Below, in pieces: positions 1 through 32,965 of a DNA stretch of 32,965 nucleotides. Each line of letters starts with the position of its first letter. Position 1 is the stretch's first letter. The stretch covers positions 1 through 32,965 of the forward strand of contig LBYO01000015.1 in assembly GCA_000996205.1 (NCBI GenBank), read 5' to 3'. Origin of the DNA: Parcubacteria group bacterium GW2011_GWA1_40_21 (GTDB lineage: Bacteria > Patescibacteriota > Minisyncoccia > Phycocordibacterales > GWA1-40-21). Under the pieces are notes generated by a model that was not told the DNA's origin, searched no databases, and was given only the letters and a program-made list of their open reading frames with translations. Made by a program: the position numbers and the translations under genes.

Positions 1-30
1 CCGTACGATTTTGAGTCGTATGCGTCCCGC
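1..30 (-). other. tRNA-Leu-like anticodon-arm fragment
   Basis: Read on the minus strand, this edge sequence holds a perfect 5-bp anticodon stem (TACGA/TCGTA) around the loop CTCAAAA, i.e. anticodon CAA. It is preceded by GGACGC, much as in the intact tRNA-Leu next door. Only about 15 bases lie between the loop and the CCA end of that tRNA, so the acceptor and D arms cannot fit. It may be a 5'-truncated duplicate of tRNA-Leu; the rest lies outside the window. Confidence 0.4.
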
Positions 31-35
31 ACAAA

Positions 36-121
36 TGGTGGGCGAGGAGGGAGTTGAACCCTCACGACCTTGCGGCCAATGGATTTTGAGTCCATCGCGT
101 CTGCCATTCCGCCACTCGCCC
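36..121 (-). tRNA. tRNA-Leu (anticodon CAA)
   Basis: The minus strand folds as a complete class II tRNA. The acceptor stem is GGGCGAG (115-121) with CTCGCCC (40-46), followed by discriminator A and an encoded CCA (36-38). The anticodon stem ATGGA/TCCAT encloses loop CTCAAAA, giving anticodon CAA (Leu, UUG codons). A long variable arm (GGCC, loop GCAA, GGTC) and a T arm (GAGGG, TTCAACT, CCCTC) follow. The long variable arm and D-arm sequence fit leucine. The encoded CCA means end repair is not needed for maturation. Confidence 0.95.
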
Positions 122-218
122 CCCATTTAAGCGGGATAAATCTGCCAGCTTGTCCTGAAATGAGCTCTGCTCTAATTTAGGATTCCGCCACCGCGGCAAA
201 ACTTAATTTCTTGCCCAA

Positions 219-318
219 GAATTACGAAATGCAAAATTTATAGGTCTATTGAGCAAAAACATTAAAAAAATAAATAGCTTTTGCGACCCGAGGAACTAAA
301 TTTTTGCATTTCGTAATT
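219..318. repeat. ~100-bp palindromic intergenic repeat, copy 1
   Basis: The outer arms GAATTACGAAATGC and GCATTTCGTAATTC are inverted repeats. An inner pair, GCAAAA and TTTTGC, can form a second stem, so the unit resembles a branched RNA or cruciform. The core (GAGCAAAAACATT ... AATAGCTTTTGCGACCCGAGGA) recurs at 20435-20540. The stem bases beyond the ends differ between copies. It fills the gap between the tRNA-Leu and the end of priA, a stretch with no coding signal. A non-autonomous mobile element or a REP-like repeat are both possible. Confidence 0.75.
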
Positions 319-370
319 CGTGGTTCTTAAACAGTTTAATCAAATTAGCTGAAAAAATCAATCAAAATTT

Positions 371-387
371 TGGACATCGGATGTCCA
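371..387 (-). terminator. hairpin terminator of priA
   Basis: TGGACAT, loop CGG, ATGTCCA forms a perfect 7-bp hairpin 13 bp beyond the priA stop. On the minus strand it is followed by AAAATTTTGATTG, a weak U-rich tail. Confidence 0.5.
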
Positions 388-399
388 AAGATTACGATT

Positions 400-2295
400 C
401 TAAAGAAGGCTTTCGGGATCCACATTGATATTGAAATAAGGCGGGAGGTTTTTGAGCTTGCTCAAAAGCGCGGGGTCAACCCAGCCGCCTCTAGGAATTT
501 TTATGAGAGCGTGCATACTGTATTTCCCATTTGCGTAAGGAGTGAAAGCGGGGAATATGGCGAGATGATAGGCGTCAAAATATTTTTCCAATTTATCCAT
601 TTCCTCGGCGACTTTTTTCTTCTCTCCGGAAACCGTGATTTTAATAAGATTTGAAAAGGGCGGGTATTCAAATGATTGGCGGTTGTTTATCTCATCTCTA
701 TAAAATTCGGCGAGATTGCCTTTTGTGGCATACTCTATTACTTTTTGAGAAGAATCTCTAGTTTGGATTAAAAAATTCTTGGCAGCAAATGATCTGATTT
801 TGAGCAAAATATTCAAAACTTTTTCATTTATTCTGAAATCGGGCAAGGAAAAAAAAGAGTCAACCGAGACGACGGTGGCATTGGCTATTTTTTCGCTTAA
901 ATAAACTAAAGCCATTTCCGTGCCGAGAAGAATGCTCCCGGGCGATTCGTAGAATTTTTTGATTGTTTGGCAAGCGATTTTGTGAGTGGGAGAATTATCC
1001 GAATCAATTTTGAAAATTTTAATTTCGGGAAATTTTTCACTTAATTCTTCGTAAACTTTTTCCATACCTATCCCAAGCGCGGTCAGATTCCACCCGCCGC
1101 AGTTCGCGCATTTCTCAAGGGCGCTTCGGCGCTCCCCGCATCTGTGGCAGAGGAAAAAGTTTTCTTTGTTTGATCTGTGAAGAACTGTCGGCGCTTTGCA
1201 GAAATGGCAGAGGACTATTGTTCCGCAATCGTTGCAGAGAGTGGTCGGGGAAAGGCCTCTTCTCGCGACGAATATGAACATATGCTCGTTATTTTTTTGA
1301 GTTATTTTCACTAATTGTTCCAACTCATCGCTTATTATTCTAAACGGAAATTCTTTAGTTCCGCCCTTAATTTTTTTCATATCAACAATCTCCTGCGCCG
1401 CGGTGGAAAGCGATCTGAATTTGAGAGGGGAGAATTCTATAAACTCGCCTTGCCCGTGCCTCCAGATTGTTTCCGTTCTCAAGAGAAGGTCGCCGAAAAT
1501 TAATTTCGCTCCAATCTTGTCGGACAAAATTTCACTGAATTTTCTAACATCAAGATACGGCCTGACTTGAGACTTGTAAGAGCTTGAATTTTCCTTGTCC
1601 ACGATTATGGCGCCGATGTCGCCTCTCGGTATTGAAAAGTATGAACCCGTCGCGATAATCAACACGGGATGCGGTTCGCTCAAAACTTTCATCCAGTTTT
1701 CCAAAATTTCTTTTTTTGATAATCCGCTATGAAGTATGAAAGAGTATTGTTCAATTCCTTTGGACAAAATCTCAAATATCTTCTTTATGTCTTGAATCGT
1801 CGGCAGACAGAAAAAAACCGAAAACCCCTTGGCGAATTCCTCGCGGATAAAGCTCCTATAGTTCGCATACCTTTCCTCATCGTCGGCTTGCAAAACGAAT
1901 TTCTCGTGGGGGCGCGGACTTTTTGCCGCGTCTATCTTCATTTTAATTTTTAATTTGTCGGCATTTAAGAGGATATTCTTTGGAATTATTGAGTTCAGCG
2001 CGCTGCCAGTTGACGCCGCAAGATAATCGGCCATTTCTTTTGACGCTTCAATGAATTTGGGAGAGGTTAATTCAAAAGATTTAATATCTTTTATTTTTCT
2101 TATCGCATAGGTGGAATCTTTGATTGACGACTTGGCTTCAGACACTTCTTGAAACGACAATACTATTGCCGGAATTGTTTTCTTTCTCAATGGGACTTTC
2201 ACGATTGACCCGGCGGATACTTCACCGGCCGTGAAATAAGTCAAGGTTTCCGCGGAAATTCCTCTCGCTATTGGTATTACTTCTAATAGTTTCAT
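400..2295 (-). CDS. priA: PriA-like primosomal protein N', ATPase motifs lost
   Basis: PriA restarts collapsed replication forks by binding branched DNA and loading the replicative helicase. This 631-residue protein (E. coli PriA is about 730) keeps the N-terminal DNA-binding start, the eight zinc-binding cysteines (C354, C357, C363, C366, C383, C386, C396, C399), the ARRGLS and GTEMA helicase segments and the C-terminal domain. The catalytic motifs are gone. Where PriA has the Walker A GVTGSGKT there is QADDEERY (about 136-143). The DEEH box is DKEN (233-236). The QVAGRAGR motif VI reads LLKIRSFA (about 497-504). The reading frame is continuous, so this is not a frameshift. I infer a structural, non-translocating PriA. 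Family assignment is firm; loss of activity is an inference. Confidence 0.9.
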   Translation of the reverse strand: MKLLEVIPIARGISAETLTYFTAGEVSAGSIVKVPLRKKTIPAIVLSFQEVSEAKSSIKDSTYAIRKIKDIKSFELTSPKFIEASKEMADYLAASTGSALNSIIPKNILLNADKLKIKMKIDAAKSPRPHEKFVLQADDEERYANYRSFIREEFAKGFSVFFCLPTIQDIKKIFEILSKGIEQYSFILHSGLSKKEILENWMKVLSEPHPVLIIATGSYFSIPRGDIGAIIVDKENSSSYKSQVRPYLDVRKFSEILSDKIGAKLIFGDLLLRTETIWRHGQGEFIEFSPLKFRSLSTAAQEIVDMKKIKGGTKEFPFRIISDELEQLVKITQKNNEHMFIFVARRGLSPTTLCNDCGTIVLCHFCKAPTVLHRSNKENFFLCHRCGERRSALEKCANCGGWNLTALGIGMEKVYEELSEKFPEIKIFKIDSDNSPTHKIACQTIKKFYESPGSILLGTEMALVYLSEKIANATVVSVDSFFSLPDFRINEKVLNILLKIRSFAAKNFLIQTRDSSQKVIEYATKGNLAEFYRDEINNRQSFEYPPFSNLIKITVSGEKKKVAEEMDKLEKYFDAYHLAIFPAFTPYANGKYSMHALIKIPRGGWVDPALLSKLKNLPPYFNINVDPESLL

Positions 2296-2426
2296 TCAAA
2301 GTCATTCTCTCAAAAATCGCGCGAAGATTCAATTGGTTGCAATTTTCCATTTACGCGGTATTGTTTTGATAGAAAATAGAAATAAGCCGATTATTTAAAC
2401 AGTTATTTGAAAAAAGGAGGTGTTAA

Positions 2427-3188
2427 GTGAATATAAAGAGTATAGAAACAACGGGACATATTTGGAGTGGAGGAAATATTGTAAGTCCTTTTGATGTTTT
2501 AAGAGAGGCGGGAGGTTGGTATGAATGTCATAAAGATACTCAAGGAATTAGGTCTGGTCCGCTTGTCGGATATGCAGAGAGGGATAAACTTGAGCGACAA
2601 TTTGTCGGCGAGAAATATGCCAACTTCGCGAAGATTGAAGAAAATGTTGAAGTCGTTCAGGATTTGGCCTTATTGTTGAAAAACAAAATTCCTGACAATC
2701 TTTTAAAACTCTGCGATATTTTTTGCGGAATTCCGGAAGGGGGGAAAACGCTAGCGGCAATACTTGCTCTTATCTGCAATAAAAAGTTTAAATACCCCGA
2801 GAAAAAGATGATTCTTTCTTACAAACTAGGAGAGCGAGGGGTGTCAGCTTTTTCTTTCGGCAGACATCAGATACGATCGGGTCAAAAGGTCATTCTTGTA
2901 GAAGATGTAACTAACACTTTTTCAAGTATTGAGAAGGTGTTAATGCAAATAAGAAAGAATGTAGATTATTTTACTATTGTCGCGATAATTACTTTCTTTA
3001 ACAGATCAATCGAATGGGATAATTTTTACTATTCAAAATCTGAACAGCAATGTATCCCTGTTTTTAGTTTGATTCGCAAGATAATTCAGCCATATAGCCA
3101 GGATGACCCGTTCGTAATAGATGATATTAAAAAAGGAAATGTCGTCTGGGACCCGAAAAATAATTGGAAGCGATTGGTTCATTATTAA
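2427..3188 (+). CDS. type I phosphoribosyltransferase-fold protein
   Basis: The protein resembles orotate-type phosphoribosyltransferases. The PRPP-binding motif VILVEDVTNTFSS lies at residues 155-167, with the acidic pair E159-D160, behind a beta-strand-rich core. At 253 residues it is longer than minimal PRTases, with an N-terminal stretch of about 70 residues I cannot assign. The start is GTG at 2427, fixed by AGGAGG at 2415-2420 six bases upstream. The gene stands alone between divergent priA and convergent HTH-murA and ends at a strong terminator. No other pyrimidine genes are nearby, so the base substrate cannot be named; a salvage role is possible. Confidence 0.65.
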   Translation: MNIKSIETTGHIWSGGNIVSPFDVLREAGGWYECHKDTQGIRSGPLVGYAERDKLERQFVGEKYANFAKIEENVEVVQDLALLLKNKIPDNLLKLCDIFCGIPEGGKTLAAILALICNKKFKYPEKKMILSYKLGERGVSAFSFGRHQIRSGQKVILVEDVTNTFSSIEKVLMQIRKNVDYFTIVAIITFFNRSIEWDNFYYSKSEQQCIPVFSLIRKIIQPYSQDDPFVIDDIKKGNVVWDPKNNWKRLVHY

Positions 3189-3211
3189 ATATCTATTGGT
3201 GGAAAATATTG

Positions 3212-3244
3212 AAAGGCATCTGATCCGATCAGATGCCTTTTTTT
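3212..3244. terminator. bidirectional intrinsic terminator
   Basis: AAAGGCATCTGAT, loop CCG, ATCAGATGCCTTT is a perfect 13-bp hairpin with a seven-T tail on the plus strand. It separates the convergent phosphoribosyltransferase and HTH-murA genes and can serve both. Confidence 0.85.
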
Positions 3245-3255
3245 GTAACTATTTT

Positions 3256-4767
3256 CTAAACCTCTCTCAATACTTTTATTTTCGCGCCGAGATTATTTAA
3301 CCGTTTTATTATGTCTTCATAACCGCGGTTTATGCTGTAAATATTTCTAAGAATTGACACTCCTCTCGCGCCAAGCATTCCGATAAGTATTATCGCCGCC
3401 GGTCTTAGGGCGGAGGGGCAGATTATCTCGTTCGCCCTTAGTCTGGTCGGTCCGGTGATATAGATGCGGTGCGGATCGGCGAGAAGAGTTTCAGCTCCAA
3501 GCTTATCAAGCTCGGCGTAATAGCTTGCTCTCTTTTCATACACCCAGTCGTGAATCAATGTTTTTCCTTCCGCCTGCGTGGCTATGACGGCGAAGTAGGG
3601 GAGATTATCTATGTTCAGCCCCGGATAAGGGCGGGATTCTATCTTGTCGTCAAGCGCCGTCAATTTTGAGGGATAAGTTTTTATATCAACAAGATTAGTT
3701 CTTTCATTTTCGGCTTTGTATCTCTTTATAATCTTATATTTGAAATCCATCTTCTCCAGTTTAAGAAGTTCAATTTCCAAAAAATCAATGGGGCATCGTT
3801 CTATCGTGATTGATGAGTTCGTTAAAATCGCCGCCGAAATAAAAAACATTGATTCAATCGGGTCTTCGCTCAAACAATACGATACAGGAATATCTATCTC
3901 TTCTTTTCCGTGAATAATGAGTGTCGTTGTTCCAATTCCTTCAATTTTCACTCCGAGTTTTTCCATAAAAAAACAGAGTTCTTGGACTTGATAATTGGCC
4001 GAAGCGAATTTGATTACTGTTTTTCCGGCAATCTTCGCCGCCGCCATTATTGCGTTTTCCGTCACAGTGTCGCCCGATTCGTAAAGAACGATTTCATTTG
4101 GAGTCAACTTGCCTACGCGGATTTCGTATCTATCCGTTCTCGCTTTTATGTCAACTCCCAGTTTTTCCAGAGCGAAGAAGTGAGGCCTTACAGTTCTTGA
4201 ACCGAGCTTGCACCCTCCGGCTTGCGGAAGGTCAAATGATTTGAAGAGATGAATGAGAGGGCCGATCATCATTATCACGCTTCGCGTTCTTATGGCTGAT
4301 TCTTTGTTTATTTTTGAAAGCGATATTTTTTTAGGCGGGACGATATGAAGATCATTTCCGTTCCATTTGGCGGAAACGCCGATGCTCTCCAAGACTTCAA
4401 TTATTCTGTAAACCTCTTCAATCTTTGGAACATTCTTTAGAACCGTTTTGTTTTTATTGAGAAGGGAAGAGCATAAGAGTCCGACAGCGCCGTTTTTTGA
4501 AGTCTTTGTTTTAACAGTTCCGCTAAGCTTCGCTCCGCCCTCAATCTGGATATTTATCGCGCCGTCAGAGACGCTCACGATATCCTGATCCAAAGTGTCG
4601 CTTATTTTAGAAAGCATAACAGTGCTTAAATTCTGCTCGCCATTTTCAATCCTCGCGATGACGCTCTGCGATGTGCAAAGCTTTTCCGCGAATCGCTCTT
4701 GAGTGATGCCCCTCTCCGCCCGCAGTTTTTGGATAAGTTTCCCTATGTGCGCCAATTTTTTATTCAT
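3256..4767 (-). CDS. murA: XRE-type HTH fused to UDP-GlcNAc 1-carboxyvinyltransferase (MurA)
   Basis: MurA transfers enolpyruvate from PEP to UDP-GlcNAc, the first committed step of peptidoglycan synthesis. Residues 8-60 form a Cro/XRE helix-turn-helix (ITQERFAEKLCTSQSVIARI). MurA follows from about residue 70: the K91-N92 substrate pair (TSKNG), the catalytic loop GGCKLGSRTV with C186 (the fosfomycin-target cysteine is retained), and the C-terminal half to residue 503. A standalone MurA has about 420 residues, so the extension is a true extra domain in one continuous frame. A perfect 16-bp palindrome overlaps the promoter, and the start is 6 bases past the -10. This suggests the enzyme binds its own operator. 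Enzymatic assignment is strong; autoregulation is inferred. Confidence 0.9.
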   Translation of the reverse strand: MNKKLAHIGKLIQKLRAERGITQERFAEKLCTSQSVIARIENGEQNLSTVMLSKISDTLDQDIVSVSDGAINIQIEGGAKLSGTVKTKTSKNGAVGLLCSSLLNKNKTVLKNVPKIEEVYRIIEVLESIGVSAKWNGNDLHIVPPKKISLSKINKESAIRTRSVIMMIGPLIHLFKSFDLPQAGGCKLGSRTVRPHFFALEKLGVDIKARTDRYEIRVGKLTPNEIVLYESGDTVTENAIMAAAKIAGKTVIKFASANYQVQELCFFMEKLGVKIEGIGTTTLIIHGKEEIDIPVSYCLSEDPIESMFFISAAILTNSSITIERCPIDFLEIELLKLEKMDFKYKIIKRYKAENERTNLVDIKTYPSKLTALDDKIESRPYPGLNIDNLPYFAVIATQAEGKTLIHDWVYEKRASYYAELDKLGAETLLADPHRIYITGPTRLRANEIICPSALRPAAIILIGMLGARGVSILRNIYSINRGYEDIIKRLNNLGAKIKVLREV

Positions 4768-4773
4768 TAAAAT

Positions 4774-4792
4774 ATAATAGCATATATGCTAT
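4774..4792 (-). promoter_or_regulatory. murA promoter with palindromic operator
   Basis: ATAGCATATATGCTAT (4777-4792) is a perfect 16-bp palindrome. It overlaps the extended -10 TGCTATTAT (4774-4782, minus strand), which ends 6 bases before the murA ATG. No ribosome-binding site fits in that gap, so the mRNA should be leaderless. A dimer bound to the palindrome would block the promoter; the HTH encoded by murA itself is the obvious candidate. Confidence 0.6.
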
Positions 4793-4887
4793 ACGGCTGG
4801 AAATTGACACGAATATTTGTTCAAGTATGATGGTATTATTCCACTTGGAATTGGAATTAGTTCCTTAAAATCTTAATAAAGAAAGGG

Positions 4888-4896
4888 TGTTATGAT
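4888..4896 (+). promoter_or_regulatory. extended -10 promoter for the hydrolase operon
   Basis: TGTTATGAT matches an extended -10 element (TG, one base, TATGAT). It lies 73 bases before the hydrolase start. No convincing -35 is seen at 17 bp spacing, which is usual for extended -10 promoters. Confidence 0.4.
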
Positions 4897-4969
4897 ATAG
4901 GTGAATACGGGATTATTTGTTAAGCGTGATGTTTTTTAAATTTAAGATAGAATTAAAAGGAGGCAGGTT

Positions 4970-5767
4970 ATGATGGGTTTGAAAAATGATAATATGAAGT
5001 TAAAAATTCTTCTAATTCACGGTTGGAATTACGCCAACTACACATCGTCAGGATGCGTAGATGCGTGGGCGAACCGCTCATCGTTCGTAGTCGCATTGTC
5101 CAAGCATTTTGAAGTCGTCACTTTTAATCTGCCCGGATTTTGCGGAGAGAAAGACCCTGAAACTTCCTGGAATATTGACGACTTTGCGAAATTGATTCAA
5201 AAAAAAGTTCGCCAAGAAAACCCCGATTATATTCTCGGTTATTCTTTTGGCGGCGCGGTAGCTTTGCGTTTTAAGAAAATCACGGGGGATATTCATATTA
5301 AAGTTATTTTGGTTTCTCCTGCAATTATTCGGAAATATGAAAAAAAAGTTTACAGTCATGGCATATTTCAACGAATTCTTAAAACTATTCTGCCAGAAAA
5401 ATCAATTTCTATTCTTCGTGATATTTATCTTATAAAAATAGTGAAAAATCCATATTACGCCGGAGCAAGCAGGGTAATGCGGGAAACATATCGCAACATC
5501 GTGTCTGTTGATCTTAGAAACGATTTATTATTCGTTACGAATTCGCTTTCTCTCATCTATGGGGAAAAAGACACGGCAACGCCCAATGAATTGGTCAGAA
5601 ATGTTTTGAAAAATTCCACTGCTCATCATAATCTATATGTTATTTCCGGTGGCGGACATGATATTGCCAACACTCACACAGAAGAGTTGGTTTCTGTAAT
5701 TCTTAAAATCAAGGAGGGAGATGGATATGAGAATAAATCTGAAAATCTTGGCGCGAATTTTGCCTAA
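4970..5767 (+). CDS. alpha/beta hydrolase
   Basis: A 265-residue alpha/beta-hydrolase with all expected landmarks: HGW (17-19) for the oxyanion region, the nucleophile elbow GYSFGG with S92, the acid D201 in YGEKD, and the histidine H230 in GGGHD. The triad is intact, so it should be active as an esterase, lipase or amidase; the substrate is not readable. The start is ATG 4970 (or 4973), with AAAGGAGG at 4956-4963. Its 3' end overlaps the next gene by about 40 bases, so it is translationally coupled to a Mur ligase relative. That pairing suggests work on peptidoglycan precursors or cell-surface esters (inference). Confidence 0.85.
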   Translation: MMGLKNDNMKLKILLIHGWNYANYTSSGCVDAWANRSSFVVALSKHFEVVTFNLPGFCGEKDPETSWNIDDFAKLIQKKVRQENPDYILGYSFGGAVALRFKKITGDIHIKVILVSPAIIRKYEKKVYSHGIFQRILKTILPEKSISILRDIYLIKIVKNPYYAGASRVMRETYRNIVSVDLRNDLLFVTNSLSLIYGEKDTATPNELVRNVLKNSTAHHNLYVISGGGHDIANTHTEELVSVILKIKEGDGYENKSENLGANFA

Positions 5768-7103
5768 TGTTGAATTTTATAATTTAGGCAAAGATGAGGA
5801 TTTTGAAATCTGCAACATCGCTCATCTGAACAGTTTTGACACATTTCCTTCAGGCACGAAAACTCTTTATTTTTTAATATACGAAGACAAGCCAGAAATT
5901 TTAGGATGGTACAATAAGCCATTTGACCGTTCGCAAAATTTGGAAAGACTTAAAAAAATGAATAATTTGGTTTTTGTCGCAGACTATCGGGTGTCAGATG
6001 AACAACTGTTAAATTGCAGATATGTTCGCGTTGGAGATATATATCAAGCGATAAAAATAATACGCGAATATGTTATTTCATCCGTAAACCCTAAAGTTGT
6101 TGGCGTAACGGGAAGTGTTGGAAAGACTACCGCCACATCTTTAATAGAAAGCGTCCTGTCGCGGAAATTTCATTGCGGCAGGATATATTCAAAACGGCTT
6201 ACCCCGCTTACACTATCTTCTTGGCTCATAAATTTTCTTGAACCAAATCATCAGATTTTAACTCTTGAATATTCAATGTACAGAAAGGATCACATCGGTC
6301 TTCTTGCGCAGATGCTAAAGCCAAATATTGCCGTTTTCCTCAATATAGAGAGGGTGCATCTTGGCGTAGATGGCATCAATACCCTGTGTGATATTCAGGA
6401 GGCAAAATCAGTGCTGATTGATAAATCAGAAATCGGCATTTTAAACGCTGACAATCCGCTCATTCTAGATTTGAAAAGAAAAAATGATTTGATATTCTCG
6501 CGTAAAGATCCAAAAGCAGACGCTTTTATAAGGAGTGACGGAGATGTTGTGTATTTAAATTTGAATTATGTTAATCAAATAATTCCATTCAACTCTCTTT
6601 ATATCAAAACAAGACTTTTCTATTATCAAGTCGCCGCCACCGGACTTGTTAGTAGCTTATTAGGAATTCCGACAAGTGATATTTATGAGACTATAACAAA
6701 TTTTGTTCCTGCTGAAAATAGGATCAAATGGATCAAGGCTTTTGGAGAAGATATATTGTTTGACGGCGATGTTACAATAAGCGGTAGATTATTCGCTCTT
6801 GCAAATAATGATTACAAGACAAGTCTTTTGCTGATTCACAGTTTCGATTTCGGAGAAGAAAATGTCTCATTACAAGTTGATGATTTTAATCAAGCATTTT
6901 CCTTTTTTAATGAAGTGAGGATTCTTGATACAAATGAAAACAGGGATATAGTTTCGAAGTATTCTTTTAAGAACATTTTTTTCTTTACAAAAAGCAAATT
7001 TTTGAAGAATATATCAAATTATCAATTCAAAGTTTTTCACTTCGGCACATATTACAGAAAGCACAAAGACTTACAATATCTCTTTAATTTTTTAAGCGCT
7101 TGA
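5727..7103 (+). CDS. Mur ligase family protein (MurE/MurF-like)
   Basis: An ATP-dependent amide ligase of the Mur superfamily, about 458 residues. The P-loop GVTGSVGKTT is at about residues 126-135. It is followed by the central-domain signature: the LEYSM glutamate, NIERVHLGVDG, and the carbamylated-lysine segment EAKSVL. The C-terminal third, after AENRIKW, is poorly conserved and lacks the DDSYNANP-like motif of MurF (here FDGDVTISG). The substrate may therefore differ from the normal D-Ala-D-Ala addition. ATG 5727 is preferred to ATG 5721 because AAGGAGG at 5711-5717 is 9 bases from it and only 3 from the other. It overlaps the hydrolase gene by 41 bases. A genuine murE is encoded at 18902, so this is an additional ligase. 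Confidence 0.8.
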   Translation: MRINLKILARILPNVEFYNLGKDEDFEICNIAHLNSFDTFPSGTKTLYFLIYEDKPEILGWYNKPFDRSQNLERLKKMNNLVFVADYRVSDEQLLNCRYVRVGDIYQAIKIIREYVISSVNPKVVGVTGSVGKTTATSLIESVLSRKFHCGRIYSKRLTPLTLSSWLINFLEPNHQILTLEYSMYRKDHIGLLAQMLKPNIAVFLNIERVHLGVDGINTLCDIQEAKSVLIDKSEIGILNADNPLILDLKRKNDLIFSRKDPKADAFIRSDGDVVYLNLNYVNQIIPFNSLYIKTRLFYYQVAATGLVSSLLGIPTSDIYETITNFVPAENRIKWIKAFGEDILFDGDVTISGRLFALANNDYKTSLLLIHSFDFGEENVSLQVDDFNQAFSFFNEVRILDTNENRDIVSKYSFKNIFFFTKSKFLKNISNYQFKVFHFGTYYRKHKDLQYLFNFLSA

Positions 7104-7121
7104 GCAATCAAGCGCTTTTCT
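7094..7121 (+). terminator. intrinsic terminator overlapping the ligase stop codon
   Basis: AAGCGCTTGA, loop GCAA, TCAAGCGCTT gives a perfect 10-bp stem followed by TTCTTTGTCTTG. The stop codon TGA (7101-7103) lies inside the stem. Confidence 0.75.
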
Positions 7122-7168
7122 TTGTCTTGTTTCGTTTAACGAAAGCCGTTAAGCTGATAATCAAGTGA

Positions 7169-7354
7169 GTATTCAATGACTTTGCTTTGGTATCTATTCA
7201 CGCTTCAGTCATAAGTTTGAATAACGGTTCAATTCGTGTTTTGGAAAAGTCGGGATTTAGTCAGATTGGCAAATATCAGAAATCCAGATTTGAATCAGGT
7301 AAGCACTATGACGAACTATTATTTGAGCTTGTGCGCGAAGGGATAACAATATGA
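7169..7354 (+). pseudogene. C-terminal remnant of a GNAT acetyltransferase
   Basis: An open frame of 61 codons with no start codon runs from the stop TGA at 7166 to the TGA at 7352. It encodes the typical RimJ/RimL-like GNAT ending: N-N-G-S-I-R-V-L-E-K-S-G-F-S-Q-I-G, then G-K-H-Y-D-E-L-L-F-E-L. The acetyl-CoA-binding half is missing upstream. Its stop overlaps the start of the VanX-like gene (ATGA), which suggests that the intact gene once preceded vanX in an operon. Recognition rests on remembered family patterns. A functional mini-protein is unlikely without a start. Confidence 0.7.
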
Positions 7355-8046
7355 AAAATTTTTTTAAAAAAATACTTCAAAACGCTGGGCTTCTCGGTTT
7401 TGTTTATAGAATCAGTTATAAGCTCGGCTTCATTAGTATGATTCCAAGCGCTTATGTTCGCTCTGTTCCTATTAACGAAAACGGAGAATCTCTCATATTG
7501 ATTCAGCCGTCCGAAAAAATAGAGGTTTTTTGCCCAAACGAAAAAGAAGTGTTGGTTAGAAAAACTGTTTTAGACAAACTTGTTGCCGCGAGCTCAATGC
7601 TTCCTGACGGTTTCAAATTGAAAATCCTTTATGGTTATAGAAGTTTGCGAGTTCAAGAAAAATTTTGGAAAGAAGTATGCGCGAATATTAGGCAGAAAAA
7701 TCCGGATTTAACGGAGCAGGAAGTTGAAGCAAAAGCGCGCCGATATTCGGCGGTACCAGATGGCAAAGGACCTCATCAGACTGGCGGAGCTGTGGATATT
7801 TTGATTGAGGATAGCAACGGATCATCTCTTGATTTTGGAACAGAGTATCGCGGTTATGGCGATGATGTTTTTATGCATTCAAAATACATAACTCTCAAAC
7901 AAAAACTAAACAGGAAATTACTTAGAAAAATTATGCAATCAGCAGGGTTTATTTATTATCCCGGTGAATGGTGGCATTACTCTTACGGCGACCAAACTTG
8001 GGTGGCGTATACGGGCAATAAACACGCTTTGTATGATTTTCTGTAG
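7351..8046 (+). CDS. VanX-like D-alanyl-D-alanine dipeptidase (peptidase M15)
   Basis: A 231-residue zinc peptidase of family M15. The zinc and catalytic residues are visible: H142 and D149 in PHQTGGAVDI, E206 and H209 in EWWHY, and the YGYR arginine (97) upstream. The pattern is closer to VanX dipeptidases, which cleave D-Ala-D-Ala, than to VanY carboxypeptidases. The first 28 residues are basic and hydrophobic (YRISYKLGFISM) but do not form a clean signal peptide, so a cytoplasmic site is possible. There it could recycle D-Ala-D-Ala or counteract ligases; vancomycin resistance should not be assumed. No good ribosome-binding site precedes the ATG, which overlaps the stop of the GNAT remnant. 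Confidence 0.85.
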   Translation: MKNFFKKILQNAGLLGFVYRISYKLGFISMIPSAYVRSVPINENGESLILIQPSEKIEVFCPNEKEVLVRKTVLDKLVAASSMLPDGFKLKILYGYRSLRVQEKFWKEVCANIRQKNPDLTEQEVEAKARRYSAVPDGKGPHQTGGAVDILIEDSNGSSLDFGTEYRGYGDDVFMHSKYITLKQKLNRKLLRKIMQSAGFIYYPGEWWHYSYGDQTWVAYTGNKHALYDFL

Positions 8047-8057
8047 TAAGGTAAATT

Positions 8058-8102
8058 AAAAATGACTCTCTTTATTTAAAATTTAAAGAGGGTCATTTTT
8101 TT
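8058..8102 (+). terminator. intrinsic terminator after the VanX-like gene
   Basis: AAAAATGACTCTCTTT pairs with AAAGAGGGTCATTTTT (16 bp with one G-T pair) and runs into a seven-T tail, 12 bases beyond the stop. Confidence 0.85.
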
Positions 8103-8201
8103 GCCTTGTTTCATTTGCGGATTTATTGTATCTTCTAAAATAAAGGAAGTTTTGCGGTGAGGAAGCGGGAATATGTTAATATAACTTCAATAAAGACAAA
8201 T

Positions 8202-9215
8202 ATGTCCATATTTTCTAAAAAATTGGGAATAGATCTGGGGACGACAAGCACAATCGTGTTTTTGCCGGGCAAGGGAATAGTGCTGAATGAGCCGTCAGTC
8301 GTGGCGGTTTCGGAGCAGGACAACAAAATTCTCGCCGTCGGGCTTGAAGCGAAAGGCATGATAGGGAAGACACCGGATAACATCATCGCTTACCGGCCGA
8401 TGAAGGACGGGGTCATCGCCGATTATCGGGTGACGGAAGCGATGCTCCGATATTTTATTGACAAAGCGCTCGGCAAATGGAATCTGTTCAAGCCGGAAGT
8501 GATGATCTCCGTTCCAGCCGGAGTCACCTCCACCGAAAGAAGAGCGGTGGTTGAAGCCGCCATAAAAGCGGGAGCGAAAAACGCCTATGTGGTGAAGGAG
8601 CCGATTCTAGCCGCGATAGGCGCAGGCATCCCAATATATGAAGCGGTGGGACATATGGTGGTTGACATCGGAGGAGGAACGACCGATGTGGCTGTTATAT
8701 CGCTCGGCGGAATCGTGGCATCGACATCGGTGAAATGCGCCGGCAACAAAATTGATTACGCCATAGCCGATTACATAAAAAAGACTTTCAATCTGGCTGT
8801 GGGCGATCAGACCGCTGAAAACATAAAAATCAATATCGGATCGGCCGTGCCTCTTGAAGAAGAGCTTTCAATGCTGGTCAAAGGGCGCGATTTTCTATCA
8901 GGACTCCCAAGATCAACCGAGATAAAAACCAATGAAATAGTCAAAGCCATAGGCAAAGAATTGCGGGATATGATCAAGGCGATTAAAGATGTCCTGCAAG
9001 AAACTCCGCCCGAACTCGCCGCCGACATAATTGATCAAGGCATCATAATGACCGGTGGCTCATCTCAATTAAGGAATTTACCGGAACTCGTTTTCAGAAG
9101 AACGGGAGTCAAAGCAATTCTCGCTGAAAATCCTCTTTATTGTGTCGCCAAAGGCACGGGAATCGCTTTGGAACATTTGGACACTTACAAGAGAAGTATT
9201 ATTGTGAAGAGATAA
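8202..9215 (+). CDS. mreB: rod-shape-determining actin homologue MreB
   Basis: MreB forms membrane-associated filaments that direct lateral wall synthesis. The actin-fold signatures are all present: phosphate 1 LGIDLGTTST at the N-terminus, phosphate 2 VVDIGGGTTDVAVIS, and the adenosine motif IMTGGSSQL, in about 337 residues, the usual length. ATG 8202 matches the start of other MreBs (MSIFSKKLGIDLG). A GTG at 8157 in the same frame has a better ribosome-binding site (AAGGAAG, 8143-8149) and would add 15 basic residues; which is used is undecided. No mreC, mreD or rodA adjoins it, unlike the usual operon. Base composition here is richer in G+C than the preceding hydrolase-ligase island. Confidence 0.95.
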   Translation: MSIFSKKLGIDLGTTSTIVFLPGKGIVLNEPSVVAVSEQDNKILAVGLEAKGMIGKTPDNIIAYRPMKDGVIADYRVTEAMLRYFIDKALGKWNLFKPEVMISVPAGVTSTERRAVVEAAIKAGAKNAYVVKEPILAAIGAGIPIYEAVGHMVVDIGGGTTDVAVISLGGIVASTSVKCAGNKIDYAIADYIKKTFNLAVGDQTAENIKINIGSAVPLEEELSMLVKGRDFLSGLPRSTEIKTNEIVKAIGKELRDMIKAIKDVLQETPPELAADIIDQGIIMTGGSSQLRNLPELVFRRTGVKAILAENPLYCVAKGTGIALEHLDTYKRSIIVKR

Positions 9216-9236
9216 TCGTTTCGTCGCCTAATGTTC

Positions 9237-9268
9237 TTGACTTTTTGAGACAATTAGTTAATTATAAT
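9237..9268 (+). promoter_or_regulatory. candidate promoter for the small membrane-protein gene
   Basis: TTGACT (9237-9242) and TATAAT (9263-9268) match consensus, but the spacer is 20 bp rather than 17. A 9-bp inverted repeat (ACTTTTTGA at 9240, TCAAAAAGT near 9278) brackets the -10 and could be an operator. Confidence 0.4.
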
Positions 9269-9332
9269 TCTAGAAAGTCAAAAAGTTCGTCAATTTTAGT
9301 TTTCGAAAATTTTTTGAGAAGAGGGGTGAAAG

Positions 9333-9707
9333 ATGAAGCTAAGTAAAGATCAATTTGTGGGAATTATTGTTTTTACCGTTTTTGCCATAATCGGCGGTTT
9401 GATTTTTATTGGCGCGATGAGTGAAAGACCTATCAAAATAGAACGCATTTGGGGGACAGTGGAGAGTGTCAATGGTAATTATCGCCAAAACAAGGATCCG
9501 CTTGATTGTCATTTAATAACGAAATTTGAAAATGGAAACATGACAATTACTACAAGTTACAGGGTCACTTATGATTCTTGGGGACCTACTGACGATGATG
9601 AGTACAATAAATGTTGGAAGATTTTACTTCTGAAACAAGGGGATCCTATATCGGCGATAAAGAAAACATGGGCAGACGACGATATAACTTACGAGTTAGC
9701 ACCTTAG
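9333..9707 (+). CDS. hypothetical single-pass membrane protein
   Basis: I do not recognise this 124-residue protein. Residues 8-28 form one hydrophobic helix (FVGIIVFTVFAIIGGLIFIG) after a short basic start, so the remaining 95 residues should lie outside the membrane. That domain has exactly two cysteines (C59, C94), which could form a disulfide, and a strand-rich pattern (WGTVESVNG, NMTITTSYRVTY). The start is supported by a GGGGTG ribosome-binding site a few bases upstream. It has its own promoter candidate and terminator, so it is probably monocistronic. Confidence 0.65.
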   Translation: MKLSKDQFVGIIVFTVFAIIGGLIFIGAMSERPIKIERIWGTVESVNGNYRQNKDPLDCHLITKFENGNMTITTSYRVTYDSWGPTDDDEYNKCWKILLLKQGDPISAIKKTWADDDITYELAP

Positions 9708-9731
9708 AGTGGACTTGCCGGATATTTACAA

Positions 9732-9766
9732 AAAGGGAGATCAATGTTTGGTCTTCCTTTTTTTTA
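9732..9766 (+). terminator. intrinsic terminator
   Basis: AAAGGGAGATCA pairs with TGGTCTTCCTTT (12 bp with two G-T pairs) and is followed by a run of Ts. Confidence 0.7.
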
Positions 9767-9785
9767 TTTTCCATAATTTATCAAT

Positions 9786-9812
9786 CAACTTGGAAGCCTC
9801 GCTTCCAAGTTG
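9786..9812. terminator. perfect hairpin after the methyltransferase
   Basis: CAACTTGGAAGC, loop CTC, GCTTCCAAGTTG is a perfect 12-bp hairpin 6 bases past the stop of the minus-strand methyltransferase. The U-tract is weak on both strands, so it may be a processing or stabilising structure as well as a terminator. Confidence 0.5.
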
Positions 9813-9817
9813 GAATT

Positions 9818-10585
9818 TTATACTTTAATTGCTTCCATAAACAGAAACAGTGGGAATTCTTTTCTGGCTTTGTCTTCCGCTATGGCTCTCGGACCGGGTT
9901 GGCTCTTTTTGTCCGATATCCACTCTTCCAAACCGCTAACGCAAAATCTGTTTTTCTTTAGCATTTTAAAATAGACTTGAAGCGGCCGATGGAATGACAC
10001 CGTGCTCTTGCTCTTATCTTTTCCCGGGTGCATTTCAATCTTTGTTTTTGATTCAGACATATATTCGTCCATTCTTCTGTATTGGATTTTGTTTTTCTCG
10101 TTAAAACCCCAACTGCTTTTTTGGAGGACTCTGAAAGACGGATGATTCATAACCAAGAAAAGTTTTCCGTCGGTTTTTAGAACACGATGACATTCGCTAA
10201 AAACACCGGAAATATTTTCAATGTTTTGGACTGCCAAAATAATCACTATTTTATCAACACTTTTATCTCCAATGAGAGACAATTGATCAGCCAGAGAGAT
10301 AAAAAATTTAATTTCTTTCGGCGAATTTTCTTTGGCGATTTTAATAAGCTCTGGCGATATGTCTGTTCCAAAAACTTTCGCTCCATTTTTGAAAAATTCT
10401 CGCGAGAAAAATCCTGTGCCACAGGCCAAATCTAAAACAACCTCGCCCTTCTTTATATCCAACAGTCTCAATATATTTGGCAGAATGACATTTTTCTGAT
10501 AAGTGCCATCTTTCTCTTCCAGCATTTCATCGTACCAGCTTGCGACATTTCCCCACGAAGTTTCTATTTTTTGGATTTTTTTCAT
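9818..10585 (-). CDS. class I SAM-dependent methyltransferase
   Basis: A 255-residue Rossmann-fold methyltransferase of the UbiE/Methyltransf_11 type. Motif I is VLDLACGTG (50-58), the acidic end of strand 2 is GTDIS (about 73-77), and a motif IV-like strand follows (KIVIILAVQNIEN). The later segment CHRVLKTDGKLFLVMNHP is typical of small-molecule methyltransferases. The C-terminal 80 residues carry SFHRPLQVYF and an extended tail. The substrate cannot be read from sequence. The gene has its own extended -10 promoter and lies convergent to the preceding membrane-protein gene. Confidence 0.85.
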   Translation of the reverse strand: MKKIQKIETSWGNVASWYDEMLEEKDGTYQKNVILPNILRLLDIKKGEVVLDLACGTGFFSREFFKNGAKVFGTDISPELIKIAKENSPKEIKFFISLADQLSLIGDKSVDKIVIILAVQNIENISGVFSECHRVLKTDGKLFLVMNHPSFRVLQKSSWGFNEKNKIQYRRMDEYMSESKTKIEMHPGKDKSKSTVSFHRPLQVYFKMLKKNRFCVSGLEEWISDKKSQPGPRAIAEDKARKEFPLFLFMEAIKV

Positions 10586-10600
10586 ATTTTTTACAAATAA

Positions 10601-10609
10601 ACTATACCA
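10601..10609 (-). promoter_or_regulatory. extended -10 promoter of the methyltransferase
   Basis: TGGTATAGT on the minus strand lies 15 bases before the ATG at 10585. The leader would be only about 8 bases, with no ribosome-binding site. Confidence 0.55.
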
Positions 10610-10649
10610 TAAATTTTAAATAACATTGTTTTGAAAAAATTTGTTTTTT

Positions 10650-10678
10650 TAGACATTTGTGGTATTTTATAGTAAATT
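10650..10678 (+). promoter_or_regulatory. candidate promoter of the two-gene unit 10715-11297
   Basis: TAGACA (10650) and TAAATT (10673) are spaced 17 bp apart, about 37 bases before the first start codon. Confidence 0.4.
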
Positions 10679-10714
10679 ATTTTAACTGGAAAGTTCTTTA
10701 AAAGGAGATTAGAT

Positions 10715-10894
10715 ATGCTTAATTTTATAAAGAAAGCCGTAAGGTTTATTGCTTCTTTTATATTTGATGTGATCAAACTATTTGTGTGGATACCCTTGTT
10801 TATTTTTGTTGCTTTCGTGAATGTTAAATTTTTCTTGAAAGAGAAAGGAGAAAATAATGGGGAATCAGCTCAAAAGAGTTCTAGTTATCAGTAA
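10715..10894 (+). CDS. small membrane protein (59 aa)
   Basis: This 59-residue frame opens with ATG 7 bases after a clear ribosome-binding site (AAAAGGAGAT, 10700-10709). The first two thirds are strongly amphipathic to hydrophobic (FIKKAVRFIASFIFDVIK, then LFVWIPLFIFVAFVNV), giving one or two membrane helices. A hydrophilic tail rich in Ser, Gln and Asn follows. The last 38 bases overlap the next gene in another frame, so the two are translationally coupled. No family is recognised. The strong ribosome-binding site and the coupling are the case for it being real. It may anchor or modulate the receiver-like protein that follows. Confidence 0.6.
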   Translation: MLNFIKKAVRFIASFIFDVIKLFVWIPLFIFVAFVNVKFFLKEKGENNGESAQKSSSYQ

Positions 10895-11297
10895 TGAATT
10901 TTTTTACGCATTGGCGATCCTCTTATCAATAAAAGATCTTATTGACAAGACAATAGAAATCGTAAACCCAGGACTTCCAAGAACGGTTAAATTGTCTGAA
11001 GAAGCTTTGGGTTTGATCGAGGAACACAAGCCTGATGTAATTTTACTTGATCATTTTTTGTCCGGAACCCCGATGGATAGAATACTGGGAAAAATAAAAC
11101 CGGAAGACGGGGAAGGAATAGATATTGCCCAAGAAACAAATTTTTTCTACATTGGAGAAGTTAAGCCAGATATAATCTCAATATCCACAAGGCAAAAAAG
11201 TGAGGTTGAATTATTGTATGGCAATAGAGTTAAGCATTATTGCGAAGGCGATATGTTGAAATTAAGAAAATGTTTAAAAGGAGAATGTCTTTGTTGA
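10857..11297 (+). CDS. pseudo-receiver (REC-like) protein
   Basis: A 146-residue protein with the outline of a response-regulator receiver domain: VLVISNE (8-14), the strand-3 aspartate D65 in PDVILLDHF, S110-T111 in ISIST, and K126 in VKHY. The acidic pair after strand 1 that binds magnesium is missing (ISNE instead of VDDE). A 30-residue insertion (TPMDRILGKIKPEDGEGIDI) lies after strand 3, so phosphorylation is doubtful. There is no output domain. The tail CLKGECLC has three cysteines. AAAGGAG precedes the ATG. It overlaps the preceding small membrane-protein gene and is closed by a strong terminator. The receiver assignment is tentative. Confidence 0.6.
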   Translation: MGNQLKRVLVISNEFFYALAILLSIKDLIDKTIEIVNPGLPRTVKLSEEALGLIEEHKPDVILLDHFLSGTPMDRILGKIKPEDGEGIDIAQETNFFYIGEVKPDIISISTRQKSEVELLYGNRVKHYCEGDMLKLRKCLKGECLC

Positions 11298-11305
11298 AAT
11301 TGTGG

Positions 11306-11350
11306 ATACCCATAGATTTGCGCGATGCAAATCTATGGGTATTTTGTTTT
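11306..11350 (+). terminator. intrinsic terminator
   Basis: ATACCCATAGATTTGC, loop GCGAT, GCAAATCTATGGGTAT is a perfect 16-bp stem followed by TTTGTTTT. It lies 8 bases after the pseudo-receiver stop. Confidence 0.9.
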
Positions 11351-11376
11351 CTAATTTTTGTGATAAAGTTTAGATA

Positions 11377-12714
11377 ATGGAAAGAATATATATCAAAGAC
11401 ATCAAAAATAAAATCGGCGAAGAAATTAAGCTGTCCGGCTGGGTGGATGTTCGCCGCGACCACGGCAAGCTTATTTTCATTGACCTGCGCGATATGTCCG
11501 GCAAAGTCCAGATGGTGGCTTTGCCTAATCACAAAGAAGCGCACAATAACGCCAGCAAGCTCCGTTCGGAATGGGTGGTGGAAATAATCGGCAAAGTCAA
11601 CAAAAGGCCGGAAAAAATGATAAACAAAAACGAAGAACTGGGCGAGGTGGAGGTGGAAATAATGGAAGTAAAAATACTTAGCGAAGCTGAAATTCCGTTT
11701 GAAAAAGATGCCGTAACAAACCTTGACACGCATTTGGATAATCTTCCGCTTACCCTAAGAACGGAGAAAGCCAAAGCTGTTTTTAAAGTTCAGGCGGAAA
11801 TAGTAAAAGCTTTCAGAGAATTTTTAAATCAAGAAAATTTTACGGAATTCCAATCGCCGAAATTGATAGGGGAAGACGCGGAAGGTGGCGCGAATTCGTT
11901 TGATGTGACATATTTCAAACACATTGCTCATCTAGCGCAAAGCCCTCAATTATATAAGCAAATTATGGTGGGCGTTTTTGAAAGAGTGTTTGCCGTGGGT
12001 AATGTTTACAGGGCGGAAAAACACAGCACCACCAGACATTTAAATGAATATACCAGCTTGGATATGGAGATGGGGTTTATCCAAGACCACACGGATATAA
12101 TGAAGATGGAAAACCGCCTGCTTAAATTTGTGATGGGCGAGCTCACAGAAACTTGCGCGAAAGAATTTGAGCTTCTTAAAGCAAATATACCGGAAGTGCC
12201 CGAAAATATTCCGGCGATGAAATTAAGAGAAGCGCAGGAGATTATAAAAAAAGAAACTGGAGAAGATTGCGTGAAAGAACCCGACCTTGAACCGCAACAC
12301 GAAAGATGGCTGTGCGAATACGCCAAAAAACAATTCGGGTCAGATTTTATTTTCATAACCCATTTTCCAATGGCGAAAAGACCTTTTTACACCCACGAAG
12401 ACGAAAATGACATAGGGTACGCCAAAGGTTTTGATCTGCTTTTCAGGGGCGTAGAGATAACCACCGGCGCCCAGCGTATCCATAAATACGACGAGCTGGT
12501 GGAAGCTCTTAAGAAAAAAGGGCTCAATCCCGATAAATTCAGCTTTTATCTGCAAGCCTTCAAATGCGGTATGCCTCCGCACGGCGGATTTGGTATGGGC
12601 TTGGAACGGCTCACCGCCAAACTTCTCGGATTGGAAAATGTCAAAGAAGCGACTCTTTTTCCGAGGGATTTAAATAGGATAGATACGCTTTTGTCTACAG
12701 ATAAAAACCAATAA
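11377..12714 (+). CDS. aspS: aspartyl-tRNA synthetase, short archaeal type
   Basis: Charges tRNA with aspartate. At 445 residues it lacks the GAD insertion of standard bacterial AspRS (about 590) and follows the archaeal/AsnRS-like layout. An N-terminal OB fold (LSGWVDVRRDHGKLIFIDLRD) is followed by class II motif 2 (FRAE-like: VYRAEKHSTTRHLNEYTSLD) and motif 3 (GFGMGLERLTAKLLG), with SPQLYKQIM between. The site that separates discriminating (Trp) from non-discriminating (His) archaeal enzymes, two residues after GW, is Asp here. Whether tRNA-Asn is also charged is therefore unclear, and no gatCAB or asnS is in the window. There is no ribosome-binding site. A TGTGATAAA element ends 9 bases before the ATG, compatible with a leaderless mRNA. 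Confidence 0.95.
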   Translation: MERIYIKDIKNKIGEEIKLSGWVDVRRDHGKLIFIDLRDMSGKVQMVALPNHKEAHNNASKLRSEWVVEIIGKVNKRPEKMINKNEELGEVEVEIMEVKILSEAEIPFEKDAVTNLDTHLDNLPLTLRTEKAKAVFKVQAEIVKAFREFLNQENFTEFQSPKLIGEDAEGGANSFDVTYFKHIAHLAQSPQLYKQIMVGVFERVFAVGNVYRAEKHSTTRHLNEYTSLDMEMGFIQDHTDIMKMENRLLKFVMGELTETCAKEFELLKANIPEVPENIPAMKLREAQEIIKKETGEDCVKEPDLEPQHERWLCEYAKKQFGSDFIFITHFPMAKRPFYTHEDENDIGYAKGFDLLFRGVEITTGAQRIHKYDELVEALKKKGLNPDKFSFYLQAFKCGMPPHGGFGMGLERLTAKLLGLENVKEATLFPRDLNRIDTLLSTDKNQ

Positions 12715-12738
12715 ATAAGCCAGAAATCGGCAAAATCC

Positions 12739-12766
12739 TTGACTTTTTATAAAGTTCCTGTACTAT
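12739..12766 (+). promoter_or_regulatory. promoter of the zinc-ribbon gene
   Basis: TTGACT (12739) and TACTAT (12761) are spaced 16 bp apart. Transcription would begin near 12773, which rules out the longer reading frame that opens inside the -35. Confidence 0.6.
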
Positions 12767-12843
12767 ATAAGCAGTATTTTGAACATTTTAAATTTCGCCA
12801 AAAGCGACCGACATCTGACGGGATCAGAAAAAAGGAAGAGAAA

Positions 12844-13059
12844 ATGTATTATCCCAGAACGGTAGTTGGAATTCTATTTCCATGCCCTAGTTGTGGGCAC
12901 AGAAACAGAGTAAGTAAAAAATTAAGACAATCTGTTCAGTTGTGGTTAGAAAATAAACTGCCTTTATGTAAAAAGTGTGGTTTTGATTTAAAAAGGGCTA
13001 ATTACGATTTTATCAAAAAAATGCCTCAGATAAATCGTATAGTGGAATCACTAAAATAA
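12844..13059 (+). CDS. small zinc-ribbon protein
   Basis: A 71-residue protein with two CxxC knuckles, CPSC (about residues 14-17) and CKKC (about 42-45), 24 residues apart, a typical zinc ribbon. The region between is basic (RNRVSKKLRQ), which suits nucleic-acid binding, and a short basic helix follows. The start is ATG 12844: AAGGAAG lies just upstream at about 12832-12838 and the promoter at 12739-12766 precedes it. The gene has its own promoter and terminator. No named family is recognised. Confidence 0.7.
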   Translation: MYYPRTVVGILFPCPSCGHRNRVSKKLRQSVQLWLENKLPLCKKCGFDLKRANYDFIKKMPQINRIVESLK

Positions 13060-13076
13060 ATTCAAGCCACAATGAT

Positions 13077-13115
13077 AAAGGGTGATTTGTTAAAAAACAA
13101 CTCACCCTTTTATTT
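13077..13115 (+). terminator. intrinsic terminator
   Basis: AAAGGGTGA and TCACCCTTT pair, extended by TTGTT with AACAA, followed by TTTATTTTT. It closes the zinc-ribbon gene. Confidence 0.8.
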
Positions 13116-13118
13116 TTG

Positions 13119-13127
13119 TGCTACAAT
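13119..13127 (+). promoter_or_regulatory. extended -10 promoter of rhuM-fic
   Basis: TGCTACAAT fits an extended -10 and abuts the preceding terminator. It lies upstream of ATG 13181 and overlaps the alternative GTG at 13118, so it favours the shorter protein. Confidence 0.45.
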
Positions 13128-13180
13128 TACTGAAACTATCTTATGCCTCAAATTTTGACGATAATTTTTGTTTTTTAACA

Positions 13181-14152
13181 ATGAAAAAAGATAATTTCAA
13201 AAAAGGGGAAATAATAATTTACAAAACTTCAAAAAATGAGGTTGATTTAAAAGTGCGTTTGGAAGATGAGACAGTTTGGCTTGATGCTCATCAGATAAGC
13301 AATCTGTTTGATGTAAATAGGCCTGCGATAGTGAAGCATATTCAAAATATTTATAAAACAGGGGAGTTAATTGAAAAGGCAACCTGTTCCATTTTGGAAC
13401 AGGTTGCCGCCGATGGAAAAATTAGGAGAATGAATATTTATAATTTGGATATGATTATTTCTGTCGGCTACAGAGTTATTTGGGCGACTAAAACATTGAA
13501 AGACCATTTGATTAAAGGTTATACAGTAAACGAAAAAAGATTATTGGAAGCTCGCGAAAAATTCAACGAATTGCAAATGGCTATCTCTTTTTTGCAAGAA
13601 AAATCCAAGAAGGAATTGTTGAGCGGACAAGCAGGGGAGATTTTAAACTTGCTTTCCGATTACGCCAAAACACTGACTATCCTTGAACAATACGATAAAG
13701 GACAGCTCAAAGAATCAAAAGGCGGGAAAACAAAATTTATTTTGGAATACGGCGCTTGTTTGAAAATAATAGCTGAATTAAAAAAAGAATTGGTCATGAA
13801 AAAAGAAGCAAGTGACTTGTTTGGAAATGAGAGAGACGGAAGTTTTGAGGGTATTATTAAAGGTCTTTACCAGTCATTTGGCGGAAAAGAACTGTATCCA
13901 TCAATAGAAGACAAGGCATCTCATCTTCTTTATTTCATCATCAAAGATCATCCATTTTCTGACGGAAACAAACGCTCCGCCGCTTTTTTGTTTGTGTACT
14001 TCTTGGACAAAACAAATTTTCTTTTCAAAAAATCCGGCGAAAGAAAGATAAACGACAACGCTCTTGTAGCCTTGGCGCTTCTTGTCGCCGAAAGCGATCC
14101 GAAAGAAAAAGAAACAATGGTAAAAATTGTTAAGAATCTTTTGGCGGAGTAA
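13181..14152 (+). CDS. RhuM-family protein with C-terminal Fic/Doc domain
   Basis: A 323-residue two-domain protein. Residues 9-125 match the RhuM/virulence family (VRLEDETVWLDAHQISNLF, then AADGKIRRMNIYNLDMIISVGYRV and IWATKTLKDHLIKGY). The C-terminal half carries the Fic motif HPFSDGNKR (257-265) with the catalytic histidine. Fic enzymes AMP-ylate or otherwise modify target proteins. In RhuM proteins GYRV is normally followed by about 10 residues of the NSxxxTxFR type before IWAT; here V99 joins I100 directly, an in-frame deletion. A 14-bp perfect hairpin (13378-13408) lies in the coding region. Proteins of this class often accompany restriction systems, and one follows downstream. Start 13181 is chosen over 13118. 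Confidence 0.85.
   Translation: MKKDNFKKGEIIIYKTSKNEVDLKVRLEDETVWLDAHQISNLFDVNRPAIVKHIQNIYKTGELIEKATCSILEQVAADGKIRRMNIYNLDMIISVGYRVIWATKTLKDHLIKGYTVNEKRLLEAREKFNELQMAISFLQEKSKKELLSGQAGEILNLLSDYAKTLTILEQYDKGQLKESKGGKTKFILEYGACLKIIAELKKELVMKKEASDLFGNERDGSFEGIIKGLYQSFGGKELYPSIEDKASHLLYFIIKDHPFSDGNKRSAAFLFVYFLDKTNFLFKKSGERKINDNALVALALLVAESDPKEKETMVKIVKNLLAE
13378..13408. repeat. perfect hairpin inside rhuM-fic
   Basis: GGCAACCTGTTCCA, loop TTT, TGGAACAGGTTGCC is a 14-bp perfect inverted repeat within the coding sequence (encoding KATCSILEQVA). It could slow transcription or translation, or be a protein-binding site. Confidence 0.8.
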
Positions 14153-14161
14153 GACAAAACA

Positions 14162-14890
14162 ATGACCACCTCATTCAAAATAAAAACTGAAACATTTGAA
14201 GGGCCGCTTGATTTACTTCTTAATTTGATAGAGAAGAGGAAATTGTTTATAAACGACATTTCTATTTCTAAAGTGGCGGATGATTACATCGCGTATATAA
14301 AAAACTTGAATAAATTTCCGATAGGGGAGAGCGCGAATTTTATTCTTATCGCCTCAACTCTGCTTCTTATAAAATCAATCTCTCTTTTGCCGAATCTTCA
14401 TCTTTCAGAAGAAGAGGAGCATGATATCAAAGACCTTGAAGCCCGTCTCAAACTTTATCAAAAAATAAAGGAATTGAGTTTTGGAATCAAAAAAATTTTT
14501 GGCCACAATATCATCTTTTCTCCTCTGGCAAGAAAAATAAATCCTGTATTTTCACCGGATGAAAGCATTACTCTTTCAAATCTGCTTAATTCGGCGCGCG
14601 ATGTTATAAGAAATATTCCGAAGAGTGAAAATCTTCCCAAAGCGGTCGTCAAAAAAATCATAAGCCTGGAAGATGTCATTGAAAATCTTACCGAAAGAAT
14701 CAAGACGGGCTTGAGTATGAATTTCAAGGATTTTGCGCAAATTGGAAAAGAAGATAAAATTAATATCATTGTGAGCTTTTTAGCAATGCTTGAGCTCGTG
14801 AAGCAAGGGGTGATTGAAGTGATTCAAGAAAATCAGTTTGATGATATTAAAATGCAGACGCAGGAAATGACCACGCCAAGATATGCTTAA
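14162..14890 (+). CDS. scpA: segregation and condensation protein A
   Basis: ScpA is the kleisin of the Smc-ScpAB condensin that organises and separates chromosomes. The 242-residue protein has the conserved N-terminus TETFEGPLDLLLNLIEKRKL, the helix segment ISKVADDYIAYI, and a C-terminal winged-helix (INIIVSFLAMLELVKQGVIEV) that contacts the Smc head. Length is normal. It begins 9 bases after rhuM-fic; GGAG near 14146 can serve as the ribosome-binding site. Its partner scpB is normally the next gene but here lies 2.4 kb downstream behind a restriction-modification pair. No smc gene is in the window. Confidence 0.95.
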   Translation: MTTSFKIKTETFEGPLDLLLNLIEKRKLFINDISISKVADDYIAYIKNLNKFPIGESANFILIASTLLLIKSISLLPNLHLSEEEEHDIKDLEARLKLYQKIKELSFGIKKIFGHNIIFSPLARKINPVFSPDESITLSNLLNSARDVIRNIPKSENLPKAVVKKIISLEDVIENLTERIKTGLSMNFKDFAQIGKEDKINIIVSFLAMLELVKQGVIEVIQENQFDDIKMQTQEMTTPRYA

Positions 14891-14933
14891 TTATTTTGAA
14901 TAATTTCAATATGGAATATAATTAATTATAAAT

Positions 14934-16343
14934 ATGGCAACATTAAATAGACAATTTGACAGGGGTGTGATTAATGAATTAAAAAACGACACTCAAGCTC
15001 TTCTGTCTTTTTTGCAAGATCAAAATGACGGCACGATTGTTTATGTGCTAGAAAAGTTAGGGAGATTAGAAAATGGATATAGCAAACAGCCATTACTGAA
15101 TTTATTAGACAATAACAACGAAACAATTAGATCACTTGCTATAAAAAATCTTGCAAAAATTGGTGATGTTTCTTTGCTAGACACTTTCGTAAATTTCGCC
15201 AAACAAGACGAAAGCACTGAAGTCAGACGTGAATCTGTTTCCGCTATTGGAAGATTAAGAAATGAAAAGACGATTCCGATTCTTATAAAATTGTTATCAG
15301 ACAATGATCCAAAAGTTGTAATGCAAGCAATAAGAGGATTACTTGTTTTTTCAAGTAATAATCAAGTAAAAAAAGAATTATCAAAACTACTCAATCACCC
15401 AAATGAGTTAATTAAAGAAGTTATCGGTAAAGAAATAAACGGAGTAAGTTATGGTTCGAAAGATAACGGAAAACAGGATGAATTTCCGGCCCATCTTAAA
15501 AATACAATTGTTCAGGGCGATGTCTTGGAAACATTAAAATATGTTCCGGATGAATCTATCCACATGACTTTCACTTCGCCGCCTTATTATAATGCTAGAG
15601 ATTATTCAATTTATCAGAGCTACGATGAATATTTGAAATTTTTAGAAAAAGTTTTTAAGGAAGTTCATCGAGTTACGAAAGAAGGAAGGTTTTTTGTACT
15701 TAATACATCACCGATTATTATTCCAAGAATAAGCAGAGCTCATGCCAGTAAAAGATATCCTATTCCTTATGATATTCATCCGCTATTAGTGAAAATGGGC
15801 TGGGAATTTATTGATGATATTGTATGGGTAAAACCGGAGGCAAGCGTAAAGAATAGAAATGCAGGTTTTTTACAACACAGAAAACCATTAGGTTATAAAC
15901 CCAATGCTATCTCAGAAATGATAATGGTCTACAGAAAAAAAACGGATAAATTGATTGATTGGAATATAAGCCAATACAATTGGGATAAAGTAAAAAAAAG
16001 TAAAGTTGAGGATAAATACGAAACAACAAATATTTGGCGTATTTCTCCCTCGTTTGATAGAGTGCATAGTGCGGTTTTCCCGATAGAGTTGTGCAATAAA
16101 GTAATTAAATATTATTCATTTGTGGATGATTTAATTTTTGACCCATTCGCTGGAAGCGGAACATTAGGCTTAGCAGCAATCAATTTAAATAGGCATTTCT
16201 TTTTAACGGAAAAAGAATCGAAATATATTAGCAGGATGAAAGAGGATTTGATCAGAAACAGCAACTTGTTTGATAAAAAAAATAATCAGCCAAATTTTAT
16301 AGATATTAAAAATTTCATATCATTAAATAATAGAAAAATATGA
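14934..16343 (+). CDS. type II DNA methyltransferase with N-terminal HEAT repeats
   Basis: A 469-residue DNA methyltransferase of the beta type, in which the catalytic motif IV comes first: TSPPYYN (214-220), then the AdoMet motif DPFAGSGT (403-410). TSPPY points to N4-cytosine methylation, as in M.CfrBI, though N6-adenine cannot be excluded. Residues 1-165 hold HEAT-like repeats (about 60-90, 92-122 and 124-152), an unusual addition that may mediate protein contacts or DNA wrapping. The stop overlaps the start of the restriction gene (ATGA), as expected for a coupled modification-restriction pair with the methyltransferase made first. It protects host DNA against the enzyme encoded next. AT-richer than the scpA sequence before it, suggesting transfer. 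Confidence 0.88.
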   Translation: MATLNRQFDRGVINELKNDTQALLSFLQDQNDGTIVYVLEKLGRLENGYSKQPLLNLLDNNNETIRSLAIKNLAKIGDVSLLDTFVNFAKQDESTEVRRESVSAIGRLRNEKTIPILIKLLSDNDPKVVMQAIRGLLVFSSNNQVKKELSKLLNHPNELIKEVIGKEINGVSYGSKDNGKQDEFPAHLKNTIVQGDVLETLKYVPDESIHMTFTSPPYYNARDYSIYQSYDEYLKFLEKVFKEVHRVTKEGRFFVLNTSPIIIPRISRAHASKRYPIPYDIHPLLVKMGWEFIDDIVWVKPEASVKNRNAGFLQHRKPLGYKPNAISEMIMVYRKKTDKLIDWNISQYNWDKVKKSKVEDKYETTNIWRISPSFDRVHSAVFPIELCNKVIKYYSFVDDLIFDPFAGSGTLGLAAINLNRHFFLTEKESKYISRMKEDLIRNSNLFDKKNNQPNFIDIKNFISLNNRKI

Positions 16344-17251
16344 CAATAACGGAACAAGTCGCGAAAAACATAATAAGAAAATTACTCAAAGGAGAGGATT
16401 ATAGAATTGAAGTTGTAACACTTATTAACGCAGAATTTTTACAATTTGCCGTTGATTTCTTTAAGAAAATTGTTGATGCAAAACTTAAAAACAAAGGCGT
16501 AACAGCAGATTGGTATAAAAAAGAATTTCTCAATCCCAATTTATCGGCTCGCGACATTGCAATCAATTCGGGATTAAACGAAAAGACAATCCACAACATG
16601 TTTAATTCTTCAACAAAGGAAATTGTTATTGATGCTTCAAATGAACATTACGACACTCTTTATGAAGCGATAAAAAATCTTGTGGACACAGAACACGACC
16701 TTGATCTCACTTTAACTGTTAAATTTAAAGGAGTGAGTGTTGATCTAAATGTTAGCGAAAGTCTAATCGTAATAAATACTTTGGCAGTAAAAAGATCTGC
16801 ATTAAGAGGTGGTTTGTGGAGTACTGCTGGCAAAAGAGTTGAAAAACCTTTAATGCAAACTCTTTGCAAATTATACGGCGTCTCTGAAAGTAATTATTCT
16901 TTAAAAATAAAAGGCAAAGAAATTGAAAAAGATGATTTTGAAAGAGAAATTGATTTTTATTTAATTGAAGGTAAGAATCAATACAAATGCGAGATCAAAC
17001 TAATGGGGCGAGGTAACCCTGAAAGCGCAGATGCGGTTATAGCGCGAGACAGTAAGGTATTTGTGGCAGATAAGCTTTCAGACACAAATAAAAAACAATT
17101 AACCAGTCGAAAAGTCGAATGGGTTGAATTGAGAAGTGATGGCGGCTTTGAGAGATTTGATATTGTTTTAAAAAATTTGAAAATTCCACATACAAAATTG
17201 TCGCATAATGTTGATAAAGAATTAGAAATCATATTTAAAGAAATTTTTTGA
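16340..17251 (+). CDS. type II restriction endonuclease, CfrBI-like
   Basis: A 303-residue protein whose C-terminal half carries a PD-(D/E)xK core: D205 in REIDFYL, E218 and K220 in CEIKLMG. This is followed by GRGNPESADAVIARD and VEWVEL, the pattern I associate with the CfrBI family (CCWWGG cutters). The family call is from memory. The N-terminal 100 residues contain an HTH-like helical segment (LSARDIAINSGLNEKTIHNMF) that may act in DNA recognition. It overlaps the methyltransferase by 4 bases. The catalytic residues are intact, so the pair should be active. Confidence 0.75.
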   Translation: MTITEQVAKNIIRKLLKGEDYRIEVVTLINAEFLQFAVDFFKKIVDAKLKNKGVTADWYKKEFLNPNLSARDIAINSGLNEKTIHNMFNSSTKEIVIDASNEHYDTLYEAIKNLVDTEHDLDLTLTVKFKGVSVDLNVSESLIVINTLAVKRSALRGGLWSTAGKRVEKPLMQTLCKLYGVSESNYSLKIKGKEIEKDDFEREIDFYLIEGKNQYKCEIKLMGRGNPESADAVIARDSKVFVADKLSDTNKKQLTSRKVEWVELRSDGGFERFDIVLKNLKIPHTKLSHNVDKELEIIFKEIF

Positions 17252-17259
17252 TTATAATA

Positions 17260-17697
17260 ATGGAACAAGACAAAACAACACTTTCGCTAGACGCTCAAAT
17301 TGAAGGGATACTTTTCTGGAAAGGGGAGCCTGTGCGGGTGAAAAAACTTGCTCAAATTTTAAACGCGACGGAAAATGATATTTTGTCGTCTCTTGAAATC
17401 CTAAAACAAAAACTTGAAGGAAGGGGAATGATTATCGTCTTCAAAGAAGACGAAGTAATGCTCGGAACGACGCCTCAAATGTCCGCGATTTTGGAAACTT
17501 TGACCAAAGAAGAGCTTGTGAAAGATTTGGGCAAGGCTGGACTGGAAACGATATCAATTATTCTTTATAAAGGACCTATTTCGCGGGCTGAAATTGATTA
17601 TATAAGAGGCGTGCAGTCTAATTTTATTTTGAGAAATCTTCTTGTGCGCGGCCTTATAGAAAAAGTGGTCAAACCAATACGAAAAAGTCAAAAATGA
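17260..17697 (+). CDS. scpB: segregation and condensation protein B, truncated by frameshift
   Basis: ScpB dimers stabilise the ScpA-Smc complex. The 145-residue frame from ATG 17260 covers the first winged helix (LDAQIEGILFWKGEPVRVKKLAQIL) and most of the second (LETISIILYKGPISRAEIDYIRG, then LLVRGLIEKV). It then ends abruptly in PIRKSQK. ScpB proteins normally continue through a segment of about 30 residues (dGRxFLYxPT ... LP) to a charged tail. That segment is deleted, and the tail is found in another frame at 17675-17836. The start is ATG rather than the upstream TTG in the same frame. The protein may be non-functional or only partly folded. Confidence 0.85.
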   Translation: MEQDKTTLSLDAQIEGILFWKGEPVRVKKLAQILNATENDILSSLEILKQKLEGRGMIIVFKEDEVMLGTTPQMSAILETLTKEELVKDLGKAGLETISIILYKGPISRAEIDYIRGVQSNFILRNLLVRGLIEKVVKPIRKSQK

Positions 17698-17836
17698 ATT
17701 TGAAAAAATAAACGAGCAAGCTTCCAAAGAAGAAGACGCTCTAAACAACACCTCAAACGACCTTGACGATGAGCCTCAAAAAATAGAAAATACAGATAAT
17801 GGAAACAGAAATGAATCATCCGACGCAAGAGTCTAG
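17675..17836 (+). pseudogene. out-of-frame C-terminal tail of scpB
   Basis: In the frame one base on from scpB, codons from 17675 read QYEKVKNEFEKINEQ and then a very acidic tail (EEDALNNTSNDLDDE and onward) to TAG at 17834. PDYEKVKNEF-like sequence followed by a charged tail is how CPR ScpB proteins usually end. So the gene has lost about 90 bases, not a multiple of three, between GLIEKV and this point. The tail overlaps the start of dacA. Confidence 0.65.
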
Positions 17837-18818
17837 CCCGCCGTCTTCAAGCTTGAAGACGCGTTTTATCGCAACACTCTTATTCTTAATTCCGATCATT
17901 GTTATTCTGTTAACTTACCCAACGGCTAATGAATGGAGGAAAAACGCCACTGACTCGACGGTAAAAATTGAAAAACCGTTCCCCGAAACAAACATTCTGG
18001 CAAAAGCCGCTTATGTATGGGATGTTGAAAATCAAAAAATAATTTACGCGAAAAACGAGAAGGAGCCACTGCCCCTAGCATCGCTTGCAAAAGTAATGAC
18101 GGCGCTTGTGGCTTGGGAAGACAAAGGAGGTGAAGAGAAAATCAAAATTACTTCCGATTCCATAAGACAAGAGGGCGATAGCGGGCTTAAGAATGAAGAA
18201 AAATGGAAACTTAAAGACTTGATTGACTTCAGTTTAGTAACATCGTCAAACGACGGCATATACGCGGTCGCGAGCGCGATTGAAAGCGTTAGGTCCGGCT
18301 CAACGACAACGGAGATGACCTGTGGGCGAGAAAATGAACCGGACGCCGAATCGTCTCGCGAAAACTTCATGGATTTGATGAACAAAAAGGCGAAAGAAAT
18401 TTCGCTTAATCAGACTTTTTATTTAAATGAAACCGGATTGGATTCGTCTGATAATGTAAGCGGGGGATACGGATCAGCAGAAGATATGGCGAAATTATTC
18501 GCTTATATAATCAAAAACAACCCTGAGGTTCTTGAAGCGACGGCTTATGATGAGATCAAATTGGTATCTCTTGACGATATAGATCACAAAGCCAAAAATA
18601 CTAATGAAATCACGGGAGCAATTCCCAATTTAATCGCCTCAAAAACAGGATACACGGGTATTTCCGGCGGAAATTTGATCGTGGCTTTTGATCTTGGACT
18701 TATGAGACCGATTATTATTTCAGTTCTGGGATCAACAATAGATGGCAGATTTGAAGATATGGAAAAACTTATAGACGCGACTGTGAATTATTTGACTGAT
18801 AAAAATACTGAGAATTAA
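17799..18818 (+). CDS. dacA: D-alanyl-D-alanine carboxypeptidase (peptidase S11, PBP5-like)
   Basis: Trims the terminal D-Ala from peptidoglycan side chains outside the membrane. All three penicillin-binding motifs are present: SLAK with nucleophile S95, SSN (149-151) and KTG (282-284). Residues 21-40 are a hydrophobic helix serving as signal anchor. Length is 339 residues, shorter than PBP5 because the C-terminal beta domain and amphipathic anchor are missing. The start could be ATG 17799 or 17811; both lie inside the old scpB tail. It opens the long wall-synthesis run, 83 bases ahead of murE. Confidence 0.92.
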   Translation: METEMNHPTQESSPPSSSLKTRFIATLLFLIPIIVILLTYPTANEWRKNATDSTVKIEKPFPETNILAKAAYVWDVENQKIIYAKNEKEPLPLASLAKVMTALVAWEDKGGEEKIKITSDSIRQEGDSGLKNEEKWKLKDLIDFSLVTSSNDGIYAVASAIESVRSGSTTTEMTCGRENEPDAESSRENFMDLMNKKAKEISLNQTFYLNETGLDSSDNVSGGYGSAEDMAKLFAYIIKNNPEVLEATAYDEIKLVSLDDIDHKAKNTNEITGAIPNLIASKTGYTGISGGNLIVAFDLGLMRPIIISVLGSTIDGRFEDMEKLIDATVNYLTDKNTEN

Positions 18819-18901
18819 AATGCGCATTTGACTTTTATGTTGCAAGGAATAATCTTTAATAAGATATTAAAATTGAACTTTTTAAAGAAAGGAAATAATG
18901 T

Positions 18902-20359
18902 ATGAAAAAGCTGGAAGAATTGCTAAATGATGTCCCGATTGCGGAGATAATAGGTTCTGACGAAATTTCAGTCTCATCACTTTGTTTGGATTCCAGAAAA
19001 TGCCAACCGTCTTCAGTTTTTGCGGCTGTGAGAGGCGGATCTTCTGACGGGCATAATTTTATCAAAGAAGCGATTGAAAAAGGAGCGAATGCGATAATTT
19101 GCGAGGAATTTCCAAGCTTGCTTGCGGGAGGAGTAACTTATGTGAAAGTTTATGACACTCAAGCCGCGATTCCCAAAATAGCCAAAGCATTTTTTGGCGA
19201 CCCGTCTTCGCGATTGAAACTTGTCGGAGTGACGGGAACGAACGGCAAGACTACCACGACCACTCTTCTGTATTGCTTATTCAAAAAGCTAGGTTTCAAG
19301 GTTGGCTTGATTTCAACAGTGAAGAATATGGTAGACGATAAAGAGTTTTCTACGAACAACACCACGCCGGACGCGATAACATTAAATGAGTTGTTGAACG
19401 ATATGGTTCAAGCCGGATGCTCATATTGCTTTATGGAAGTTAGCTCGCATTCGGTGGTGCAACACAGGATAGACGGACTGAAATTCGCCGGAGCGATATT
19501 CACCAATATTACTCACGACCATCTGGATTATCACGGATCGTTTGAGGAGTATATGAAAGCCAAGCAAGGGTTTTTGGAAATGCTGGAGAATGACGCTTTC
19601 GTATTGAGCAATCTTGACGATGAAAATGCGAAAGTGATGGATAGAAATTCCAAAGCCGCCAAAAAGTATTTTTCTCTAAAATCACCGGCTGATTTCAGCG
19701 CTAAAATCGTTGGGAACGGATTTGACGGACTATTGCTTGACATTGGTGGCTATCGAGTCAGGACAAAACTTATCGGCAGTTTCAATGCTTATAATTTTTT
19801 GGGCATCTACGGCGCTTCTGTTCTGTTGGATCAAAAAAGGTCTCGGGTTTTAGAAATATTGAGCAATCTTGATCCGGTGAAAGGAAGATTTGAGCATTTC
19901 AAATCAAAGAAAGGAGTCATCGGAATTGTTGATTACGCTCACACGCCGGACGCAGTGGAAAATGTATTGAAAACCGTCCGCGACATAAAAGGCGATAGGG
20001 GAAAGGTGATAACTGTAATCGGCTGCGGTGGCGACAGAGACGCGACAAAAAGGCCAATAATGGCGGAAATAGCAGCTATGTTTAGCGACAGGCTTATTAT
20101 CACTTCTGATAATCCTCGTTCAGAAGACCCGGTTATTATAATTGAGCAGATGAAAAAAGGACTTGATAATGAAGCAGAAAAAAAGACTTTAACGATTGCG
20201 GACAGAAGGGAAGCGATAAGAGAAGCTTGCTCGCTTGCTGTGCCCGGCGACATTATTCTCTTGGCCGGCAAAGGCCACGAAACATACCAAGAAATAGAAG
20301 GCGCAAAAAATCATTTTGATGATATAGAAGAATTGCGTTTTCTCCTTCAGCTTCAGTAA
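18902..20359 (+). CDS. murE: UDP-MurNAc-tripeptide synthetase MurE
   Basis: Adds the third residue to UDP-MurNAc-dipeptide in the cytoplasm. The 485 residues show the P-loop GVTGTNGKTTTT (109-120), MEVSSH (178-183), the segment NITHDHLDYHGS, the carbamylated lysine region YMKAKQGF (K220), and the C-terminal specificity motif DNPR (403-406). DNPR is characteristic of meso-diaminopimelate-adding MurE, while lysine enzymes carry DDNPA-like variants, so the wall is predicted to be DAP type. ATG 18902 follows AAAGGAAAT; the ATG four bases earlier is out of frame and closes quickly. A strong terminator ends the transcript. Confidence 0.96.
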   Translation: MKKLEELLNDVPIAEIIGSDEISVSSLCLDSRKCQPSSVFAAVRGGSSDGHNFIKEAIEKGANAIICEEFPSLLAGGVTYVKVYDTQAAIPKIAKAFFGDPSSRLKLVGVTGTNGKTTTTTLLYCLFKKLGFKVGLISTVKNMVDDKEFSTNNTTPDAITLNELLNDMVQAGCSYCFMEVSSHSVVQHRIDGLKFAGAIFTNITHDHLDYHGSFEEYMKAKQGFLEMLENDAFVLSNLDDENAKVMDRNSKAAKKYFSLKSPADFSAKIVGNGFDGLLLDIGGYRVRTKLIGSFNAYNFLGIYGASVLLDQKRSRVLEILSNLDPVKGRFEHFKSKKGVIGIVDYAHTPDAVENVLKTVRDIKGDRGKVITVIGCGGDRDATKRPIMAEIAAMFSDRLIITSDNPRSEDPVIIIEQMKKGLDNEAEKKTLTIADRREAIREACSLAVPGDIILLAGKGHETYQEIEGAKNHFDDIEELRFLLQLQ

Positions 20360-20371
20360 AATTATTTTACC

Positions 20372-20411
20372 AAACCCCGATTAGTTTTTAAAGACTAATC
20401 GGGGTTTATTA
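20372..20411 (+). terminator. intrinsic terminator after murE
   Basis: AAACCCCGATTAGT, loop TTTTAAAG, ACTAATCGGGGTTT is a perfect 14-bp stem running into TTTATT, 12 bases past the murE stop. Confidence 0.9.
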
Positions 20412-20434
20412 AATTAACTGAATTATAACATAAC

Positions 20435-20540
20435 CCCAAATTATGAAATGCAAAAATTCAGGTCTGGTTGAGCAAAAACATTTAAAAACAAATAGCTTTT
20501 GCGACCCGAGGACCTGAATTTTTGCATTTCGTAATTTGGG
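20435..20540. repeat. ~100-bp palindromic intergenic repeat, copy 2
   Basis: The arms (20435-20464 and 20511-20540) pair over 30 bases with a single G-T mismatch: CCCAAATTATGAAATGC ... GCATTTCGTAATTTGGG. The interior repeats copy 1 at 219-318, including GAGCAAAAACATT and AATAGCTTTTGCGACCCGAGGA. Where copy 1 has TTTATAGGTC with GGAACTAAA, copy 2 has a perfect ATTCAGGTC with GACCTGAAT. It lies between the convergent murE and doxX ends. Confidence 0.8.
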
Positions 20541-20549
20541 AAATATAAA

Positions 20550-20921
20550 CTAAAACGAGGCGATAAGCATAAGAGCCGCGCCGATTAAGGCTAAATTTTT
20601 GAAGAAATGCGTCATATCGGTCATTTTTGCCATCGGGTCGGAATTTTTCCAGTAAGAATGAATTAGAAAAGAAACCGGCAATAGGAAAGCTATTATAAGT
20701 ATTAGCGAAATGACGGGATGAATGCCGAAAATTATTCCAACCCCTCCCAAAAAAATCAAAACACCGGAAAAATAAACCGCCATGCTCGGCATAGGAATTT
20801 TTTTGGAAGCGGCATAGCCGGCAAGCATTTTATGGTTGCCGAAATGATTCAGTCCCATCATCACGAAATAACCGCCGAACATAATCCGACCGATAAGGAA
20901 AATAATTGCTGATGTTGTCAT
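20550..20921 (-). CDS. DoxX family membrane protein
   Basis: A 123-residue integral membrane protein with four predicted helices (about residues 5-25, 45-65, 68-88 and 104-121). The DoxX-type start RIMFGGYFVMMGLNHF and the PMPSMAVYFSGVLIFLGG segment are present. DoxX proteins are loosely linked to quinone or thiol redox balance, but the biochemical role is not established. It is transcribed away from mraY and convergent with murE. No redox partner is nearby. It interrupts an otherwise uniform peptidoglycan run on the other strand. Confidence 0.85.
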   Translation of the reverse strand: MTTSAIIFLIGRIMFGGYFVMMGLNHFGNHKMLAGYAASKKIPMPSMAVYFSGVLIFLGGVGIIFGIHPVISLILIIAFLLPVSFLIHSYWKNSDPMAKMTDMTHFFKNLALIGAALMLIASF

Positions 20922-20966
20922 AATGTTTTAAAAATTTATTATTAAAAGCTAAATGCGTTTGGCATT

Positions 20967-20975
20967 TGATATAAT
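20967..20975 (+). promoter_or_regulatory. extended -10 promoter of mraY
   Basis: TGATATAAT is a perfect extended -10 with no good -35. Transcription should start near 20982, about 10 bases before ATG 20992, so the leader has no room for a ribosome-binding site. It also lies inside the longer frame opening at 20953, arguing against that start. Confidence 0.65.
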
Positions 20976-20991
20976 AACACATAATGACAAT

Positions 20992-22047
20992 ATGATAATA
21001 AATGTCATCAAAGTCCTTTTTCCTTCGGCGCTGGCTTTCTTTATCGGCCTTCTGATAACGCCGATTCTCACTAAGTATTTTTATAAATACAAAATGTGGA
21101 AGAAGTCATCACGGAGCATGTCTCAAACTTCCGCGGATTTTGTGAAAATACATAACGAAAAAGGGGAACTGAATACCCCCAGAGTCGGTGGAATTATCAT
21201 TTGGCTCAGCGTCTTCCTCACGATTTTCGTCATTTATCTCGTTTCCGTTTTTTTCCCTTCACAGCTTACGGGGAAGATGTCTTTCTTGAGCCGGGGGCAG
21301 ACAATCGTTCCTTTGTTCGCTCTTTTGGCGGCATCGCTTTTGGGGCTGGTTGACGATTTTTTTCAAATTATAGGCAAGGGCGGATACGCCGGAGACGCTA
21401 TCGCTTATCGGAAAATAAAAATTGCGGCAGTCGTCATAATCGGAGCACTCATAGGGTCATGGTTCTTCTACAAACTGGGAGTTTCTTCAATATCAATTCC
21501 TTTTCTAGGGGCGATTGACATCGGATTTTTATTCATACCGTTTTTCATAATCGTTATGCTCTCCGTTTTCTCAAGCAGTGTCGTGGACGGGATTGACGGA
21601 CTCGCTGGCGGGCTTATGGCGGAAGTTTTCGCCGCTTACGCGACAATAGCTTTTTTCCACAATCAAATAGACTTGGCGGCCTTTTGCGCCGTGCTTGCCG
21701 GAGGAATACTGGCATTTCTTTGGTTTAATGTTCCGCCGGCCAGATTTTATATGGGAGAGACTGGCATTCTCGGCCTCACCATCACTCTTTCAGTCGTCGC
21801 GTTTCTCACTGATTCCGTTGTCGTATTGCCCATTATCGCTTTTCCACTCGTCATAACTTCTTTTTCGGTTATCGCGCAAATGTTTTCCAAAAAATTTCGC
21901 AACGGGAAAAAAATATTAATTGTCGCGCCGATACACCACCACTTTGAAGCTAAAGGGTGGTCTCGTTCCAAAATCACAATGAGATATTGGATAATCGGGG
22001 TCGTATTCGCCGTTCTCGGAATAATTTTAGCTCTTGTCGGTCGATAA
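20992..22047 (+). CDS. mraY: phospho-MurNAc-pentapeptide transferase MraY
   Basis: Makes lipid I by moving phospho-MurNAc-pentapeptide onto undecaprenyl phosphate. About 351 residues with some ten membrane helices. The active-site pair D121-D122 (GLVDDFFQI), the loop VDGIDGLAGG, and the cytoplasmic HHHFE are present. In place of MGDxGSL, where the aspartate is catalytic in MraY, it reads MGETGIL: Glu at about 256. This may be a lineage feature and would keep a carboxylate. The start at 20992 is set by the promoter at 20967-20975. murC, murD and murF are absent from the run that follows. Confidence 0.93.
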   Translation: MIINVIKVLFPSALAFFIGLLITPILTKYFYKYKMWKKSSRSMSQTSADFVKIHNEKGELNTPRVGGIIIWLSVFLTIFVIYLVSVFFPSQLTGKMSFLSRGQTIVPLFALLAASLLGLVDDFFQIIGKGGYAGDAIAYRKIKIAAVVIIGALIGSWFFYKLGVSSISIPFLGAIDIGFLFIPFFIIVMLSVFSSSVVDGIDGLAGGLMAEVFAAYATIAFFHNQIDLAAFCAVLAGGILAFLWFNVPPARFYMGETGILGLTITLSVVAFLTDSVVVLPIIAFPLVITSFSVIAQMFSKKFRNGKKILIVAPIHHHFEAKGWSRSKITMRYWIIGVVFAVLGIILALVGR

Positions 22048-22092
22048 ATTTAATTTATAAAAAACAGTTTTTTAAGACCAGCGAATTTTCAA

Positions 22093-23193
22093 ATGAAAAG
22101 CAAAAAAGTTGATAGAATATTTTTAGCGACGGTCATTTTTTTAACCATTCTCGGTTTTTCTGTTTTTGCTTCCGCGTCTCTCAGCCTTTTGGCGAGAGAC
22201 GGCGCGAGATTCTCCAACATCGCCTTTAACCAGACTTTCTTCGGATTATTTCTCGGTTCCGTAGCCTGCCTGATCTTGTCAAAAATCCATTACAGGGTAT
22301 GGAGAAAATATGCGTTGCTTATATTTATCACCGGAATCGTTTTGACGCTTTTGGTTTTCGCGCCGAAATTAGGGTTCGCGCACAACGGAGCCAAAAGATG
22401 GCTTTCAATAGGCGGGATTTCATTCCAGCCCGCCGAGTTTTTGAAAATAGCTTTCGTGATATATTTCGCGGCGTGGCTGTCGGGCGTAAAAGAAAAAACA
22501 GCCACTTTCAGATACGGTCTTCTGCCATTCCTCATACTTATCGGTATCGTTGGCGCGATAATGCTCAAACAGCCTGATACTGACGGACTTGTCGTGATAG
22601 CAATGGCCGGATTGGGAATATTCGTGACAGCGGGAGCAAGATGGAGAGATATAATCATCCTGATTCTTGCTCTGCTTATGGCGATAACGGCCACGGCGTA
22701 TTTTCGGCCTTATGTGATGGACAGATTTATGACCTTTTTCAATCCGGCGGCCAATTCCAGAGATGCCGGTTATCAAATCCAGCAATCTCTCATAGCGATA
22801 GGTTCGGGCGAAATGTTCGGAAGAGGTTTCGGCCAAAGCATACAAAAATTCAAATTTCTGCCTGAGTCTATGGGGGATTCCATATTCGCCGTCGCGGCCG
22901 AGGAGTTCGGCTTTGTCGGAAGTTTTTTTGTGATTCTTGTCTTTGTCTTTTTTGTTTTTCGTGGCTTTAAAATAGCTCTCAAATCTCCGGATATGTTCGG
23001 TGGACTTTTGGTAGTTGGAATTGTTATACTTGTCATATCTCAGTCATTTATAAACATAGCTTCAATGCTCGGTGTCATACCTTTGTCCGGACTGCCTCTT
23101 ATTTTTTTCAGCCAAGGCGGGACATCTATGTTTTTCACATTAGCCGAGATGGGAATAATTTTAAATGTGTCCAAGTATAGAAAATCGGCATAA
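22093..23193 (+). CDS. ftsW: SEDS peptidoglycan polymerase FtsW
   Basis: A 366-residue polytopic protein of the FtsW/RodA/SpoVE family, which polymerises lipid II into glycan strands. The signatures are GAKRWLSIGGISFQPAEFLK (about residues 99-118), KQPDTDG with the likely catalytic aspartate, a large loop ending FLPESMGDSIFAVAAEEFGF, and LPLIFFSQGGTSM near the C-terminus. Placement between mraY and murG fits ftsW of the dcw cluster rather than rodA, but with mreB elsewhere in the window a RodA role cannot be excluded. Starts at ATG 22093, 45 bases after mraY; no clear ribosome-binding site. Confidence 0.92.
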   Translation: MKSKKVDRIFLATVIFLTILGFSVFASASLSLLARDGARFSNIAFNQTFFGLFLGSVACLILSKIHYRVWRKYALLIFITGIVLTLLVFAPKLGFAHNGAKRWLSIGGISFQPAEFLKIAFVIYFAAWLSGVKEKTATFRYGLLPFLILIGIVGAIMLKQPDTDGLVVIAMAGLGIFVTAGARWRDIIILILALLMAITATAYFRPYVMDRFMTFFNPAANSRDAGYQIQQSLIAIGSGEMFGRGFGQSIQKFKFLPESMGDSIFAVAAEEFGFVGSFFVILVFVFFVFRGFKIALKSPDMFGGLLVVGIVILVISQSFINIASMLGVIPLSGLPLIFFSQGGTSMFFTLAEMGIILNVSKYRKSA

Positions 23194-23225
23194 AAATGGA
23201 AAGCGGCTGAAGAACTTTGCCACTT

Positions 23226-23278
23226 GAATCGCGAAACTTCATTATGCGTGTTCCGCGAATAATGAAGTTTTGTGATTC
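23226..23278. repeat. large hairpin between ftsW and murG
   Basis: GAATC, GCG, AAACTTCATTAT pairs with ATAATGAAGTTT, TGT, GATTC around a 13-base loop, then AT-rich sequence with a run of eight Ts. The outer GAATCGCGAAAC resembles the GAATTACGAAAC ends of other palindromes in the window. It may attenuate murG transcription. Confidence 0.65.
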
Positions 23279-23317
23279 GCAAATTTATAAATTTTTTTTC
23301 GATTAAACATAATTCAA

Positions 23318-24445
23318 ATGAAAATATTGCTAACAGGAGGAGGTTCAGGCGGTCATTTCTATCCGATAATCGCGGTTGCGGAAGAGATTAATCGCATTGT
23401 AAAAGACGAGAAGCTTATCGCGCCTCAACTTTTCTTTATGTCCGATTATCCGTACGACAAAGGAGCGCTTATTGAAAATAATATCACATTTGTGAAAAGC
23501 CGAGCGGGAAAAATGCGAAAATATTTTTCAATATTAAATGTCATTGACGCGATCAGAACCTTAATCGGAGTTGTTTCGGCTCTGATAAAAGTCTACCGAA
23601 TATACCCGGATGTCATCTTCAGCAAAGGCGCTTACGCGAGCTTTCCGGTACTTGTCGCCGCGAAGTTTTTCAGGATTCCGGTGGTGATTCACGAGTCAGA
23701 CAGCGTGCCCGGGAGAGTCAACGAATGGGCCGGGAAATTCGCCGAAAAAATCGCGGTGTCTTATCCCGATGCCGTAAAATTTTTTGACCCCGCAAAAACA
23801 GCTTTTACCGGAAACCCGATAAGAAAAGAAATATTGAATCCGATAACAAGCGGCGCTCATGAATTTTTAAAACTTGAAACCAATCTTCCAGTCATTCTTA
23901 TATTAGGAGGTTCTCTCGGCGCGCAAATCATAAATGACGCGATAGTGGAGGCTCTGCCGGCCCTTGTGGAAAATTATCAAATAATTCACCAGACCGGGAA
24001 AAACAACATAAAAGGCGCTTTGCAAATGGCCGATATTGTTTTAGCCGGGAATCCGAAAGGAAGCCGATATAAGCCTTTTGATTATCTTAACAATCTAGCA
24101 ATGAGTATGTCGGCTGGCGTCGCCGATTTGGTAATCTCAAGGGCGGGATCGGCAATTTTTGAAATAGCGGCGTGGGGAATTCCTTCAATCATTATTCCCA
24201 TAACCAATTCGGTTTCAAACCATCAAAGGATGAATGCCTACAGCTACGCGAGAAGCGGCGCCGCGATCGTAATTGAAGAATCCAACTTGAGCGACAATAT
24301 ACTTGTTTCGGAGGCGAACAGAATAATAAGAAACAAAACGGAAAGCGACAGGATGAGAAAAAACGCCAAAGAATTCGCCAAAATTGACGCGGCGGAAAAA
24401 ATAGCCAGAGAAATAATACACATAGCGCTTAAGCACGAAAGATGA
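23318..24445 (+). CDS. murG: UDP-GlcNAc:lipid I GlcNAc transferase MurG
   Basis: Converts lipid I to lipid II at the inner face of the membrane. The 375-residue GT-B glycosyltransferase has the N-terminal glycine loop LTGGGSGGHFYPI (4-16), the HESDSVPGRVN segment with the conserved histidine and glutamate, GNPIRKEI, and the second glycine-rich loop GGSLGAQIINDAI. The donor-site region is SRAGSAIFEIAAWGIPSIIIP. All expected parts are present. The stop overlaps the gltX start (ATGA), so the two are co-translated. Confidence 0.95.
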   Translation: MKILLTGGGSGGHFYPIIAVAEEINRIVKDEKLIAPQLFFMSDYPYDKGALIENNITFVKSRAGKMRKYFSILNVIDAIRTLIGVVSALIKVYRIYPDVIFSKGAYASFPVLVAAKFFRIPVVIHESDSVPGRVNEWAGKFAEKIAVSYPDAVKFFDPAKTAFTGNPIRKEILNPITSGAHEFLKLETNLPVILILGGSLGAQIINDAIVEALPALVENYQIIHQTGKNNIKGALQMADIVLAGNPKGSRYKPFDYLNNLAMSMSAGVADLVISRAGSAIFEIAAWGIPSIIIPITNSVSNHQRMNAYSYARSGAAIVIEESNLSDNILVSEANRIIRNKTESDRMRKNAKEFAKIDAAEKIAREIIHIALKHER

Positions 24446-25797
24446 AAACACCGGACGCAAACAAAAAAACAATCGTTCGTTTCGCTCCGAGTCCCACCGG
24501 AGCGCTTCACTTGGGTGGCGCTCGCACCGCGCTTTTCAATTATCTTTTTGCCAGACAAAATAAAGGCAAGTTTATTTTGAGAATTGAAGACACCGACAAG
24601 GAGCGCTCAAAGAAAGAGCACGAAGAAGACATCGTGAACGGCCTGAAGTGGCTGGGTTTTGATTTCGACGAATTTTACAGGCAGTCCGAAAGGGAAGACA
24701 TTTACAAAAAATATCTTAAAAAGCTCATTGGCGAAGGCAAGGCGTATGTTTCAAAAGAATCCGGCGCTCTGGAGGCTGGAGAGAGAAGCGAAGTCATAAG
24801 ATTCAAAAATCCCAATAAAAAAATTTCGTTCAGCGATATGATAAGAGGAGAAATTGAATTTGACACAACAGAGCTCAAAGATTTTGTCATCGCTAAAAGT
24901 CTTGAAGAACCTTTGTTCCATCTCGCGGTGGTTGTTGACGATTTTGAAATGGAAATTACTCATATCATAAGGGGCGAAGACCATATTTCCAACACCCCGC
25001 GCCAAATACTCATTCAAGAGGCCATCGGCGCTCCGAAGCCTTTTTACGCCCATTTGCCGCTAATTCTTGACAGTGACCGGGCCAAGTTGTCAAAGAGAAA
25101 GCACGGGGAAAAAGTTTCTCTTTCGCATTACATAAAACAGGACTACCTGCCTCAAGCCGTCTCCAATTTCATGGCTCTTCTCGGCTGGAATCCGGGCACG
25201 AACCAGGAAATTTTCACATTAGACGAGTTGATTGAAAAATTCAACATAAAAAAAATACAAAAAGGCGGCGCGATCTTCAATGAAGAGAAAATGAAATGGG
25301 TGAACAAAGAGCACCTCAAACTTCTTCCACCTGACCAAATCGCGGATGAAATCTATAAAATTGCGAGAAATCATTACGACACGGATATATCATATGTTAA
25401 AAAATTATATCCTTTGATTCTGGACAGGATAAATTCATTCGGCGATGTGAACGGCATAATAGAAGCGGGAGAAATAGACTTCTTTTTCAAAAGACCGGAT
25501 TACGAAAAAGATTCGTTGAAATGGAAAGGTGATTCCGACATTATGATGACAAAAACGCACTTGGAACATGCCCGATTATCACTTGAAAATATTTCGGAAG
25601 AACAATTCACAATTGACAACATAAAGAATGTGTTGTTCGGATATGCCGAAAAAATGGGGAAGGGGAGCGTCCTTTGGCCGATCAGATTCGCTCTTTCCGG
25701 CAGAGAAAAGTCGCCGGACCCGTTCGCCATAATGTCCGCGCTCGGGAAAAAGGAAACGATAGAGAGGATAAAAATCGCGGAGCAAAAAATAAAATGA
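24442..25797 (+). CDS. gltX: glutamyl-tRNA synthetase
   Basis: Charges tRNA-Glu, and possibly tRNA-Gln. A 451-residue class I synthetase with the HIGH motif as HLGG (SPTGALHLGGARTALFNYL, about 17-35), the RIEDTDKERS segment, GEDHISNT, and KMSKS as KLSKR (215-219). Length is slightly below the usual 470-490. Being coupled by ATGA overlaps to murG before and the M23 peptidase after, a translation enzyme is embedded in a wall operon; I see no functional reason. Without glnS or gatCAB in view, discrimination between Glu and Gln tRNAs cannot be judged. Confidence 0.95.
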   Translation: MKTPDANKKTIVRFAPSPTGALHLGGARTALFNYLFARQNKGKFILRIEDTDKERSKKEHEEDIVNGLKWLGFDFDEFYRQSEREDIYKKYLKKLIGEGKAYVSKESGALEAGERSEVIRFKNPNKKISFSDMIRGEIEFDTTELKDFVIAKSLEEPLFHLAVVVDDFEMEITHIIRGEDHISNTPRQILIQEAIGAPKPFYAHLPLILDSDRAKLSKRKHGEKVSLSHYIKQDYLPQAVSNFMALLGWNPGTNQEIFTLDELIEKFNIKKIQKGGAIFNEEKMKWVNKEHLKLLPPDQIADEIYKIARNHYDTDISYVKKLYPLILDRINSFGDVNGIIEAGEIDFFFKRPDYEKDSLKWKGDSDIMMTKTHLEHARLSLENISEEQFTIDNIKNVLFGYAEKMGKGSVLWPIRFALSGREKSPDPFAIMSALGKKETIERIKIAEQKIK

Positions 25798-27086
25798 AAA
25801 TGAAATTTTTATGGGCGTTTAAAATAATTTTCTTGTTGTTTCTGGTCGGGGCGATAACATTTTTCAATGGAAAATCAATCGGAAACGCGGCGACCATAGA
25901 TGAGTTGAAGGTTAAAATAAACGATAAGAATAAGCAGAAGCAAGAAATAGAGAAAGAAATCGCCGAATACGAACAAAAAGCCGCTGAAGCCGGAAAAAGC
26001 GCGAAAACACTTCAGGGCGCGATAAATACTTTAAACCTCACAACAAAGAAGCTTGAGACTGACATTAAAGCGACCGAGAACAGGATAGGAATTACGAATT
26101 TAAGCATTGAGAAGCTGGAAATAGAAACAAAGAACGTTGAAAAAAAAATAAAAAACGACATTGACGCGATATCTTCCGCGTTTAGAAAAATCAATGTCGC
26201 CGAGGGGTCTTCGCTCGTGGAAACACTCTTGACTTACGATAATGTTTCCACGCTCTGGGATGAAGTGGAGACGCTTCTAAGATTTCAAATCGGACTCAAA
26301 AAAAATATTGACGAACTTAGAGTTTTAAAAGATGAACTGCGAGCGACCAAATCCGAAAAAGAGAGGAATAAGAAAGAACTGCTAGTTATAAAATCGGAGC
26401 TTAAAGACCAGCAAGAACTTATTGAGGACAATAAAAACGAGAAAAGCCAGCTTTTGACGGCAACAAAAAACAATGAGTCAAATTACAAAAAAATTTTGGC
26501 CGAAAAAATAGCTTTAAGCGAAGCTTTTGAGAAGGAATTGCTTGAGTTTGAATCACAGCTGAAAATCGCCATTGACCCCGACAGCTTTCCGAAGGCGGAA
26601 GCGGGCATTTTATCTTGGCCTCTGGATAAAATATTCGTCACTCAATATTTCGGCTATACGGATTTTGCCGTGAAAAAAAACGCTTACAACGGCAAAGGGC
26701 ACAATGGCGTTGATTTTCGGGCGGCTCCGGGGACAAGAATCAAAGCGGCGCTGGACGGCGTGGTGATGGGAACGGGCGATACGGATAAAGTTTGCAAAGG
26801 AGCATCCTTCGGCAAATGGGTCTTTATAAGGCACAATAACGGTCTGTCCACGATATACGCGCACCTTTCGCTTATAAAAGCCGTTGAAGGCCAGAAGATT
26901 AAAACCGGCGATGTGATAGGCTATTCCGGAAATACCGGATATTCCACCGGTCCGCATCTTCATTTTAGCGTGTACGCGAGCCAGGGAGTTCAAATAATGG
27001 ACAGACAAAGCGCGGTGTGTGGCGGGATATATCGTATGCCTATCGCCGACCTTAAAGCGTATCTTGATCCTATGCCGTACCTTTAA
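25794..27086 (+). CDS. secreted coiled-coil M23 peptidase (EnvC/NlpD-like)
   Basis: A 430-residue exported murein hydrolase or hydrolase activator. A signal anchor spans residues 5-25. A long coiled coil from about 35 to 255 is rich in Lys and Glu heptads. The C-terminal LytM/M23 domain follows, with zinc ligands H303 and D307 (GHNGVDF) and H388 and H390 (GPHLHF). Because HxxxD and HxH are intact it could cleave peptide bonds itself, unlike EnvC, which only activates amidases. The real start is ATG 25794 (or 25800), overlapping the gltX stop; the longer frame from 25674 adds 40 charged residues that belong to the shadow of gltX. Likely acts in daughter-cell separation. Confidence 0.9.
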   Translation: MKMKFLWAFKIIFLLFLVGAITFFNGKSIGNAATIDELKVKINDKNKQKQEIEKEIAEYEQKAAEAGKSAKTLQGAINTLNLTTKKLETDIKATENRIGITNLSIEKLEIETKNVEKKIKNDIDAISSAFRKINVAEGSSLVETLLTYDNVSTLWDEVETLLRFQIGLKKNIDELRVLKDELRATKSEKERNKKELLVIKSELKDQQELIEDNKNEKSQLLTATKNNESNYKKILAEKIALSEAFEKELLEFESQLKIAIDPDSFPKAEAGILSWPLDKIFVTQYFGYTDFAVKKNAYNGKGHNGVDFRAAPGTRIKAALDGVVMGTGDTDKVCKGASFGKWVFIRHNNGLSTIYAHLSLIKAVEGQKIKTGDVIGYSGNTGYSTGPHLHFSVYASQGVQIMDRQSAVCGGIYRMPIADLKAYLDPMPYL

Positions 27087-27124
27087 AAAAGGATTGCGAA
27101 ATGTTAGAATTTAAGCAATAAAAA

Positions 27125-27400
27125 ATGCAAAATATATTTCACCCAGATTCAGATAAAAATAAAAACAGGGGGTTCATCAAAACAGCGCTTATGGTAATAG
27201 TCGCGGTTGTCACGATCAGTTTTTTTGTTGATATAAAGTCCATAGTAGATTCAAAATTTGATTCAGCGCGCCTGAAAAATAATTTTCAATATATGAAAAC
27301 GGTGTCGGTCTCCGTTTGGAAGGGATATATCTCGGAGTCGGCTCATAATGTCTGGAATAAAATTTTCAAAAAACAAAATACGCAGGAAGGGAATAATTGA
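27125..27400 (+). CDS. small single-pass membrane protein
   Basis: A 91-residue protein of unknown family with one membrane helix at about 18-36 (IKTALMVIVAVVTISFFVDI) after a charged N-terminus. A 55-residue region follows that is rich in Lys, Ser and Asn. It lies 38 bases after the M23 peptidase gene on the same strand and has no promoter of its own that I can see, so it is probably the last gene of the wall operon. Small proteins of this layout are common at the end of CPR wall operons, but function is unknown. Confidence 0.6.
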   Translation: MQNIFHPDSDKNKNRGFIKTALMVIVAVVTISFFVDIKSIVDSKFDSARLKNNFQYMKTVSVSVWKGYISESAHNVWNKIFKKQNTQEGNN

Positions 27401-27431
27401 AAAAGAATAACACTAATAATAATACATAGTA

Positions 27432-27457
27432 TGTCGCAAAAGATATATTGTGCGACA
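27432..27457. repeat. short hairpin after the wall operon
   Basis: TGTCGCA and TGCGACA pair around a 12-base loop. No T-run follows, so it is a weak terminator candidate for the operon ending at 27400. Confidence 0.35.
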
Positions 27458-27555
27458 CGCCTATTATATCTTAAAACTGCTAAATAAGGACTTCCCCTCT
27501 GATGAGGCTATCTTGGAATAATTTCTTCTTTTGTTTATTGATTTATTTAAGGAAA

Positions 27556-28167
27556 CTATTTCTTCTGAGCAATAACTTGTATCCAAGTTGCTCTCCCTGA
27601 ATCGGTAGTAGTCTCGTATATCACATCAAGTCCTGACTCTTTCATATATTGTTTAATCTCTTTGAGAGTAAAAAAGCTAAAGAACCTCTCATATCGGTAT
27701 CCGTAGTCTTCTTCTACTGACACTTCTTCCTCTGCCCTGCCCGGCTTTTTTGCTTTGACGGCTATATAAAAATAACCGCCTCGCTTGAGTTTTTTCGCAA
27801 GTTTTTTAATTATTTCTTTTGCATTCACCTTGGGAATATGAAGCGGGACAGCCTGCATAAAAATAGCGTCAAATATATAGTTGAGAGTATCGGCATTTGC
27901 CATATCTTTAACTAAAAATTCACCATTCGGAACTTCACATTTTGCAATTTCTACCATTTTTTCCGAGAAATCCATCCCGACGACATTTAATCCGTTTTCA
28001 ATTAAATATTTTGATTTAATGCCCCCGGCGCATCCGACATCCAGCACAAGATCGTCCTTATTCAGAAAAGAAATAAATTTATCCGTTCCTTCTATCCACC
28101 AGTCATCTTTTTTATGGTCACTGTGCCAATCCTCGGCGATTTTGTTATATGTTTCTTTTAAATTCAT
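27556..28167 (-). CDS. class I SAM-dependent methyltransferase
   Basis: A 203-residue Rossmann methyltransferase. Motif I is VLDVGCAGG (about 42-50), the second-strand acidic residue is in VVGMDFS, motif II is FLVKDMANAD and motif III is LKRGGYFYIAVKAK. It resembles Methyltransf_25/UbiE-type enzymes. The start MNLKETYNKIAEDWHSDH is typical of small-substrate methyltransferases, with a short cap and no DNA-binding parts. The substrate is unknown. It is monocistronic and separated from the wall operon by 155 bases. It is not closely similar to the 9818 enzyme. Confidence 0.83.
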   Translation of the reverse strand: MNLKETYNKIAEDWHSDHKKDDWWIEGTDKFISFLNKDDLVLDVGCAGGIKSKYLIENGLNVVGMDFSEKMVEIAKCEVPNGEFLVKDMANADTLNYIFDAIFMQAVPLHIPKVNAKEIIKKLAKKLKRGGYFYIAVKAKKPGRAEEEVSVEEDYGYRYERFFSFFTLKEIKQYMKESGLDVIYETTTDSGRATWIQVIAQKK

Positions 28168-28278
28168 TTTTTAAGTTTATCCTAATCATTCCGTCTTTTC
28201 AATTTTTTATGAATGGCATTGATGATTAACTCCTCTCTCCTGTCAATTTTTTGTCATAACATAATAATAAATGTCTTT

Positions 28279-28413
28279 GAATTACGAAACTATCATATTG
28301 CCACATTGTCATTGCGAGCAAAGCGAAGCAATCCATAATTACGCGTGGTAAATTCCGGATTGCCACGCCGGAGTACCGGCTCGCAATGACGGAAAACGAG
28401 GGTTTCGTAATTC
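28279..28413. repeat. composite palindromic element with GTCATTGCGAG core
   Basis: The outer inverted repeat GAATTACGAAAC / GTTTCGTAATTC (12 bp, perfect) encloses the inner repeat GTCATTGCGAG / CTCGCAATGAC (11 bp, perfect). Between them are AAGCGAAGCAATCC and GGATTGCCACGCC. The inner part matches a palindrome I remember as widespread in bacterial genomes. The outer ends share ATTACGAAA with the repeats at 219 and 20435. It occupies the 400-bp gap between the methyltransferase and the lysozyme-like gene, which holds no coding sequence. Confidence 0.75.
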
Positions 28414-28416
28414 ACA

Positions 28417-28467
28417 ATAAATGTGTATCTTATTTAGGCGATAGCAGAATTAAGATACACATTTATT
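28417..28467. repeat. ~50-bp hairpin repeat, copy A
   Basis: AATAAATGTGTATCTTA ... TAAGATACACATTTATT forms a hairpin around TTTAGGCGATAGCAGAAT. The same unit occurs inverted at 32119-32174, with the core GGCGATAGCAGAATTAAG conserved. It abuts the composite element at 28279-28413. Confidence 0.85.
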
Positions 28468-28491
28468 TTTTTGTTTTACTTGAAAATATAT

Positions 28492-28529
28492 ACAAAAATC
28501 CCGCTTCTTAATTGAAGCGGGATTTTTGT
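28492..28529 (-). terminator. intrinsic terminator of the lysozyme-like gene
   Basis: ACAAAAATCCCGCTTC, loop TTAATT, GAAGCGGGATTTTTGT is a perfect 16-bp stem with a T-run inside its 3' arm on either strand. Confidence 0.85.
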
Positions 28530-28565
28530 ATTGAAACAGAATTATTTTCTATTCCGTTAGATTTT

Positions 28566-29051
28566 TTATCCGTTAATAAGACTGTCTGCCGTTTTGGCAT
28601 ACTTCTTCCAGCATTTGGATGACGAATTCCAAGGTTTTGTTCCTTCCCTGTCATAAAGCGCTTTGGCGTAAGCCATATTGCCTTCAGTGGTATGCAAGTC
28701 GTAGCCAAGCTTTTCAGCTGATTTCAGATGATAATATTTATTTATCTGCATCACGCCGACATCGCTTTTATTGACCCTTCCCTTTATCACCTCGCCGGAA
28801 GAGCTGTATTGCCTGAAAGTTGATTCACACTTGGCGATTTCGGCCAATATGGGATCATCACTAAAATATTCTCTGACATACTGCTCAAATGTAATGGGAT
28901 TATCAGTTTTGATACTCTTGATACTCTCCGAATACTCTTGTTTTTGAGTCGTGTCGGCTTTGATTCCTAAAGCGCCGTCAACTGACGCTTCGCTTACCCC
29001 TCCATAAAACGACGAAACTAAAAACAATAAAGATGTTGTAATTTCAATCAT
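28566..29051 (-). CDS. secreted lysozyme-like (SLT-fold) transglycosylase
   Basis: A 161-residue exported protein. Residues 1-22 form a signal sequence; a linker of 40 residues follows. The domain from about 65 carries the catalytic glutamate E76 (IAKCESTFRQ), the GVMQIN motif (99-104) and AYAKALYDREGTKPWNSS. This is the CPR type of lytic transglycosylase / lysozyme-like domain, cutting the glycan backbone. Two cysteines (C75 beside the glutamate and C147) may form a disulfide in the exported protein. It stands apart from the wall operon on the other strand. Confidence 0.85.
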   Translation of the reverse strand: MIEITTSLLFLVSSFYGGVSEASVDGALGIKADTTQKQEYSESIKSIKTDNPITFEQYVREYFSDDPILAEIAKCESTFRQYSSSGEVIKGRVNKSDVGVMQINKYYHLKSAEKLGYDLHTTEGNMAYAKALYDREGTKPWNSSSKCWKKYAKTADSLING

Positions 29052-29198
29052 AAATTTTTGTTTTGAAGCTTGTTAAAATTCTAATACCTGACAGAACAAG
29101 CCCCTAAATTAAAAAATCAGAGTTGCCTCTGACTTATAATAGACTAGCATTTTATTTTAGCCGTGTCAAGCATTTTGGCCCTAATTTTCAACAGAAAA

Positions 29199-29214
29199 AG
29201 CCCTAAATAGGGCT
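29199..29214 (-). terminator. intrinsic terminator of the exonuclease gene
   Basis: On the minus strand AGCCCTA, loop TT, TAGGGCT is followed by TTTTCTGTT, 27 bases past the exonuclease stop. Confidence 0.65.
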
Positions 29215-29240
29215 ATAAATAAGGCTAAAACTGGACAACA

Positions 29241-29825
29241 CTACCAAGGGATAGTATAGCCTTTAAACTCCTCAAATAGAGATTTATCATAAAACAGCCT
29301 TGAGAACGCTTCCGTGGCAACTTTTGCTCCATTAAGAGCATTGTGCGGGTGCGGTTCCACCGGAATTCCGACATATTTCATTATTTTATCCGAGTTCAAG
29401 TCGGTTCTTTTGTTGGCGACAGGAGGCTTCACTTCCCTTTTAATCATATGGAAGTAGCAAGCGGTGTGAAGGTCAATAGTTCGGTAAGCTAGAGGCCAAT
29501 TCAGATGATACCGTTCCGCCGCTTTGTGAATCGCGTCTCTGTCAAAGGAAGGATTCTGCCCCGCTATGGTATGCTCACTCGTTGTTTCAACCCAAGCTAA
29601 AAAAGATTTGACCAATGACTCTTCGGTCTGTTTATTTTTGTCCGTAATTTGTTCCATAGTGAAGCCGTTGACCGCAAGCGCCTCGTCCATAATATGAGCC
29701 CCGTCCCAAACACGGCACTCGCCGTAAAATTGATTCTTCGGATTCAAAAAATCAATCGCTCCGATGGACAGAACGGAGTGTTTTACGGCATCAACCCCCG
29801 ATGATTCAACATCTACTATAATCAT
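29241..29825 (-). CDS. DnaQ-like 3'-5' exonuclease (DEDDh), last Asp replaced
   Basis: A 194-residue exonuclease-fold protein. Exo I is present with D5 and E7 (IVDVESSG), Exo II with D95 (GQNPSFDRD), and the Exo III histidine H161 (HNALNGAK). In DEDDh enzymes that motif reads HxAxxD; the aspartate that binds metal is G166 here. Activity may be reduced or lost, or a nearby residue may substitute. The family covers proofreading subunits, RNase T and oligoribonuclease; this standalone protein is not a polymerase subunit by sequence. The start is ATG 29825, since TGCTATAAT ends 7 bases upstream and the longer frame would run through that promoter. Confidence 0.85.
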   Translation of the reverse strand: MIIVDVESSGVDAVKHSVLSIGAIDFLNPKNQFYGECRVWDGAHIMDEALAVNGFTMEQITDKNKQTEESLVKSFLAWVETTSEHTIAGQNPSFDRDAIHKAAERYHLNWPLAYRTIDLHTACYFHMIKREVKPPVANKRTDLNSDKIMKYVGIPVEPHPHNALNGAKVATEAFSRLFYDKSLFEEFKGYTIPW

Positions 29826-29832
29826 AAAAAAT

Positions 29833-29841
29833 ATTATAGCA
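29833..29841 (-). promoter_or_regulatory. extended -10 promoter of the exonuclease gene
   Basis: TGCTATAAT (minus strand) matches the extended -10 consensus exactly and ends 7 bases before the ATG, predicting a leaderless mRNA. Confidence 0.65.
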
Positions 29842-29868
29842 GATAAGTAAAAATATGGCGCGGACAGT

Positions 29869-30096
29869 TTCCTTGCCATCGGCGGCAGTTATTAGGAAAT
29901 TCCGAATAACTGTTTTTTTTCTAATTCTTGCGTAAAAAATATATTTTTTAAGTGTTCATTAATTGTTGGTACCCTCACTTCAAAAAGTTCTGCCATGAGC
30001 TTTTGCGTAAGCCATCTGAAATTGAACATCAATTTTAGTCTGACCGTCTTCAGTTTGATAAATAATAATTTTCGATGATTGATTGTCGTTATTCAT
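29869..30096 (-). pseudogene. rhuM remnant with deletion and frameshifts
   Basis: From ATG 30096 the frame reads 26 residues of a RhuM start (MNNDNQSSKIIIYQTEDGQ ...). It then jumps to QMAYAKAHGRTF and stops at 29980. In a second frame the protein resumes as MAELFEVRVPTINEHLKNIF and ends near 29890. A third frame gives ITAADGKET (about 29865-29894). These are successive pieces of the RhuM N-terminal domain (compare the gene at 13181), so the gene has lost the DETVWL segment and acquired at least two frameshifts. It follows an hsdS tail on the same strand, the usual neighbour of rhuM in type I restriction loci. Confidence 0.75.
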
Positions 30097-30140
30097 ATTT
30101 TTATTTCCAAAAACTTAATCTTCGCTCCTTGGGGAAAATA

Positions 30141-30180
30141 ATTTCGTGTTCGCAGTTATTTTTTAATTATACCACGAAAT
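30141..30180 (-). promoter_or_regulatory. promoter flanked by an inverted repeat, upstream of the rhuM remnant
   Basis: The extended -10 TGGTATAAT (30166-30174, minus strand) lies within an 8-bp inverted repeat ATTTCGTG / CACGAAAT. This looks like an operator and promoter left from the decayed locus. Confidence 0.4.
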
Positions 30181-30187
30181 TTTTTCT

Positions 30188-30304
30188 TTATCCGCCAAAC
30201 GCTTCGCTTAAAATCCCCCTTTCCAGCAGTTTCAATTCTTTTTCTGTTTCGGATTGAAGGGTTTGGTTTTTTCTGACTTTTTCCGAGAGAGAGTCAAGAA
30301 AATA
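30188..30304 (-). pseudogene. hsdS: C-terminal remnant of a type I restriction specificity subunit (HsdS)
   Basis: A 38-codon frame without a start, ending at TAA 30188, reads FLDSLSEKVRKNQTLQSETE and then KELKLLERGILSEAFGG. This is the conserved long helix and ending of HsdS (DSL...R..Q.L..E...EL..L...IL..AF.G). The two target-recognition domains and everything upstream are absent; a stop codon immediately precedes the fragment. It lies about 90 bases upstream of the rhuM remnant, in the order typical of type I loci. Confidence 0.75.
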
Positions 30305-30327
30305 TCAATGTGAATAACTTCTATTGC

Positions 30328-30355
30328 TTTGTTTATAAAAAAATAGGTATATAAT
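30328..30355 (+). promoter_or_regulatory. promoter of a candidate small RNA
   Basis: TTTGTT (30328) and TATAAT (30350) are spaced 16 bp apart on the plus strand and point into a stretch without any plus-strand gene. Confidence 0.4.
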
Positions 30356-30361
30356 GCAAGT

Positions 30362-30421
30362 GATTGAAAGATCGCTAAATCCGTAGCTTAGGGACCTCGC
30401 AAGATGTCCCTTTGGCTTTTT
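30362..30421 (+). ncRNA. candidate ~60-nt small RNA
   Basis: Starting 7 bases after a TATAAT box, a transcript would run to the hairpin AGC, TT, AGGGAC ... GTCCCT, TTG, GCT followed by TTTTTATT (30385-30421), a plausible intrinsic terminator. It contains no open frame of note. The 3' end touches the end of the radC fragment on the opposite strand. No known RNA family is recognised. Confidence 0.3.
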
Positions 30422-30668
30422 ATTGGCTTATATCCTTCTTAATCGATAACAGTAATTCTTTTGGCCAACAGATAAACTCCTTGATTTTCTTAATGCCGAT
30501 TTTTTGAATGGTGTCTAAAATTTTTTTTGAAAGCTGAATCACATTCAAACCCTCAATCCCCGAACCCAAAAGAATCGCCAAAAGCTCAAATTCCGTAAGT
30601 TTTTTAACCCCGTATTTCTCAAGCTTCTCTCTCGGTCTTTCAATTTTCAACAAGTCCTTTATTTTCAT
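30420..30668 (-). pseudogene. radC: truncated RadC (N-terminal UPF0758 domain only)
   Basis: An 82-residue frame beginning MKIKDLLKIERPREKLEKYG, then KKLTEFELLAILLGSGIEG and LNVIQLSKKIL, is the N-terminal helix-hairpin-helix region of RadC. RadC continues for 140 more residues into a JAB/MPN metalloprotease-like domain with HxH; here the sequence becomes unrelated after residue 60 and stops. There is no sign of the remaining domain downstream. It is probably a relic, although a free HhH protein is conceivable. RadC genes are often found beside restriction systems and mobile elements, which matches the hsdS and rhuM remains next to it. Confidence 0.75.
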
Positions 30669-30713
30669 AATTATTGCAATTATATCACACCCGAGATAAT
30701 GGTTTTTATCGCT

Positions 30714-31154
30714 TTACTTCAACCCCTTGCAATTGGCGGCCGGTTGGTAGCCGGCTTTTGTCGCTTCCGTTTCCGAGGCGAACCAGATTTTGTTTTCTTC
30801 TTTGATTCTTGAGACTCCTCCGCACCATGGGAAATAATATTTTGTTCCCGATTTTGCCGCGACGAAGGATTTTTCGGATGGATTTTGAGTTGTTTTGATG
30901 GATACCGTATTTTTATTGGGTATGGCTTCGTTTGTTGAAGATAATGAAGATGAGCTTCTTTCAATTAAAATGGGCATCTTCTTCCCTTCCAGAGCGGACA
31001 GCCTGCCGAGTCCGAATCCGGCGAAAGCTACGAGGATAATGACAACCGCCGTGAAGAAATCGCCGCGAAAAGCGGTCTTCGTCCTATGATTGAACAAAAA
31101 AATCGAATTCCAGCACTCGCCCTTGATTTTTAGAAACAAATCTTTTATACTCAT
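30714..31154 (-). CDS. membrane protein with C-terminal Ada-like zinc-binding motif
   Basis: A 146-residue protein. A cytoplasmic start of 30 residues is followed by a membrane helix at 33-52 (FFTAVVIILVAFAGFGLGRL), a Ser/Thr/Asn-rich linker (65-95), and a C-terminal module with YYFPWC (C111), RIKEENKIWFASETEATKAGY and ANC (C142). This small module recalls the cysteine-containing domain related to Ada metal-binding that is attached to many exported proteins. Here only two cysteines are present. An exported cell-envelope role is likely but unknown. The extended -10 TGATATAAT ends 6 bases before the ATG, so its mRNA should be leaderless. Confidence 0.7.
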   Translation of the reverse strand: MSIKDLFLKIKGECWNSIFLFNHRTKTAFRGDFFTAVVIILVAFAGFGLGRLSALEGKKMPILIERSSSSLSSTNEAIPNKNTVSIKTTQNPSEKSFVAAKSGTKYYFPWCGGVSRIKEENKIWFASETEATKAGYQPAANCKGLK

Positions 31155-31160
31155 TGAGTT

Positions 31161-31169
31161 ATTATATCA
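31161..31169 (-). promoter_or_regulatory. extended -10 promoter, leaderless start
   Basis: TGATATAAT (minus strand) is identical to the mraY promoter element and sits 6 bases from the ATG at 31154. Confidence 0.65.
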
Positions 31170-31199
31170 AACAAATTTAATGTTATAGGTTCGCACTTT

Positions 31200-31229
31200 T
31201 CCTCCGAAGGAGGATCCGCCTCAGGCGGA
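31200..31229. repeat. two tandem small hairpins before rpmA
   Basis: TCCTCCGAAGGAGGA and TCCGCCTCAGGCGGA are back-to-back perfect hairpins with 3-base loops. They lie 36 bases ahead of the rpmA ATG and may be in its leader. The first contains both GGAGG and its complement. Confidence 0.6.
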
Positions 31230-31265
31230 ATAAACTTTATAACTTTATAAACTTTCAACTTATTT

Positions 31266-31538
31266 ATGGCAACAAAAAAAGCGGCGGGGACAACAAAAAA
31301 CGGCAGAGATTCCAATCCGAGATACCTCGGAATAAAGCTCTATGCGGGAGAAACGGCTAAAGTCGGCTCTGTTTTGGTGCGCCAGAAAGGGCGAAGTATT
31401 ATGGCTGGCCAAAATGTCGGAGTCGGCAAAGATCACACTCTTTTCGCTCTCAAAGACGGTAGAGTTGAATATGGGCACAAAAGAAAAGGTAATTTTGACT
31501 CATCTTGGACAGTAAGGAAGGTTGTCAGCGTTAGGTAA
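31266..31538 (+). CDS. rpmA: ribosomal protein bL27
   Basis: Component of the large subunit near the peptidyl-transferase centre. The 90 residues match bL27 throughout: [67 protein letters not shown]. The N-terminus is directly MATKK, so there is no cleavable extension as in Firmicutes. It is monocistronic here; the usual upstream partner rplU (bL21) is not in the window. No good ribosome-binding site is seen close to the ATG; the leader is AT-rich, with three near-repeats of AACTTTAT. Confidence 0.97.
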
Positions 31539-31553
31539 ATAAAATCAGTATTA

Positions 31554-31599
31554 GTAAAACAAAAACTCTCAATTTTGAAATTGAGCGTTTTTGTTTTAC
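31554..31599. terminator. bidirectional terminator between rpmA and rplI
   Basis: GTAAAACAAAAAC, CTCAATTTT pairs with AAATTGAG, GTTTTTGTTTTAC. The A/T arms supply a T-tract in both directions for the convergent genes. Confidence 0.85.
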
Positions 31600-32039
31600 A
31601 GAGCCTTAACAACAAGCTTGAATTTTACTGTCTTGTCCGCGACTTTGACGGTGATTTCGTGTTCGCCGACTTCTTTAATGGGTTTATCAAGAATTAGAAA
31701 CTCAGATAGCATATCAATTCTGGTCTGCTTTTTTATTTCTGGAATAATCTGTTCTTTATGAATTCCGGCGAACAGATGCCCTTTTTCATTGGCTTTTTCC
31801 GCCATCTCAATTTTAACCCCGCTTAATTCTTTAAGATTCATTATCAGAAGGTCTTCTTGGATCTTCCTATGTTCTAAATCTGTTCTCTTCTTTATATCCA
31901 CTTCCTTCATATTCTTACCCGTCGCGTGAACCGCCAGCCCTTGAGGTATTAGCAAATTCAAAGCGTGACCATCTTTGGCTTCTTTGATATCATATTTTTT
32001 CCCCAATCCCCTCACATCTCTCAAAAGTATTATTTTCAT
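31596..32039 (-). CDS. rplI: ribosomal protein bL9
   Basis: Large-subunit protein with two domains joined by a long helix. The 147 residues have normal length: the N-terminal MKIILLRDVRGLGKKYDIKE (binds 23S rRNA), the loop GHALNLLIPQGLAV, the charged helix (40-75) and the C-terminal domain HLFAGIHKEQI ... VKFKLVVKAL. Some CPR lineages (as I recall, Microgenomates and WWE3) lack bL9, so its presence favours a Parcubacteria-like placement. TGCTAATCT on the minus strand ends close to the ATG, again suggesting little or no leader. Confidence 0.96.
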   Translation of the reverse strand: MKIILLRDVRGLGKKYDIKEAKDGHALNLLIPQGLAVHATGKNMKEVDIKKRTDLEHRKIQEDLLIMNLKELSGVKIEMAEKANEKGHLFAGIHKEQIIPEIKKQTRIDMLSEFLILDKPIKEVGEHEITVKVADKTVKFKLVVKAL

Positions 32040-32118
32040 ACTTTCAGATTAGCATAATCCAAATTGAAATTCAATCAAAACGATTCTTAAAAGATTCTAA
32101 ATGTAAATATCAGTGCTC

Positions 32119-32174
32119 AATAAAAATGTGTATCTTAATTCTGCTATCGCCGAATTAAGATACACATTTTTATT
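32119..32174. repeat. ~50-bp hairpin repeat, copy B
   Basis: AATAAAAATGTGTATCTTAATT pairs nearly perfectly with AATTAAGATACACATTTTTATT. The loop CTGCTATCGCCG is the reverse complement of GGCGATAGCAG in copy A at 28417-28467. The two copies therefore face opposite ways, 3.7 kb apart. Confidence 0.85.
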
Positions 32175-32199
32175 AACAGTTTTAATGCCTAAAAAAATA

Positions 32200-32227
32200 T
32201 GGAGGAATGGTAATTACCATTCCTCCA
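32200..32227. terminator. 28-bp perfect palindrome / terminator
   Basis: TGGAGGAATGGTAA and TTACCATTCCTCCA form one uninterrupted palindrome, with A-tracts upstream and downstream (T-runs on the minus strand). It ends the hypothetical gene at 32270 and contains GGAGG. Confidence 0.6.
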
Positions 32228-32269
32228 AAAAATATAGGGTTTATTTGTTCGTATAATTCACCTGAATTT

Positions 32270-32863
32270 TCACGAATTATGTTTACTGATTTTTTCTTCT
32301 ATAAAGTTGGCGTGAGTTATGTGATCCGGGCGTGTCCCAATCATCTGCGAGATCTCCTTAAACTTCTCATTGGTGATATGGAAGTCGCTTGATTTATCTC
32401 CTTCCCTAGCGTGATTTGCGAAGTTAAACAAAACTTTCGTAAATAGTCTTAAACATACAAAGCATAAACCGCTTTCAGAGTATTTTGAGTCACTGTATAA
32501 ATTTATGAATGTCACCTCATAGATTTTTGCGTTTGTTTCAAGCCACATATCTGGCTCAAATTTATCTCTTAACTTCCATAGGACATTTGACATTTCAATC
32601 AATATCTCCGTCCAATTATGCCAATCTTCTCTCGTAAGATAACGGTCCACCAGATGGCTATTCAATCTGAAACGTCTAAAAAAGGCCTCGTAAAATTGAA
32701 TGGTTTCAGGGATGTTTTTGTCCTGCCCGCCAAGCACCGTTAGAACAGTCATGAAATCTTCCGGTTCAACTAAAATTCCTATAACACCCTTTACTCTTTT
32801 CGGCTTTTTATCAGCTAAGATTTTCAACAGATAATTTTTAAATGACAGTCTTTTTCTGGCCAC
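32270..32863 (-). CDS. hypothetical protein
   Basis: A 197-residue soluble protein I do not recognise. It starts with a basic stretch (MARKRLSFKNYLLKILADKKPKR), probably from a GTG codon at 32861-32863. It is then mostly helical, with many aromatic residues (DWHNWTEILIEMSNVLWKLRDKF) and two close cysteines (CFVC, about 132-135). There is no signal peptide, membrane helix or nucleotide-binding motif. It stands alone, with bL9 further downstream on the same strand and repeat elements between them. The 102 bases upstream to the window edge show no coding sequence or clear promoter. Confidence 0.6.
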   Translation of the reverse strand: MARKRLSFKNYLLKILADKKPKRVKGVIGILVEPEDFMTVLTVLGGQDKNIPETIQFYEAFFRRFRLNSHLVDRYLTREDWHNWTEILIEMSNVLWKLRDKFEPDMWLETNAKIYEVTFINLYSDSKYSESGLCFVCLRLFTKVLFNFANHAREGDKSSDFHITNEKFKEISQMIGTRPDHITHANFIEEKISKHNS

Positions 32864-32965
32864 TATCCCAGTATGAGAGAATCTACTGGGTTTTGCAGTT
32901 AAAGAATTAACACAGAAACTAGTAGAATGTAGAGGCGAGGTTTAGCATTTCATTCCCAAACCCTG

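Follow-up and report, generated by a model that had tools for sequence, protein, structure and literature searches.

A MurA enzyme fused to a DNA-binding domain is a candidate self-regulating trigger enzyme for peptidoglycan

We analyzed a 32,965-nt stretch of DNA (hereafter the window) from Parcubacteria group bacterium GW2011_GWA1_40_21, contig LBYO01000015.1 (GCA_000996205.1), which encodes a MurA that carries its own helix-turn-helix (HTH) domain. Judging from comparison with homologues, we think it very probable that this HTH-MurA is a self-regulating trigger enzyme for peptidoglycan, one that represses its own gene. The sequence comparison shows the fusion itself, an intact active site, a conserved dyad, a link of that dyad to the HTH, and near-uniqueness of the site, and from these we infer DNA binding, dimerization, and repression by HTH-MurA.

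The sequence-only reading had described an XRE-type HTH fused to a complete MurA, and this description holds, since the 503-aa ORF matches Pfam HTH_3 above the cut-off (aa 12-60, 1.2e-13) and Pfam EPSP_synthase (aa 76-490, 1.5e-45) and its catalytic residues are conserved (Table 1). In the AlphaFold model of the window protein, the HTH and MurA domains are both confident, the linker is low-confidence, and the HTH helices span residues 3-18, 23-29, 34-41, and 49-59; the recognition helix lies around TSQSVIAR. When the PDB was searched with the protein sequence, MurA ranked first, and when it was searched with the model by Foldseek, the nearest folds were all MurA structures. The protein scores 317.6 bits against the NCBIfam MurA subfamily PRK09369, above the cut-off of 297, and 311.8 against TIGR01072 (murA), below the equivalog cut-off of 392.7. 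Lys91-Asn92, Cys186, Arg191, Asp387, and Arg481 (window numbering), which we take to be K22/N23, C115, R120, D305, and R397 of E. coli MurA, are invariant in a set of 12 homologues and in a set of 55. By these matches, the window protein is an XRE HTH fused to a MurA with intact active-site residues. A whole-genome search of the 761-kb source genome found no second MurA, and the window also holds murE, mraY, ftsW, and murG homologues. A divergent cluster adjoining HTH-murA (window 4970-9215) encodes an alpha/beta hydrolase, a MurF-like ligase, an M15/VanY-type peptidase, and MreB. The HTH itself resembles antitoxin-type XRE domains (couple_hipB, 4e-10) and also matches NCBIfam PRK08154, which is annotated as an anaerobic benzoate catabolism regulator.

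Table 1. Positions of the HTH-MurA gene, its domains, and the putative control elements in the window
Feature	Position	Strand	Basis
HTH-MurA gene, 503 aa	3256..4767	(-)	single ORF, ATG at 4767-4765
XRE/Cro-CI-type HTH domain, aa 8-62	4582..4746	(-)	Pfam HTH_3 and model helices
Short linker, aa 63-71	4555..4581	(-)	pLDDT <50 at aa 64-68
MurA (EPSP-synthase fold) domain, catalytic residues conserved	3268..4554	(-)	profile, PDB sequence and structure matches
Putative operator, perfect 16-bp palindrome ATAGCATATATGCTAT	4777..4792	(.)	exact; conserved in homologues
TG-extended -10 box TGCTATTAT	4774..4782	(-)	inside and beside operator right arm
Weak -35-like hexamer TTTCCA	4798..4803	(-)	consensus match only; 18-nt spacer

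A perfect palindrome over the promoter, 9 bases from the start codon, had also been proposed, and that is what we find at 4777-4792, where ATAGCATATATGCTAT, with two 8-nt arms that are 100% complementary, overlaps an extended -10 element and ends 9 nt from the HTH-murA ATG. The exact 16-mer occurs once in the 761-kb source genome. The -10 hexamer TATTAT (4779-4774, minus strand) ends 6 nt before the ATG, and the HTH-murA mRNA in the window is therefore probably leaderless.

A MurA-like match was obtained in 321 of the 397 genomes searched in the order, and these MurAs are of two kinds: a clade whose members, some with the HTH and some without, are roughly 51% or more identical to the window protein, and an ordinary MurA at about 30%. 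We searched the 300 bp before each gene with the window palindrome as query, at 87 HTH-bearing loci with usable upstream DNA, 37 HTH-less loci of the same clade, and 20 loci of ordinary MurA. Every one of the 87 HTH-bearing genes has the palindrome with at most 4 mismatches, 84 with at most 3, and 22 exactly, and the TG of the extended -10 is kept in 87/87. At most 3 mismatches were reached by 0.6% of shuffled sequences, by 0/20 ordinary murA genes, and by 2/37 HTH-less clade members, both of them from one lineage (L125 and L128). Some other HTH-bearing genes (L190, L201, L249, and L284) lack a clear site. In a scan of whole genomes, 45 of 54 HTH-bearing genomes contained the exact degenerate palindrome, with murA as its location almost every time; the pattern turned up in 2 of 26 HTH-less genomes, away from murA in both, and a reversed version used as control matched 0 of 80. 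In nearly all fusion-bearing genomes of the order, the fusion is the sole MurA found. One genome (G119) has a second HTH-MurA copy on contig C6 (L329), and a further ATATCATATATGATAT site lies after that copy and before a PriA-like gene.

On the tree of MurA domains, one of our quick trees with SH-aLRT support only, the HTH changes state about 18 times, and strong branch support backs at least 9 of these changes. Of 9 independent pairs taken on well-supported branches, about 8.5 show the operator going with the HTH and none shows the opposite (sign test, p~0.004). It is the left arm that is lost together with the HTH, in about 9 independent lineages, while the arm that overlaps the -10 box can persist, as in the HTH-less L019, L020, and L026, where the right arm is retained alone. 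Because the left arm is conserved only where the HTH is present, the operator can be separated from the promoter. Since the HTH was lost many times, the regulation would be dispensable.

The two arms of the site also vary together, and they vary with the protein. Arm positions 1, 2, and 5 are invariant in operators of the order, and arm position 4 varies, being symmetric between the arms in 76% of genes versus 41% expected. The base here goes with the amino acid just ahead of QS in the recognition helix, Thr pairing with G in 41 of 42 cases and Ser with a base other than G in 35 of 38. A Pagel test of helix residue against base, which takes the tree into account, gives LR 34.5 (p~6e-7), and none of 2000 simulations was as concordant as the observed pattern; an independent-pairs test, with just 3 supported pairs, was not significant. 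The window protein is itself an exception to this code, having Ser with G/G arms. HigBA-like toxin-antitoxin (TA) operons, one of them in the source genome, carry the same palindrome core CATATATG as the HTH-MurA operator, but the corresponding residue of their antitoxin HTHs is Lys or Arg and their arms are ATAAC or ATCAC, which agrees with a recognition surface shared with HTH-MurA. In the source genome and related genomes, the TA-operon palindromes are located some 10-25 nt upstream of the start codon. The source-genome pair (Gp49 plus HTH_3; L003 1720-1735, C16:30652-30667) has the related operator ATAACATATATGTTAT, and HigBA-like pairs with a similar operator also occur in L328 and L330.

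The earlier proposal took MurA's own gene as the target, which is right for most sites, and some sites lie elsewhere. The exact palindrome precedes the murC ATG by about 10 nt, downstream of murD, in one genome (G091, L325 1460-1475), and in another (G018, L304 2019-2034) the palindrome is in the promoter of a gene with a PBP4B-like/class C beta-lactamase fold that is followed by an mpl/murC-like ligase. These wall-pathway operators besides that of murA were each seen in a single genome. Six genomes (L300-L303, L305, L306, L309-L316) have the palindrome in the promoter of a small hydrophobic protein of about 56-75 aa, probably a membrane protein, for which no Pfam match was found; in G005, whose MurA is without the HTH, the promoter of the small protein is likewise without the left arm. 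Among the few sites left over, some look like chance, as does one inside rpoC-like coding DNA (L324). Around the second sites, Rfam returned tRNAs and weak sub-threshold matches, with nothing that would account for the sites; group I intron-like matches just under the Rfam gathering threshold occur at L302 6-242 and L303 1382-1669.

The setting proposed in the sequence-only reading was CPR bacteria; Patescibacteria are indeed part of it, and the distribution is wider, extending to Actinomycetota and Streptomyces MurA2. In the same class outside the order, the palindrome is present in 3 HTH-bearing genomes and absent from 13 HTH-less ones. HTH-MurA is found in named genomes of many Patescibacteria including Saccharibacteria, whose sites are degenerate, and also in Streptomyces, Actinacidiphila, Marinitenerispora, Knoellia, and one Acidimicrobiia MAG; of 297 genomes sampled evenly across Actinomycetota, 16 carry it. 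An AT-rich palindrome, typically ATCTCATATCTGAGAT, lies about 12 nt (10-17 nt) before the start, within GC-rich surrounding DNA, at 30 of the 31 loci from actinobacteria, a set with many close Streptomyces relatives, so that the expected co-occurrence of palindrome and other HTH-MurA genes is borne out here as well as in the order. Allowing at most 1 mismatch, this palindrome occurs once per genome, at HTH-murA, in 10 of 11 actinobacterial genomes, and the eleventh (G1004) has one additional near-match.

In all 6 Streptomyces-like loci checked, HTH-MurA lies 0.5-6 kb from aconitase, and in S. coelicolor the MurA2 gene SCO5998 is described, in the relevant passage of PMC12161575, as adjoining acnA (SCO5999). 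On this synteny, we match the actinobacterial HTH-MurA to Streptomyces MurA2. The passages on MurA2 in that paper treat it as a MurA under predicted DmdR1 control, and those in PMC8346170 as a MurA under predicted SigB-dependent control, in neither case as a DNA-binding enzyme; we could not locate the published SigB promoter of SCO5998 at the S. violaceoruber locus. The actinobacterial proteins (L235, L240, L244, L246-L261) group, in a quick tree, as a single clade that sits within the Saccharibacteria (SH-aLRT 99), and this nesting suggests that HTH-murA was transferred, together with its operator, from Saccharibacteria-like, epibiont-type Patescibacteria to Actinomycetota.

In the mechanism that we propose, the MurA domain would make the first peptidoglycan precursor, and each arm of ATAGCATATATGCTAT would be bound by the HTH of a separate MurA molecule. 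Once there, HTH-MurA would cover the murA -10 box, from which a leaderless mRNA is probably made, and shut off RNA polymerase, and MurA would thereby limit its own synthesis, a negative autoregulation that the sequence-only reading had anticipated and that the comparisons above support. A small number of other promoters, including ones that serve cell-wall genes, might also be targets of HTH-MurA in some genomes. How well MurA binds the operator would depend on its ligand state (UDP-GlcNAc/PEP, or the closed form with UDP-MurNAc bound); this step is speculative, and gating by the UDP-MurNAc-bound state is a favored guess that could as easily be wrong as right. We give only slightly less than an even chance to the fullest form of the proposal, in which MurA, gated by its ligands (UDP-GlcNAc plus PEP versus UDP-MurNAc), is a repressor of murA and also, in certain genomes, of murC and other wall genes, and in which the gene originated with its operator in Patescibacteria, underwent repeated loss, and reached Actinomycetota from a donor resembling Saccharibacteria, becoming the second MurA of Streptomyces.

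Would another protein, or no protein at all, explain the palindrome? If it were merely a strong extended -10 promoter with incidental symmetry, the right arm would be accounted for, since this arm is the extended -10 with its constant TG and is retained in some HTH-less genes. The left arm, however, is conserved only with the HTH (84/87 versus 2/37 and 0/20 at up to 3 mismatches) and covaries with the right arm, and we reject an ordinary promoter as the whole explanation, which we find scarcely credible. The site might instead be the operator of a separate, free-standing XRE repressor, with the HTH of MurA serving some other role; the source genome does have other XRE proteins, one of them with the related site ATAACATATATGTTAT. 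Such a repressor would leave it unexplained that the site vanishes when MurA's own HTH does, that it tracks the recognition helix of MurA, and that it is confined to HTH-murA in nearly all of the actinobacterial genomes scanned. We consider a separate binder very improbable, if not quite so much as the promoter-only reading, and reject it because the site follows the MurA HTH, its helix, and the position of HTH-murA.

The remaining alternatives accept that HTH-MurA is the binder and differ in what its MurA domain contributes. That domain could be a ligand sensor devoid of enzyme activity, making the protein a regulator like BzdR (PMC3602430). The window protein does fall under the strict TIGR01072 equivalog cut-off, and a genome of Streptomyces violaceoruber holds a second, standard MurA. 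This alternative is nonetheless improbable, although less so than the two just rejected, because the catalytic residues are invariant in 55 homologues, the fusion is the only MurA found in the source genome and in nearly all fusion-bearing genomes of the order, the window holds further genes of the pathway (murE, mraY, ftsW, and murG homologues), and, within the clade, proteins without the HTH serve on their own. Much closer to our own reading is plain negative autoregulation that takes in no metabolite signal, in which the HTH comes from an antitoxin-like repressor and gauges only the concentration of MurA, the state of the enzyme having no bearing on DNA binding. The kinship of the HTH to antitoxin-type XRE domains favors it, as do the TA operons of these genomes, which share the core CATATATG and differ in the arms, and the predicted flexibility of the linker. 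Of the 152 homologues that were parsed, 150 keep the spacing from recognition helix to MurA within a range of 2 residues, and this near constancy hints at a geometric constraint and would fit coupling of the enzyme to DNA binding, but the linker is low-confidence in the model. MurA structures also trap distinct ligand states, e.g., UDP-MurNAc with a PEP adduct (from PDB titles). Neither point is decisive against plain autoregulation, to which we give somewhat less than an even chance; it is a narrower form of the self-regulating trigger enzyme that we favor, and the confidence in the two overlaps.

Within the openly searchable literature, we found no published account of a MurA that binds DNA, and the text of a paper on XRE palindromes (PMC12565409) makes no mention of MurA. 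Our reading gives Streptomyces MurA2 a predicted regulatory role, and because MurA2 belongs to cultivable bacteria, the prediction is testable now. The natural pairs of HTH gain and loss, together with a readable code between arm and helix, make this a good system for asking how enzymes become regulators. The phylogeny further suggests that a core wall gene moved from Saccharibacteria-like epibionts to Actinomycetota.

The trigger-enzyme concept is already known from BirA (biotin ligase/repressor) and PutA, each a single polypeptide that works both as a metabolic enzyme and as a DNA-binding repressor acting on its own pathway's genes (PMC6978683). HTH-MurA would resemble them in having a catalytic and a DNA-binding domain in one chain with the active-site residues kept; it differs in folds, ligands, and pathway, joining an XRE HTH to a MurA of peptidoglycan synthesis with mainly its own gene as predicted target. 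BzdR, which controls benzoate degradation genes, likewise joins an N-terminal HTH to a metabolic-enzyme fold, but its shikimate-kinase-like effector domain has lost its activity (PMC3602430), whereas HTH-MurA retains its catalytic residues and usually has no other MurA alongside it. The antitoxins of the HigA/Gp49 type share with HTH-MurA the HTH family and the core CATATATG before the start codon, but they are small, have a toxin partner and ATAAC/ATCAC arms, and carry no enzyme domain. A further close counterpart is Streptomyces MurA2 (SCO5998), which has the same aconitase neighbor, the S. coelicolor gene being known here from the account in PMC12161575.
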